Origin: an uncultured Curvibacter sp.
Lineage (GTDB): Bacteria; Pseudomonadota; Gammaproteobacteria; Burkholderiales; Burkholderiaceae_C
Reading direction: 5' to 3'
DNA: 64,000 nt
NCBI GenBank assembly: GCA_903828535.1
Contig: CAIKMN010000027.1
Coordinates: 21,450-85,449, forward strand
Positions 1 to 64,000 of this stretch are shown one piece after another. Below the pieces are notes generated by a model, which was not told the DNA's origin, did no database searches, and saw only the letters and a list, made by a program, of their open reading frames with translations. Every line of letters begins with the position of its first letter. The first letter of the stretch is position 1. The position numbers and the translations under genes are program-made.

Positions 1-535
1 GAGCGGCCTCTTGTAATTCGGCAGGCACGGTTTTCAGCGATTGATAAAGGCTAAAGGCCATGTTCCAAGCTTGCGACGTAAAAATCGCAAAGATCGCGGC
101 GCACTCCACGCCCAGCAAGCTGCCCGGAAACAGGGCAATAAAGCCGGTCACAGTGATCGACAGAAAGCCCAAAATCGGAATCGACTGCAAGATGTCTAAA
201 AACGGAATCAGCACTTTTTCCATGGCCCGGTAGCGCGTGGCCAATACGGCGAATACCACGCTGAATACCAAGGAAGCCGCCAATGCCATGAACATGCGCA
301 TCGTGGTGCGAAGCAAGTAATAGGGGAGATAACTTAAATCACGCGACAGCGGAATTTCGTGACCCAACTCGTAAGGCGTGGCCATTTGCCGGGCGCCGTA
401 GGCCAACAAAACCAGCAGCGCAAAGACAATGGGCAGCAACGCCCAGTCCCAGCGATTGCCGCTGGCATCAACGACTTGTCGGGGAAAAAAATTCAGGGGG
501 GAGGGCCGTGTAGACCCGTCTTTGCGCTCATCCAT
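1..535 (-). CDS. ABC transporter permease (nitrate/sulfonate/taurine-type inner-membrane component), truncated at left window edge
   Basis: Reverse-strand reading from ATG at 535: MDERKDGSTRPSPLNFFPRQVVDASGNRWDWALLPIVFALLVLLAYGARQMATPYELG...; hydrophobic segments and a permease-like 'IPFLDILQSIPILGFLSITVTGFIALFPG' stretch; open to the window edge. Confidence 0.75.
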   Translation of the reverse strand, partial: MDERKDGSTRPSPLNFFPRQVVDASGNRWDWALLPIVFALLVLLAYGARQMATPYELGHEIPLSRDLSYLPYYLLRTTMRMFMALAASLVFSVVFAVLATRYRAMEKVLIPFLDILQSIPILGFLSITVTGFIALFPGSLLGVECAAIFAIFTSQAWNMAFSLYQSLKTVPAELQEAA

Positions 536-548
536 GGATGACTTTGAT

Positions 549-554
549 TATAAT
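549..554 (+). promoter_or_regulatory. Putative -10 box (TATAAT) for the ahcY transcript
   Basis: Exact TATAAT about 7-10 nt before the start of the riboswitch fold. Confidence 0.5.
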
Positions 555-560
555 ATCGGG

Positions 561-632
561 CATCCGAGGAGCGTTGCAGCGCAAACCATTTGCGTGAGGC
601 TCGGACACCTTCAAGCAACGACGCTCATCCAC
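561..632 (+). ncRNA. SAH (S-adenosylhomocysteine) riboswitch
   Basis: CATCCGAGGAGCGTTGCAGCGCAAA...GAGGCTCGGACACC...CAACGACGCTCATCC matches the SAH aptamer pattern (CCGAGGAGCGyTGC ... AGGCTCGG ... CGCTCA) directly upstream of ahcY. Confidence 0.93.
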
Positions 633-707
633 TTTCGGTGCGATGGGCTTTTCCAAAAGCATTTCTGCGCCCAAAGTGGTTTGTTCTAAACACATTGGGA
701 GTGAACC

Positions 708-2135
708 ATGAATGCACGCAATCCGTTGAACATCGACTCTGCCATCGCCGATATTGGCTTGGCTGTCTGGGGGCGTAAAGAAATCAAAATCGCCGAGACC
801 GAAATGCCCGGTCTGATGGCCATCCGCGAAGAATTCGCCGCGCAGCAACCGCTCAAAGGCGCGCGCATCACCGGCTCTTTGCACATGACCATCCAAACAG
901 CGGTGCTCATTGAAACCTTGCAAGCTTTGGGCGCCAAAGTACGTTGGGCTTCTTGCAACATCTTTTCCACACAAGACCACGCCGCCGCCGCCATTGCCGC
1001 AGCAGGCACGCCGGTGTTTGCGGTGAAGGGCGAAACCCTGGCCGACTATTGGGATTACACCCACCGTATTTTTGAATTCGGCGCGGCCGGTGCTGAGGGC
1101 GAAGGCCCCAACATGATCTTGGACGACGGCGGCGACGCCACCCTGTTGATGCACCTGGGCAAGCGCGCTGAAACCGACGCTTCCTTGCTTGAAAACCCCA
1201 CCAGCGAAGAAGAAACTTGCCTTTACGCTTCCATCAAAGCCAAGTTGGCCGTCGACCCCACTTGGTACAGCCGCAAGGGCGCGCACATCATTGGCGTGAC
1301 CGAAGAAACCACCACCGGTGTGCTGCGTTTGAACGAGATGGCCGCGAAGGGCAGCTTGATGTTCCGCGCCATTAACGTGAACGACTCGGTGACCAAGAGC
1401 AAGTTTGACAACCTCTATGGTTGCCGCGAGTCGTTGGTGGACTCCATCAAGCGCGCGACCGACGTCATGATCGCTGGCAAAGTGGCTTGCGTGGCGGGTT
1501 ATGGCGACGTGGGCAAAGGCTCGGCCCAAGCCTTGCGCGCTTTGAGCGCCCAAGTGTGGGTGACCGAGATCGACCCCATCAACGCCTTACAAGCCGCCAT
1601 GGAAGGCTACAAAGTGGTAACCATGGAATATGCGGCCGACAAGTGCGACATTTTTGTTTCGGCAACCGGCAACAAACACGTCATCCGTTATGAACACATG
1701 GCCGCCATGAAAGACGAAGCCATCGTGTGCAACATCGGTCACTTCGACAACGAAATCGATGTGGCCTCGTTGGAAAAACTGCAGTGGGATGAAATCAAGC
1801 CCCAAGTTGACCACGTCGTTTTCCCCGATGGCAAAAAGATCACCTTGTTGGCCAAAGGCCGTTTGGTCAATTTGGGTTGTGCCACCGGGCACCCCAGCTT
1901 CGTCATGTCGTCGAGCTTTGCCAACCAAACCATTGCCCAGATCGAGCTGTTCACCAAGCAAGACCAGTACGAATCCGGCAAGGTTTATGTGTTGCCCAAG
2001 CACTTGGACGAAAAAGTGGCGCGTTTGCACCTGAAGAAAGTCGGTGCCATGTTGACCGAACTGACCGACGAACAAGCCGCTTACATTGGCGTTTCCAAGC
2101 AAGGTCCTTACAAGGCCAACAGCTACCGTTATTAA
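708..2135 (+). CDS. ahcY: Adenosylhomocysteinase
   Basis: 475 aa; [36 protein letters not shown]..., [17 protein letters not shown]-binding motif, C-terminal YKANSYRY. Confidence 0.98.
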
Positions 2136-2144
2136 GCCGTCAAG

Positions 2145-2987
2145 TTGCGCGCCGATCAACTCTTGGTAGAACGCGGTTTAGCCGCCTCCCGCTCGATGGC
2201 GGTGCGGCTGATTGCGTCGGGTGTTCGTTGGCGCGCCGACCCTTCAGTGGCGGAATGGCGCTCGGTCACCAAGAGCGGTCAAGACCTGCCCGAGGGGGCG
2301 GATCTGGATTTGCAAAACAATGCCGAGGCGCGCTATGTGTCGCGGGGTGGCTTGAAGTTGGAAGCCGCCCTGAAACTCAGTGGCGTCCAAGTGCAAGGTG
2401 AGCGTTGTTTGGATGTGGGCCAGTCCACCGGCGGCTTCACCGACTGCTTGTTGCAGCAAGGCGCAGCCTTGGTGGTTGGCATCGAAGTGGGGCGAGACCA
2501 GTTGCACCCCCGCTTGCGTGATGACAACCGTGTAGTGTGCTTGGAGCAAGTCAACGCGCGTGAATTGGACGCTGCCGCTTGGCAAGTGCTGATGCAAGAC
2601 CGCCAAGCGCAGGGTCTCCTCACCGTCGACGTGGACCCAGAACAAGACCAAGACAAAGGCCAAGACACCGGATTTGGCTTGCTGGTGGCCGACCTGTCCT
2701 TCATCTCGCAAACCTTGGTGCTGCCCGCGGTGAGCGAATTGCTGAAGCAGGGGGCTTCGGTGTTGACCTTGGTGAAACCGCAGTTTGAACTGCAGCCACC
2801 ACAAATTGGCAAAGGCGGATTGGTCAAAGACCCGGCCTTCTATGCCGTGGTCGAGGCCCGTCTGAGGGACATGGCGGCAGAGTTGAATTGGCAAATTCTC
2901 GGATGGTGGGACAGCCCCATCCTGGGCGGCGATGGCAACCGCGAATTTTTGATGCATGCGAAAGTAGGACATGAAAGTCAGCTTTGA
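2145..2987 (+). CDS. tlyA: TlyA family rRNA (cytidine-2'-O)-methyltransferase / hemolysin A
   Basis: S4-like N-terminus (RADQLLVERGLAASRSMAVRLI) plus YVSRGGLKLEAAL and DVGQSTGGFTDCLLQ methyltransferase motif. Confidence 0.9.
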   Translation: MRADQLLVERGLAASRSMAVRLIASGVRWRADPSVAEWRSVTKSGQDLPEGADLDLQNNAEARYVSRGGLKLEAALKLSGVQVQGERCLDVGQSTGGFTDCLLQQGAALVVGIEVGRDQLHPRLRDDNRVVCLEQVNARELDAAAWQVLMQDRQAQGLLTVDVDPEQDQDKGQDTGFGLLVADLSFISQTLVLPAVSELLKQGASVLTLVKPQFELQPPQIGKGGLVKDPAFYAVVEARLRDMAAELNWQILGWWDSPILGGDGNREFLMHAKVGHESQL

Positions 2988-3789
2988 GTTTTTTCCGCCC
3001 AAAACGCCAGAAGGCGTTGAAAAATTGCGCGTTGTGCGTCAATCGCTGTACGCCCATCAGCCCGAATTTTGCTCGGTGACCTATGGCGCCGGCGGCTCTA
3101 CCCAAGCGGGCACCTTCGCCACGGTGGCCTCCATCTTGTCAGAAGGGCAGCAAGCCGCTTCACACTTTTCTTGCATTGGTGCCACCCGCGCTTCGGTGCG
3201 TGAACAATTGGCCGAACTCAAAGCCATGGGCGTGAAGCGGTTGGTGGCCTTGCGGGGTGACTTGCCGAGCGGTTATGGCGCTGGTGGTGAGTTCCATTAC
3301 GCCAGTGATTTGGTGGCTTTTATCCGTGCTGAAACCGGCGATGACTTTCACATCGAAGTTGCGGCCTACCCGGAAATTCATCCACAAGCGCGCTCGCCCG
3401 AAGCCGATTTGCAAGCCTATGTGACCAAGGTCAAAGCCGGGGCCGACTCCGCCATCACCCAGTATTTTTTCAACAGCGACGCCTACTTTCGATTTGTAGA
3501 CGAAGCCTACAAATTAGGTGCTGATGTGCCGGTGGTGCCGGGCATCATGCCCATCACCAGCTCCACCCAACTGCTGCGCTTTTCAGACGCCTGCGGTGCT
3601 GAAGTGCCTCGCTGGATTCGCCTGCGCTTGCAGGCCTTCGGGGACGACACCGCGTCCATCAAAGCCTTTGGCTTAGAGGTGGTTGGTGACCTGTGCGAGC
3701 AGCTCAAAAACGGCGGCGCGCCCAGTTTGCATTTCTACACCATGAACCAAAGCGCCCCCACTTTGGCGCTGTTGGACGCCATCCGTTAA
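2971..3789 (+). CDS. metF: Methylenetetrahydrofolate reductase
   Basis: MKVSFEFFPPKTPEGVEKL...FCSVTYGAGGST...; starts inside the 3' end of tlyA. Confidence 0.96.
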   Translation: MKVSFEFFPPKTPEGVEKLRVVRQSLYAHQPEFCSVTYGAGGSTQAGTFATVASILSEGQQAASHFSCIGATRASVREQLAELKAMGVKRLVALRGDLPSGYGAGGEFHYASDLVAFIRAETGDDFHIEVAAYPEIHPQARSPEADLQAYVTKVKAGADSAITQYFFNSDAYFRFVDEAYKLGADVPVVPGIMPITSSTQLLRFSDACGAEVPRWIRLRLQAFGDDTASIKAFGLEVVGDLCEQLKNGGAPSLHFYTMNQSAPTLALLDAIR

Positions 3790-3946
3790 GGCCAGCTCAG
3801 CAGAGATGCCCAGCAGGGGCTAGCCGTTTGTCGCCATGTGCCCAGAGGTTGTAAAGAAATCCCTTCGTCAACTGAAGTTCTGAGCCCCAAGCGGCTTAGG
3901 ATGAAGCTCGCCTCCATTTCTCTCAGGCTGCAGAAAGCGATGCTTC

Positions 3947-4912
3947 ATGGATTTCAAGGATTACTACAAAACGCTGGGTCTTCAGCGCACCGCGACGGAA
4001 GAGGAGGTGCGCAAGGCCTACCGAAAGTTGGCGCGCAAGTTCCACCCTGACGTCAGCAAGGAGCCCGATGCGCAAGCGAAAATGCGCGAGCTCAACGAGG
4101 CCAACGATGTCTTGCGCGACAAAGAAAAACGCGCGGCCTACGACGACTTGGCCGATCAGGTGGCCAAAGGGCATCGCCCCGGTGCGTCCGGGCCCAGCTG
4201 GGATCAGGGCTTTGACTTTCGCCGGGGTGCGAATGCGGGCACTGCCCATCGCAGCCACGACGGTGATCCGGGCGATTACGGCGATTACAGTGATTTTTTC
4301 TCGGCTATTTTTGGTCAAGGCGACCCCCGAGGAGGCGAGCGCCGTGGCGGCGAAAGTCGCCCCTACCGAGCGCGCGGCGAAGATCAAACAGCAGCCATCG
4401 AAATTTCCATTGAGGACGCCATTCGTGGCGTTGAGCGGGAAATAGTGCTGCCTGCGCACAACAACCGAACCTTGAGCGTCAAAATTCCTGCTGGCGTTCA
4501 TCCAGGGCAACACATCCGTTTGGCGGGTCAAGGCCAGCCCGGATACGGCGGTGAGCGAGCGGGCGATTTGTTTTTGGAAGTCCATCTGAAGCCTCACCCG
4601 CTGTACCGAGTCGATGGCAAAAATTTATCCATGAACTTGCCGGTCACGCCGACAGAAGCGGCGCTGGGCGCCCAGGTCAAAGTCCCCACGCCCGATGGCG
4701 GTGAGGTGGAAGTCACCGTTCCACCGAACTCACGCGGCGGTATGAAATTGCGGCTCAAAGGACGCGGCTTGCAAGGCAAGACCCCTGGCGATTTGTATTT
4801 GCCCTTGGAAATCGCGCTGCCCCCAGCAACCACCGACGCCGCTCGCCAAGCCTACGAACAACTGGCGAAGGCCGCGCCGTTCGACCCAAGGCGCCAGGGG
4901 TTCAGTCGCTAG
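3947..4912 (+). CDS. cbpA: DnaJ C-terminal domain protein / CbpA-like co-chaperone
   Basis: J domain (DFKDYYKTLGL...HPD...) and DnaJ C-terminal domain without a zinc finger. Confidence 0.88.
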   Translation: MDFKDYYKTLGLQRTATEEEVRKAYRKLARKFHPDVSKEPDAQAKMRELNEANDVLRDKEKRAAYDDLADQVAKGHRPGASGPSWDQGFDFRRGANAGTAHRSHDGDPGDYGDYSDFFSAIFGQGDPRGGERRGGESRPYRARGEDQTAAIEISIEDAIRGVEREIVLPAHNNRTLSVKIPAGVHPGQHIRLAGQGQPGYGGERAGDLFLEVHLKPHPLYRVDGKNLSMNLPVTPTEAALGAQVKVPTPDGGEVEVTVPPNSRGGMKLRLKGRGLQGKTPGDLYLPLEIALPPATTDAARQAYEQLAKAAPFDPRRQGFSR

Positions 4913-5170
4913 GGTGATCGCAGAAGGCCCTCCAAGGGGTACAATACGCAAGTTGCAGTCATTTGCTTACCTTCGCTGCAACGAGTCTTACCTCCACCCC
5001 GCTCCCTGCTCTTCAGAGCCGAGCGCCTCGGTGGTCACACTTTTCCTTTCGGCAAGCCTCACACGCAAACGCATGCGCAATTGCACACGCAATCGCCGCG
5101 CATATGCAAACGCAACGCCCATGCGAGTCGTTGCGACTGGCTTGACGCCTGTTACTCACAAGGAGGCCAG

Positions 5171-5437
5171 ATGGCCAAGGAAGAACTCATTGAAATGCAA
5201 GGCAAGGTCGACGAAGTGCTGCCCGACATGCTCTACCGCATCACGCTCGACAACGGCCACAAGTTAGTGGCTTACACCGGCGGCAAGATGCGCAAACACA
5301 AGATTCGCATTCTGGCTGGCGACAAGGTCACTTTGGAAATGTCGCCTTACGATTTATCCAAGGGCCGCGTGACTTTCCGTCACATCGAAAACCGCACACC
5401 CAGCGCGGGCAAGCCCGCCTTCAAACGCAAACGCTGA
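5171..5437 (+). CDS. infA: Translation initiation factor IF-1
   Basis: [70 protein letters not shown]; strong RBS AGGAGG just upstream. Confidence 0.95.
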
Positions 5438-5471
5438 TTTTTCAGCGCCTCGCCCTTTTTTGTTTTAACCA

Positions 5472-5500
5472 GCGCCCAATTTTCGGTGGGCGCATTTTCT
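5472..5500 (+). terminator. Hairpin plus T-rich tail between infA and the RRM gene (terminator/attenuator-like)
   Basis: GCGCCCA-ATTTTCGG-TGGGCGC followed by ATTTTCT. Confidence 0.5.
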
Positions 5501-5512
5501 GAAAGGCTCACC

Positions 5513-5851
5513 ATGAGCAGCAAACTTTACGTCGGCAATCTCTCCTATTCGGTTCGGGACGAAGACCTTCAACAACAATTTTCTGACTTCGGCAACGTTC
5601 AATCGGCCAAGGTCATGATGGAACGCGACACCGGCCGCTCCAAGGGCTTTGGTTTTGTCGAAATGTCCAGCCCCGCTGAAGCGCAAGCCGCCATCGACGG
5701 CCTGCACGGTAAAAACATGGGTGGCCGTGACCTGACCGTCAACATCGCTCGCCCCATGGAAGCCCGACCCCCCCGCAGCGGCGGCGGCTTTGGTGGTGGC
5801 GGCTACGGCGGTGGTGGTGGTGGTTACGGCGGTGGCAACCGCAACTATTGA
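5513..5851 (+). CDS. RRM-domain glycine-rich RNA-binding protein
   Basis: MSSKLYVGNLSYSVRDEDL...DTGRSKGFGFVEM RNP motifs; Gly/Tyr-rich C-terminus GGGFGGGGYGGGGGGYGGGNRNY. Confidence 0.93.
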   Translation: MSSKLYVGNLSYSVRDEDLQQQFSDFGNVQSAKVMMERDTGRSKGFGFVEMSSPAEAQAAIDGLHGKNMGGRDLTVNIARPMEARPPRSGGGFGGGGYGGGGGGYGGGNRNY

Positions 5852-5865
5852 TTTGGCCTTTCGCG

Positions 5866-6429
5866 TCAGCGCGCGTCGAACACAAAACAAGTCGACGTGG
5901 CGTGGGCGTAAAGCTTGTCTGCTGAGTCCACCAATTTGGCCTCGGAAGTGGCCACTTGTCGGCCCATGTGCACCACCGTTCCAATGGCCCGCAGCGGGCC
6001 AGTTTGGGCGTTGGCGGCGCGCACGATGTTCATGTTAATTTGTGACGTCGTGTAGGCCTTGCCTGGCGGTAACTTGGTGTGAATGCTGCAGCCCAAGGCC
6101 GAGTCAAGCAAAGTGGCATACCAACCCCCGTGCACCGTGCCCAAGGGGTTGAAGTGCTTGAGGTCGGGGGTCCCTTGGAAAACAGCCAATCCATCGCCCA
6201 CTTCGACCAAGTAAAAGTCCAGCGCTTCTGAAATTCCCGGTGGCCGCAAATGCCCTTCGAGCAGCAACGTCATGACTTCCAAGCCGGTTTTTCCTGCCGA
6301 TTGTCTTGCCTTTTCAGCCGGACTGTACGCCGCTGTTTGGGCCGCTAGATTGGCTTCTTGGCGTTGCAGAACAGCGTCCAATTGCTGCATCCATTTTTGC
6401 AAAGTTGGCAAGGTGTCTGGTGTGCTCAT
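5866..6429 (-). CDS. PaaI family thioesterase (hotdog fold)
   Basis: FNPLGTVHGGWYATLLDSALGCSIHTKLPPGKAYTTSQINMNIVR. Confidence 0.85.
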   Translation of the reverse strand: MSTPDTLPTLQKWMQQLDAVLQRQEANLAAQTAAYSPAEKARQSAGKTGLEVMTLLLEGHLRPPGISEALDFYLVEVGDGLAVFQGTPDLKHFNPLGTVHGGWYATLLDSALGCSIHTKLPPGKAYTTSQINMNIVRAANAQTGPLRAIGTVVHMGRQVATSEAKLVDSADKLYAHATSTCFVFDAR

Positions 6430-6598
6430 CGGTTTTCCTGGGTTAATTTGAAGTGGCTGTTGTCGTGCGTTTGGGTGTTTTTTAGAGTCTTCGACTGCCT
6501 GGAAGACTGCTGCATCCTAATCAGCCCTGGGGTTTCTGTGTGTGATGTGGGTGTCTTCCCTGAGTGGCTTGTAGGGTCTATGTGGGTATCATGAATTC

Positions 6599-7714
6599 AT
6601 GCCAACATCCCCTTTAATCACCATGACCCACAATCCCCCATCTGCCTCTGACTTGGGGCCCGTCTGGATCATGGGCGCTGGCAGCGTCGGCTGTTACTTG
6701 GGGGGCTGGTTGGCCGCTGCAGGTGCGGACGTCAGCTTCATTGGGCGCCCTCGGGTGCTTGAAACGCTGCGGCGCGATGGCCTCACGGTCAGCGACATGA
6801 AAAACCACCAACACGCGATTCCTGCCAACGCTTTAAAGCTTTTTGAAGCCTTGCCTTCACTGGAATTGGCAGCGGCATCATCCACCCCACAAACCCCACA
6901 AACCCCCCCCGTCCAACCACCTGCTTTGGTGTTGCTCACCGTCAAAGGCTCGGGCACGGTTCAAGCAGCGAAAGAATTGGTCGCCGCCGGTTTACCGGCT
7001 GGCACCTTGGTGGTGTCTTTTCAAAACGGGGTGGGCAACGCAGAACTGGCCCAAGCCTGCGCTCCCTCGCTGAAGGTGCTCGCAGGCATGATTCCTTACA
7101 ACGTGGCCGATCTGGGTCACGGTGTTTTCCACCGCGGCACCACCGGCAGCTTGATGGTGCAAGACGACGCTCAGTTTGCGCCTTGGCAAGCGGTCTTCAA
7201 CAGCACCCAACTGCAACTGAAATTGGTCCCCGACCTCAAGCCGGTTCAATGGGGCAAGTTGCTCATCAACTTGAACAACCCAGTCAACGCGCTGTCGGGC
7301 TTGACCTTGTTACAAGAATTTTCCGATTGGTACTTTCGCCGCTGTTTGGCCGCGCTCATTGAGGAGGCCATGCAGGTCTTGCGGCAGGCCCAAGTGCCCT
7401 ACGCGCAGGTGCTGGCTGTTCCCCCTGAAAAATTCATTCGTGTTTTGCGTTTGCCTAATTTTCTATTCAAGTGGGTGGGGAAAAAAATGCTCCAAATCGA
7501 CCCCAAAGCCAGCTCGAGCATGGCCGATGACTTTGCCCTGGGGCGCACCACCGAAATTGAATCGCTGTGCGGCGAGGTCGTTCGATTGGCTCAGAACAAC
7601 GGCCTCCAAGCCCCACGCAACGCTGCCATGGTGCGCTTGGTTCAGGCCCATACCGCACAAGGGGCCGGGCCGGGCAAATGGTCAGGCAAAGCCCTTCTCA
7701 AGGCATTGAATTAA
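6599..7714 (+). CDS. panE: 2-dehydropantoate 2-reductase
   Basis: VWIMGAGSVGCYLGGWLAAAGADVSFIGR Rossmann motif; KLLINLNNPVNALSGLT. Confidence 0.87.
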   Translation: MPTSPLITMTHNPPSASDLGPVWIMGAGSVGCYLGGWLAAAGADVSFIGRPRVLETLRRDGLTVSDMKNHQHAIPANALKLFEALPSLELAAASSTPQTPQTPPVQPPALVLLTVKGSGTVQAAKELVAAGLPAGTLVVSFQNGVGNAELAQACAPSLKVLAGMIPYNVADLGHGVFHRGTTGSLMVQDDAQFAPWQAVFNSTQLQLKLVPDLKPVQWGKLLINLNNPVNALSGLTLLQEFSDWYFRRCLAALIEEAMQVLRQAQVPYAQVLAVPPEKFIRVLRLPNFLFKWVGKKMLQIDPKASSSMADDFALGRTTEIESLCGEVVRLAQNNGLQAPRNAAMVRLVQAHTAQGAGPGKWSGKALLKALN

Positions 7715-7760
7715 GGCCCTCGAAGGGCGCCTCGTCAAGGCTTCAATTTATGATCTTGTC

Positions 7761-8342
7761 ATGATCGACGAACAAGCCGTGCGCGCGCTCTTAGAGCGCT
7801 ATGAATGTCCTTTTGGCTACCACGAAGTGCGGGCCCGTTTTATGGGGGCCATTGCCAGTCCTTTGCCGGGCGTTGTGCCATTGAACGATGTGTCCAGCCT
7901 CTGGGGCGGTGATTTGCCTGCTGTCAGCTCGCTTGAAGAAGTGGACACCTTTGTCACTACCCTTATCAAAGGCCTGTGGACCCCCTTGGCGCAAGCAGGT
8001 CTGCAACAAGAAGCCTTCGAGTTGTTGCCCTTCACCGACACCCCCACTGGCCCCGGATTGCGACGCTTGTGCCAAATTCGGCTCGAAGAAATTCAAGGCT
8101 TCACCGACGGTTTTTTCCAAGGGCGGGAAGAGTTGAATTTACCGGCCGAGGCCTCCACTTGCCTGAATTCACTTTCCGAAGTGGAAGACTTCTTTGCCAA
8201 CCTGTTCAACCTGGCAGAACCGCCGGAGGCCTCTGAATCCGACTTGGCGGCCTTGGCCGACCAAATTGACGAACTCAGCGAAATCGCCACCGTTGAAATC
8301 AACAACATTGTGGCCTTGGTTGCTGCCAGTAAAACGGCCTAA
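7761..8342 (+). CDS. Hypothetical protein (193 aa), weakly reminiscent of UPF0149/YecA helical proteins
   Basis: Intact ORF with coding-like composition; acidic helical C-terminus; no confident family. Confidence 0.6.
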   Translation: MIDEQAVRALLERYECPFGYHEVRARFMGAIASPLPGVVPLNDVSSLWGGDLPAVSSLEEVDTFVTTLIKGLWTPLAQAGLQQEAFELLPFTDTPTGPGLRRLCQIRLEEIQGFTDGFFQGREELNLPAEASTCLNSLSEVEDFFANLFNLAEPPEASESDLAALADQIDELSEIATVEINNIVALVAASKTA

Positions 8343-8375
8343 AAAAGCATCTTCGAACCCACCCAAAGGCCCAAA

Positions 8376-8415
8376 CTCAAAGCAACTCAAAGCAACTCAA
8401 AGCAACACAAGGCAA
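8376..8415 (+). repeat. Four 10-bp tandem units (CTCAAAGCAA x3 plus degenerate CACAAGGCAA) ending at the MFS start codon
   Basis: Read directly: ctcaaagcaa ctcaaagcaa ctcaaagcaa cacaaggcaa aaccATG. Confidence 0.9.
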
Positions 8416-8419
8416 AACC

Positions 8420-9652
8420 ATGGCCAAAAGCATTTTGTTCCCTCACCTCCGACAACGCCAAGTGCTGTTGACCACGCTGACGGCTGCGGCCATTTTGGTC
8501 GTCACCATGGGCGCGCGGCAATCGGTGGGTTTGTTCGTGAGCCCCATTAACAGCGCCACGGGGCTGGGCATTGTGACCATCAGCTTGGCACTGGCCATCG
8601 GGCAATTTGTGTGGGGGGCTTTTCAGCCCATCGCGGGGGCTTTGGCCGATCGCTTTGGCCCTCGCGGCGTGTTGATTGGCGGCATTTTGGTCTTGGCGCT
8701 GGGCACCGCCCTCACGCCGATGGTGAGTTCCAGCTGGGGCCTCATTTTGACCATGGGCTTGTTGACCGCCATGGGCTCGGGCTCTTGCAGTTTTTCTGTT
8801 TTGCTGGGCTCGGTGTCGCAACGTTTGCCAGCCGAATCCCGCGGCAGTGCGTCGGGCGTTATCAATGCGGGGGGCTCCTTGGGGCAATTCGTGTTTGCCC
8901 CTTTGACCCAGGTGATGATTCAAGGGCTGGGCTGGATGGGCGCCATGTGGTCCACCGCCGGGTTGCTTTTGTTCACGCTGCCCTTGATCAACCGTTTGGT
9001 GCCCAAAGCCAACGCTGAAGGGGCGTCCCCGACCTCAGTCCCCAAACCCAACTCGGCGGGCCTGAAAGCCGCTGTGATTGAGGCCTTCAAAAACCCGAGC
9101 TACGTTTTGCTGCACTTGGGCTTTTTCACTTGCGGTTTCCACATTGCCTTTTTGGTCACCCACTTGCCCACCGAGGTTAATTTATGCGGCCTCTCGCCCA
9201 GCGTGGCCAGCTGGTCCTTGGCCTTGATTGGCTTGGCCAACATTGCAGGCAGCTTGTGGGTGGGCAGCCGCATCAACACCCAGCGCAGCAAAATATTGCT
9301 GGCGGGCATGTATGCCTCCCGCGCGGTCTTGATTGGCCTTTATTTGATTGCCCCCAAAGTGCCGGCCGTGTTTTACTTGTTTGCCCTGGGTCTGGGCTTC
9401 ACTTGGTTGGCCACCGTGCCGCCCACAGCCACCTTGGTGGGCAAGTTGTTTGGCATGCGGTATTTGGCCACACTCTTTGGCCTGACCTTGTTGTCGCACC
9501 AGATCGGCGGCTTTTTAGGCGCTTATTTGGGCGGCTTGGTGCTGCATTCAGACGGCAATTATCAACTCATGTGGTACCTCGACATTGGGCTTTCCTTGTT
9601 TGCCTGCTTGGTCAATTTGCCCATCAAAGAAGAACGCCCGGTCCTGGCCTGA
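8420..9652 (+). CDS. MFS transporter
   Basis: 410 aa, about 12 hydrophobic segments; ADRFGPRGVLIGG MFS loop motif. Confidence 0.9.
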   Translation: MAKSILFPHLRQRQVLLTTLTAAAILVVTMGARQSVGLFVSPINSATGLGIVTISLALAIGQFVWGAFQPIAGALADRFGPRGVLIGGILVLALGTALTPMVSSSWGLILTMGLLTAMGSGSCSFSVLLGSVSQRLPAESRGSASGVINAGGSLGQFVFAPLTQVMIQGLGWMGAMWSTAGLLLFTLPLINRLVPKANAEGASPTSVPKPNSAGLKAAVIEAFKNPSYVLLHLGFFTCGFHIAFLVTHLPTEVNLCGLSPSVASWSLALIGLANIAGSLWVGSRINTQRSKILLAGMYASRAVLIGLYLIAPKVPAVFYLFALGLGFTWLATVPPTATLVGKLFGMRYLATLFGLTLLSHQIGGFLGAYLGGLVLHSDGNYQLMWYLDIGLSLFACLVNLPIKEERPVLA

Positions 9653-9696
9653 GTCACAATCTGGGCTTTGTTGGCCATTCACGGACCCTGACTGCC

Positions 9697-10350
9697 ATGG
9701 GATTTTTTCAGATCAATAAATTCGCTTGCTTGCCCCCGCTGCTTTCGGTGGCTCTGGCTCTGAGCCATTCGCTCAGCTGGGCCCATGGCGCCCCCAAAGA
9801 AGCCAAAGAAGCCAAAGAAGAAGCGCCCGCCACCGCCGAAGAGCCTGCCATCAAGCCCGGTTATGTGGCGGCACAAGTGGCGCCCATTCCATCACCCAAA
9901 GCCCCGCAACATCCGCTGCCTTGGGCCCAAGCCAAGGTGACCGACCTGATCAAGCAGCTGGACCCTCAATCTCTCAAAAAGAAACCCAAAAAAGGCGCGT
10001 TTCCCTTCGGCATGGTTGAACTGGCGATTGAATTCAAAGGCGACAGCGACCAACTCGCCGACAGCAGTGCCCCCCTTCTGGACAGCCTCAGCAATGCCTT
10101 GAAATACAGCCGCTTGGTGGAATCCAAATACGTGATTGAAGGCCACACCGAATCGCGGGGCAGCACGCGCTACAGCTTCACGCTCACCAAGCAGCAAGCC
10201 GATGCCGTCAAGGCTGCCCTGCTCGCCCAAGGCGTCGATGGCAATCGACTGCGCACCGAAGGCAAAGGCTTCAAAGAGCCGCAGGATGAGCGCAACCCCT
10301 TGTCCAAAACCAACCGCCGCATCCGCGTGGTGCTGGTGTCTGCTGAGTAA
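9697..10350 (+). CDS. OmpA family protein
   Basis: Signal peptide MGFFQINKFACLPPLLSVALALSHSLSWAHG; C-terminal YVIEGHTESRGSTRYSFTLTKQQADAVKAALLAQGVDGNRLRTEGKG...NRRIRVV; chosen start is internal to the longer listed ORF. Confidence 0.88.
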   Translation: MGFFQINKFACLPPLLSVALALSHSLSWAHGAPKEAKEAKEEAPATAEEPAIKPGYVAAQVAPIPSPKAPQHPLPWAQAKVTDLIKQLDPQSLKKKPKKGAFPFGMVELAIEFKGDSDQLADSSAPLLDSLSNALKYSRLVESKYVIEGHTESRGSTRYSFTLTKQQADAVKAALLAQGVDGNRLRTEGKGFKEPQDERNPLSKTNRRIRVVLVSAE

Positions 10351-10362
10351 GGTCCCGCCGCC

Positions 10363-10815
10363 ATGCCCACCCCCATCGACCCTGAATTCATCACCAACGG
10401 CATTCGCTTGGCCATCGCGCCGGTGTTTTTGTTAACGGCCGTGGCCGCCATGATTGGCACCGTGGCGGCACGCCTGTCCCGCATCATTGACCGGGGTCGC
10501 CACATTGAGGACCGCTTCCTCACCAGCCAAAATCACACCGACGTGGAGCGCTTTCGGCAAGAGTTAAAGAACCTTCAATTCAGAGGTCGGCTGGCCAACT
10601 TGAGCATTGGCTTGTTGACACTGTGTGCCTTTTTAATTGGGCTCACCATCATCTTGCTGTTCTTGGGCGAGACCACGCTGTTTGAAAACGGACGCACCTC
10701 GGTGTGGAGCTTCCTGGGCGGCGTTGGCATGTTCTTATTGGCCTTGGTCTGCTTCTTGACCGAAACCATCATTGCCACCCAAGTGCTCGATTTCCGAACC
10801 CTCAAACGAGATTAA
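10363..10815 (+). CDS. DUF2721 domain-containing membrane protein
   Basis: 150 aa with TM segments; IAPVFLLTAVAAMIGTVAARLSRIIDRGRHIE pattern. Confidence 0.75.
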   Translation: MPTPIDPEFITNGIRLAIAPVFLLTAVAAMIGTVAARLSRIIDRGRHIEDRFLTSQNHTDVERFRQELKNLQFRGRLANLSIGLLTLCAFLIGLTIILLFLGETTLFENGRTSVWSFLGGVGMFLLALVCFLTETIIATQVLDFRTLKRD

Positions 10816-10836
10816 ACGAGGTTAAACGGGATTAAT

Positions 10837-12342
10837 TTAGAAAGAGAAACGCTCGACCTCTTGGCGCGTCGCATTTGCAATCTTCGACAGTTCCACCACC
10901 GTCGCGGTGATTTCTTCGGAAGCCGCCGCGTTGCTTTGGGCAATCCGATCAACGCTGGCCACGTTGGCGTTGATTTCTTCCATGGCCGTGCTTTGTTGCT
11001 CCAAGGCCGCGGCAATTCGCTGCAACATCTGATCGGTTTCTTGCGAACCGCGTTCGATGTTGGCCATGTCTTCGTTCACCGCCGACACCGCTTGCACGGC
11101 CAGGTGGGCTTCTTTTACCGCTTGCTCGACCAGCACCGCAATTTCTTTGGAGCTCTCGGCGCTGCTCACGGCCAGTTTGCCCACTTCATCGGCCACCACG
11201 GCAAAGCCCTTGCCGTGCTCGCCAGCGCGGGCCGCTTCGATGGCGGCGTTCAAACTGAGCAAATTGGTTTTATTGGCAATCTTTTCGATCACTTCGGTGA
11301 TTTTGTTGATCTTCTCCGAATTGGTGGCGATGTTGTTCACCACTTTCACCATTTCGTCCATCTTGGTCATGCTGGTTCGCACCACGGTCACGGCGCCGCG
11401 CGACTTTTGGCTGGCCGCCTCAGTGCTGCGGGACACTTCGGCCACCGAAGTCACGGTTTGACGAACCGCCGTTGAGACTTGGCTGATGGCGTGGGTTTGG
11501 TTTTGAGCACCGTCTGAAATCTGGCCAATCGCGCTGCTGGTTTCGCTGGAAGCCGAAGCCACTTGGCGGGCATTCGTGTTGATGCTGGCCATGGCCTGCG
11601 CCAAGGCGTTCAAGGTTTCGTTGATGTTGTTCTTCAAAGTGGCCAAGCTGCCTTGGCCGTTGGCGTTGACGCGTGAGGTCAAATTGCCACGCGACATTTC
11701 GCCCATCACGCTGACCACTTCGCTCAACACGCTGTCCAAGGCGGTGATGGCTTGTTGGGCGTTTTCCAAAATCAATTTGTATTCGCCTTGTTCGCCACTG
11801 ATGTGAACCCGCTTGTCAAATTGGCCTTGGGCCAAAGCCGTCATGACCTCGCGCAACGAGCTCACGGTTTGGTGAACGCGTGTTTGAACGTCGGCAATGC
11901 GACCCAGAATGACGGGGAAAATGCCCTTCAAACCAGCCAACTGGGGTTCTCGGGAAAAGTCGCCTTCGCCCATGCGGTTCACCACCGTCAGCGATTCACG
12001 GAACACCGCTTCCACTTGGTCCAGCAGTTCGTTCACGCCCCAAGCCGATTGGCTCAGGGGTTGGCCCATGGGAATGTTGACGATGCGGCTTTCCAATTTG
12101 CCTTGACTGGCTTCGGACAACACTTTTTCAATCTGACCCAGGAGCCGGGTATCCGAGCCCATGCCCAGCAACGCCATCACGAAAATGGCCGCCACGAGAA
12201 TGGTCAAAACAACAAAAGCCAAAGCCCCTTGCGTGGTGAAAAGGCCATAAGCGGAGGCGATCAGGCCCAGCAGGCCCAACCAGACCGCCGCGCTGCGCGA
12301 CGACATTTCAAAGCGCTTGGAGAGAGAGAACCATTTGCTCAT
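10837..12342 (-). CDS. Methyl-accepting chemotaxis protein lacking a periplasmic sensor domain
   Basis: Two close N-terminal TM segments, HAMP-like region, hairpin [42 protein letters not shown]. Confidence 0.93.
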
Positions 12343-12838
12343 AGGACTGGCCTCGGCCTTTCAAAACTTGATTTAACATTTCCGTAGACGCAGCAATGGC
12401 GTCGCGTGCACCGGCACGGCGTTCTTCTTCCAGCATTTGCTTGTAAAGCGAAGAAACCACTTGAATCGCTTTGGGGTTGGGTTTGCGGCGCACCGAGTAG
12501 TAGCCCAGCACCTGGCCGGACTCGTCCACCGAAGGCGTCACATTGGCCAACACCCAATAAAAACCGCCGTCTTTGCTGATGTTTTTGACGTAAGCAAACA
12601 CTTCGCGCTTGCCTTGAATCGCATCCCACAAAATCTTGAATACCGCGCGGGGCATGTCGGGGTGACGAATCACGTTGTGCTGGGTTCCGATCATTTCAGC
12701 CTCGTCGAATCCGGAAAACGCCAAAAAGGTTTTGTTTCCGTAAGTGATGCGGCCTTTAAGGTCGGTTTTGGAGACGATAAATTCGTCTTCTTTCATTACA
12801 ATTTCGCGACTGGTCGGAATAATGTTTCTTTTGCTCAT
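12308..12838 (-). CDS. PAS domain-containing protein (Aer/CetB-like sensor)
   Basis: [83 protein letters not shown]. Confidence 0.9.
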
Positions 12839-12945
12839 ACAAATCCAAGGGTCGAACTGCTGGAGTTTGCCATAAACACCTTTTGGCGTGGCTATCTGTT
12901 ACCAAATATATTCGAGAGAGCCCATCGGCGCCATCCGAGTTTTCC

Positions 12946-14694
12946 TCAATAACCCAGGGCCATCCCCGTCGCTCTTCTTCCGTCAGTCGCACCTGTCCAT
13001 CGAGGGCCTGCATCGTTTTGACGAATCACCGCGAGGTGGTTCGCCACATAGGGCGGACCCATCTGGTGCCCCCTGTTTTGCAAAGCGATGGCCGTTTCAG
13101 CAGAAATGGCGCCGGGCTCAAACTGGGTGGCGTCGGGCATCCACTGGTGGTGAAAACGCGGCGTGTCGATGGCGGTTTGCAAATCCATGCCGTAGTCGAT
13201 GGTGTTGAGGAGGGTGTGCAACACCGCGGTGATGATGCGACTGCCGCCCGGGGTGCCGACCACCATGAATGGCTTGCCGTTGTGCATGACCACCGTCGGG
13301 CTCATGCTGGACAAAGGCCGTTTGCCAGGGGCAATCGCGTTGTTTTCGCCTTGCACGAGGCCAAACAAGTTGGGGTAATTGGGTTGGATGGCGAAGTCGT
13401 CCATCTCGTCGTTCAACAAAATACCGGTGCCGGGCACCGTGACCCGCGCGCCAAACCAGTTGTTCAGGGTGTAGGTGACCGACACCACGTTGCCCGCCTC
13501 ATCGGCCACCGAATAATGGGTGGTGTTTTGGCCTTCATGCGGGGGCACGCCTGGTTTTAGGTTTTTCGAGACGCCCGCTTGTTGCAAGTCAATCGCTGCA
13601 CGAAGTTGAGCGGCGTAGGCTTTGTCGGTTAACTTGGCGACGGGGTTCATCACCCAACCGGGGTCGCCCAACTCAAAGTTGCGGTCCAAGTAGGCGTGGC
13701 GCATGGCTTCAATTTGCACATGCACCGCTTGCGGCGATCGAAAACCCCATTCGGCCAAAGGATAGCCTTCCAAAATATTCAAGATTTCGCAAACAATCGT
13801 CCCGCCAGAGCTGGGCGGCGGCGCAGAAATGATTTGATAGCCGCGGTAATTGCAGGTGACTGGCAAGCGTTCGATGGCTTTGTAGTTGGCCAAATCTTGG
13901 GCGTCGATCAATCCGCCGTGTTGTTGATTGGCCAACACTATTTTTTCAGCCACCGGGCCTCGGTAAAAACCAGGTTCGCCTTTGTCGGCCACTTGGCGAA
14001 GCGTGGTGGCCAAATCGGTTTGGCGCAAAGTTTCACCGGCCAAATAGGGCTGGCCGTTGTGGGTAAAAATTTTGGCCGATGCCGGGTCTTTGGCCAAATC
14101 GGGCGTGGCGCTTTGCAACAACTCGGCATCGCCGGCGTCCAGCACAAAGCCTTTTTCAGCCAACTCAATGGACGGCCCCACCAAGCTTGACCGTGATTGG
14201 GTGCCGAAATGGACTCGAGCCCACTCCAAGCCCGCCACGGTGCCCGGCACGCCCGCTGACAAATAGCCCAACGTGCTGAGGTTGGGAATGACCTTGCCTT
14301 GGTCGTCGAGAAACATGGTTTTGGTCGCCCGCCCAGGCGCGGTTTCGCGAAAGTCGATCACCGTTTGGCGACCATTGGCCATGCGCAGGGTCATGAAACC
14401 ACCGCCACCCAAATTGCCTGCGGCGGGGTAAACCACCGCCAGGGCGTACCCCGCTGCAACGGCCGCATCGACGGCGTTGCCACCGCTTTTTAAAACTTGT
14501 ACGCCCACTTGGGTGGCCAGGTGTTGCGCGCTGACCACCATGCCATGCTCGGCGTGGGCAGTTTCGGGGGTGGCGGAGGCGGCTTGCGCCGTCCCCACTG
14601 GCCCCCAAGGACTCAAAGCTGCAAAAAGCGCTAAAGGAACCGCTAGAAAGAGCGATGAAAAAACCCCGAGCCCCCGTTTTAAGCGTGCGGCCAC
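12946..14694 (-). CDS. ggt: Gamma-glutamyltransferase (start uncertain: GTG 14694 chosen; ORF open to 14859)
   Basis: AEHGMVVSAQHLATQVGVQVLKSGGNAVDAAVAAGYALAVVYPAAGNLGGGGFM; catalytic-Thr region NTTHYSVADEAGNVVSVTYTLNNWFGA. Confidence 0.93.
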   Translation of the reverse strand: MAARLKRGLGVFSSLFLAVPLALFAALSPWGPVGTAQAASATPETAHAEHGMVVSAQHLATQVGVQVLKSGGNAVDAAVAAGYALAVVYPAAGNLGGGGFMTLRMANGRQTVIDFRETAPGRATKTMFLDDQGKVIPNLSTLGYLSAGVPGTVAGLEWARVHFGTQSRSSLVGPSIELAEKGFVLDAGDAELLQSATPDLAKDPASAKIFTHNGQPYLAGETLRQTDLATTLRQVADKGEPGFYRGPVAEKIVLANQQHGGLIDAQDLANYKAIERLPVTCNYRGYQIISAPPPSSGGTIVCEILNILEGYPLAEWGFRSPQAVHVQIEAMRHAYLDRNFELGDPGWVMNPVAKLTDKAYAAQLRAAIDLQQAGVSKNLKPGVPPHEGQNTTHYSVADEAGNVVSVTYTLNNWFGARVTVPGTGILLNDEMDDFAIQPNYPNLFGLVQGENNAIAPGKRPLSSMSPTVVMHNGKPFMVVGTPGGSRIITAVLHTLLNTIDYGMDLQTAIDTPRFHHQWMPDATQFEPGAISAETAIALQNRGHQMGPPYVANHLAVIRQNDAGPRWTGATDGRRATGMALGY

Positions 14695-14846
14695 TCCTGG
14701 CGGGCCACATAAATCGCGGCGTAATGCCCCAAGGGGGGCAAGGGTTGGCGATGCGATGCGCCATCGGTATCCGGCCCCGAGTCGGTCAGAAGATGCCAGG
14801 CGCGGGTCACGATGGATGCCCATTTTTGAACAGTTTGGTGTGTCAT
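14679..14846 (-). CDS. Candidate 55-aa small ORF upstream of and overlapping ggt (not in supplied ORF track)
   Basis: ATG 14846 with GGGAGG RBS; MTHQTVQKWASIVTRAWHLLTDSGPDTDGASHRQPLPPLGHYAAIYVARQEWPHA*; preceded by TTGACA-17-TAAAAC. Confidence 0.5.
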   Translation of the reverse strand: MTHQTVQKWASIVTRAWHLLTDSGPDTDGASHRQPLPPLGHYAAIYVARQEWPHA

Positions 14847-14910
14847 TTGAACCTCCCATAAAACAATGTATACGGTTTTAGCTCAAAAAATTAAAACTGT
14901 CAATACTGTT

Positions 14911-15201
14911 TTAGACGCCTTCAACAATCCGGATTTCGCGGTCCACGGCATTGCCAAGCAAAGCCAAAGCTTCTTTGTAAGCGGGGCTGTCGTAGGCTTT
15001 TAAGGCGGCTTCCACGCTGTCGAATTCAATCAACACCGTGCGGTTCATCTCGCCTTGCTCTTTCACGGCTGCGGGCAGGCCGCGGGCCAAAATGCGCCCA
15101 CCACCGGCGACCAGCGCGGGGCCAGCCAGCTTGGCGTAGGCAGCAAGCGCGTTTTCATCGTGAATGGCGTGGTAAATACTAATGAAATAGGCCTTGGGCA
15201 T
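14911..15201 (-). CDS. DUF1330 domain-containing protein
   Basis: 96 aa; MPKAYFISIYHAIHDENALAAYAKLAGPALVAGGGRILARG...VLIEFDSVEAALKAYDSPAYKEA. Confidence 0.87.
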   Translation of the reverse strand: MPKAYFISIYHAIHDENALAAYAKLAGPALVAGGGRILARGLPAAVKEQGEMNRTVLIEFDSVEAALKAYDSPAYKEALALLGNAVDREIRIVEGV

Positions 15202-15460
15202 GGTGCGTTCCTGAGCGTTTATGAGTCATGAAATGGGGATGTTAGGTATCGAATAGAACACCTAAAAATGCAATCAATGGTAGCCGCTTTGGGCGTTGCA
15301 GGCGCTGATAGGCCCCTGAATTAAAGGCCCATTCAGGGAAATTCCTGATCAGATATTTTGTAAAATATTTTTCCAAAATTAAAAAAACAAGCTTGGATGA
15401 CTCTGAACAAACACCCAAGCCCCTTGTCCAAACCGCTACTTTTTTCCTCGGAGCTCTCTC

Positions 15461-16018
15461 TTGACTACCCAACACCATTTTCTTTCAGCCGCCCTGATCT
15501 CGGCCGTCTTGGTCACTTTCGCCGGTTGCAGCACGCCCATCAAAAAGGACGAATCGCCTGCAGCGGCCGCTGCCACGCCCGCATCCGCTGCAACGCCCGC
15601 TTCGGTGCCTGCAGCGCCTGCTGCTGAATCGGCTGTGGCCAAGGTCACCGTGCCCGATCACCTCGACCCCAACAGTGTCCTTCGCCGTGAAAACAGCGTG
15701 TTCTTTGAATTCGACAAATTCTCAATTCCCGCCAAAGACGTCGCCACTGTGGACCGCCATGCCAAGTACCTGGTGGCACGCCCCAGCTTGAGCATCAAAA
15801 TTGAAGGCAACGCCGACGAACGCGGTGGCCGCGAATACAACTTGGCCTTGGGCCAAAAGCGTGCTGATGCGGTCAAACAAGCTTTGAAATTGGCCGGCGT
15901 GAAAGAAGACCAAATGGAATCGGTCAGCTTTGGCAAAGAAAAGCCCGTCGCCCAAGGTCATGACGAAGCCGCATGGGCACAAAACCGCCGAGCCGACATC
16001 GTTTACCCCAACAAGTAA
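15461..16018 (+). CDS. Pal/OmpA-family peptidoglycan-associated lipoprotein (TTG start)
   Basis: Lipobox-like LVTFAGC; ENSVFFEFDKFSI...IKIEGNADERGGREYNLALGQKRADAVKQAL. Confidence 0.88.
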   Translation: MTTQHHFLSAALISAVLVTFAGCSTPIKKDESPAAAAATPASAATPASVPAAPAAESAVAKVTVPDHLDPNSVLRRENSVFFEFDKFSIPAKDVATVDRHAKYLVARPSLSIKIEGNADERGGREYNLALGQKRADAVKQALKLAGVKEDQMESVSFGKEKPVAQGHDEAAWAQNRRADIVYPNK

Positions 16019-16037
16019 GCCGCTCTAGAATTGCAGC

Positions 16038-17117
16038 ATGACCGCTGCTGCAACCTCTTCGACTTCCCCTTTCCTCAAAAACACGTGGTACGTGGCCGCT
16101 GCTTCGCACGAAGTAACGGATCAACCTTTGGGTCGACAAATCTGCAATGAGCATCTGGTTTTTTTTCGCGATCAAAACCAAGCCATTGCCGTTTTAGAAG
16201 ACTTTTGCCCCCACCGCGGCGCGCCCTTGTCCTTGGGCCGCGTTTGCGAAGGCAAACTGGTTTGCGGCTACCACGGCCTTGAAATGGGCTGCGACGGCAA
16301 AACCGTCGCCATGCCCGGTCAACGGGTGCGCGGCTTTCCCGCCATTCGCCGCTTTCCGGAGGTGGAGCGCTATGGCTTCATTTGGGTGTGGCCGGGCGAT
16401 GCCGATTTGGCCGATGCCGACGCCATTCCCCAACAAGCCTGGGCCGACAACCCCGAGTGGGCCTATGGCGGCGGGCACTATCACATTCAATGCGACTACC
16501 GCCTGATGATCGACAACCTGATGGACCTGACGCACGAAACCTATGTGCACGCCAGCAGCATTGGGCAAAAAGAGATCGACGAAACGCCTTGCAAAACCAC
16601 GGTTGAAGGCCAAAAAGTGGTGACCAGCCGTTTTATCAATCACATTGAAGCGCCACCGTTTTGGCGCATGGCCTTGCGTGGCAACGGCCTGGCCGATGAC
16701 GTGCCGGTCGACCGTTGGCAAATTTGCCGCTTCACGCCCCCCAGCCATGTGATGATTGAAGTGGGCGTGGCCCACGCCGGTCACGGCGGTTACGACGCCC
16801 CACCCGAGCACAAGGTGTCGAGCATAGTGGTTGACTTCATCACCCCCGAAACCGACACTTCGATTCATTATTTTTGGGGCATGGCACGGCACTTTCAGCC
16901 ACAAAACGCCGAACTCACCGACAGCATTCGCGCGGGCCAAGGCAAAATTTTCAGCGAAGACCTGGAAATTCTGGAGCGCCAGCAACGCAACTTGTTGGCG
17001 CACCCAGAGCGCGCCTTGTTGATGCTCAACATCGACGCCGGCGGCGTGCAATCACGCAAAATCATCGAGACGCTGATCGCTTCTGAAAAAGCCGCTGAAA
17101 ATTCAGCTTCCAAATAA
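16038..17117 (+). CDS. Rieske aromatic ring-hydroxylating oxygenase (vanillate O-demethylase oxygenase-like)
   Basis: Rieske motif CPHRGAPLSLGRVCEGKLVCGYHG; mononuclear iron region DNLMDLTHETYVH. Confidence 0.9.
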   Translation: MTAAATSSTSPFLKNTWYVAAASHEVTDQPLGRQICNEHLVFFRDQNQAIAVLEDFCPHRGAPLSLGRVCEGKLVCGYHGLEMGCDGKTVAMPGQRVRGFPAIRRFPEVERYGFIWVWPGDADLADADAIPQQAWADNPEWAYGGGHYHIQCDYRLMIDNLMDLTHETYVHASSIGQKEIDETPCKTTVEGQKVVTSRFINHIEAPPFWRMALRGNGLADDVPVDRWQICRFTPPSHVMIEVGVAHAGHGGYDAPPEHKVSSIVVDFITPETDTSIHYFWGMARHFQPQNAELTDSIRAGQGKIFSEDLEILERQQRNLLAHPERALLMLNIDAGGVQSRKIIETLIASEKAAENSASK

Positions 17118-17145
17118 CCGAGCCCTTTCTAGATCGATTTAAAAC

Positions 17146-17427
17146 ATGAGCAACCCTGAACGCGCCTTCCAAGTCAAACTCGCCAGCACCGGCCAAATCA
17201 TTGACGTGGCGGCCGATGAGTCCGTGGCCCAAGCCTTATTGAAGGCCGGCGTTGACCTGATGACTTCTTGCGAACAGGGCGTTTGCGGCACCTGCATGAC
17301 CGGCGTCATCGAGGGCATTCCCGACCACCGCGACAGCTATTTGGTGCCCGAAGAGCAAGCCCAAAACGACGTCTTTATGCCCTGCTGCTCTCGCGCCAAA
17401 AGCGATCTGCTCGTGATTGACCTGTAA
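17146..17427 (+). CDS. Stand-alone [2Fe-2S] ferredoxin resembling the C-terminal domain of VanB-type reductases
   Basis: CEQGVCGTCMTGVIEG...CCSRAKSDLLVIDL; 93 aa with a clean start. Confidence 0.87.
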   Translation: MSNPERAFQVKLASTGQIIDVAADESVAQALLKAGVDLMTSCEQGVCGTCMTGVIEGIPDHRDSYLVPEEQAQNDVFMPCCSRAKSDLLVIDL

Positions 17428-17457
17428 TCAGAGTTTTGATCAGAACTGAGGTCAAAC

Positions 17458-18327
17458 TCAGCTGCCGCTCTCGAGCGCAAAGGCCGCGTTCGCGTCTTGC
17501 CCCAGCAACGCCACCATCTGCGGCAAAGCCAATTTGAGTTGGTCTTTCAAGGTGTAGGGCGGGTTGATCAAGAACATGCCACTGGCGGCCAGGCCTTGGC
17601 CGATCTTGCCGCCCTTGACGCTCAGCGTGGCATGGAGCCATGGCTTGTTGAGTTTGGTGGCCATGGTCTTGAGGCGCTTGGGCAAATCGTGCGCTTCGGT
17701 GCGGGGGATGATGGGGTACCAAATGGCAAAGGTCCCGGTCACCAAACGGCGCAGGCCCTCGGCCACCATGTCTTGTACGCGGCCGTAATCGGTTTTGAGT
17801 TCGTAACTGGGGTCGCACAACACCAAAGCCCGGCGTGAGGGAGGGGGCAAAAACTTTTTGATGCCCTCAAACCCGTCTTCGACCAGCACCGCCACTTGGC
17901 GGCCGGCTTCCAACTGGGCCAAGTTGCCACTCAAGGCGCGCGAGTCGGTGGGGTGTAACTCGAAGGCTTTCAAGCGGTCTCGGTCGCCAATGAGTTTTTG
18001 AATGATGAACGGCGACCCTGGGTAGACCTTGATGTCGGGGCCGTTGTTAAAGCCTTGAATCATTTCAAGGTAATCGGCCAAGACAGGGGCCAAAGTCACC
18101 GATTTTTTGTCCGCTTCAAGGGCCAGTTTTTGCACGCCTTCGGCGGATTCCCCGCTTTTGTTGGCATAGTCGCCATCGAGTCGGTACAAGCCGGCGCCGG
18201 CGTGGGTGTCGATGACGTTGAGCGCGGCGTCCTTTTCGGTCATGTAGCGCAGGACGGCGATCAAGATCGTGTGTTTGAGCACATCGGCATGGTTGCCGGC
18301 GTGAAAGGCGTGGCGGTAACTGAACAT
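17458..18327 (-). CDS. rlmJ: 23S rRNA (adenine(2030)-N(6))-methyltransferase
   Basis: MFSYRHAFHAGNHADVLKHTILIAVLRYM...LVLCDPSYELK. Confidence 0.93.
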   Translation of the reverse strand: MFSYRHAFHAGNHADVLKHTILIAVLRYMTEKDAALNVIDTHAGAGLYRLDGDYANKSGESAEGVQKLALEADKKSVTLAPVLADYLEMIQGFNNGPDIKVYPGSPFIIQKLIGDRDRLKAFELHPTDSRALSGNLAQLEAGRQVAVLVEDGFEGIKKFLPPPSRRALVLCDPSYELKTDYGRVQDMVAEGLRRLVTGTFAIWYPIIPRTEAHDLPKRLKTMATKLNKPWLHATLSVKGGKIGQGLAASGMFLINPPYTLKDQLKLALPQMVALLGQDANAAFALESGS

Positions 18328-18368
18328 ACGCAGATGGTAACCCCTTGCGGCGGGTTCACTAAAAGTCA

Positions 18369-18374
18369 TATAAT
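18369..18374 (+). promoter_or_regulatory. Putative -10 box (TATAAT) for rplM-rpsI
   Basis: Exact TATAAT with TTGCGG about 18 nt upstream. Confidence 0.5.
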
Positions 18375-18500
18375 GACGGGCTTCGCAGCGTTTTTGGCCC
18401 CGCGGCGGAGTTGAATTTAACCATTCACGCCCACCTAAGAGGTTCCCATCAGAGGAACGCCGACCGTGGAAAAGGGCCTGATTCCTCTCGAAAGCTTAAT

Positions 18501-18929
18501 ATGACTACGTTCAGCGCAAAACCCGCTGACGTGAAGCACGAGTGGTTTGTGATTGACGCCACCGATAAGGTGCTCGGACGGGTTGCCAGCGAAGTCGCCC
18601 TCCGTTTGCGTGGTAAACACAAAGCCATTTATACGCCTCACGTCGATACCGGTGACTTCATCGTCATCATCAACGCCGCGCAACTGCGCGTGACCGGTGC
18701 CAAATCTTTAGACAAGATTTACTACCGTCACTCCGGTTTTCCTGGTGGCATCACAGCGACCAACTTCCGCGACATGCAAGCCAAACACCCCGGCCGCGCT
18801 TTGGAAAAAGCCGTCAAGGGCATGCTGCCCAAGGGCCCGCTTGGCTACGCGATGATCAAAAAGCTCAAGGTTTATGGCGGTGCTGAGCATCCCCATGCCG
18901 CCCAACAGCCTAAAGTGCTGGAAATCTAA
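18501..18929 (+). CDS. rplM: 50S ribosomal protein L13
   Basis: 142 aa; [47 protein letters not shown]. Confidence 0.98.
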
Positions 18930-18938
18930 GGAGCCGAC

Positions 18939-19331
18939 ATGATTGGTGAATGGAACAATGGCACCGGCCGTCGCAAATCCAGCGTCGCTCGTGTGTTTCT
19001 GAAAAAAGGCACTGGCAAGATCACAGTGAATGGCAAGGATATTCAGGCTTATTTCGGCCGCGAAACCTCCATCATGATCGCCAAGCAACCCCTGTTTTTG
19101 ACCAACCACGTTGAAACGTTTGATATTCAAATCAACGTTCATGGCGGTGGCGAATCCGGCCAAGCCGGTGCAGCCCGTCACGGCATCACACGTGCTTTGA
19201 TCGACTACGACGCCACGCTGAAACCCGCCCTGAGCCAAGCCGGCTTCGTGACGCGTGACGCCCGCGAAGTGGAACGTAAAAAGGTCGGTCTGCGTTCTGC
19301 ACGCCGCGCCAAGCAGTTCAGCAAGCGTTAA
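18939..19331 (+). CDS. rpsI: 30S ribosomal protein S9
   Basis: 130 aa; ends [17 protein letters not shown]. Confidence 0.98.
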
Positions 19332-19356
19332 TCTTTTTCAGGTTACCGTTTTGTTC

Positions 19357-19387
19357 AAAAAAGCCGCTGTTTTCAGCGGCTTTTTTT
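19357..19387 (+). terminator. Rho-independent terminator after rpsI
   Basis: AAAAAAGCCGCTG-TTTT-CAGCGGCTTTTTTT. Confidence 0.92.
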
Positions 19388-19516
19388 GTGGCTCTGGGTC
19401 GCATTTTTTGCTTTGCATGCCCCTGATGCCCACGCGGGCTTTATGGGTTTACCCGCAATTCCCGACTGAATTGCTGTAGTATTAGAACCGTTTAGAAGTT
19501 AGTTTTGGAGAGAACC

Positions 19517-19897
19517 ATGAGCGCTGTTGCCGAACAAACCGTTGCCGATTCGATGCCCACCCAGATGCCCGACCCGATTGTCTTCACCGACAGCGCGGCG
19601 GCCAAAGTGGCTGATCTGATCGCCGAGGAAGGCAACCCCGATTTGAAGCTCCGCGTTTTCGTGCAAGGCGGCGGTTGCTCGGGCTTTCAATATGGTTTCA
19701 CCTTCGACGAAATCACCAACGAAGACGACACCACCATGACCAAAAATGGTGTGTCCTTGCTGATCGATGCCATGAGCTACCAATACCTCATTGGTGCTGA
19801 AATCGACTACAAAGAAGACCTGCAAGGCGCCCAGTTCGTCATCAAAAACCCCAACGCCACGACCACCTGCGGTTGTGGTTCGAGCTTCTCCGTTTAA
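19517..19897 (+). CDS. erpA: Iron-sulfur cluster insertion protein ErpA
   Basis: [17 protein letters not shown]...[12 protein letters not shown]. Confidence 0.95.
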
Positions 19898-21126
19898 ACC
19901 GCCGACGCAGGGTAAATCGCGCCCAGCACCCGCGGGCCGCGCGCGCCAGTCACCGCCGGCAAATTGCTGGTGCGCCCGAGCCAAGTCTGCCGCGCCAACC
20001 AAGCAAAAGCCACCGCTTCCACTTGCAAAGCGGGAATGCCAGCAGCGTCTGAAGAAACCACTTCGACTTCAGGCAGATGCACTTGCAAGCGCCGCATCAA
20101 CGCTTGGTTCAAAGCGCCGCCACCACAGACAAGCAAACGCTTGGGGCTGGCCGTGGCGGGGTGGGTGTTTTGCTGAGCCCCGTCCATCAAAATCCCGTCC
20201 CTCAAAGCCCCGTCCCTCAGCGCTTTTGCGCTGGACCATGCGGTCAATTCGGTCAGCGTGGCCTGAACATCTTGCGGTCGCACAGGGTTCGAAGCCATGG
20301 CCTGTTCAGCAAACGGGGCCAGCTTCGCCGCCAGCCAACGGGCATTGAACAGGTCACGCCCCGTGCTTTTGGGCGGGTTTTGCTGAAAAAACGGCTCTTG
20401 TTGCAGGGCCTGCAACAAAGGGGCCAAAACCGCCCCGGAGGCTGCCCATGCACCGTCGCGGTCAAAAGCAGCGCCTGTGTGCAACTGACACCAATGGTCC
20501 ATCAAGGCGTTGCCGGGGCCAGTGTCAAAACCAAGCACACCATCGCCCAGCAAAGTCAGGTTCGCTATGCCCCCAATGTTCAGGACCGCCGTGGCCTCGT
20601 TGGGTTTGCCAAACACCTCCGCATGGAAGGCGGGCACCAAGGGCGCGCCTTGACCGCCAGCGGCCACATCGCGGCTTCGAAAATCGGCCACCACGGCGAT
20701 GCCCGTCAACTCGGCCAGCAGCGCCGGGTTGTTGAGTTGCAGGGTGTAGCCCGTGCCGTCGTGCGCTTGGGGTTGGTGGCGCACGGTTTGTCCGTGTGCA
20801 CCAATGGCCGTGACTTGTTCGGCGCTCGAACCCGTTTGCGTTAGCAATTGCTGCACAACTTCTGCATAAGCGCGGGCCAATTGATTGGCGGCCAAAGCGG
20901 CGCGGTGAAGCTCGTTGTCGCTTGGGCTGTTCAAGTCCAGCAGCGCTTGTTTGAACTCGGGCTTAAAAGGCAGGGCCACATGGGCCAAGGTGCGTACCTG
21001 GGTTCGGGCTGAAGTCTGTCCAGTACCTGGGGTTGAAGGGTGCGCGTCATTCAACTCGCAAAGAACACCATCAACGCCGTCGAGCGACGTGCCTGACATC
21101 AGGCCAATGAATCGCTGTGTGCTCAA
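19894..21126 (-). CDS. anmK: Anhydro-N-acetylmuramic acid kinase
   Basis: [42 protein letters not shown]. Confidence 0.95.
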
Positions 21127-21129
21127 AGC

Positions 21130-22584
21130 TCAGTCGAGGTGGGGGGTGAGGGTGTTGCTGGCGACTTGCGCCAATTGCTGACGCGTCACGCCGGCCAACT
21201 TGTTAAAGTAGGGGCGCGCTTCAGGGGACAGCGGCACCGATTCGCTGGCGCGGGCAATGGTCAAGGGGTCTTTGTGGTGGCCATTGACGCGGAACTCAAA
21301 GTGCAAATGCGGACCCGTGGCCCAACCCGTCGAACCCACGGCACCGAGGTTTTGACCTTGGGCCACCGATTGGCCTTTGCGAACGGCCATTTGGCTCAAG
21401 TGGGCATAAACGGTCATTTGACCGCCACTGTGTTTGACCATTACCACATTGCCATAACCGTTTTGAACACCGGCAAAGTCAACGGTGCCATCGCCCACGC
21501 AGCGCACGGGCGTGCCGGTGGGCGCGCCAAAGTCGGTACCTAAATGGGCTTTCCATGTTTGAAAAATGGGATGGAATCGCATTTGAAAACCGCTGGTCAC
21601 TCGAGAAAAGGGCACGGGCGAGGCCAAGAAAGCGTGGCGCAGGCTCTTGCCGTCCAAGGTGTAATAGCCCCCTTTTTGCAAGGGCTGGGTGGGGTCTTGA
21701 AACCAGACCGATTGGTAAGTTTTGCCACGATTCACAAATTCAGCGCTCAACACGCGGCCAGATTTGACCATTTCGCCATCGGCCTCCAGGGTTTCGTACA
21801 CCACCGAGAACCGGTCGCCCTTTTGCAAGCTGCGTTGAAAGTCAATGTCGCCACTGAAAATCTCGGCCAGTTGGGTGGCGACGCTGTCTGGAATGCGCGC
21901 GGCGTCGGTGGCCGCGAACAAATTGCTTTTGATGGTGCCGCTGGCAATGGCCTGATTGGCGATCAAAGGCGCTGAATCCAATCGGCTGGTGAAGCGACCC
22001 TCGGTGGTTTTTTCAATCACCAAGCGCAGAAATTGGCCGCCTCTATTGCTGGTGCTGCCGTCATCCAAGCCCCAGCGGGCGGTCAGCTTGACCAAGCGTT
22101 GGTCGTCACTGGCCTCTGCAATCAGGTTGCGGCCAGCGCGGCCCAAAAGGTTTTTTTGAACCAAGCGGTCACTTCGCAAAAAGGCAGCAGCTTGAACATC
22201 ACTCACGCCCAAACCGCGCAACAAGGCGTCGGCGTTGTCACCGCTGCGGCTGATGCCCGAGCGGTAGAGGTTGAAGTGCGGCGCCTGGTCTAAAGCCTTT
22301 ATTTGCTCGGCCAACTGCGGCAACTCAAGGGAGGTTTCCACCTGATGGACGGGCTGCAATGCGATATCGGGGCCAAAGTTGGCCACACTGGCCACTGCAA
22401 AGGCAAAACTGCCAGCCAATGTCAGCACGGCGCCGCCGCCGATGCGCACCTGTTTGGGGTGCTCACCCAGCCAAGCCAGGGTCTGCTGCAAAGCGGGCTG
22501 CCCCTGCGCATGCCAAAAAGCCAGCCATTGGCTTTGCACCTTGGCTTTGGCATGGGACAACGCTTGCGAGCAGTTGATTTTCAA
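21130..22584 (-). CDS. M23 family metallopeptidase (start approximate; TTG at 22584)
   Basis: LysM/Csd3-like N-terminal region; MRFHPIFQTWKAHLGTDFGAPTGTPVRCVGDGTV...GPHLHFEFRVNG. Confidence 0.88.
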   Translation of the reverse strand: MKINCSQALSHAKAKVQSQWLAFWHAQGQPALQQTLAWLGEHPKQVRIGGGAVLTLAGSFAFAVASVANFGPDIALQPVHQVETSLELPQLAEQIKALDQAPHFNLYRSGISRSGDNADALLRGLGVSDVQAAAFLRSDRLVQKNLLGRAGRNLIAEASDDQRLVKLTARWGLDDGSTSNRGGQFLRLVIEKTTEGRFTSRLDSAPLIANQAIASGTIKSNLFAATDAARIPDSVATQLAEIFSGDIDFQRSLQKGDRFSVVYETLEADGEMVKSGRVLSAEFVNRGKTYQSVWFQDPTQPLQKGGYYTLDGKSLRHAFLASPVPFSRVTSGFQMRFHPIFQTWKAHLGTDFGAPTGTPVRCVGDGTVDFAGVQNGYGNVVMVKHSGGQMTVYAHLSQMAVRKGQSVAQGQNLGAVGSTGWATGPHLHFEFRVNGHHKDPLTIARASESVPLSPEARPYFNKLAGVTRQQLAQVASNTLTPHLD

Positions 22585-22683
22585 GAACAATCCTGGTTGA
22601 ACCCCACGTAAAATCGGGGGAAACAATGAGCAAACGGCGAGTATAGCGGTTAGCCGTTGCCTGACAAATCGGTAAAAATCCTT

Positions 22684-23907
22684 ATGAATCAAGCTTCTGA
22701 CTCTCTTTCCAGTGCGGTGCAGCACGCCCTCCAAGTCACGTTGCGGGGCTGCGAGGAATTGCTGCCCCAAGAGGCTTGGATTAAAAAGCTGGTTCAGTCC
22801 GAGGCCAGCGGTGTGCCCCTGCGAATCAAACTGGGGTTGGACCCCACGGCCCCCGACATTCATTTGGGGCACACCGTTGTGCTCAACAAGTTGCGCCAAT
22901 TGCAAGACTTGGGACACACCGTCATCTTCCTGATTGGCGACTTCACCAGCATGATCGGCGACCCCTCGGGCCGCAACAGCACCCGTCCTCCGCTCACGGC
23001 TGAGCAAATCAAGGCCAACGCCGAAACCTACTACCGCCAAGCCAGCCTGGTGCTGGACCCGGCCAAAACCGAAGTGCGTTACAACAGCGAATGGAGTGAT
23101 GCCTTGGGCGCACGGGGCATGATTCAGCTGTCGGCCAAGTACACCGTGGCCCGCATGATGGAGCGTGACGACTTTCACAAACGCTTCACCAGCGGCCAAT
23201 CCATCAGCGTGCACGAGTTTTTGTACCCCCTCATGCAGGGCTACGACTCGGTCGCCCTCAAAAGCGATTTGGAGCTCGGTGGCACCGACCAAAAATTCAA
23301 CCTCTTGATGGGCCGCCACCTGCAACAAGAGTTCAGCCAAGCGCCGCAATGCATTTTGACCATGCCCTTGCTCGAGGGCTTGGACGGCGTGGACAAGATG
23401 TCCAAAAGCAAAAACAACTACATCGGCATCAGCGAAGACGCCAACACCATGTTCGCCAAGGTGCTCTCCATTTCAGACGTCCTGATGTGGCGCTGGTACA
23501 CGCTGTTGTCCTTCAAGTCTGAGGCCGACATTGCAGCGCTCAAAGCCGAGGTCGATGGCGGGCGCAACCCCAAAGACGCCAAGGTGGCCTTGGCCAAAGA
23601 AATCACGGCGCGCTTTCACAGCGCCGCTGCCGCCGATGCGGCCGAGCAAGACTTCATCAACCGCAGCAAAGGCGGTGTGCCCGATGACTTGCCGCAAGTT
23701 CAAATCAGCGGGGCCCCGATGGGCATTGCCACACTGCTCAAAGCGGCCGGCATGGCGCCCTCGACCAGCGAAGCCTCACGGCTGATTGACGGCGCCGGCG
23801 TGCGCGTGGACTCGAACGTCGTCAGCGACAAAAGCCTGAAGCTCGCTGCGGGCACTTACGTGATTCAGGTCGGGAAGCGCAAATTTGCCCAAGTTCATTT
23901 GGCTTGA
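22684..23907 (+). CDS. tyrS: Tyrosyl-tRNA synthetase
   Basis: [30 protein letters not shown]. Confidence 0.96.
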
Positions 23908-23982
23908 TTCATGCGTCAATCATGACCCACGGCAAGCCGCATTCAGCTTTACGTTTCGGTGTGTAAAATTGTCAAATTAAAA

Positions 23983-25467
23983 ATGAATCAAGACAATTCT
24001 TCAAAACGGGGCGCTTTGCCTCTCAGTGTCGTCGTCATGGCCGCTGGCAAGGGCACCCGCATGAAAAGCGAGCGACCCAAGGTGTTGCACCGCATTGCGG
24101 GGCGCGCCATGCTCAGCCATGTGCTGGCCACGGTGGAACCACTGGCCGCCGCGAATGCCTTGCAAAGAGTGGTCGTTGTGACGGGTCACGGCGCTGAGGC
24201 GGTCGAAGCCCATCTGTCCGGCAGCCCTTTGCATGCCAAGCACCTGCTCGAATTTGCCCGTCAAATGCCCCAACTCGGCACCGGTCATGCCGTGCAACAG
24301 GCGGTCCCGCATTTGCCCGACAGCGGCGTGGTGGTCATCTTGAATGGCGACGTGCCCTTGATTCAAGCCGAGACCGTGCAGGCGCTGATTCAGGCTTCGG
24401 CGGGTCACAAGTTGGCGCTCCTCACCATCGAGTTGCAAGACCCCACGGGGTATGGCCGCATCCTTCGTCAAAAGAAGGGCTCTGATAATGAAAGCGCTGA
24501 AAACGCTCCGGTGCAGGCCATCGTCGAACACAAAGACGCCACGCCCGATCAGCGCGCCATTCAAGAAATTTACACCGGCATCATGGCCGCTCCAGCCCAA
24601 TGGCTCAAAAAGGCGGTTTCACAACTGCAAAATAACAACAGCCAAGGCGAGTTTTATTTGACCGACATCGTCGCCATGGCCGTCGCCGAGGGCCTGCCCG
24701 TGGTCGGCCAACGCACCACCGACGAGGTGCAGGTGGCGGGTGTCAACAGCCCCGTGCAACTGGCCGAACTGGAGCGCGCTTTTCAAGAGCGCCAAGCCAA
24801 GGCCTTCATGGAGGCCGGCGTGCGCTTGGCCGACCCGGCCCGCTTTGATGTGCGCGGCAACTTGGTGTGCGGCAGCGATGTCGACATTGACATCAACTGC
24901 ATTTTCGAAGGCCAAGTGCACTTGGGCAACCGCGTGCGCGTGGGGGCCCACTGCTACATTGCCAATGTGCAAATTGCCGACGACGCCGTCATCCATCCCT
25001 TCACCCATATTGATGGAGAAAAACCGGGCGTGGTGGTGGGCGAGGGTGCTTTGATTGGCCCCTTCGCGCGGCTTCGGCCCGGTGCGGTGTTGGGCGCCGA
25101 GGTGCACATCGGCAACTTTGTTGAAGTTAAGAACGCCACCCTCGCCAAAGGCGCCAAGGCCAACCACTTGGCCTACCTGGGCGACGCGACCGTCGGCGAA
25201 CGCGTCAACTACGGCGCTGGCAGCATCACCGCCAACTACGACGGCGCCAACAAGCACCGCACGGTCATTGAGGCCGATGTCCATGTGGGTTCCAACAGCG
25301 TGCTGGTGGCGCCAATCACCTTGGGCGCGGGCGGCACCGTCGGCGCGGGCTCGGTGGTTTCCAAAGACACGCCGCCCGGGGCTTTGACCGTCACCCGGGC
25401 GCGCCAAACCAGCTTGGCCAATTGGTCGCGTCCGATCAAGGCGTCCAGCGTCAAAACCAAAAAGTAA
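23983..25467 (+). CDS. glmU: Bifunctional UDP-GlcNAc pyrophosphorylase / GlcN-1-P N-acetyltransferase
   Basis: VVVMAAGKGTRMKSERPKVLHRIAGRAML; left-handed beta-helix C-terminus. Confidence 0.97.
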   Translation: MNQDNSSKRGALPLSVVVMAAGKGTRMKSERPKVLHRIAGRAMLSHVLATVEPLAAANALQRVVVVTGHGAEAVEAHLSGSPLHAKHLLEFARQMPQLGTGHAVQQAVPHLPDSGVVVILNGDVPLIQAETVQALIQASAGHKLALLTIELQDPTGYGRILRQKKGSDNESAENAPVQAIVEHKDATPDQRAIQEIYTGIMAAPAQWLKKAVSQLQNNNSQGEFYLTDIVAMAVAEGLPVVGQRTTDEVQVAGVNSPVQLAELERAFQERQAKAFMEAGVRLADPARFDVRGNLVCGSDVDIDINCIFEGQVHLGNRVRVGAHCYIANVQIADDAVIHPFTHIDGEKPGVVVGEGALIGPFARLRPGAVLGAEVHIGNFVEVKNATLAKGAKANHLAYLGDATVGERVNYGAGSITANYDGANKHRTVIEADVHVGSNSVLVAPITLGAGGTVGAGSVVSKDTPPGALTVTRARQTSLANWSRPIKASSVKTKK

Positions 25468-25479
25468 GGTTTCGTTTTT

Positions 25480-27447
25480 ATGTGTGGCATCGTCGCCGCG
25501 GTTTCAAACCGCAACATCGTCCCCCTCTTGCTGCAGGGCCTGCAACGCCTGGAATACCGTGGCTACGACTCCTGCGGCGTGGCGGTTTGGCAAGACGGCT
25601 TAAAGCGCGGGCGCAGCACGGCCCGCGTGGCCGAGCTCTCTTTGCAACTCGAGGCCGACGGCGTTCAGGGCGGCACCGGCATTGCCCACACCCGATGGGC
25701 CACCCATGGCGTGCCCGCGGTGGTCAACGCCCACCCGCACTTCAGCCACGGGCCCCAGAACTTGACCCCTTCTGGCGATGCTGACGGCGCCCGTGTCGCC
25801 TTGGTGCACAACGGCATCATTGAAAACCACGACGAATTGCGTGCCCAACTCCAGGCCAAGGGCTATGTTTTCACCAGCCAAACCGACACCGAAGTCATCG
25901 TTCATTTGATCGACAGCGTCTACCAAAGCCTCAGCGCTCAAACTGGTCAAGGTGACTTGCTGAAGGCCGTGCAACTGGCGGTTCAGCAACTGCACGGCGC
26001 CTACGCCATTGCTGTGTTCCATCAAAACGAGCCCAAACGGGTGGTGGGCGCGCGCGCCGGGTCGCCCCTGATCTTGGGCGTTGGGTCTGACAAATCGGGC
26101 GCTTGGGTTGAAAACTTTTTGGCCAGCGACGCCATGGCCTTGGCCGGCGTGACCGACCAAATTGTTTACTTAGAGGAAGGCGACGTGGTCGACCTCCAAC
26201 CCAACGGCTACACGGTGTTCGGTCGAACCGGAGCCGTGGCCGGAACTGGTTCTGCTGCCCCTGCCGCTGCCGCTGCCGCACTCGCCTTTGCCCAGGTTGA
26301 GCGGCCCGTGCGAACCGTGCAAGCCCACAGCGGCGCGGCCGAGTTGGGCCCTTATCGCCATTACATGCAAAAGGAAATTTTTGAGCAACCCCGCGCGCTC
26401 GCTGACACTTTGGAAGGCGTTGAGGGCATCGTGCCCGAGTTGTTTGACCCCATTGACGGCCCCGCCAAAGCCGCCAAAATTTTCAAAGACATTGACTCGG
26501 TCTTGATTCTCGCTTGTGGCACCAGCTACTACAGCGGTTGCACCGCCAAATACTGGCTCGAGGCCATTGCCAAAATCCCGACCCAAGTCGAAATTGCCAG
26601 CGAGTACCGCTACCGCGAATCCGTGCCCAACCCGCGCACCTTGGTGGTCACCATTACCCAATCGGGTGAAACCGCCGACACCTTGGCAGCCCTGCGCCAC
26701 GCCCAAAGCCTCGGCATGGCCCACACCCTGACCATCTGCAACGTTTCCACCAGTGCCATGGTGCGCGAGTGCGAGTTGGCCTACATCACCCGGGCGGGCG
26801 CCGAGATCGGCGTGGCCTCCACCAAGGCCTTCAGCACCCAACTGGCGGGTTTGTTTTTGTTGACCCTGGCGCTGGCCAAAACCCGGGGTGCGCTCAGTGC
26901 GGCCGACGAAGCCCAACACCTCAAAGACCTGCGCCACTTGCCCGTCGCCTTGCAATCGGTGTTGGCCCTGGAGCCCCAACTCATCGCTTGGGCCGAAGAA
27001 TTCGCCCGCAAAGAAAACGCGTTGTTTTTGGGCCGGGGCCTGCATTACCCCATTGCGCTCGAAGGGGCGCTCAAACTCAAAGAAATCACCTACATCCACG
27101 CCGAAGCCTATGCCGCTGGCGAACTCAAACATGGCCCCTTGGCCTTGGTGACCAGCGACATGCCCGTCGTCGCCGTGGCGCCCAACGACGTGCTGATTGA
27201 AAAACTCAAGAGCAACCTGCAAGAAGTACGCGCTCGAGGGGGCGTGCTTTATGTGCTGGCCGATGGCGACTCGCGCCTCCAGGCCAGCGAGGGCGTCAAT
27301 GTCATTCGCATGCCGGAGCACTATGGGGCGCTCTCGCCCATTCTGCACGTGGTGCCCTTGCAATTGCTCGCCTACCACACCGCCTGCGCCCGCGGCACCG
27401 ACGTTGACAAGCCCCGTAATTTGGCGAAGTCAGTGACGGTGGAGTAA
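25480..27447 (+). CDS. glmS: Glutamine-fructose-6-phosphate aminotransferase
   Basis: [33 protein letters not shown]...[18 protein letters not shown]. Confidence 0.98.
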
Positions 27448-27463
27448 CGGGCCCGTGCCGTCA

Positions 27464-27487
27464 TGCCGCTGTCATATGACAACGGCA
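27464..27487. promoter_or_regulatory. 24-bp near-perfect palindrome upstream of rfaH
   Basis: TGCCGCTGTCAT|ATGACAACGGCA (one mismatched pair). Confidence 0.7.
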
Positions 27488-27532
27488 GAATCGTCACAAA
27501 TTGAAAAATAATTATCTATTTGCTCAGTTATT

Positions 27533-28093
27533 ATGGGCCTTCTAGGTAAAATCACGCAGTCTATGGATTCCGCCTCAGCCTTTTCAAACCACTGGTACCT
27601 CGCGTACGCCAAGCCCCGTCAAGAGGTGGTGGCTTGTGACCACTTGCTCAATCAGGGGTTTGAGGTCTACTTTCCCAAAATCAAAGTCATCAAGCGCGGG
27701 GTGGACGAGCCCGTCACCGAGCCCATGTTTCCCCGCTATGTTTTTTTCCGACCCACCCTCCTGACCCTCGACGTGGGCAAGGTGCGTTACACGCGCGGCG
27801 TCACCAGTTTGGTGCGTTTTGGGTACGAATTGGCCCAACTGAACGGCGAATTGTTGTCGCGCATTCGGGCCTTGGAAAGCCAATACACCACCGCGTCGGT
27901 GGACGAGTTGAGCCCCGTGGAGGCGGGTGCGCGCGTGCGCATTGTGGCGGGCGTGATGTCGGGCTTGAATGGCCTGGCGGCATTGGAGGGCTTGGTCAGC
28001 CGCGTGGCGGGCAAGCGGGTTTCGGTGTTGCTGGAACTGCTGGGTCGTCCGATTGAGGTGAATGTAAAACACAGCGACTTGGCATTGGTTTAA
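27533..28093 (+). CDS. rfaH: NusG paralogue, RfaH-like antiterminator (alternative start ATG 27563)
   Basis: HWYLAYAKPRQEVVACDHLLNQGFEVYFPKIKV...PMFPRYVFF; C-terminal KOW region. Confidence 0.87.
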   Translation: MGLLGKITQSMDSASAFSNHWYLAYAKPRQEVVACDHLLNQGFEVYFPKIKVIKRGVDEPVTEPMFPRYVFFRPTLLTLDVGKVRYTRGVTSLVRFGYELAQLNGELLSRIRALESQYTTASVDELSPVEAGARVRIVAGVMSGLNGLAALEGLVSRVAGKRVSVLLELLGRPIEVNVKHSDLALV

Positions 28094-28211
28094 GGCGATG
28101 CGCGGCAGCAGGGGCCCAGTGGGAACCTATATGCTAATAAAAACAGGCGGGCCTGCGCAGTCGCTTTGAAGCCTTTTTCTAGAATGAAACAAATTTTTAA
28201 TTTTTAACACC

Positions 28212-30599
28212 ATGAAATTGTTACAACGGATCTTCCCCGCTTTGCTGCTCAGCTTGGCTGCGGCCCTGCCGGCATCTGCCCAGATGTCAGCGGCACAGGC
28301 TCAGGCCTTGGCGGGTGGTGCTTCGCAAACGCCCAATGCGAATGGCAATGATCAAGGCAATTTCGCTGCGCCCGCCTCGAACGGCCTAGGCGCCAATGGC
28401 CCAAACGCGGCAGGGCTAAACAACCCCAATTTGCCCAAAGGCGCCCCCGGCCAGCCCTCCGGTTTGGCCCGTCAAATAAACGCCAATGAGCAGGGTGGTT
28501 TGAACCAGCAGGGTTTCAACAATGTGCCGCGTCAACCGTTGCCCCCGCTCAAGCCCACCGAATTCCAAAACTTTGTTCTAGAAGCCACGGGCCAGCGCTT
28601 GCCGCTCTATGGCTACAACCTCTTTGAAAACCCCAGCTTCACGCCCCTGCAAAACGTGCCCGTGTCGGCGGACTACGTGGTTGGCCCCGGCGACGAGGTC
28701 TTGCTTCGCGTCTGGGGCGCGATCGACACCGACTTGCGCTTGCTGGTTGACCGCAACGGCCAAGTCAGCATCCCCAAAGTGGGTACCTTCACCGTGGCCG
28801 GCCTCAAGTCGGCCGATTTGGACGCCACCTTCAAATCCCAAGTCGGCAAGGTTTACAACAACTTCCAGCTCACGGTGAGCTTGGGCCAATTGCGCTCGTT
28901 GCAGGTGTTTGTGGTGGGTCAAGCCCGCCGCCCTGGCGCTTACACCTTGTCGAGCTTGTCGACCTTGGTCAGCGCCTTGTTTGAGTCGGGCGGCCCGTCG
29001 GCCACCGGTAGCATGCGACACATCCAGCTCAAGCGCGACTCCAAAACCGTCGCCACGCTGGACCTTTACCAATTCATTCACGAAGGCAGCACCCAAGCCG
29101 ATGTGCGCTTGTTGCCTGGCGACGTCATTGTCATTCCGCCCGCTGGCCCCCGCGCGGCCGTCTTAGGCGCCATTGACCAACCCGCTGTCTATGAGTTGGC
29201 CTCGGCCGACGAGCCCCTGGGCAAGTTGCTTTCTTATGGCGCCGGCATTGCCGCCATCACCAACACCAGCAAGGTGTTAATTGAAAGCATTCAAGCCAAC
29301 AACAAAACCGACTTTGACGCGCCCCGCAGCGTGAAAGAAGTGGCGCTCGACGGCGCCGGCATGAAGAGCCAAATTCGTGGCGGCGACGTCGTCACCCTGC
29401 TCAAACTCCGCAGCGAATTTGCCAACGCCGTCACCCTCCGCGGCACCGTGGCACAACCCTTGCGCTCCCCTTATGTGCCTGGCATGCACGTCAGCGACCT
29501 GATCCCGAATGTGCAGGCTTTGATCGACCCCATTTATTACAAGCGCCGCAATGCTTTGGTGCAGTTCAACGAGCAAGAGTCGAAGGCCGTCAGCACCGAC
29601 AAGGTTTTTGACGAAATCAAAAACCAGTTCAATGAAATCAACTGGGACTACGCCGTCATTGAGCGCTTGAACCAAAAGGAACTCGCACCCGCGCTCATTC
29701 CCTTCAACCTGCGTGACGCGGTCGTCAACAAGACCCCTGAGGCCAACTTGGCCCTGCTCCCAGGCGACGTGGTCACGGTGTTCAGCAACAAAGACATTCC
29801 CGTTTCTTTGAGCAAGCGCACCCAGTTTGTGCGTTTGGGTGGCGAGGTCAACAGCCCCGGTGTGTATCAGCTGCTGCCGGGTGAAACCCTGACCAAACTC
29901 ATCGCCCGTGCCGGCGGACTCAGCCCCAACGCCTATGTGTACGGCACCGTGTTCAGCCGCGAAAGCACCCGCAAACAACAGCGCACCAACCTCGACCAAG
30001 CCATTCGCCGCTTTGAGGCCGAAATGGGCTCCATCGCCGCCGCCGCTGCTCAAAACGCGGGCAGCGATGCCGACAAAACAGCCGCCCTGCAAGCCAACGG
30101 CGAGCAACAAAAGGCCACCTTGGCGCGTCTGCGCACGCTCGAGCCCAATGGCCGCATTGCCCTCGAAATCAACCCCATGGAGCCCAAGTTGCCCGATTTG
30201 GTGCTGGAAGATGGCGACAGCATCACGCTGCCCGCCCGCTCCGACTTTGTCAGCGTCTTTGGTGCCGTTCTGGGTGAAAACTCCCTCATCGCCCGCCCTG
30301 GCGCGCCAGCGAGAGATTATTTGCGTCGCGCTGGTTTGACGCGCTTTGCCGAAGAACCCGCCACCATGATCATCCGCGCCGACGGCTCAGTGCAGTCGAC
30401 CGAGGTGAGCGACAGTTGGTTCAGCACCGACAAAAATGTGCTCAACATGCCCGTTTTCCCGGGCGATTCGCTCTACGTGCCAGAAAAAGTCGACAAGCGC
30501 ACCGGGTACGTGCAGTTCATGCAAGGCGCCAAAGACATCTCACAGATCTTGTCTAACTTCGGCCTGACCTTGGCAGCCATGAAAGCGGTGGGGCTCTGA
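28212..30599 (+). CDS. Polysaccharide export outer-membrane protein, multi-SLBB (Wza-like, 795 aa)
   Basis: Signal peptide; YVVGPGDEVLLRVWGAIDTDLRLLVDRNGQVSIPKVGTFTVAG; multiple SLBB-like repeats (VFVVGQARRPGAYTL, VRLGGEVNSPGVYQLLPGETL). Confidence 0.9.
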   Translation: MKLLQRIFPALLLSLAAALPASAQMSAAQAQALAGGASQTPNANGNDQGNFAAPASNGLGANGPNAAGLNNPNLPKGAPGQPSGLARQINANEQGGLNQQGFNNVPRQPLPPLKPTEFQNFVLEATGQRLPLYGYNLFENPSFTPLQNVPVSADYVVGPGDEVLLRVWGAIDTDLRLLVDRNGQVSIPKVGTFTVAGLKSADLDATFKSQVGKVYNNFQLTVSLGQLRSLQVFVVGQARRPGAYTLSSLSTLVSALFESGGPSATGSMRHIQLKRDSKTVATLDLYQFIHEGSTQADVRLLPGDVIVIPPAGPRAAVLGAIDQPAVYELASADEPLGKLLSYGAGIAAITNTSKVLIESIQANNKTDFDAPRSVKEVALDGAGMKSQIRGGDVVTLLKLRSEFANAVTLRGTVAQPLRSPYVPGMHVSDLIPNVQALIDPIYYKRRNALVQFNEQESKAVSTDKVFDEIKNQFNEINWDYAVIERLNQKELAPALIPFNLRDAVVNKTPEANLALLPGDVVTVFSNKDIPVSLSKRTQFVRLGGEVNSPGVYQLLPGETLTKLIARAGGLSPNAYVYGTVFSRESTRKQQRTNLDQAIRRFEAEMGSIAAAAAQNAGSDADKTAALQANGEQQKATLARLRTLEPNGRIALEINPMEPKLPDLVLEDGDSITLPARSDFVSVFGAVLGENSLIARPGAPARDYLRRAGLTRFAEEPATMIIRADGSVQSTEVSDSWFSTDKNVLNMPVFPGDSLYVPEKVDKRTGYVQFMQGAKDISQILSNFGLTLAAMKAVGL

Positions 30600-31804
30600 T
30601 GACTGAGAACACGCAACAAAATGGGCCCGCCCAAGACCAAGACGATGAAATTAGCCTGCTGGACCTGCTGCAGGTCATCGTGGACAACTTGCGCCTGCTG
30701 GTGCTGGGCCCCTTGGCCGTGGGCATTTTGGCGCTGGGCATCAGCTTCTTGGTGACGCCTACTTTTACGGCGAAAACGGTCTTTTTACCGCCGCAGCAAC
30801 AACAAAGCGCCGCCGCCAGCATGATTGCCAGCCTCGGCTCTTTGGGCGGGTTGGCCGGGGCAGCGGCGGGCTTGAAAAATCCGGCGGACCAATATTTGGC
30901 CTACATGAAGAGCGTGACCCTCCAAAACGCCATCATTGACCGCTTCAAACTCATGGAGCGCTACAAGGCCAAGTTCAAAGAAGATGCCCGCAAACAGTTG
31001 ACCACCAATGTTCGCGCCAGCTCAGGCAAAGATGGCTTGATTTCGTTGGACGCAGACGACGAAGACCCCCAATTTGCGGCCGACCTGGCCAACGCCCATG
31101 TGGAAGAACTTCGAAAACTTCTGGGCACCTTGGCTGTGACCGAAGCCCAGCAACGCCGCTTGTTCTTTGAAAAGCAGCTCAACCAAGCCAAAAACAACTT
31201 GGCCCAAGCCGATTCGGCTTTGCGTTCGACCGGCGTGTCTGAGTCGGTTCTGAAGTCAAACCCGGCTTCGGCCGTGGCAGCCGTGGCCGGCCTACGGGCC
31301 CAAGTCACGGCCCAAGAGGTCAAGCTCGGCGCCATGCGCGGCTACTTGGCCGAGACAGCGCCTGAGTTCAAGCAAGCGCTGAACGAACTCGCCAACCTGC
31401 GGGCTCAACTGGCCAAGCAAGCCCAAAGCGATGGAGACACTTTGGCCTCAGGCAAAGGGGCCAAAGACGCGGCGGGGCAGGGCGACTACGTCAGCAAGTA
31501 CCGCGAGTACAAGTACCAAGAAGCGCTCTTTGAACTTTTCACCAAACAATACGAGATCGCCCGGGTCGATGAGGCCCGCGAAGGCGCAGTGATTCAGGTG
31601 CTGGATGTCGCCACGCCGCCTGAGCACAAAGCCAAGCCACAAAAAGCCTTGGTTGCGGTGATTGCTACCTTGGCTGCGGGATTTGCGTTGCTGCTCTTTG
31701 TGTTTGTGCGCCAAGCGCTCAGAAACGCCAAGGGCGATCAGGAGACGGCCAGCAAGGTGGCGCAGTTGAAGGCGTCGTGGCAACGTGCGTTGGGTCGGAC
31801 TTGA
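30599..31804 (+). CDS. Wzz/chain-length determinant family protein
   Basis: ISLLDLLQVIVDNLRLLVLGPLAVGILALGISFLVTPTFTA; central coiled coil; C-terminal TM; TGATG overlap with the export gene. Confidence 0.87.
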   Translation: MTENTQQNGPAQDQDDEISLLDLLQVIVDNLRLLVLGPLAVGILALGISFLVTPTFTAKTVFLPPQQQQSAAASMIASLGSLGGLAGAAAGLKNPADQYLAYMKSVTLQNAIIDRFKLMERYKAKFKEDARKQLTTNVRASSGKDGLISLDADDEDPQFAADLANAHVEELRKLLGTLAVTEAQQRRLFFEKQLNQAKNNLAQADSALRSTGVSESVLKSNPASAVAAVAGLRAQVTAQEVKLGAMRGYLAETAPEFKQALNELANLRAQLAKQAQSDGDTLASGKGAKDAAGQGDYVSKYREYKYQEALFELFTKQYEIARVDEAREGAVIQVLDVATPPEHKAKPQKALVAVIATLAAGFALLLFVFVRQALRNAKGDQETASKVAQLKASWQRALGRT

Positions 31805-31826
31805 GTGCTTTGATGGTTATTTTTGC

Positions 31827-32987
31827 ATGTCCATAAACAAGGCCATTCAAGGGCTGTTTGAGTCGCCCTGTCTTGACGCGGCAGCCTGGGGCCTGACCGC
31901 CAGTTTTCTGTTTTGTTTGGTGTTGGTTCTCACCAAGCGATGGCACGGCGTGCTGACCATGGACGGCACCGACGGCATTCAAAAGTTCCATTCTTCCCCC
32001 ACCCCCCGCGTGGGCGGTGTCCCCATTGTGCTGGGTTTGGTGATTGCCTGGTCCAAGGCCCCCGCGGATGTGAAGCACCTGTTGACCCCATTTTTGCTGG
32101 CCGGCTTGCCGGCCTTTGTTTTTGGCGTTTTGGAAGACGTCACCAAGCGGGTTGGGGTTTTGTTGCGCCTGCTGGCGACCATGGCTTCTGGCTTGTTGGC
32201 CTGGTGGATCACCGACTATTCGCTCACCCGGGTGGATGTGTTGGGCGTCGATTGGCTGTTGCATTTCACGTTTGTCTCGGTCATCTTTACGGCCTTTGCC
32301 GTGGGAGGCGTGGCCAACAGCATCAACATCATTGACGGCTTCAATGGCTTGGCGAGTTTGGCGTCTACATGGGCTTTTCTGGGCTATGCCGGTATTGCTT
32401 GGCAAGTCGGCGATGGACAACTGGCTGGCGTCGCGCTGGTATTGGCGGGGTGCGTGTTCGGTTTCTTCTTGGTGAACTGGCCTCTGGGCAAGATTTTTTT
32501 GGGCGATGGCGGTTCCTATTTCATTGGCTTTGCCTTGGCTTGGGTGGCTGTGATGCTGCTGGAACGTCACCCCGAGGTGTCCGCTTTTGCTGCTTTGGTG
32601 GTGTGTGTTCATCCGGTGACTGAGGTGCTGTTTTCGGTTTTTCGCCGACGCCTCAAAAAGCTGCACCCCGGTCACCCCGACCGCATGCATTTTCACAGTC
32701 TGGTCAAACGGCGTTATGTGGCCCGCTGGTTTGTTGGCGTCTCCAATCGCAACCGCAACTCCATTACCGGCGTCGTGATGGGCAGCCTGACCTTGGTGGC
32801 CGTTGTGGCAGCCAACTTGTTTTACGGCAGTGTTTGGCTTTCAGCGGCCACCTTTTTGGCCTTTGCTTTGGGCTATGTGGCCATTTACGCTCGCATCGTC
32901 AGACACCAGTGGTGCTCTCCCATTAAGTTTTTGTTTGTCAGACCTGATTTCAAAATCCCCAAGCCACCTCCCCACGTTGTGGGGTGA
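31827..32987 (+). CDS. Undecaprenyl-phosphate glycosyl-1-phosphate transferase (WecA/MraY-like, GT4)
   Basis: DGIQKFHSSPTPRVGGVPIVLG; SINIIDGFNGLA; FLGDGGSYFIGF; HPGHPDRMHFHS. Confidence 0.92.
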   Translation: MSINKAIQGLFESPCLDAAAWGLTASFLFCLVLVLTKRWHGVLTMDGTDGIQKFHSSPTPRVGGVPIVLGLVIAWSKAPADVKHLLTPFLLAGLPAFVFGVLEDVTKRVGVLLRLLATMASGLLAWWITDYSLTRVDVLGVDWLLHFTFVSVIFTAFAVGGVANSINIIDGFNGLASLASTWAFLGYAGIAWQVGDGQLAGVALVLAGCVFGFFLVNWPLGKIFLGDGGSYFIGFALAWVAVMLLERHPEVSAFAALVVCVHPVTEVLFSVFRRRLKKLHPGHPDRMHFHSLVKRRYVARWFVGVSNRNRNSITGVVMGSLTLVAVVAANLFYGSVWLSAATFLAFALGYVAIYARIVRHQWCSPIKFLFVRPDFKIPKPPPHVVG

Positions 32988-33000
32988 TAAAGTAAAACAC

Positions 33001-33978
33001 ATGAAGGTTTTGGTAGTGGGCGGAGCCGGTTACATCGGCTCACACATGGTGAAGATGCTGGGCCAACAAGCTTGCAGCGTCACGACCTTGGACGATTTGT
33101 CTTCGGGCCACCGCGATGCGGTGTTGTGCGGCGAGTTCGTTCAGGGCGACATGGCCGACCGGGCTTTGCTCGATTCCATTTTGAGCAAGGGCTTCGACGC
33201 GGTCATGCACTTTGCCTCGTTCATTCAAGTGGGCGAGTCGGTGCAGCAACCCGCCAAGTATTACCAAAACAACGTCGTCAACACGTTGACCTTGCTCGAC
33301 GCGATGCGCGCGCACGGCGTCAACCAATTTATTTTTTCCTCGACCGCCGCCACCTTTGGCGAGCCGCAATACACCCCCATCGACGAGCGCCACCCGCAGC
33401 AGCCCATCAACCCCTATGGCCGCACCAAGTGGATGGTGGAGCAGGTGTTGGCCGACTTTGAGAAGGCTTACGGCTTGCGCTCGGTGGCTTTGCGTTACTT
33501 CAACGCGGCCGGCGCTGACCCCGAAGGGCAATTGGGCGAGCGCCATGACCCCGAGACGCATTTGGTCCCCCTGGTGCTGCAAGCCGCCTCAGGCCGTCGG
33601 CCCCACATCAGCGTGTTTGGGCGCGATTACGACACGCCCGATGGCACCTGCATCCGCGACTACATCCACATCCAAGACCTGTGCTCGGCCCATTGGTTGG
33701 CGCTGCAATCCTTGGTGGGTGGCGCCGCCAGTCAAGCCTACAACCTGGGCAACGGCCAGGGCTTTTCGGTGCAAGAGGTGATCGACACCGCCGAGCGCGT
33801 GACCGGCCGCAAAATCACCGTCATCGACAGTCCGCGCCGCGCCGGTGACCCCGCCCGCTTGGTGGCAGACGCTTCCCAAGCCCGCCAAAAATTAGGCTGG
33901 CAGCCGCGCTATGCCGACTTGGCAACCATCGTCGAGCACGCTTGGCGCTGGGAGACCCGTTTCGATAAATCTTCTTAA
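33001..33978 (+). CDS. galE: UDP-glucose 4-epimerase
   Basis: VLVVGGAGYIGSHMVKML; NPYGRTKWMVEQ; RYFNAAGADPEG. Confidence 0.95.
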   Translation: MKVLVVGGAGYIGSHMVKMLGQQACSVTTLDDLSSGHRDAVLCGEFVQGDMADRALLDSILSKGFDAVMHFASFIQVGESVQQPAKYYQNNVVNTLTLLDAMRAHGVNQFIFSSTAATFGEPQYTPIDERHPQQPINPYGRTKWMVEQVLADFEKAYGLRSVALRYFNAAGADPEGQLGERHDPETHLVPLVLQAASGRRPHISVFGRDYDTPDGTCIRDYIHIQDLCSAHWLALQSLVGGAASQAYNLGNGQGFSVQEVIDTAERVTGRKITVIDSPRRAGDPARLVADASQARQKLGWQPRYADLATIVEHAWRWETRFDKSS

Positions 33979-33986
33979 CCATTCGG

Positions 33987-34775
33987 GTGTTCTTTCTATC
34001 TAAACTTTTGTCTGCCGTCACCCAGCCCTTATTTTGGCTGGCGCTTTGGTGGCTGATTGCTTTGCGGGTCTTGGGTCGAGGCGATTCAGGGCGCTCCAAA
34101 AGCCTCTCTTTGCCGATTGGTTTGGGCATGTTTTGGGCCGGTTTGTTGGCGCTGGGGTTGTTGGGGTTTGAAGCCTTGCCTCATGCATTGCTTCGGCCTC
34201 TGGAAAACCGTTACCCCATTCCACAAGCAGCGACCTTGGACCGCTACGCCGGCGTGATCGTATTGGGCGGGGCACTTGAAAATCCAGACGTGTATCAGGC
34301 CCATGGCCAAGTGCCTATGGGGGATGCCGCCGAGCGCATGACGGTGCCTGTGGGCTTGATGCGTCAGCACCCGAAATGGACCTTGGTGTTTTCAGGTGGA
34401 GAAGGGCGCCTGCTCACGACCGGGGTCAGCGAGGCGGCGCTGGCCAAGGCTTTTTACCAAGAGCAGGGCGTTGACATGTCTCGAGTGGTGCTGGAAAGCC
34501 GCTCACGCAACACCCGAGAGAACGCCAGTGAAGTGGCGACCCTGCTGGGCGAGCGGTGCCGGGCGCCTTGGTTGCTGGTGACCTCGGCTTGGCACATGCC
34601 ACGCTCAATGGCCGAATTCGAATCGGTGGGCTGCAATGTGACGGCCTATCCGGTTGACTTCAGGACGGGGGAATCAACCCCCTTGACCGAATACTCGCTG
34701 GCCAGGAGCCTGCTGTTGTGGCAGATGGCGATCCATGAGTGGCTGGGTGACTTTGTTTATAGGTTAACAAAGTAA
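33987..34775 (+). CDS. YdcF/ElyC family (DUF218) protein
   Basis: AGVIVLGGALENP...LVFSGGEGRL...RNTRENASEVATLL...LVTSAWHMPRSMAEFE; GTG start. Confidence 0.9.
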   Translation: MFFLSKLLSAVTQPLFWLALWWLIALRVLGRGDSGRSKSLSLPIGLGMFWAGLLALGLLGFEALPHALLRPLENRYPIPQAATLDRYAGVIVLGGALENPDVYQAHGQVPMGDAAERMTVPVGLMRQHPKWTLVFSGGEGRLLTTGVSEAALAKAFYQEQGVDMSRVVLESRSRNTRENASEVATLLGERCRAPWLLVTSAWHMPRSMAEFESVGCNVTAYPVDFRTGESTPLTEYSLARSLLLWQMAIHEWLGDFVYRLTK

Positions 34776-34796
34776 AGCACTCATTAGCGCAACGCT

Positions 34797-34826
34797 TGAT
34801 AACGCGCCCAGCGTTTAAGATAACGC
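34797..34826 (+). repeat. Direct repeat GATAACGCG x2 with 21-bp period upstream of RND efflux operon
   Basis: GATAACGCG at 34797-34805 and 34818-34826. Confidence 0.85.
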
Positions 34827-34878
34827 GTTTGTATGTAGCCCACCGGGCACTCACCCCACTCACGGGAAAACACCTGCA

Positions 34879-36165
34879 ATGTCCGAGATCAACACGCCCC
34901 ATTCAACGCCCGCTTCAACCCCCGCTTCAACTCACTCACCGCTGACGGCCAAGCGGGCTTCCGGAAAGATCAAATGGCGACTCTGGACCCTGGCCGTGTT
35001 GGTGCTGGCAGCCGCAGGCGCTTGGTGGGCTCTGGGCCGCACCTCGGGCGAAGGTGCTCCTAAAACCGAAGCGGCGGCGTCCGCAGGCGCCGGGCAAAGC
35101 AAAGGCCCCGGCAGCAACCGCCCCCAACCCATTTCGGCGATGGCTGCCAAGCGCCAAGACGTGAATGTCACTGTGCCCGCCATCGGCACGATCACCGCGT
35201 TGCAAACGGCCGCAGTGCGCTCGCGTGTGGACGGCGAGTTGTTCAAATTGCATTTCCGAGAGGGCAGCTTGGTGCAGCAGGGCCAGTTGTTGGCCGAGCT
35301 CGACCACCGGCCTTATCTGGCCACATTGGAGCAGGCCAAGGGCCTTTATGAGCGGGATGCAGCGGCGCTGAAAAACGCCGAACTCGATTTGAAGCGCTAC
35401 ACCGAATTGGTGGCCTCCGACTCTGTTTCTAAGCAACAACTCGATACGCAAGAAGCCTTGGTCAAGCAATTGAAAGGCACCGTCGCCAACGACAAAGCCG
35501 CCGTCGACAGCGCCAAGGTGCAATTGGATTACTCCTACCTCAACGCCCCGCTCTCTGGCCGGTTGGGTTTGCGCTTGATTGACTTGGGCAATGTGGTGCA
35601 TGCGTCCGACACCACGGGCGTCGTCAGCATTACCCAAACACAGCCGATTTCTTTGGTGTTTTCGGTGCCTGAAATTTACCTGCCGCAAATCAATAAAAAG
35701 CTGAAAGCCAGTCAAGGCTTGCCGGTGCTGGCATTGGACCGCGAGCAAAAGCGCCCGCTGGCCAAAGGCCAACTGACCATCACCGACAACGCCATTGACA
35801 CCTCCACCGGCACCATCAGGCTGAAAGCCTTGTTTCCCAACCAAGACAACAGTTTGTTCCCGAACCAGTTTGTGAACGTGAGGTTGCAAATTGACACAGA
35901 AAAAGACGCCTTGGTGGTCCCCGTCAACGCCATTCAGCGCGGCAGCATGGGCACCTTTGTGTACCAAGTCAAAGAAGACAACACGGTCACTTTGAAAAAG
36001 GTCAAAACCCGAGCGGTCGATGGGGATTGGGTCAGCGTCGAAGGCGACGTGAAGCCGGGTGACCGTCTGGTCACCGATGGCGCCGACCGCTTGCGTGAAG
36101 GCGCCAAAGTGGAGGTGATTGAGAGCGCCCGACCCACCGAGGGCGCTCGCCCCAAAGCGCCTTGA
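34879..36165 (+). CDS. mdtA: RND efflux periplasmic adaptor (MdtA-like)
   Basis: [50 protein letters not shown]. Confidence 0.92.
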
Positions 36166-36175
36166 CGACAGCACC

Positions 36176-39100
36176 ATGAACGTCTCTCGTCTGTTCATAT
36201 TGCGGCCAGTGGCCACCTCGTTGTTGATGGTGGCCATCTTGTTAGCCGGCCTCTTGGCCTTCCGCTTGTTGCCGCTCTCGGCCTTGCCCGAGGTCGATTA
36301 CCCAACCATTGAGGTCACCACCCTTTACCCGGGGGCCAGCCCCGATGTGGTCACCTCCTCGATCACGGCGCCGCTGGAGGTGCAGTTTGGCCAAATGCCG
36401 GGCTTGACGCAAATGTCCTCCACCAGCTCGGGCGGTGCGTCCGTCATCACGCTGCGTTTTTCATTGGATGTGACGCTGGATGTGGGCGAGCAAGAGGTGC
36501 AAGCGGCCATCAATGCGGCGACCAATCTCCTGCCGGCCGATTTGCCGATGCCGCCCATTTACAACAAGGTCAACCCCGCCGATGCGCCAGTCTTGACCTT
36601 GGCCATCACCTCCAAAACGCTGCCCGTGATTCGGGTGCACGATTTGGTCGAAACCCGACTGGCACAAAAGCTCTCTCAAGTGCCCGGCGTGGGCATGGTC
36701 TCTATTGCTGGCGGACGCCGTCCTGCCGTGCGCATTCAGGCCAACCCCGAGCGCTTGGCGGCCATGGGCATGTCGCTCGAAGACGTGCGTTCGGCCATTG
36801 TGGTCGCTAACGTCAACCAAGCCAAGGGCAGTTTTGACGGGCCTTCGCGGGCCTCGACCATCGACGCGAATGACCAGTTGTTTTCGGCCAGTGATTACGA
36901 AAAAATCATCATCGCGTACAAGAACGGCAGCCCGGTTTTTTTGCGCGACATCGCCCAAAGTGTGGACGCCGCTGAAAACGCCCGCTTGGCGGCATGGGCC
37001 GATTTGCAGCCGGCTGTGATTTTGAATGTGCAGCGTCAACCGGGTGCGAACGTCATCAAAACGGTCGATCAAATCAAGGCTTTGTTGCCCAAGTTGCAGG
37101 CCAATTTGCCAGCGTCTTTGGAGGTGCAAGTGCTGACCGACCGCACCGTCACCATTCGATCTTCTGTCGAAGATGTTGAGTTTGAATTGATGCTCGCCAT
37201 TGCCTTGGTGGTGATGGTGATTTTTGTGTTCTTGCGCAGCGTGTCCGCGACTTTCATTCCGGCGGTGGCCGTGCCCTTGTCCTTGGTGGGCACCTTTGGC
37301 GTGATGTATTTGGTGGGCTTTTCCATCAACAACCTGACCTTGATGGCCTTGACCATTTCCACCGGCTTTGTGGTGGACGACGCAATCGTCATGATCGAAA
37401 ACATTTCCCGCTACGTTGAAGAGGGCATGCCCCCTTTGGAGGCGGCTTTAAAGGGCAGCAAGCAAATTGGGTTCACCATCATTTCGTTGACCGTGTCGTT
37501 GATCGCGGTGCTGATTCCCTTGCTCTTTATGAGCGATGTGGTGGGGCGTTTATTCCACGAATTTGCCATCACCTTGGCGGTGTCGATTTTGATTTCGGCG
37601 GTCGTGTCCTTGACCCTCACGCCGATGCTGTGCGCCAAGTTGCTCAAGCACACGCCCGAGTCCAGCCATGGCCGGATTTACCGCGCCACCGGTCGGTTCT
37701 TTGACAACATGATTGCCCACTACGGCCGCGCCTTGACGTGGGTGCTGGACCACCGACACACGGTCATGTGGGTGTTTGTCTTTACGGTTTTTTTGACCGC
37801 GGTGCTTTACATCGTCGTGCCCAAGGGCTTCTTTCCGGTGCAAGACACGGGCGTCATACAAGGCATTACCGAGGCTTCGCAAGACACCTCGTTTCAAGCC
37901 ATGGCCGAGCGCCAGCAGGCCCTCGCCGAGCAGGTGCTGAAAGACCCCGCAGTGGCCTCGCTGTCGTCGTTCATTGGCATCGACGGCACCAACGCCACTT
38001 TGAATGCAGGGCGCATGCTCATCAACTTAAAACCGCGCGACCAACGCGACGCCGACGCCTCTGGCGTGATCAACCGGCTGGAAGCCAATCTGAAGGCCGT
38101 GCCCGGCATTCAGCTCTTCATGCAACCGGTGCAAGACTTGACGATTGAAGACCACATTTCGCGCACCCAATATCAATTCATGATGTCCTCGCCCAGCCCC
38201 GAGATTTTGGCGAAAACCACCCACCAATTGATCGACCGCTTGCAAAAACGCCCCGAACTCAGCAGCGTCGCGAGTGACTTGATGGACAATGGCCGCCAAG
38301 CCTGGATCGACATTGACCGCGACACCGCAGGCCGTTTGGGCGTCACCGTTGCGGCCATTGACGCGGCTTTGTACGACGCCTTTGGGCAGCGTTTGGTCTC
38401 CACCATCTTCACGCAATCCAATCAATACCGGGTGGTCCTTGAGGTGGCGCCTCGCTTTCAAACCAACCCCCAAGAGTTGGCCAAGTTGTATGTGCCCAAT
38501 GTCGCAGGCGAGCAGGTGGCTTTGGCGAGTTTGGCCAAAATTTCGGAGCGCCCCGTGTCCTTGGTGGTGAACCACTTGGGGCAGTTCCCGGCGGTCACTG
38601 TTTCGTTCAACGCGGCCCCCGGCGTGTCCTTGGGCGAGGCCGTTCAAGCCATCCGCGATGAAGAAGCGGCAATGGACATGCCGCTCAGTGTCGAGACTGG
38701 TTTTCAAGGCGCAGCGCGGGCATTCCAGGCGTCGCTGGGCAACACCTTGCTGCTGATTTTGGCGGCGGTGGTCACCATGTACATCGTGCTGGGCGTTTTG
38801 TACGAAAGCTACATCCACCCCATCACGATTTTGTCGACCTTGCCTTCGGCCGGCTTGGGGGCGTTGTTGGCCTTGAAAATCACGCACCTGGATTTGGACA
38901 TCATCGCCATCATCGGCATCGTGCTGCTGATTGGCATCGTCAAAAAGAACGCCATCATGATGATCGACTTTGCCCTGGAGGCCGAGCGTGAGCAGGGCTT
39001 GCCGGCCCGCGAAGCCATTTACCAAGCGGGCTTGTTGCGCTTTCGTCCGATTTTGATGACCACCATGGCGGCCTTGTTGGGCGCTCTGCCGTTGATGCTC

Positions 39101-39280
39101 GGCACGGGCGTTGGCAGCGAATTGCGACACCCTTTGGGCGTCACCATGGTCGGCGGCTTGATCGTCAGTCAGTTGCTGACGCTGTTCACCACGCCCGTGA
39201 TTTATTTGGCCTTCGATGCCCTGTCTCGAAAGTGGCGCGAGCGTCAAAAACGAAACGAATCGCAGGCCGCTCAGCCGTGA
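36176..39280 (+). CDS. mdtB: RND efflux permease (MdtB-like)
   Basis: [57 protein letters not shown]. Confidence 0.92.
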
Positions 39281-42200
39281 ATTTCTCAGCGACTTTTATT
39301 CGGCGACCCATTGCCACCACCTTGTTGACGGTGGGCATTTTGTTGTCCGGCTTGATCGCTTACCGTTTGCTGCCGGTGGCGCCTTTGCCGCAGGTGGACT
39401 TTCCCACGATCAACGTATCGGCGAACTTGCCAGGTGCCAGCCCAGAGACCATGGCCACCACCGTGGCCACGCCGCTGGAACACGTTTTGGGCAGCATCGC
39501 CGGCGTGGCTGAAATCACCTCGTCGTCGTCTCTGGGCAAGACCTCGATCACGTTGCAGTTTGATTTGGACCGTGACATCAACGGCGCCGCCCGAGATGTG
39601 CAAGCGGCCATCAACGCGGCCCGCGCCTTGCTCCCCACCAGCTTGCCGAGCAACCCGACCTACCACAAGGTGAATCCGGCCGATGCGCCCATTTTGGTCT
39701 TGTCTTTGACCTCGGATGTGCTGAGTCGCGGTCAGATGTATGACGCGGCTTCCACGGTGTTGGCGCAGCGTTTGGCGCAAGTAGAAGGTGTGGGGCAAGT
39801 GGTGGTGGGCGGTGGCGCTTTGCCCGCCGTCCGGGTCGAGGTCGACCCCAACCGCTTGGCCGAAACGGGCACGGCCTTGGACACCGTGCGTTTGGCCTTG
39901 AGCGCCAACAACACCAACCGACCCAAGGGCGTGCTGGAAGATGGCCTGCACAGTTGGCAGGTGGGCGACAACGACCAAGCCCGTACCGCCGCTGAATATG
40001 CGCCTTTGATATTGCACATCGCCAACGGCAATGCCCTGCGTTTGCGCGATGTGGCCGACGTGACCGACTCCGTGCAAGACGTCTACAACTACGGCGCTGC
40101 CCAAGGCAAGCCCGCCATTTTGTTGGTGCTCTTCAAACAACCCGGGGCGAACATCATCAGCACCGTCGACAAGGTGCGCAACCTGTTGCCGCGCTTGAAA
40201 TCGGCCATTCCAGCCGCCATTGACCTGGACGTTTTGATCGACCGAACGCCCACCATCCGCGGCTCTTTGATCGAAGTCGAGCGCTCCCTGATGATCTCCA
40301 TTGGCCTGGTGATCATGGTGGTGTTTTTGTTTTTGCGCCACTTCCGCACGGCCTTGATTCCGAGTGTGGCGGTGCCGGCTTCTTTGGCCGGCACGTTTGC
40401 GGTGATGTACCTGTGTGGCTACAGCCTCGACAACCTCTCGCTGATGGCGCTGACCGTGGCCACTGGTTTTGTGGTGGACGATGCGATTGTGGTGCTCGAA
40501 AACATCTCGCGTCACATCGAACGCGGCATGACCCCGATGGCCGCTGCACTCAAAGGCAGTCGAGAAATTGGCTTTACGGTCATTTCCATCAGCCTGTCTT
40601 TGATCGCGGTTTTCATCCCCGTCTTGTTGATGGGCGGCGTGGTGGGGCGTTTGTTTCGTGAATTTGCCGTGGTGCTGACGGTGGCCATTTTGGTGTCCAT
40701 GGTGATCTCGCTCACCACCACGCCGATGATGTGCTCGGTTTTGCTGCGCCCAGAAAAAAGAGTCGCCAACCCCAGCCGATGGGCGCGTTTTGAAGCCCGC
40801 TTTCGCCGCGGCAGCGAGCGCCTTTATCGCCGCACTTTGGCCTTGGCTTTGCGCTGGCAACCGGCCACTTTGTTGGTGCTGTTTTTGGTGGTGGCCTTGA
40901 ATGTGTATTTGTACCGGATCATCCCGATGGGCTTTTTCCCGCAGCAAGACACCGGCCGCATCGTGGGCAACATTCAGGCCGATCAGGCCACTTCTTTTGC
41001 CGCCATGCAAAAACGCCTCGACACCTTCATGGCCATTGTGCGGACCGATCCGGCGGTCGACAAGGTGGGCGGTTTTACGGGCGGCAGCCAAAAGAACTCG
41101 GCCAATATGTTCATCTCGCTCAAGCCCTTGAGCGAGCGCAAAGTGAGTGCAGATCAAGTGGTGGCGCGTTTGCGGGGTAAATTAAGCAAAATTCCGGGCG
41201 CCAACTTGTACTTGGTGCCCGTCCAAGACATTCGCATTGGTGGTCGGCAGTCGAATGCGCAGTACCAGTTCACGCTGATGTCCGACAACCTGCAAGACCT
41301 GCGCACGTGGGAGCCCCGCATTCGACGGCAGTTGATGCAGTCGCCCCTGTTGACCGACGTCAGCAGCGACCAACAAGACAAAGGCCTTCAAAATTCTTTG
41401 GTGATTGACCGCGACACAGCCGCCCGACTGGGTCTGAACATGCGCACCATCGACACCATTTTGAACGACGCTTTTGGTCAAACCCAAGCCGCGGTGATTT
41501 ACAACCCGCTCAACCAATATTGGGTGGTCATGGAGCTGGCCCAGGAATACCAAAAATCGCCCGAGTCTTTGAAGCAATTGATGTTCACGCCGTCCACTTC
41601 CAACGTGGTGGCCGCCGGCGCCAAAGCCTCATTGGCCGCCTCAACCGCGCAGCCAACGTCCTCCACCAAGCAAATTCCCTTGGCCTCTTTTGCCAAGGTC
41701 GAACTCACCAACACCGCCTTGTCTGTGGCCCACCAAAGCGGGGCGCCTGCAGCGACCATCAGCTTCAACTTGCCCATGGGCATCTCGCTTTCACAAGCCT
41801 CTGAGGCCATCACCCAAGTGGTGGCCGACTTGGGCGTGCCAACGACGGTGCGGGGCAGCTTTCAAGGCACGGCGGCGGCCTTCCAAAAGTCTTTGGCCAG
41901 CCAACCCTTTTTGATTGTGATGGCCTTGCTGACCATTTACTTGGTGCTGGGCGTTTTGTATGAAAGCCTGATTCACCCCATCACCATTTTGTCGACGTTG
42001 CCCTCGGCGGGGGTGGGTGCCCTGCTCGCGCTGATGTTTACCAAAACGGAGTTCTCTTTGATCGCTTTGATTGGGGTCATTTTGCTGATTGGTATCGTCA
42101 AGAAGAACGCCATCATGATGATCGACTTCGCCATCGCCTACCGCCGTGAAGCCGCTGAGCGTGGGCATACCGTGACCGCAGCGCAAGCCATTTACCGCGC

Positions 42201-42441
42201 TTGCGAACTGCGCGTGCGTCCCATCGTGATGACCACGGTGGCGGCTATTTTTGGCGCGATTCCTTTGGCCGTCGGCACGGGCGATGGCTCGGAGCTGCGC
42301 CAGCCTTTGGGGATATCCATTGTGGGTGGCTTGATCTTCAGCCAGTTTTTGACTTTGTACACCACGCCGGTGGTTTACGTGTGCATGGACCGCCTCAGCA
42401 CCCGGTGGCGCACGTGGTTTCGGAAAGGGACTGCATCATGA
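39277..42441 (+). CDS. mdtC: RND efflux permease (MdtC-like); GTG start overlapping preceding stop
   Basis: [51 protein letters not shown]. Confidence 0.92.
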
Positions 42442-43970
42442 AATTCCTGTCTAGTTTGAGTTTGCCTTCGACGTCATGGACCGCTCGTCATTCCTGGCCC
42501 TCCGGGTTCTCCGGGTTCTTTTTGGCCAGCCTGACCTGCATGACCAACTTGGTTTTGCAAGGCTGTTCGATGGAGCCCCCTTACCAAAGACCGCAGGTGA
42601 AAACCGAGGCCACTTTCAGTGAAAGCTTTTGGACGCCAGCCCATCCACAACTCGCCGAGGTGCCCGACACTTGGTGGGATGCTTTTCATGATCCCGTGTT
42701 GTCTTCGCTTGAAAAACAAGTCAGTGTCAGCAACGAATCCATTTTGAACAACCTGGCGCAACTGCGCATGGCCAAAGGGTCATTGGCGTCGAGCGTCGCA
42801 TCGCTTTACCCCACCTTCGGCGGCACCGCCAGCGACGTCAGGTCGCGCAACGCGCAGACCACCAACGCGAATGGCGTGAGTCAAGTCAACACGAACTTGG
42901 CCAACACCTTCACGCTCTCAGGCAGCTTCAGTTGGGACCTCGATTTGTGGGGCCGACTGGCCAGCACCGTGCATGAAAACGAGGCCTTCTTGCAAGCCTC
43001 GGCAGACACCTTGGCGGCGGTTCGCTTGGCCCAACAAATCAGTTTGGCGCAAACTTATTTTGCGATGCGCACCGCCGAAGCCACTGCCGCCACTTGGCGC
43101 AAAACCGTTGAATCGAACAAGGCTTTTTTGGCTTTGACGGAAAAGCGCCGTCAAAGCGGCGTGGCAGCGAGTTCCGATGTGGCCGCCGCTGAAGGCCAAC
43201 TGCAAAACAGCCAATCACAGTTGATAGAACAAGAATTGTTGCGGGCACAAGCGGCCCATGCTGTCGCGGTGTTGATGGGTAAGCAACCTGGCGAATTGCA
43301 CTTAGACGTCACCGGCGTTCTGCCTGAAGTGCCGCCATTACCGGCCTTGATTCCAAGCACCTTGCTGCAACGCCGGCCCGACATTGCGGCCGCTGAGCGC
43401 AATGTGGCTGCGGCCAACGCGGCCGTCGGCGTGGCCAAGGCGGCGCTGTTTCCGGACATCAGTTTGAATGGCTCTGGCGGCTTTCGAGCGGGCCTGTTGC
43501 CCAAGTTGCTGAAAACCTCCCAAGAGTTTTGGTCCATTGGGCCGGCGCTGAGCTTCAGCGGGTTCAACGCGCCCTTGTTGAACGCAGTCACTGAACAAAC
43601 CGCCGGCAATGTGGAAAAGGCCTTGAGTGCCTACCGACAAACCGTGTTGTCGGCCTTCCAAGAAGTGGAAGACAACTTGGCGGTCGCTCAACAGTTGCAA
43701 AAAGAACAGTCGGCGCAACGCTTGGCATTGAAGGCGGCTCAGACCGCTCAGCAAGTGGCTTTGGCGCAATACAACGCGGGCACAGTCAGTTATTTGAACG
43801 TCATCACCGCTCAAAACGCCGCCTTGCTGGCCGAAAACGCTTTGACCTCGGTGCACAACCGCCAACTGGTCGCCACGGGCATTCTGTTGAAAAACGCGGC
43901 GGGTCCTTGGGATAACAAAAATTTACCTGCCGTTAACGCAAGCACGCTGGTCGGCGCGGCCACAAAGTAG
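42438..43970 (+). CDS. NodT/OprM family efflux outer-membrane lipoprotein
   Basis: [15 protein letters not shown] lipoprotein signal; two OEP-like repeats; ATGA overlap with the permease. Confidence 0.92.
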
Positions 43971-44030
43971 GAAAATAGAAAGCAAGCCAATCAAGTGCTG
44001 TTGTCGTTGTTGTTTTAGGAGATCGGTGTC

Positions 44031-44711
44031 ATGCAAAAACAAAGTTCATTTCATTTGAAGTCGGTGGTCGGTGTGGTTTCCTTTTCCTGTTTCGCAGGGG
44101 TGGCACTTTTAAGCGCTGCCAGCCCCGCGACTGCGCAAACGCAAGAGGTCACCGGGCGTGTCATTTCCAGCACACCGGTCTTGGTGCAAGTGCCGGTTCA
44201 AACCCAAGTTTGCGGCAATATGCCGGTGGCGATTCAACAACCCAATTCAGGTGGCGGTGCCTTGCTGGGCGCCAGTGCGGGTGGCGCCATTGGCAACGCT
44301 TTGGGCGGTGGCGCTGGCAAAGCCTTGGCCACTGCGGCTGGCGTGGTCGGCGGCGCCATGGTGGGCAACTCGATTGAGGCCAACGGCAATGCCCAAGTGG
44401 TGAATGCGCCGCAATGTGGGGTGCAAACGGCTTACCAAAACCGCACCCTGTTCAACGTTGTTTATGAATACGCCGACAAACAATATTCGGTGCAAATGCC
44501 GGTGGACCCCGGCCAGACCATTCAGCTCCAGTTGGGCCCTGTGCAAGCCCCTGCAACACCCCTTCCCTCCAATGTGACCGTGGTGACGCCCGCCTATTAC
44601 CCCTATCCAGGTTATTACCCCGGCTACTACCCCTATGCCCCGATTGGGGTTTCAGTGGGCGTGGGCTACTGGGGGGGGCGTTATTGGGGAGGCGGTCGCC
44701 GCTGGCATTAA
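44031..44711 (+). CDS. Glycine-zipper 2TM-type envelope protein with Tyr/Gly/Pro-rich C-terminus
   Basis: [42 protein letters not shown]; signal peptide; [16 protein letters not shown]...[15 protein letters not shown]. Confidence 0.8.
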
Positions 44712-45940
44712 CGCAATTGATGGGCAAGGCGACCGACTCGGTGCTGCCGAATCAGTTGCCCCATCTCAGGGCCTTTGAGGCCCTGTTTTTTTGCCAGCGC
44801 CACCAGGGGTGCGGTTTCCAGCGACAGCACAGCCACCAAAGCATGCCGCCAACGGATTTGAGCGGCGTTCAACGCTGCGCAGGCGGCACCAGCATCACGG
44901 TGCAAGCACGCATGGGCTTCGAGCAATTTTTCAAAGCGTTGCGGTTTTCTCAGGGCATCACAACGCTCCAAGAGTGCCATCCAAGCCTCGGCGTCTGGCT
45001 GGCTTTGCGCGGCCAACTCCGCCAGGGCAGTCGATTCATCTTTGATGAGCTGCGCCAATTCCAAACAGGCTTTGGGCACGTGCCAAGCAGCGCTGTCGCC
45101 AAATTGAGCCGCCGCATAACGCACTTCCAAAGAGCGTACTTCCAAGGAGCGCACTTCTAAGGAGCGAACTTCTAAGGGTGACTGAGTATTCCCCTCAGAC
45201 GCCATGCGGTCCAGCCGTTGCGCCAGTTCGGGCGTGAATCTCGTCTGCGGCAAAAGGGGATGCAAGGCGCCCACGGCATTCAGCACTTCGAGCCAGCGAC
45301 TGGGTCGTTCGGCCATCAGGCCACGCGACATTTCTTGCCACACCCGCTCGGGCACCAAGTGGCTCAATTCATGGTCTGCGACCATCTCACGCATCAAGGC
45401 GAGGGTGGTATCCGCGACGTGAAAATCAGGAAAACGTGCTGCAAAGCGGGCCACTCGAAGGATCCGCAAAGGGTCCTCGCGAAAAGCGTCTGTGACATGT
45501 CGGAAGCAGCGGTTTTTTAAATCGGCTTGGCCGTTGAAGGGGTCGATGACTTCGCCCAACACCGCGCCGAATTCAGTCGCAGCCCCTTCGCTTAACAAGG
45601 GCCGCGCCATGGCGTTGAGGGTTAAATCTCGTCGCGCCAAGTCCTCTTCCAGTGTGACCTCCGGCGAGGTGTGGATGCTGAAGCCCTTGTAGCCCCGGCC
45701 GTTCTTGCGCTCGGTGCGGGCGAGGGCATATTCTTCGTGAGTTTTGGGGTGTAAAAAAACGGGAAAGTCTTTGCCCACCGGCGTGAAGCCTTGGGCCACC
45801 ATGGCCTCTGGGGTGCTGCCCACCACCACCCAGTCGCGGTCATGCGCTTCTTGAACGGGAAGGCCCATTTGTTTCATGAGCCCATCCCGGACCGCACCGC
45901 CGACGAGGTAAATTTGCATGGCTGGCTGCGGACGACTCAA
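44708..45940 (-). CDS. cca: CCA-adding enzyme (multifunctional type) with aberrant HD region
   Basis: [15 protein letters not shown]...[47 protein letters not shown]...[10 protein letters not shown]. Confidence 0.93.
45121..45178. repeat. 15-bp in-frame tandem repeat (about 4 units) within cca
   Basis: gcacttccaaagagc gtacttccaaggagc gcacttctaaggagc gaacttctaaggg; encodes [19 protein letters not shown]. Confidence 0.93.
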
Positions 45941-45944
45941 AAAC

Positions 45945-46517
45945 TTAAAAAGGCCAAACCACGCCGTGGTCGTTCAAAATGGCGTCCAGCGGTTGGTCAT
46001 GGGGTTCGGGCTCAAAGTCGTCAATAAAGCCTTGGCCAAAACCCAAACCCACTGTCACGGGTTTGGGCGCTAAGGCCGACAAGGTGCGGTCGTAAAAACC
46101 GCCGCCATAGCCCAGCCGATAACCGCCAGGGCCATAGCCGACGCAAGGCACAAACAGCAAGGTCGGTATCACCACTTCGGTGTCCTTGGGTTTGGGAATG
46201 CCAAAGGCGTCTTCTTCCATCGGGCAACCGGGATACCAAACGTGGAAGGTCAGGGTTTTCTTTGCTTTGTCCATCACGGGCAGGCCAATGCGCCGGCGCA
46301 CAGATTCGTTTTGCAACTCGCCGTCTTCCTTCCAGCGGTGCAGGGCGGGCAGGGGGTCGAACTCGCCTTTGATGGGCCAATAGGCGCCAATGACAGCGTC
46401 GCTGCGGCCCACCAGCCAGATGCGCATCACACTTTGCAGGGCTTCGGCGCGTTGCAATCGATCGGGCAGGTTCAAGCGGGCCTCGATCAGCGATTTTCTC
46501 AGGGCTATTTTGTCCAT
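45945..46517 (-). CDS. 5-formyltetrahydrofolate cyclo-ligase
   Basis: [31 protein letters not shown]. Confidence 0.9.
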
Positions 46518-46526
46518 AATCCCATC

Positions 46527-48683
46527 ATGCTAAGTTTTCAAAAGATTGTGACATGGATGGCGCTCCCGCTGTCCTTGTCTTTCAGCCCCGTTTTTGTCAC
46601 AGCCCAAGTCAACAACGATCCCGCTCACAACGACGTTGTTTTGACCGACATGAGCCGCGCCTTTCAAAAGGGCGAACGCCGCCGATTGACCGAATTGTTG
46701 CCACAGGCGAGGGGTCATGTGCTGGAGCCTTGGGCCGCTTATTGGGAACTGCGCGCCCGCCTTGACGAAGCCAGCACGGTGGAAGTGGAGGCTTTTTTAG
46801 CGCGCTACGCCGGCAGCTATCAAGAGGACCGGTTGCGCAACGATTGGCTCTTGGTGCTGGGGCACCGTCGCGATTGGCAGGGTCTGGCCCAACACCTGCC
46901 CAAGTACCGCATGGGCGACGACAAAGAAGTTCGCTGTTACGACCGCTATGTGGGCTGGTTGAACCGACGCGGCACCAACGAGGCGGCGGCCGCCCTCAAC
47001 AAAGAAGCGGTGCAAGACGTCTTGAGAACTTGGTACAACTTCCGTGAAGCCGATGAAAGCTGTTCATTTGTGGTGCAAAGTTGGCTGGATGCCAAGCTGG
47101 TCAAGCCCGTCGACGTGTGGCGAAAAGCCCGTTTGGCGGCCGAGACGGGCAAAGTCAAAACCGCCAAATTGGCCTTGGACATGGTGGCCACAGCGTCTGA
47201 AATCAACGCGCTCAACGGGTTGTTTGAACAACCCGAGCGCTGGTTGAATGCGGCGACTACGGGCATGAAGGGCCCCTATAAAAGACCGCCTCAGGGCAAC
47301 GCTAAATTGGCTTCCAAACCGAGTTCGAATGGCAAAGGGAAATCGTTCGCACCGCCTCAAAGCATAAGCCCTGAGCTGGCGGTTTTGGCCTTGATTCGCT
47401 TGAGTCAAACCGATGTGGACGCCGCGGCCGATTGGTTGGAAAAGTCTTGGGCCCCCAAGTTGGACCAAGAGCAGTTGAATTGGCTGTGGGGCGAGTTTGG
47501 CAAAGTGGAAGCGCAGCGTCTGCACAGCGGCACCGCCTTGACTTATTACGGTCGGGCCACCCGGCTTGCTTTTTCAGACAAGGCCGAAAAAGACGCCGCC
47601 AGCAGCCCCTTCCCTGAAGACCTATTGGCGTGGCGCGTTCGCGCCGCCTTGCGCGCCGGCGACTGGCCCACTGTTTTGGAAGCCATCAACGCGCTCAGCC
47701 CCTTCGCTCAAAGTGAGCCGGCTTGGGTCTATTGGCGCGCACGCGCGCAATTGGCTTTGGCCAAAACCGAGCTGGAGCGTGAGGGCGCCCGCAGCGCTTT
47801 GCGCGGCTTGGCCAGCCCACGGGGTTTTTATGAGCAATTGGCCGCTGAAGAACTCGGCCAAAAGACAGCCGTGCCAGCCAAGCCGGAACCTTTGACGGCC
47901 GCAGAAAAAGAAGCCGCTCGAAATAACCCCGGCTTAATTCGGGCCTTGGCTGCCATCGACTTGGGTTTGCGCTCCGAAGGCGTGCGCGAGTGGAACTACG
48001 CCACCAACTTGCACAGCCCCGGCGGCATGAGCGACCGCGAGCTGTTGGCCGCCGCCGATTGGGCCTGTGCCAAACTGGTTTTAGACCGCTGCATCAACAC
48101 CAGCGAGCGCACCAAAACCAGCTTCGACTCAGAGCAACGCTACCCCCTACCGCTGCGCGAGGTGGTTTTGAAACGCGCCCAAGAAGTGGGCTTGGACCCC
48201 GCCTATGTGTATGGTTTGATTCGTCAAGAAAGCCGTTTCGTGTCCGACGCACGATCGACCGTCGGCGCCTCCGGTTGGATGCAGGTGATGCCCGCCACTG
48301 CCAAATGGACCGCCAAAAAAATGGGCTTGCAGAATTTCAACCCGACGCAATTGAGCGACCGCGAAACCAACATCGCCATTGGCACCGCTTACTTGAAATA
48401 CGCCTTAGACGACTTCCAAGGCCTCATGCCCTTGGCTGCAGCGGCCTACAACGCGGGCCCCAGCCGCGCCAAATCTTGGCGCCATGGTGCGACCTTGGAG
48501 GGCGCGATTTGGGCAGAAAATGTGCCCTTCAATGAGACCCGAGACTACGTCAAAAAAGTACTGGCCAACACCACCCTTTATGCGGCAATTCTGAGTGGCC
48601 AACCACAATCCTTGAAGGCCCGCCTGAGCACCATTGGCCCGCGCGATGAAAGCCTGCCCGATCCGGTCAAAGACTTGCCTTGA
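46527..48683 (+). CDS. slt: Soluble lytic murein transglycosylase
   Basis: YGLIRQESRFVSDARSTVGASGWMQVMPATAKW; AAAYNAGPSRAKSWR. Confidence 0.93.
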   Translation: MLSFQKIVTWMALPLSLSFSPVFVTAQVNNDPAHNDVVLTDMSRAFQKGERRRLTELLPQARGHVLEPWAAYWELRARLDEASTVEVEAFLARYAGSYQEDRLRNDWLLVLGHRRDWQGLAQHLPKYRMGDDKEVRCYDRYVGWLNRRGTNEAAAALNKEAVQDVLRTWYNFREADESCSFVVQSWLDAKLVKPVDVWRKARLAAETGKVKTAKLALDMVATASEINALNGLFEQPERWLNAATTGMKGPYKRPPQGNAKLASKPSSNGKGKSFAPPQSISPELAVLALIRLSQTDVDAAADWLEKSWAPKLDQEQLNWLWGEFGKVEAQRLHSGTALTYYGRATRLAFSDKAEKDAASSPFPEDLLAWRVRAALRAGDWPTVLEAINALSPFAQSEPAWVYWRARAQLALAKTELEREGARSALRGLASPRGFYEQLAAEELGQKTAVPAKPEPLTAAEKEAARNNPGLIRALAAIDLGLRSEGVREWNYATNLHSPGGMSDRELLAAADWACAKLVLDRCINTSERTKTSFDSEQRYPLPLREVVLKRAQEVGLDPAYVYGLIRQESRFVSDARSTVGASGWMQVMPATAKWTAKKMGLQNFNPTQLSDRETNIAIGTAYLKYALDDFQGLMPLAAAAYNAGPSRAKSWRHGATLEGAIWAENVPFNETRDYVKKVLANTTLYAAILSGQPQSLKARLSTIGPRDESLPDPVKDLP

Positions 48684-48739
48684 ACGGTGCGCTGATGCAA
48701 GCCCCAACAAACCAGCAAACAACCCCTAGCCTGCCTTCA

Positions 48740-49684
48740 CTAAGCGTCAATTAACCAAGGTTCAGCAGCCACGACTTCTCGCTTGGCCGCACCGCTGCGG
48801 ATCAAATCGTCGACCAAGCTCAAGAGCCAGTCTGTCTGGCTTTGTTCAGGCCTGAGGTGCTGGTGCAGGTTTTGGAAATAGGGCGTTTGAGCGGCCCACT
48901 GCAGCAGGGCCTGCTCTGAAATTTGCTGCCATTCGAGTAGTTTGAATTTGACCAAGACCTTGGCTGCATAGTGGCGGTGCTGGCTCGGGTTCTCCCAAAA
49001 CTTAGCCAAGCGTTGACGCGCACGTTTCAGGGCGGAAGGCAGGTTGTAGAACACGGCACCGTGGCCAGGAATCACGCTGTGGGGCGCCAATTGCTCGATT
49101 AAATTCAGGGTGCTTTCGACTTCGTCAAACGCGTTGTCGCCGTCTAATTCAGGGAAGACCACGCCAAAGCCGTTTTCCCACAAAGCGTCGCCCGCAATCA
49201 AGCAACCATGGTCGGGTTGAAACAACAGCACCGCGGCGTTGTCGTGGCCCGGCGCGGCATGGACTTCCCAGGGCAGACTGCCCAGCGTGACCGTGCTGTT
49301 CGCTTTGAGCAACGCTTGAAACGAAAAACGCGGGCACGCTTGGCCGGTGCGTTGGTAACTCAGTTGAGCCACGTCCCAGTTTTGAGCAGCCTCGGCTTCA
49401 CCCGGTGGAATGGCGGTGATGAGTTCTGGATAGCGCGCTTGCAAGGCCGCATTACCGCCGCAATGGTCGCTGTGCAAATGGGTGTTGAAGACGCGCTCAA
49501 GGGCCTTCCTGGGGCCCAGTGCCTGCTCTACCAGCGCCACAGTTTGTGCGCTGTGGCTGGCGTAACCTGTATCGACCAGCGCGGGGCCCGCGCCGCCTTG
49601 ACTGCGGGGGGCGTCGCTGAATAAAACCCCGTTGGCCGACAACCAACCCCGCTCGAACACCTGAAGATCAGGCGGCAGGCGCAT
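48740..49684 (-). CDS. MBL-fold metallo-hydrolase
   Basis: VFNTHLHSDHCGGNAAL; HAAPGHDNAAVLLF; VIPGHGAVF. Confidence 0.9.
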   Translation of the reverse strand: MRLPPDLQVFERGWLSANGVLFSDAPRSQGGAGPALVDTGYASHSAQTVALVEQALGPRKALERVFNTHLHSDHCGGNAALQARYPELITAIPPGEAEAAQNWDVAQLSYQRTGQACPRFSFQALLKANSTVTLGSLPWEVHAAPGHDNAAVLLFQPDHGCLIAGDALWENGFGVVFPELDGDNAFDEVESTLNLIEQLAPHSVIPGHGAVFYNLPSALKRARQRLAKFWENPSQHRHYAAKVLVKFKLLEWQQISEQALLQWAAQTPYFQNLHQHLRPEQSQTDWLLSLVDDLIRSGAAKREVVAAEPWLIDA

Positions 49685-51377
49685 CGCGCAACTCACGTCG
49701 CAAAATTTTGCCCACATTGGTTTTGGGCAACTGATCCCGAAACTCAATGTGCTTGGGCTGCTTGTAGCCGGTCAAATTTTGGCGGCAATATTGCTGCACT
49801 TGTTCCAGGGTCAGATGGGGGTCCTTGCGCACCACAAACAACTTGATCGATTCACCTTGTGAGGCGTCAGGCACGCCGACCGCTGCGCATTCCAAAACGC
49901 CGGGGCAGAGCGACACCACCTGCTCCAATTCGTTCGGGAAGACGTTGAAGCCACTCACCAGAATCATGTCTTTTTTGCGATCGACCAAACGCGTGATCCC
50001 TTGCTCATTCATGACGCCAATGTCGCCGGTGCGCATGTAGCCATCGGCGGTGAAGCTCTTTTGGGTCTCTTCGGGTTGCTGGTAATAGCCGACCATCACA
50101 TTCAGGCCGCGGATGCAAACCTCGCCCGTTTGTCCCACGGGCACGTCGTCGCCCGCCTCGTCTTTGATGGCGATGTCGATGCTCGGCAACGGCACACCGA
50201 TGTTGCCCGAGAAGGTCGTGCTGTTGACGGGGTTGTTGGTGCCAACGGCGCAAGTTTCGCTCATTCCCCAGCCCTCAATCATGGTGGAGCCGGTCAACGC
50301 TTGCCATTCTTTGGCCGTGCCCTCTGAGGCCGCCATGCCACCCGCCTGTGAAACGCAGAGGCTTGTGAAATCAATGGTTTTGAAATCGGGGTGTGCCATC
50401 AAAGCGTTGAACAAGGTGTTCACAGCGGGCAACAAATGAAACGGTCGTTTTTTCAGGGTTTTGATGAACTTGCCGATGTCCCGCGGATTCGGAATCAACG
50501 TCAAGTGCGAACCTTGTCGAATGGCCAACAAAGACAAGGTCAGCGCGAAGATGTGGTACAGCGGCAGCGCAGCCACGCTGTTGATTTTGGTGGGGTCGCC
50601 GATGCGAACCAAGGCCGGGCTGAACCAAGCCTCGGCTTGCAGGGTGGCGGCCACGATGTTGCGTTGCGTCAGCATCGCCCCTTTGGACAGGCCGGTTGTG
50701 CCCCCGGTGTATTGCAAGAACGCAATTGAATCGAGCGTGGTGCCGTGCGGTTTGAGTTTGAGCGTGCGGCCTTTGCTTTGTGCGTCTTGCCAGCGGTGTA
50801 TGGACAAAGGCTTGTGCGGGGGCGCTTCGTTTTGCCAAGAATACGCCGGCACCATTTTGGCCAGGTTCTTGACCGCAAAGTTGATCCACGCACCGAACAG
50901 CGCGCCTAATTCGTCGCCCATCTTGGTCACGACAATGTGCTGAATGGAAGTCTTGTGCACCACTTGCGCCAAAGTAGCGCAGAAGTTTTCCAAGATCACA
51001 ATCGCGGTGGCGCCAGAGTCGTTCAGTTGGTGCTCCAGCTCGCGCGGGGTGTAAAGCGGATTCACGTTCACGCAGGTGAAGCCAGCGCGCAAAACGCCGG
51101 TCATGCTGATGGTGAATTGCGGCACATTCGGCAGCATGATGGCGACGCGAGCGCCCGCTGCCAAGCCCAGCGATTGAAGCCAAGCGGCCAGGGCTTTGGA
51201 GCGTGCATCGACCTCGCCAAAGCGCATCCATTGCTCCATGCAGACACTGAAAGGCAGGCTCGAATGGCGGGCAAAACATTCGTCAAAAAATGCAGGCAAT
51301 GAGGCGTATTGCTCGGGGTTCACTTCATGGGGAACGCCTTGGGGGTAATGCTGAAACCAGATTTTTTCTTTAGCCAC
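49668..51377 (-). CDS. fadD: Long-chain-fatty-acid-CoA ligase (GTG start at 51377)
   Basis: LQYTGGTTGLSKGAMLTQRNI; EGWGMSETCAV; KTNVGKILRRELR. Confidence 0.93.
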   Translation of the reverse strand: MAKEKIWFQHYPQGVPHEVNPEQYASLPAFFDECFARHSSLPFSVCMEQWMRFGEVDARSKALAAWLQSLGLAAGARVAIMLPNVPQFTISMTGVLRAGFTCVNVNPLYTPRELEHQLNDSGATAIVILENFCATLAQVVHKTSIQHIVVTKMGDELGALFGAWINFAVKNLAKMVPAYSWQNEAPPHKPLSIHRWQDAQSKGRTLKLKPHGTTLDSIAFLQYTGGTTGLSKGAMLTQRNIVAATLQAEAWFSPALVRIGDPTKINSVAALPLYHIFALTLSLLAIRQGSHLTLIPNPRDIGKFIKTLKKRPFHLLPAVNTLFNALMAHPDFKTIDFTSLCVSQAGGMAASEGTAKEWQALTGSTMIEGWGMSETCAVGTNNPVNSTTFSGNIGVPLPSIDIAIKDEAGDDVPVGQTGEVCIRGLNVMVGYYQQPEETQKSFTADGYMRTGDIGVMNEQGITRLVDRKKDMILVSGFNVFPNELEQVVSLCPGVLECAAVGVPDASQGESIKLFVVRKDPHLTLEQVQQYCRQNLTGYKQPKHIEFRDQLPKTNVGKILRRELRDAPAA

Positions 51378-51411
51378 GGACGATGTCTCCTCGTTTTTGT
51401 TGCGGCCCATT

Positions 51412-52035
51412 CTAGGGCGATTGAGGCTTTTGAGGCTCAGGGTTTGCCGCTGTTTTGTGGGGTTTTTTATGGGTGTGAATCAGTCGGGTGGCCTTGTCCA
51501 TTTCGCCGGCCAATAAGTCTGGAACCGCCTTCAAGGTGCGGTCAATGCAAGCATGGATGGCTTCGCGCTGATCGGGCGCTGGTTTCTTTAACACCCAATT
51601 CACGACTTCAGCCTTGTCGCCGGGGTGACCAATGCCCAGTCGAAGTCGCCAATATTGGTCACTGCCGAGTTGGGCATGGATATCGCGCAGCCCGTTGTGC
51701 CCCGCATGGCTGCCGCCTTTTTTGAGTTTGGCCTCGCCGGGTGCCACATCCAACTCGTCGTGCACCACCAAAATATTTTCAGGCGCAATTTTGAAAAACT
51801 TGGCCAGTCCGGCGACGGATTTGCCCGACAAGTTCATGAAGGTTTGAGGCGCCAACAACCAAACTGTTTCGCCTTTAATTTGCGTGCGGGCCATCAAGGC
51901 CTGAAGTTTGGCATCGGGCTGTAAAGGGACCTTGAGTTGTTCGGCCAGCGCGTCGATCCACCAAAACCCAGCGTTGTGTCGCGTGCCCTGGTATTCAAAG
52001 CCTGGATTGCCCAGGCCCACAAAGAGTTTGATCAT
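51412..52035 (-). CDS. pth: Peptidyl-tRNA hydrolase
   Basis: [30 protein letters not shown]. Confidence 0.96.
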
Positions 52036-52071
52036 GGCTGAATTATCAAGGAGAAGGCAAGCGCCAGGCGT

Positions 52072-52096
52072 AAAAAAGCCCACCGAAGTGGGCCTT
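52072..52096 (-). terminator. Rho-independent terminator downstream of rplY
   Basis: Reverse strand GCCCAC-TTCG-GTGGGC-TTTTTT. Confidence 0.85.
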
Positions 52097-52127
52097 TAAG
52101 ACCTGCGACCCGCAGGTCAAAGCGAAC

Positions 52128-52748
52128 TTATTTTTTGCCTTTTTTGGCAGGTGCAGCGGGCGCAGCAGCGGGTGCGGCTTCTTCTTCCACTGGGTTCACC
52201 ACCGACACCAAAACGGGGTTGGTCTTGCCATGGGTGATGGGGACCACGCCCTTGGGCAAGGTGATGTCGTTCAGGTGCAAAGAAACGCCTTTTTTCAGTT
52301 GGCTCAAATCAACCGCGATGAATTCGGGCAAATCAGCAGGCAAGCAACGCACTTCGAGTTCGGACACGATGTGGTTGATCATGCACTTGTCCACTTTCAC
52401 GGCAGAAGATTCGTCTTCACCGCTGAAGTGCAAGGGCACCTTCAGATTCATCTTGGTGGTGGCATCGACGCGTTGGAAGTCAATGTGCAACACCAGTTGT
52501 TTGAAGGGGTGGTATTGCACGTCGCGCAACAACACTTTGGTTTCTTGGCCGTTCAGTGACATGTCCAGCACGGTGGCGTGGAAGGCTTCCTTTTTCAAGG
52601 CGTGCCACAGGGCGTTGTGATCGAGTTCGATCAGCTGGGGTTCGAGGCCAGCACCACCGTAAACGATACCGGGCGTGCGGCCCGTAATGCGCAGACGGCG
52701 GCTCGCACCCGTACCTTGCTTAGCGCGCTCAAAAGCGACAAATTTCAT
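52128..52748 (-). CDS. rplY: 50S ribosomal protein L25/general stress protein Ctc
   Basis: [52 protein letters not shown]. Confidence 0.96.
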
Positions 52749-52812
52749 GATTAACTCCACTTGGGGCAGACCGCGACCAGTACCGCCCTGATTTAAAAAA
52801 TGCTCTCTAGAT

Positions 52813-53787
52813 TCAGAACAAATTGTCTTGATCTGAGAACAGGCTCATCACCGACTCACCGCGTGAAATCCGCTGGATCGTTTCGGCGATCAAGGGAGCC
52901 ACGGAAAGTTGGCGAACTCTTCCGCACGCTTTGGCGGCGTCCGACAAAGGAATGGTGTTGGTCACCACCACCTCGTCGAGCACCGAGCCGCGTGCGATGC
53001 GCTCAATGGCAGGCCCCGACAAAATCGGGTGCGTGCAATAGGCATAAACTTGTTTGGCGCCACGCTGCTTGAGCACTTCGGCCGCTTTGACCAAGGTGCC
53101 GGCGGTGTCGATCATGTCGTCCATGATGACGCAGTTGCGGCCTTCGATGTCACCGATCACGTGCATCACTTCGCTCACGTTGGCTTTGGGGCGGCGCTTG
53201 TCGATGATGGCCAAATCGCAACCGAGCTGCTTGGCCAAGGCGCGCGCGCGCACCACACCGCCCACGTCGGGCGAAACGACGATCAGGTTTTCGTAATTCT
53301 TTTGACGCAAGTCGCCCAGCAAAATGGGCGAGGCGTAAATATTGTCGACCGGAATGTCAAAGAAACCTTGAATTTGGTCCGCGTGCAAATCCATCGTTAA
53401 AACGCTGGAAACGCCCACGGTTTGCAGCAAGTTGGCGACCACTTTGGCCGAGATGGGCACACGGCTCGAGCGAGGGCGACGGTCTTGGCGGGCGTAACCG
53501 AAATAGGGAATCACCGCGCAAATGCGCTCAGCGGAGGCGCGCTTCAAGGCGTCCACCATGATGAGCAATTCCATCAGGTTTTCGTTGGTGGGAGCGCAAG
53601 TGGATTGCACGACAAAGATGTCGCGGGCACGCACGTTTTGTTTGAGTTCTACAGTGACTTCGCCGTCCGAGAAGCGGCCGATGTCTGCCTTGCCCAAGGT
53701 CGTACCCAAATGCTGGGCCACTTCTTCCGCCAAACTGGGGTTGGCGTTGCCCGTGAAAACCATGAAATCGGAATGAGAGGCTTGCAT
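52813..53787 (-). CDS. prs: Ribose-phosphate pyrophosphokinase
   Basis: [62 protein letters not shown]. Confidence 0.97.
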
Positions 53788-53819
53788 GGGCAATAACTGT
53801 TGGTGCTTAGCGAATAAAT

Positions 53820-53896
53820 TGGCAGGGGAAGAAGGATTCGAACCTTCGCATGCCGGAATCAAAATCCGGTGCCTTAACCAGCTTGGCGACTCCCCT
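53820..53896 (-). tRNA. tRNA-Gln (anticodon TTG), CCA encoded
   Basis: Reverse strand AGGGGAGTCGCCAAGCTGGTTAAGGCACCGGATTTTGATTCCGGCATGCGAAGGTTCGAATCCTTCTTCCCCTGCCA folds as a cloverleaf. Confidence 0.95.
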
Positions 53897-54767
53897 ACAC
53901 GAAACCCTCTTTGGGTGCCCAACCGACCAGCGGATGAACAGCCAAATTACTGCATTGCTTGATTGTCCAGCCCTTTGGGGCCGTTGAGACATCAAGAGAT
54001 CTAGACCCGGGCGCAAAAACAGCACTGCCAGAGCCGGTCATTCTGCCTTGTAAACCTTGGTCTGCCAACCACCGCAGTGCTTGGCTGATTTCAGGACAAA
54101 GCCGCTCAGCTACTGGTTGCAACACGTTAGAGCCAAAGCCATAATGATCTGCAGCAAAGCCCGAGATTATAGCAGCGGGTTTTTGTCGTTCCAAGCCCGG
54201 GTCAGAAAAAATTTTGGCGGTGGCCAAGCCGGCCTCAGGCTTGATGACCCAGAAAGTTTGCGGGGGCAGGGCGGCCTCCCCCATCAGGGGTGAAATTTCG
54301 TCGCCAATGCCTTCGACCCAGGCGTTGCGGCCGTGGATGAAAAAAGGCACATCGGCCCCCAGTTGTAGCGCCAGTTGGGCCAACACGGGGACGCTCAAGT
54401 GGAGTCCCCACAAATGGTTCAAGGCCAACAAGGTGCTGGCCGCGTCGGAAGAGCCGCCCCCCAAACCCGCTTGAGCCGGCAGGTTCTTTTGTACCGAAAT
54501 GTGCGCGCCTGCTTTGACGTGGGCAAAGCGCTGCAACAACCTGGCGGCCCGAACGATCAGGTCGTCCTCGGGGAGGGGAACATTCAAATCGGTGCGGCTA
54601 ATTTGTCCGTCGCTGCGCCATTCAAAATGCAAAACATCCGACCAATCGAGCAGCATAAAAACCGATTGCAACAGGTGATAGCCATCGTCACGGCGGCCGG
54701 TGATGTGCAAAAACAGATTCAGCTTGGCGGGGGCAGGAACGTCGTACAAGGCCTTCATGGTCGGCAT
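53895..54767 (-). CDS. ispE: 4-diphosphocytidyl-2-C-methyl-D-erythritol kinase
   Basis: [49 protein letters not shown]. Confidence 0.95.
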
Positions 54768-54787
54768 TATCGATGCTGAGGCGTTGT

Positions 54788-55408
54788 TTATCGGTCCAAC
54801 ACCAATCGCAAATCGATGTCGGGCGCCAAGGTGGCAGGGACAGACGCGTCAGGGTCAACGCTCAAACGCTGGGCGCGCAACTTGCCGCTGCTGAACTGCG
54901 ACAGGTCGACCCGCCACCCCGCGACGGCGGTTGGTTTGCCTTGCAGCCAATCAAACAGCGCCGCAAAAGGCAGACCGGAGACGGGGGTGTGGCTGAGCAG
55001 CGCATCCATCGAATCAAATGGCCGAGGCGCAAGGCCCGGCCCTTGCCCCGAGCCCGGCCCAGTTCCTGTGTTGAGTTCGTTGGACAGCAAAACGGCGCCT
55101 TGGGTGCCCCAGTCCAACCTGGCCACGGTGCTGCCCAAGGGGCTCAAGAGCAACCAAGTGCCTTGATCGGCGGAGCCGCTCAACTCGAAGTTGGCGCTGA
55201 ACGAGGTGTTTTTTTCAGGCTCGGCGGAGGTGACCTTCAGAGACAAACGCCCCGCCCATTCGCCGCCCCCCGATCCACCCTTTGGGCCTGAGTTCGGCGT
55301 TGGTTTGGGGTTCAGCGAGGTGGCGCAGCCGCCCAAGGCCAAAAGCAGAGAAACAATCAGTGGCCAGAAAAAACGTCGCGTGATGGGCAGCTTGGCGGCC
55401 AACATCAA
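54788..55408 (-). CDS. lolB: Outer-membrane lipoprotein LolB
   Basis: Lipobox LALGGCATS; position next to ispE; WAGRLSLKV...FSANFELSG. Confidence 0.85.
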   Translation of the reverse strand: MMLAAKLPITRRFFWPLIVSLLLALGGCATSLNPKPTPNSGPKGGSGGGEWAGRLSLKVTSAEPEKNTSFSANFELSGSADQGTWLLLSPLGSTVARLDWGTQGAVLLSNELNTGTGPGSGQGPGLAPRPFDSMDALLSHTPVSGLPFAALFDWLQGKPTAVAGWRVDLSQFSSGKLRAQRLSVDPDASVPATLAPDIDLRLVLDR

Positions 55409-57210
55409 AATTTCACGCCCAATCGGCTCAAAGTGTTTTGCAAAGCCTCATTCTTGGGGCTCACTGAGAGGCCGCGCTGCCACACCGTTTTGGCCTGCAC
55501 TTGATCGCCTTGTTGCCACAGCACCTCACCGAGGTGGGCGGCAATCTCGGGGTCTTCTTTGTCTTTGAAAGCTTGTTTCAGCCATTGGGCCGCCAACGCC
55601 AAACGGCCCGCCTTGAATTCAAGCCAGCCCAAGCTGTCGGTGATGAAGGGGTCGTTGGGGGCCAGGGTCAAGGCTTTTTGAATCAGGTCGCGGGCCTCGG
55701 CCAAACGAATACCGCGATCTGCCAGTGAATAACCCAAGGCGTTGAAGGCACTGGGGTTGTTGGGCTGCTTGGTCATCACCACGCGGAGGAGCGATTCCAT
55801 TTTGTCGAACAGCCCCAGCTTTTCGGCCAGCATGGCTTGCTCATAAAGCAAGTCAGCATCGTCGGGGTTGAGGGCACTGGCTTTGGCCAAGAGGTCCATG
55901 GCGCGGGCGGATTGGTTGTGGTCACGCAACAATTGAACCTGGGCGATCAGCTTGCCACGGGCGTCATCGGGACTGTTGTCGGGCACCGCTTGCAGCAGGG
56001 CCAGGCCCGCTTCCAATTGACCTTGGGCCGCCATCAAAGAAGCACGGCGAGACTGCACGGCCAATAAATCGTGTGGCCGTTTAATTTGTGCCATCCATTT
56101 TTCGGCCATCTTGAAGTCTTGGCGTTTCTCGGCCAATTGGGCCAACGCCAAATAGGCTTGCGTCATGCCCCGCTCTAAAGCGTCGGCGGTCTCTGCCTTT
56201 TCTTCTGTCTTTTCTTTGGTCTTTTCTTTGGTCTTTTCTTTGACCAAAGACAAATAGGTGGTCAGCGATTGCTCGGCCTGAAGGCTTGCGTTTTCTTGCG
56301 TTTGAAGCACCCCGAGCAACAGCCAAGCATCGGCCAGTTGGGGGTCTTTTTTCACGGCGGCTTGGGCTTGCAGTTCGGCGGAGGTCAGGCGCTGTGCTTC
56401 GGCCAATGCGCGGGCGTAGGCCAAGTGCAAAAAGGCTTTGCTACGAAGCTGGGTTTGGGCTTGGGCCCATTGCTCAATTTCAGGGGCTTTGGGGTGCATC
56501 AGGTCGAAGGCCAACAACACCGGCAAATCATGGTCAGGGTTCGACTTGGCCGCCGCTTGAATGGACTTGAGGGCCTTGTCAGGTTCGTTCGCCATGGCCT
56601 GCATGCGCGCGATGCTGAGCCAAGCCGACATCGACAAGGTGGGCTCATTGGTCAGGGGTTTGAGCACCTTTTCCACCAGCTCGGCCGCTTCTTTTTTGTT
56701 GCTGACATTGGCATACAAAGACGGAATGTTGGTCAAAACGCCGATTTTGAAAGCCGCCGGCGCCAGCGCAATTTCACGCTCCAAAGGCGCCTTGGTTTCA
56801 GGCACGCGGTTCAGGGCCAATAAAACCTGCAGCAGTTTGAGGTTGGCTTCGCGTGATTTCGGCTCAGCGGCCTGCCATTGAGTGGCCGCTTGCAGGGCCG
56901 ACTCGCCGGAATGGGCCTCCAAGGCAATGGACAGCGCTCTGGCAAAAAGCCGGGGGTCGTTGCTGCGACGGGCAGCGTCTAATAGAAGTGAAAAACCATT
57001 GCTCGCCTGGCCGTTTTGGGCCTCCATTTCGCCGAGTAGAATTTCATAAAACAAAGGCGCGTTCAAAGCCGAGTGCGTGGGTTCTTCAACCGGTTTTGAG
57101 TCGGGAGGGCTTGCCTCCTCAGACCACGCCGACGGGGCCAGCCCGACCAAGGCCACACAAACGACCCAAGGGCTTAGGCCCTGGGCTGAAAAAAGACGGT
57201 TGAACTTCAT
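55405..57210 (-). CDS. Tetratricopeptide repeat protein
   Basis: Signal peptide and many TPR-like helices (NNPSAFNALGYSLADRGIRLAEARDLIQKALTLAPNDPFITDSLGWLEFKAGR). Confidence 0.88.
   Translation of the reverse strand: MKFNRLFSAQGLSPWVVCVALVGLAPSAWSEEASPPDSKPVEEPTHSALNAPLFYEILLGEMEAQNGQASNGFSLLLDAARRSNDPRLFARALSIALEAHSGESALQAATQWQAAEPKSREANLKLLQVLLALNRVPETKAPLEREIALAPAAFKIGVLTNIPSLYANVSNKKEAAELVEKVLKPLTNEPTLSMSAWLSIARMQAMANEPDKALKSIQAAAKSNPDHDLPVLLAFDLMHPKAPEIEQWAQAQTQLRSKAFLHLAYARALAEAQRLTSAELQAQAAVKKDPQLADAWLLLGVLQTQENASLQAEQSLTTYLSLVKEKTKEKTKEKTEEKAETADALERGMTQAYLALAQLAEKRQDFKMAEKWMAQIKRPHDLLAVQSRRASLMAAQGQLEAGLALLQAVPDNSPDDARGKLIAQVQLLRDHNQSARAMDLLAKASALNPDDADLLYEQAMLAEKLGLFDKMESLLRVVMTKQPNNPSAFNALGYSLADRGIRLAEARDLIQKALTLAPNDPFITDSLGWLEFKAGRLALAAQWLKQAFKDKEDPEIAAHLGEVLWQQGDQVQAKTVWQRGLSVSPKNEALQNTLSRLGVKF
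56195..56242. repeat. 12-bp in-frame tandem repeat (3 exact plus 1 degenerate unit) in the TPR gene
   Basis: gtcttttctttg x3 preceded by gccttttcttct; encodes KEKTKEKTKEKTEEKA. Confidence 0.92.
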
Positions 57211-57226
57211 CGCCCCATAATAATCC

Positions 57227-58045
57227 ATGCCCGAATTACCTGAAGTGGAAGTGACCCGTCGCAGCGTGGTGAACGACATCACCGGCGCCCGAATTCAGCA
57301 CGTGCAAATGGGCAAGCCCCTGCGTTGGCCGCTGGGCATTGAGCCTCAAAGGCTTCAAGGTCAAACGGTGTTGGGCGTGCGCCGCCGCGGCAAATACCTG
57401 TTGTTCGATTTGGACGGCGGCCTCTTGCTTGTGCACTTGGGCATGTCAGGCAGCTTGGCTTTTTTTGCTAACCATGCCAAGCCCCCGGGCCCGCACGACC
57501 ATTTTGACCTTGCAACCGACAAAGGCTTGCTGCGCTTGCACGACCCCCGTCGTTTTGGCGCCGCGGTTTGGGCCTCCAGTGAGCAAGACCCCGTGGCTCA
57601 TAAACTCTTGGGCCACTTGGGGGTAGAGCCGCTCGGCCCAGACTTCAACGCGAAAGACTTTCATGCGGGCTTAAAAACCCGCAGTGCGCCCATCAAGCAA
57701 GTCTTGCTGTCCGGTGATTTGGTGGTCGGGGTGGGCAACATTTATGCGTCTGAAACCTTGTTTTTGGCGGGCATTCGCCCAACCACCCGAGCCCAAAAAT
57801 TAAGCCGCCCACGGGTCGAGAAGCTCTACAAGGCCATCATTGAGGTGCTCAATAAAGCGCTGGGTCAAGGCGGTAGCACCTTGCGAAATTTTTCCAATGT
57901 GCGCGGCGAAGCAGGGCACTTTCAAGTGCAAGCCAACGTCTACGACCGCGCGGGTCAACCTTGCCGGGTTTGTGCCACGCCAATTCGTGGCTTGGTACAA
58001 GGTCAACGCTCCAGTTATTTTTGCCCCACATGCCAAAAACCTTGA
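57227..58045 (+). CDS. mutM: Formamidopyrimidine-DNA glycosylase
   Basis: [15 protein letters not shown]-terminal zinc finger CRVCATPI...SSYFCPTCQ. Confidence 0.97.
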
Positions 58046-59169
58046 CGCCATCGGAAGCGCAGAAGGCGTCCTTTTCTGCCCGCATCGTGGCTTGGCAAAC
58101 CTTGAAGGGGCGGCATGGTTTGCCTTGGCAAAATACGCGAGACCCCTACCGGGTTTGGTTGTCTGAAATCATGTTGCAGCAAACCCAGGTCAGCACGGTG
58201 CTCGACTATTTCCCCAGGTTCTTGGCGCGTTTTCCAAGCGTGAGCAGCTTGGCAGCCGCCTCGCAAGAAGAGGTGCTTGGGCTGTGGAGTGGTTTGGGTT
58301 ATTACAGCCGCGCCCGCCATTTGCACGCCTGCGCCCAAGCCATTGTGGACTTGCACGGCGGGCAGTTTCCGAGGACGGCGGAGGTCTTGCAAACCTTGCC
58401 GGGCATTGGCCGCTCCACGGCCGCTGCCATTGCGTCGTTTTGTTTTGACGAGCGCGTTTCGATTTTGGATGGCAACGTGAAGCGCGTACTGACCCGGTTT
58501 TTGGGCTTTTCGAATGACTTGGCGCAACTCGCCAACGAGCGCATGTTGTGGCAACACGCTGCAGCCTTATTGCCCCCCCCTGAGCGGGCTCATGACATGC
58601 CGCGCCACACGCAGGCACTGATGGACTTGGGCGCCACGGTTTGCAAAATCCGCCGGCCTCTGTGTGAGGCCTGTCCGCTGCAAACCAGCTGCCATGGCTT
58701 TCAAAGTGGCGCGCCCGAGCAATGGCCCGTGCGCACCAAAAAACGGATGCGCAAAGCGGAAAGCTGGTGGTTGCTTTGGCTGGAGAACGAGCGCGGTGAA
58801 GTGTGGTTAGAGACCCGGCCGCAAAAAGGCATTTGGGCGGGCATGAGCGCTTTGCCTGTGCGCCCCAGCCGAGAGGCGCTCTTGGAAATGTTGGCCCCTC
58901 AAGCGCAAGAGGTCCATGCGCAAAATTTAACACCCAGCCCGAACAGCCCGTTTTTTAAAATAGACGAAAGGCCGGCCTTTAAACACGTCTTGACGCACCG
59001 AGATTTGTACCTGCACCCGGTCAAAATTCAGCTCAACGCCGCCGAAGCGGTGCTGATTCAATCCGGGCTCAACGCATTGTCCCCTCAAGGCCAATGGGTC
59101 GGTGCCACGCGCTGGGAGGCCCTGGGTTTGCCAACGCCCGTGCGTCAACTGCTGAGCCAACACCCCTAG
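58030..59169 (+). CDS. mutY: A/G-specific adenine glycosylase
   Basis: [41 protein letters not shown]; Fe-S cysteines [17 protein letters not shown]. Confidence 0.96.
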
Positions 59170-59173
59170 CGTG

Positions 59174-59211
59174 GCCCCCTCTCAATGCCCCTCTCAATGC
59201 CCCCTCTCAGT
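59174..59211. repeat. Three tandem 12-13 bp units in the mutY/rapZ convergent gap
   Basis: GCCCCCTCTCAAT GCCCCTCTCAAT GCCCCCTCTCAGT. Confidence 0.88.
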
Positions 59212-60082
59212 GGCTGTCTAATTCTCGGTGCCGAATCAGCGCCGTGCCTGTCTTGCCAAAGTGTTTGGCCAGTTTTTCCACCAGATAAACCGAGCGGTGT
59301 TGACCACCGGTGCAGCCAATGGCGACCGTGACGTATTGGCGGTTGTCATCGGCGATGGGTTGCAGCCAGTGGCTGACAAACTCGGTAATGCGTTTTTGCA
59401 TGTCGAGCACCATGGGCTGTTTGTCTAAAAAATTGCGAACACCCGCGTCCTTGCCCGTCAAGGCCCTTAATTCGGGTTCGTAATGCGGGTTGGGCAGCAT
59501 GCGGACATCAAACACAAAGTCGGCATCCATGGGGATGCCGCGCTTGAAAGCGAACGATTGAAACACCAAGGTCAGTTCATTCACAGGCGCGGCTGCCCAG
59601 GCTTTCAGGTGCCTTAGCAATTGGGCCGGCCGTATGTAGCTGGTGTCCAAGACCACCGCGTTCTTGCGCAATCCGCTGAGCAGTTCGCGCTCAAATTCAA
59701 TGGCTTGGATCAACGCCAATGGGCCTTTGTCTTGGCTGACCTGTGTCAGCGGATGGCTGCGCCGGCTCTCTGAGTAGCGGCGCACCAAGGTATCGTTGTT
59801 GGCTTCTAAATACAAACTTCGAACGCTCATTCCTTCCGATTGGAGGGCCTGCAAAATGCCTGGCAACAGAGGCAGGGCGCTGGCGTTGCGCACATCCATC
59901 GCAATGGCCAGTTTGTGCAGCTTGGTTACTTCGTCGCCTTGCTCCAGCGTGTCGATCAACGACTTCAACATCGAAGGCGGGAGGTTGTCCACGCAGTAAT
60001 AGCCCAGGTCCTCCAGCGCATGAAGGGCGACTGATTTTCCCGAGCCCGACATGCCGGTGACCAAGACCAATTCGGTGCTCAT
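59207..60082 (-). CDS. rapZ: RNase adapter protein RapZ / YvcJ family
   Basis: [51 protein letters not shown]. Confidence 0.95.
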
Positions 60083-61761
60083 GACCATTTCTCCTGAGAC
60101 AACATTTCACTCAACATTTCACGCGCGTGGGCCATGGAGGCGGTTGAATGAACATCGCCTCCCAACATGCGGGCAATTTCCACCACTCGGTCCGATGGGG
60201 CCAAGGCATTCACTGAGCTCAAGGCGCCTGACTTGCTGACCTGCAAATGCTGGTCGGCGCAAGCGGCCACTTGGGCCAAGTGCGTGACGGCCAGCACCTG
60301 TCGGTCTTGTCCTAAGCGCTGCATCAAGCGGCCGACGGTGTGCGCCACCGCGCCGCCCACGCCTGCATCGACCTCGTCAAAAATGAGGGTGGGCGCTTGG
60401 CCCAATTGACTGGTGGTGACCGCGATGGCCAAAGCCAAACGCGACAGTTCGCCGCCCGAGGCCACCTTGGCGACGGGCTTGGGCGTGGCGCCGGGATGAC
60501 CGGCCACCAAAAACTCAATGCCCTCCAAGCCATTGGCGCTGGGCTCCGCCAAAGGCGTTAATGCCACCTCAAAACGACCGCCAGCCATGCCCAAGGTTTG
60601 CATGGCTTCGCTGATGGCTTCAGACAATTTCGGGCCTGTTTGTTGCCTGGCTTGGCTGGTGCTTTGGGCGGCTTGGCGGTACGACTTTTCGGCTTGGGTG
60701 ACGGCCAGATCCAGCGCTTCGAGGTCGGTCGCAGAGTCCAGTTCCGAGAGCTCAGCCTGCCACTGCGCTTGCAGTTGAGGCAATTCTTCGGGCGGGCTTC
60801 TGAAGCGGCGCGCCAACCCCATCCAAAGGCCCATGCGGGCATCGAGTTCGGCCAATCGCTCGGGGTCTAAATCGGTGTGGCGCAGCCAGGCATGCAGGCT
60901 GTGTGCCGCATCTTGGGCCAGCACCAGGCTCTGGTTGAGGACCTCAATCAGCGTGCTGAACGCGGGCTCCAAATGGCTTTGCTCGCTTAAATGCCGCTGC
61001 GCTTGGCTGAGCGATTCAAGGGCACTGGCCACTGGGCCTTCGCTGGACTGTTCATGACCTTCCAACCAATGAAGGCTGGATTGAGCCGCCTCGAGCAAAG
61101 TGTTGAGGTGCGACAACCGGGTGTGCTGGGCGTTCAGGTCTTCCCATTCGTGGGGCTGGGGTTTGAGTTTGTCGAGCTCACTCAATTGCCATTGCAAGCG
61201 CTCGCGTTCTTGTTGTAAATTGGCTTGAGCGGCCAAAGACTTTTGTCGCACTTCAAGCGCACGCCGCCATTCCTGCCAAGCCGCCTTCAAAGTTTTGGTG
61301 CTGATTTGCCCATACGCATCGAGCAAAGCCGCGACCGAATCTGGGCGCGTCAGGCTTTGCCATGCGTGTTGCCCATGAATGTCTAGCAAACCATCGGCCA
61401 ACTCGCGCAATTGGGTGGCGGTCGCGGGGATGCCGTTGATCCAAGCGCGGCTCTTGCCCTGGCTGTCGATGGTGCGACGCAAAAGCAGGGGTTCATTCTG
61501 GGGAACTTCAAGACCCGCCTCGCTTAACCAAACTTGAAGGTGCTTGGGTACATCAAACTCGGCGCTGATGTCGGCCCGCTCAGCCCCTTCGCGCACGACC
61601 GACGCCTCGGCGCGTGCGCCCAGCACCAATTGCAGCGCATCGATCAAGATCGATTTGCCCGCCCCCGTTTCCCCGGTGAGCACGCTGAAGCCGTTTGCAA
61701 AATCCAATTCCAGCGCCGACACGATCACGAAATCACGCAGCGTTAATCGCTTCAAAGCCAC
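60079..61761 (-). CDS. recN: DNA repair protein RecN
   Basis: [59 protein letters not shown]. Confidence 0.96.
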
Positions 61762-61763
61762 GA

Positions 61764-62672
61764 TTAAGCGCCCCCCTCGTTCCAGTGCATTTTCTTGCGC
61801 AGGGTGTCGAAATAAGTCCAGCCCTTGGGGTGCAAAAACCGCGCCTGATGGGCTGAGCGGCGCACCGTGATGCGGTCGCCTTTGAGCAGCGAGGCGAGCG
61901 ATTGCATGTCAAAACTGGCACTTGCATCGCGTCCACTCACCACTTCGATGGTGATCTCCACCGTGTCGGGCAAGGCGATGGGTCGGTTCGACAAAGTGTG
62001 CGGCGCAATCGGCACCAAAATCCAGCCCGCAATCGACGGATGCAGCAGCGAGCCGCCCGCCGACAGCGCGTAGGCCGTGGAGCCGGTGGGCGTCGAAATA
62101 ATCAAACCGTCGGCGCGTTGGTTCGAGACAAAATGCCCGTTCACTTCGACCCGCAATTCAACCATGCCCGCCGTGGCGCCGCGGTTCACCACCACGTCGT
62201 TCAAGGCCAAGGCCTCGAACACGCAATGCCCATCGCGCATCACTTTGCCCTGCATCAGGCTGCGCGGGTCTTCTTCATAAACGCCTTGCAACATGGGGCC
62301 CAAGGTCTTTTGATAATGATCAAAAGGGATGTCGGTGATGAAGCCCAAACGCCCTTGGTTGATGCCAATCAGCGGGACGCGGTAGGGGGCCAAACGCCGC
62401 CCCACGCCGAGCATGGTGCCGTCGCCGCCCACCACCAAGGCCAAATCGCACTGGCGGCCAATTTCTTCCAAGCTGGCGCTGGCATACTGGGTCAGGCCGG
62501 TGCTGTTGGCGGTTTCCTGTTCGAGGTAAACCTCACAGCCTTGGCGACTCAAAAATTGGCCCACATCGTCCAGCACGTCCCGGGAACTTTGCGCGCTGGA
62601 GCTGGCCGCGTTCCAAGACGCAGCGGTCAGGTACTTGCCAAACAAGGCCACGTGGTGAAATTTTGATTTCAT
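61764..62672 (-). CDS. nadK: NAD kinase
   Basis: [47 protein letters not shown]. Confidence 0.96.
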
Positions 62673-62702
62673 CCTCAAATTACATCATTAAAATGTGTCC
62701 AT

Positions 62703-63719
62703 ATGCTCGATGACCGCTCAAAGTTGTTGATGAAGGCGTTGGTCGAACGCTATATCGCCGACGGACAGCCGGTGGGTTCCCGCACACTCTCCAAAGCCTC
62801 GGGGCTCGAGCTGTCTGCCGCCACCATCCGAAATGTGATGGCCGACTTGGAAGACTTGGGCCTGATTGCCAGCCCCCACACCTCCGCCGGCCGCATCCCC
62901 ACGGCCCGTGGCTACCGCTTGTTTGTAGACACCATGTTGACGGCGCAACGGGGCGACTTGAACGCCTCCTTGTCGGCCCCCATCATTGTGGCCGAGCAGC
63001 CCCAAAAAGTCATTGCCAACGCGGCCCAACTGCTTTCGAGTTTGTCTAACTTTGTGGGCATTGTCGTGGCGCCCAAGCGCAGCTCGGTCTTCAGGCACAT
63101 TGAATTTTTGCGCCTGTCCGACCGCCGCTTGTTGGTCATCATTGTCTCCCCCGAGGGCGATGTGCAGAACCGCGTCATCTTCACCGAAGCCGATTACACG
63201 CAAAGCCAATTGATCGAAGTGGCCAACTTCTTGAACGCCCATTACGCCGGTTTGGCGATGGAGCAGGTTCGTGAAAAGCTGAGAAACGAAGTCGATCACC
63301 TGCGCACTGAAATTGCCACCTTGATGCAAGCCGCCGTCAGCGTCAGCACCGAGGCCTTGACCAGCCCGCAAGACGAGGTGGTAATTTCCGGCGAGCGCAA
63401 CCTGTTGACGGTCAGCGACTTTTCCAGCGACATGGACCAACTGCGCCGGGCCTTCGATTTGTTCGAGCAAAAAACCCAACTCATGCGCCTGCTCGACAGC
63501 TCGTCCCAGGCCGAGGGTGTGCGCATTTTTATTGGCGGCGAAAGCCAAGTGGTGCCGTTCGAAGAACTCTCGGTCGTCAGCGCGCCCTATGAAATTGACG
63601 GCCAAATCGTCGGCACCCTGGGCGTCATCGGCCCCACCCGCATGGCCTACGACCGCATGATTCAGATTGTGGACATCACCTCCAAGCTCGTCAGCAACGC
63701 GCTGAGCCATCAGAAGTGA
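62703..63719 (+). CDS. hrcA: Heat-inducible transcription repressor HrcA
   Basis: [71 protein letters not shown]. Confidence 0.96.
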
Positions 63720-63765
63720 GCTTTGGCTGGGCTTCGAGTGGGCTGGCTTAAAATCTCGCCCGGAA

Positions 63766-63804
63766 GGGGCGTTAGCTCAGTTGGTTAGAGCAGAGGATTC
63801 ATAA
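63766..63804 (+). pseudogene. 5' half of a tRNA-Met(CAT)-like gene without a recognisable 3' half immediately downstream
   Basis: GGGGCGTTAGCTCAGTTGGTTAGAGCAGAGGATTCATAA then non-tRNA-like ACAAGTTAAGAACTTAAGTTGT; no matching T-arm or acceptor. Confidence 0.65.
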
Positions 63805-63878
63805 ACAAGTTAAGAACTTAAGTTGTCTATAAATCCTCAATGAAATCAACAGGTTGCAGCGCCACAGTTGCCAAAATT

Positions 63879-63900
63879 TGCTTCCACACTGCTTCCACAC
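63879..63900. repeat. 11-bp tandem repeat TGCTTCCACAC x2 between the two tRNA 5' halves
   Basis: tgcttccacac tgcttccacac read directly. Confidence 0.9.
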
Positions 63901-63963
63901 TTTGCTGAAAATTTAAGCAGCGTTTTTGGGGTCAAAAAGGGGCAAAGTACAATCAGTTTTTCT

Positions 63964-64000
63964 GGCCTATAGCTCAGTTGGTTAGAGCAGAGGACTTAAA
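63964..64000 (+). tRNA. 5' portion of a second tRNA-like sequence, truncated by window end
   Basis: GGCCTATAGCTCAGTTGGTTAGAGCAGAGGACTTAAA; shares 25 nt exactly with 63773-63797. Confidence 0.5.

Follow-up and report, generated by a model that had tools for sequence, protein, structure and literature searches.

The window analysed here is a 64,000-nt stretch of the genome of an uncultured Curvibacter sp. (G000:C27:21450-85449; G000 is this genome), and its last base is the end of the contig. Close to this end, hrcA is followed by the 5' half of a CAU tRNA, the putative left end of an integrative element and the 5' exon of a second, replacement (rescue) CAU tRNA. The features are as follows.

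62703..63719, forward strand: hrcA, read from the sequence; the chromosomal neighbour of the target tRNA, with 72-96% nucleotide identity to relatives
63766..63804, forward strand: pseudogenic 5' portion of the native CAU tRNA, which ends in the anticodon loop; from the sequence and ARAGORN
63793..63838, no strand assigned: inverted repeat around the crossover, with 22-nt arms (63793-63814 and 63817-63838) that are 86% complementary
63798..63804, forward strand: attL crossover core, the 7-nt anticodon loop, TTCATAA here and CTCATAA in relatives; from attL/attR comparison in complete relatives
63805..63963, forward strand: left end of the integrative element, comprising the attL arm region and the rescue-tRNA promoter region; its final base overlaps the rescue tRNA, and its identity in L106, L119 and L120 is 94-97%
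63879..63900, forward strand: tandem TGCTTCCACAC x2 (copies at 63879-63889 and 63890-63900), with a matching pair within the right end of relatives
63948..63953, forward strand: TACAAT, a conserved -10-like box ahead of the rescue tRNA, proposed from sequence conservation
63963..63996, forward strand: 5' exon of the rescue CAU tRNA (acceptor strand, D-arm, 5' anticodon stem, C32 and U33), based on a 31-mer in 26 genome stretches and the exon-intron reading
63997..64000, forward strand: predicted start of a group I intron, TAAA (4 nt), by comparison with 22 distinct homologous introns

The native 5' half begins at 63766 downstream of hrcA, reaches CATAA at 63804 and breaks off there. The first-pass annotation had described such a tRNA-like half, ending at a CAT loop without a 3' half; the sequence of 63766-63804 is as quoted, and ARAGORN found no complete tRNA at the 63766 locus. 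The AT-rich near-palindrome and the tandem 11-mer it pointed out are likewise present, the former as part of the 22-nt inverted repeat (86%) and the latter as the TGCTTCCACAC pair, whose copies are probable arm-type integrase sites. At position 32 of the native half (window 63798), the loop reads TTCATAA in place of the CTCATAA of relatives, and CACATAA was seen in L120. Such core variants are as expected for a half freed from selection.

The 159 bp past the break are 94-97% identical in other genomes at the identical break point, and thus the arrangement is not a matter of chance. A sigma-70 scan of this left end detected no full consensus promoter. The second tRNA 5' exon, overlooked in the first-pass annotation, starts at 63963, 160 bp past the break. 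An identical stretch of 25 nt recurs in this exon and in the first half at a spacing of 197 bp, and the exon is interrupted at GGACT/TAAA by the contig end (window 64000, corresponding to G000:C27:85449).

The tRNA adjacent to hrcA was intact and intronless in 15 of the 19 loci fetched from relatives. The comparison with sister genomes downstream of hrcA, as the first-pass annotation had proposed, gave an uninterrupted CAU tRNA in G008, whose hrcA is 95.8% identical to that of G000, and in G003. A target tRNA split in one genome and intact in its close sisters is the pattern by which a tRNA-targeting element is recognised. The hrcA genes of L106, L119 and L120 are 74-76% identical to that of G000, yet their 159-bp left ends are 94-97% identical, and the closest sister (hrcA 96%) lacks this left end. 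As judged from sequence identity, this contrast is that of an element that has spread horizontally.

In G000, 36 tRNAs scored above the Rfam cut-off. Its complete CAU tRNAs are one initiator gene and one elongator-class gene of differing sequence; a complete copy of the split class was not found in the assembly. At G000:C8:2589 (L066, L164), an apparent tRNA-Asn 3' half (TGTTAATCCGTAGGTC...GAGGAGCCA) follows non-tRNA DNA with repeated TTACACG. No tRNA-Asn was found in G000, and thus a second tRNA may be split likewise. ARAGORN labelled all CAU tRNAs as Met. Identity to E. coli ileY was 59/77 and to metU 57/80, and comparison with metU, metT and ileY did not separate Met from Ile2; therefore, we use the neutral name CAU tRNA. 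Three observations lean towards tRNA-Ile(CAU), namely the T-loop GUUCAAGUC, the better match between ileY and the rescue tRNA of G394 (67/77) and the intron known in Azoarcus pre-tRNA-Ile (PMC3984707).

The intron, the tRNA 3' half, the right end and the remainder of the rescue tRNA were sought elsewhere in the G000 assembly, and none of them was found. A search for the chromosome beyond the gap, using the downstream sequence of G008, gave only two short, chance-like matches. The contig stops exactly within the second tRNA, several other assemblies also stop inside this tRNA, and many break in the intron, as might be seen if misjoined reads had created the second 5' half and the contig end. 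We give almost no credence to such an artefact, as the order of split half, ~160 bp and second 5' exon recurs in independent assemblies, including a 1.8 Mb isolate contig. The contig end in G000 is probably caused by near-identical intron-bearing tRNAs common to coexisting lineages.

When 84,980 species genomes were scanned for exact matches to the 31-mer TAGCTCAGTTGGTTAGAGCAGAGGACTTAAA, 26 stretches were returned, all labelled Burkholderiales or other betaproteobacteria; the carriers include Limnohabitans, Hylemonella, Rhodoferax, Polaromonas and Nitrosomonas. Where the contig extends past the exon, an intron of the form TAAA...G is followed by CATAATCCTTTGG and then by a complete tRNA 3' half. 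This intron lies between U33 and C34, the predicted spliced loop CUCAUAA is a normal anticodon loop, and the exon borders (5' exon ending in U, intron ending in G) are consistent with group I splicing. We extracted 22 distinct U33/C34 introns with a length of 244-257 nt, except for one of 307 nt. Among 62 predicted pairs, 20 were changed on both sides, and non-canonical cells amounted to 2.4%. The U33/C34 intron scored 28.6 bits against Rfam RF00028 (E 1.8e-5 in a short search), below the gathering threshold of 50. The G004-type intron, located after CAU, scored 66.8 bits against the Rfam group I model, and the U33/C34 core resembles the G004-type core. A predicted group I structure and core are thus present in the relatives, and only 4 nt of the intron lie in G000, where its remainder and the right end of the element presumably also exist. 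We infer that the rescue-tRNA intron is spliced wherever it occurs. The only complete copy found in the cultured strain Limnohabitans sp. MMS-10A-178 carries the intron. At L080 (G016), a decayed tRNA 5' half (AACTCAGTTGGTGAGAGGGCGCC) downstream of hrcA is followed by an intron-bearing tRNA, and the locus looks like an old insertion of which only the rescue gene survives.

The sequences of the relatives display the splitting of the tRNA, its replacement, an intron or recoding in the replacement, both element ends, mobility and, in some, integrases. In complete relatives, the CTCATAA crossover core coincides exactly with the anticodon loop. The native 3' half is displaced by 3.6-69 kb; its counterpart in G000 would be expected to read CATAATCC...ACGCCC. 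Precise boundaries at both ends were obtained for L106 (3.6 kb), G376 (10.3 kb), G394 (5.7 kb), G313 (10.1 kb) and G004 (26.2 kb). In the element of L106 (Hylemonella sp. UBA6679), a left end near-identical to that of the window comes after the native 5' half. The intron-bearing tRNA is next, then a transporter pair (DevC/ABC-like according to the translations) and, last, a right end that contains paired TGCTTCCACA repeats and runs into the native 3' half, 3,558 bp away. CTCATAA is all that attL and attR have in common in L106. L099 contains an attP-like joint, with the right end fused to the left end.

With an uninterrupted tRNA in sisters and both ends, a displaced 3' half and, in several, integrases in complete relatives, the proposal of the first-pass annotation that the locus is one end of an integrated element is supported. 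Its suggestions of an excision scar and of a single tRNA with an unusual insertion are excluded. A reconstituted tRNA at the far end had also been envisaged; in relatives, a whole rescue tRNA lies inside the element instead.

In Islander islands, an attP fragment rebuilds the tRNA (PMC4383910), and the half in the window would then be the displaced fragment of a canonical island. Anticodon-centred crossovers and 5' fragments are known in that system (PMC4383910), and tandem displaced 3' halves adjoin the element of MMS-10A-178. In that strain (L156/L157, contig 881.5-914.6 kb), a rescue-type element of ~14.7 kb is followed by segments of 6.1 and 12.3 kb. All three terminate in the same att-like right end plus a displaced 3' half of the tRNA; the 6.1- and 12.3-kb segments look like ordinary canonical-type islands. 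For the locus studied here, a canonical island is nonetheless improbable: neither half is rebuilt, complete relatives leave both native halves over, and their functional tRNA is encoded by a separate, full-length gene whose acceptor strands match. Two further loci have repeated parts. L216 (G084; positions 168-7100, reverse strand) contains one split 5' half and three displaced 3' halves at ~4.5, 5.5 and 7.1 kb, which suggests small tandem islands. L223 (G243, reverse strand) contains intron-bearing rescue tRNAs at 294 and 16549, ~16 kb apart, probably representing two elements in tandem.

The cargo of the MMS-10A-178 segments is metabolic and covers aromatic and acyl-CoA catabolism, amino-acid use and phosphonate use. 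In the closest elements (L106, MMS-10A-178, G062 and G376), cargo is present and no integrase was seen. Integrases are present in L103, G394, G313, G238 and G004. The 26.2-kb island of G004 is organised likewise. Between its native 5' and 3' halves lie, in this order, the rescue tRNA, whose group I intron is of the other type and sits after CAU, the genes of an AbiE toxin-antitoxin system and an integrase in which Arm-DNA-binding and Phage_integrase domains were recognised. One tyrosine recombinase family occurs downstream of the rescue tRNA in L103, G394, G313, G238 and G243, with 37-43% identity to the L103 protein. It has the R, RxxH and HY motifs, with Pfam matches in several members, and a search of solved structures gave no match. 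Elements with this integrase family show three solutions, namely the U33/C34 intron (L103), an intron after CAU (G313, G238 and G243) and an intronless recoded stem (G394). The tRNA 31-mer, a 25-mer from the intron core and the integrase of L103 were also searched for in viral contigs, where nothing was confirmed. Among plasmids and phages, the matches were limited to distant introns or integrases and to pieces of ordinary tRNA-Met.

We surveyed 401 family genomes with two exact split-5'-half patterns and followed 15 split loci. The replacement tRNA was traced for 13 of them; at the other two, no rescue tRNA was found within ~60 kb (G084) or before the contig end (G028). Eleven of the 13 rescue tRNAs carry an anticodon-loop group I intron (G376, G004, G177, G313, G238, G243, G223, G174, G321, G152 and G021), of several intron types and at two insertion sites. 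The rescue tRNA of G152 lies 58 kb into a ~69-kb island, and that of G021 lies on a second contig, which also has the matching native 3' half. The remaining two are intronless and have a recoded anticodon stem, GTCGA-CTCATAA-TCGAT in G394 and CCCGA-CTCATAA-TCGGG in G162, compared with the native GAGGA-CTCATAA-TCCTT. The intact target (attB) sequence is kept in none of the 13 rescue tRNAs. G376 combines the ends of the window's element with a different intron; this group has thus gained its intron on more than one occasion.

The intron could be a neutral passenger of an intron-rich tRNA in the same element, whose rescue tRNA would have been captured from a lineage with an intron already in its CAU tRNA. 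Group I introns are known in bacterial tRNA anticodon loops, including Azoarcus pre-tRNA-Ile (PMC3984707), and some genomes (G029) have an intron-bearing CAU tRNA without a visible split. Introns occur, however, in 11/13 rescue copies versus ~1/17 ordinary copies in relatives (Fisher p = 1.5e-5, uncorrected for relatedness), intron types that are unrelated appear repeatedly, as do two insertion sites, and the intronless exceptions have recoded stems. We consider a passenger possible but unlikely. Protection of the rescue tRNA against anticodon nucleases, and not against the integrase, is another explanation for the intron or recoded stem, and phage tRNAs are reported to escape tRNA-targeting defences by anticodon-loop changes (work cited in PMC11476347). 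It is very improbable, because the anticodon arm of spliced intron-bearing copies is the native one, leaving the mature tRNA unprotected.

We propose, with a probability of about 0.8, that window positions 63798-64000 are the attL of an element that brings an intron-interrupted, putatively integrase-shielded replacement CAU tRNA. A tyrosine integrase would recombine the attP of the element with the CTCATAA anticodon loop of the hrcA-linked CAU tRNA. The native 5' half would thereby be left nonfunctional next to hrcA, and the 3' half would be moved to the opposite end of the element. The complete CAU tRNA of the element, starting at 63963 with its own promoter region, would restore decoding and keep the cell alive, and splicing of the group I intron from between U33 and C34 would yield a normal anticodon loop. 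Self-recombination would be expected of an excised circle on which attP is accompanied by an intact attB, and an integrase-proof copy would avoid this. The intron within the 7-bp crossover, or the recoded stem at the expected place of integrase binding, breaks the attB sequence and may thus make the rescue gene invisible to the integrase. The shielded copy would prevent self-recombination of the circle, and the genome would be left without a free attB for competing elements. We lean, with modest confidence, towards a general form of this idea, in which elements that break an essential tRNA carry a replacement unrecognisable to their own integrase, usually through a self-splicing intron in the 7-bp crossover and sometimes through a recoded anticodon stem, blocking both self-recombination of the circle and attachment of competitors.

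These elements resemble the tyrosine-integrase islands of Islander (PMC4383910) in the anticodon-loop crossover, the displaced fragment at the end, the arm-type repeats, the integrase in several and the tandem neighbours. They differ in the loss of both native halves, whose role passes to a separate, complete tRNA with an intron or a recoded stem. Canonical islands rebuild attB and can accrete in tandem, whereas the elements described here would leave no free attB. The intron belongs to the same ribozyme class as bacterial tRNA group I introns such as that of Azoarcus pre-tRNA-Ile (PMC3984707), and one subset has a similar core in a CAU tRNA; unlike those introns, the intron-bearing tRNA here travels in integrative elements, and the U33/C34 type lies below the Rfam gathering threshold. 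According to the same review (PMC3984707), every phage group I intron of which its authors knew resides in a protein gene, although phages have many tRNA genes. For archaea, Randau and Soll suggested that tRNA introns disrupt attB (discussed in PMC4090602). In both cases an intron would destroy the integrase target inside a tRNA gene; the archaeal proposal concerns host defence by protein-spliced introns, whereas here a predicted self-splicing intron would be borne by the element in a replacement gene. Tycheposons and tRNA-associated cargo islands of Methylophilaceae (PMC10872708) likewise carry metabolic cargo at a Met-annotated tRNA in freshwater betaproteobacteria. We found no split or intron-bearing rescue tRNA in their published description as far as compared here.

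We found no description of intron-bearing rescue tRNAs in islands in the open-licence literature. If the proposal is true, bacterial tRNA group I introns would serve a definite selective function in mobile DNA, since an element with such an intron could carry the whole of its target gene. The proposal would also account for the apparent absence of a CAU tRNA in some genomes and for the assembly breaks at this place, and would point to a class of islands hidden from tools that seek a rebuilt tRNA.
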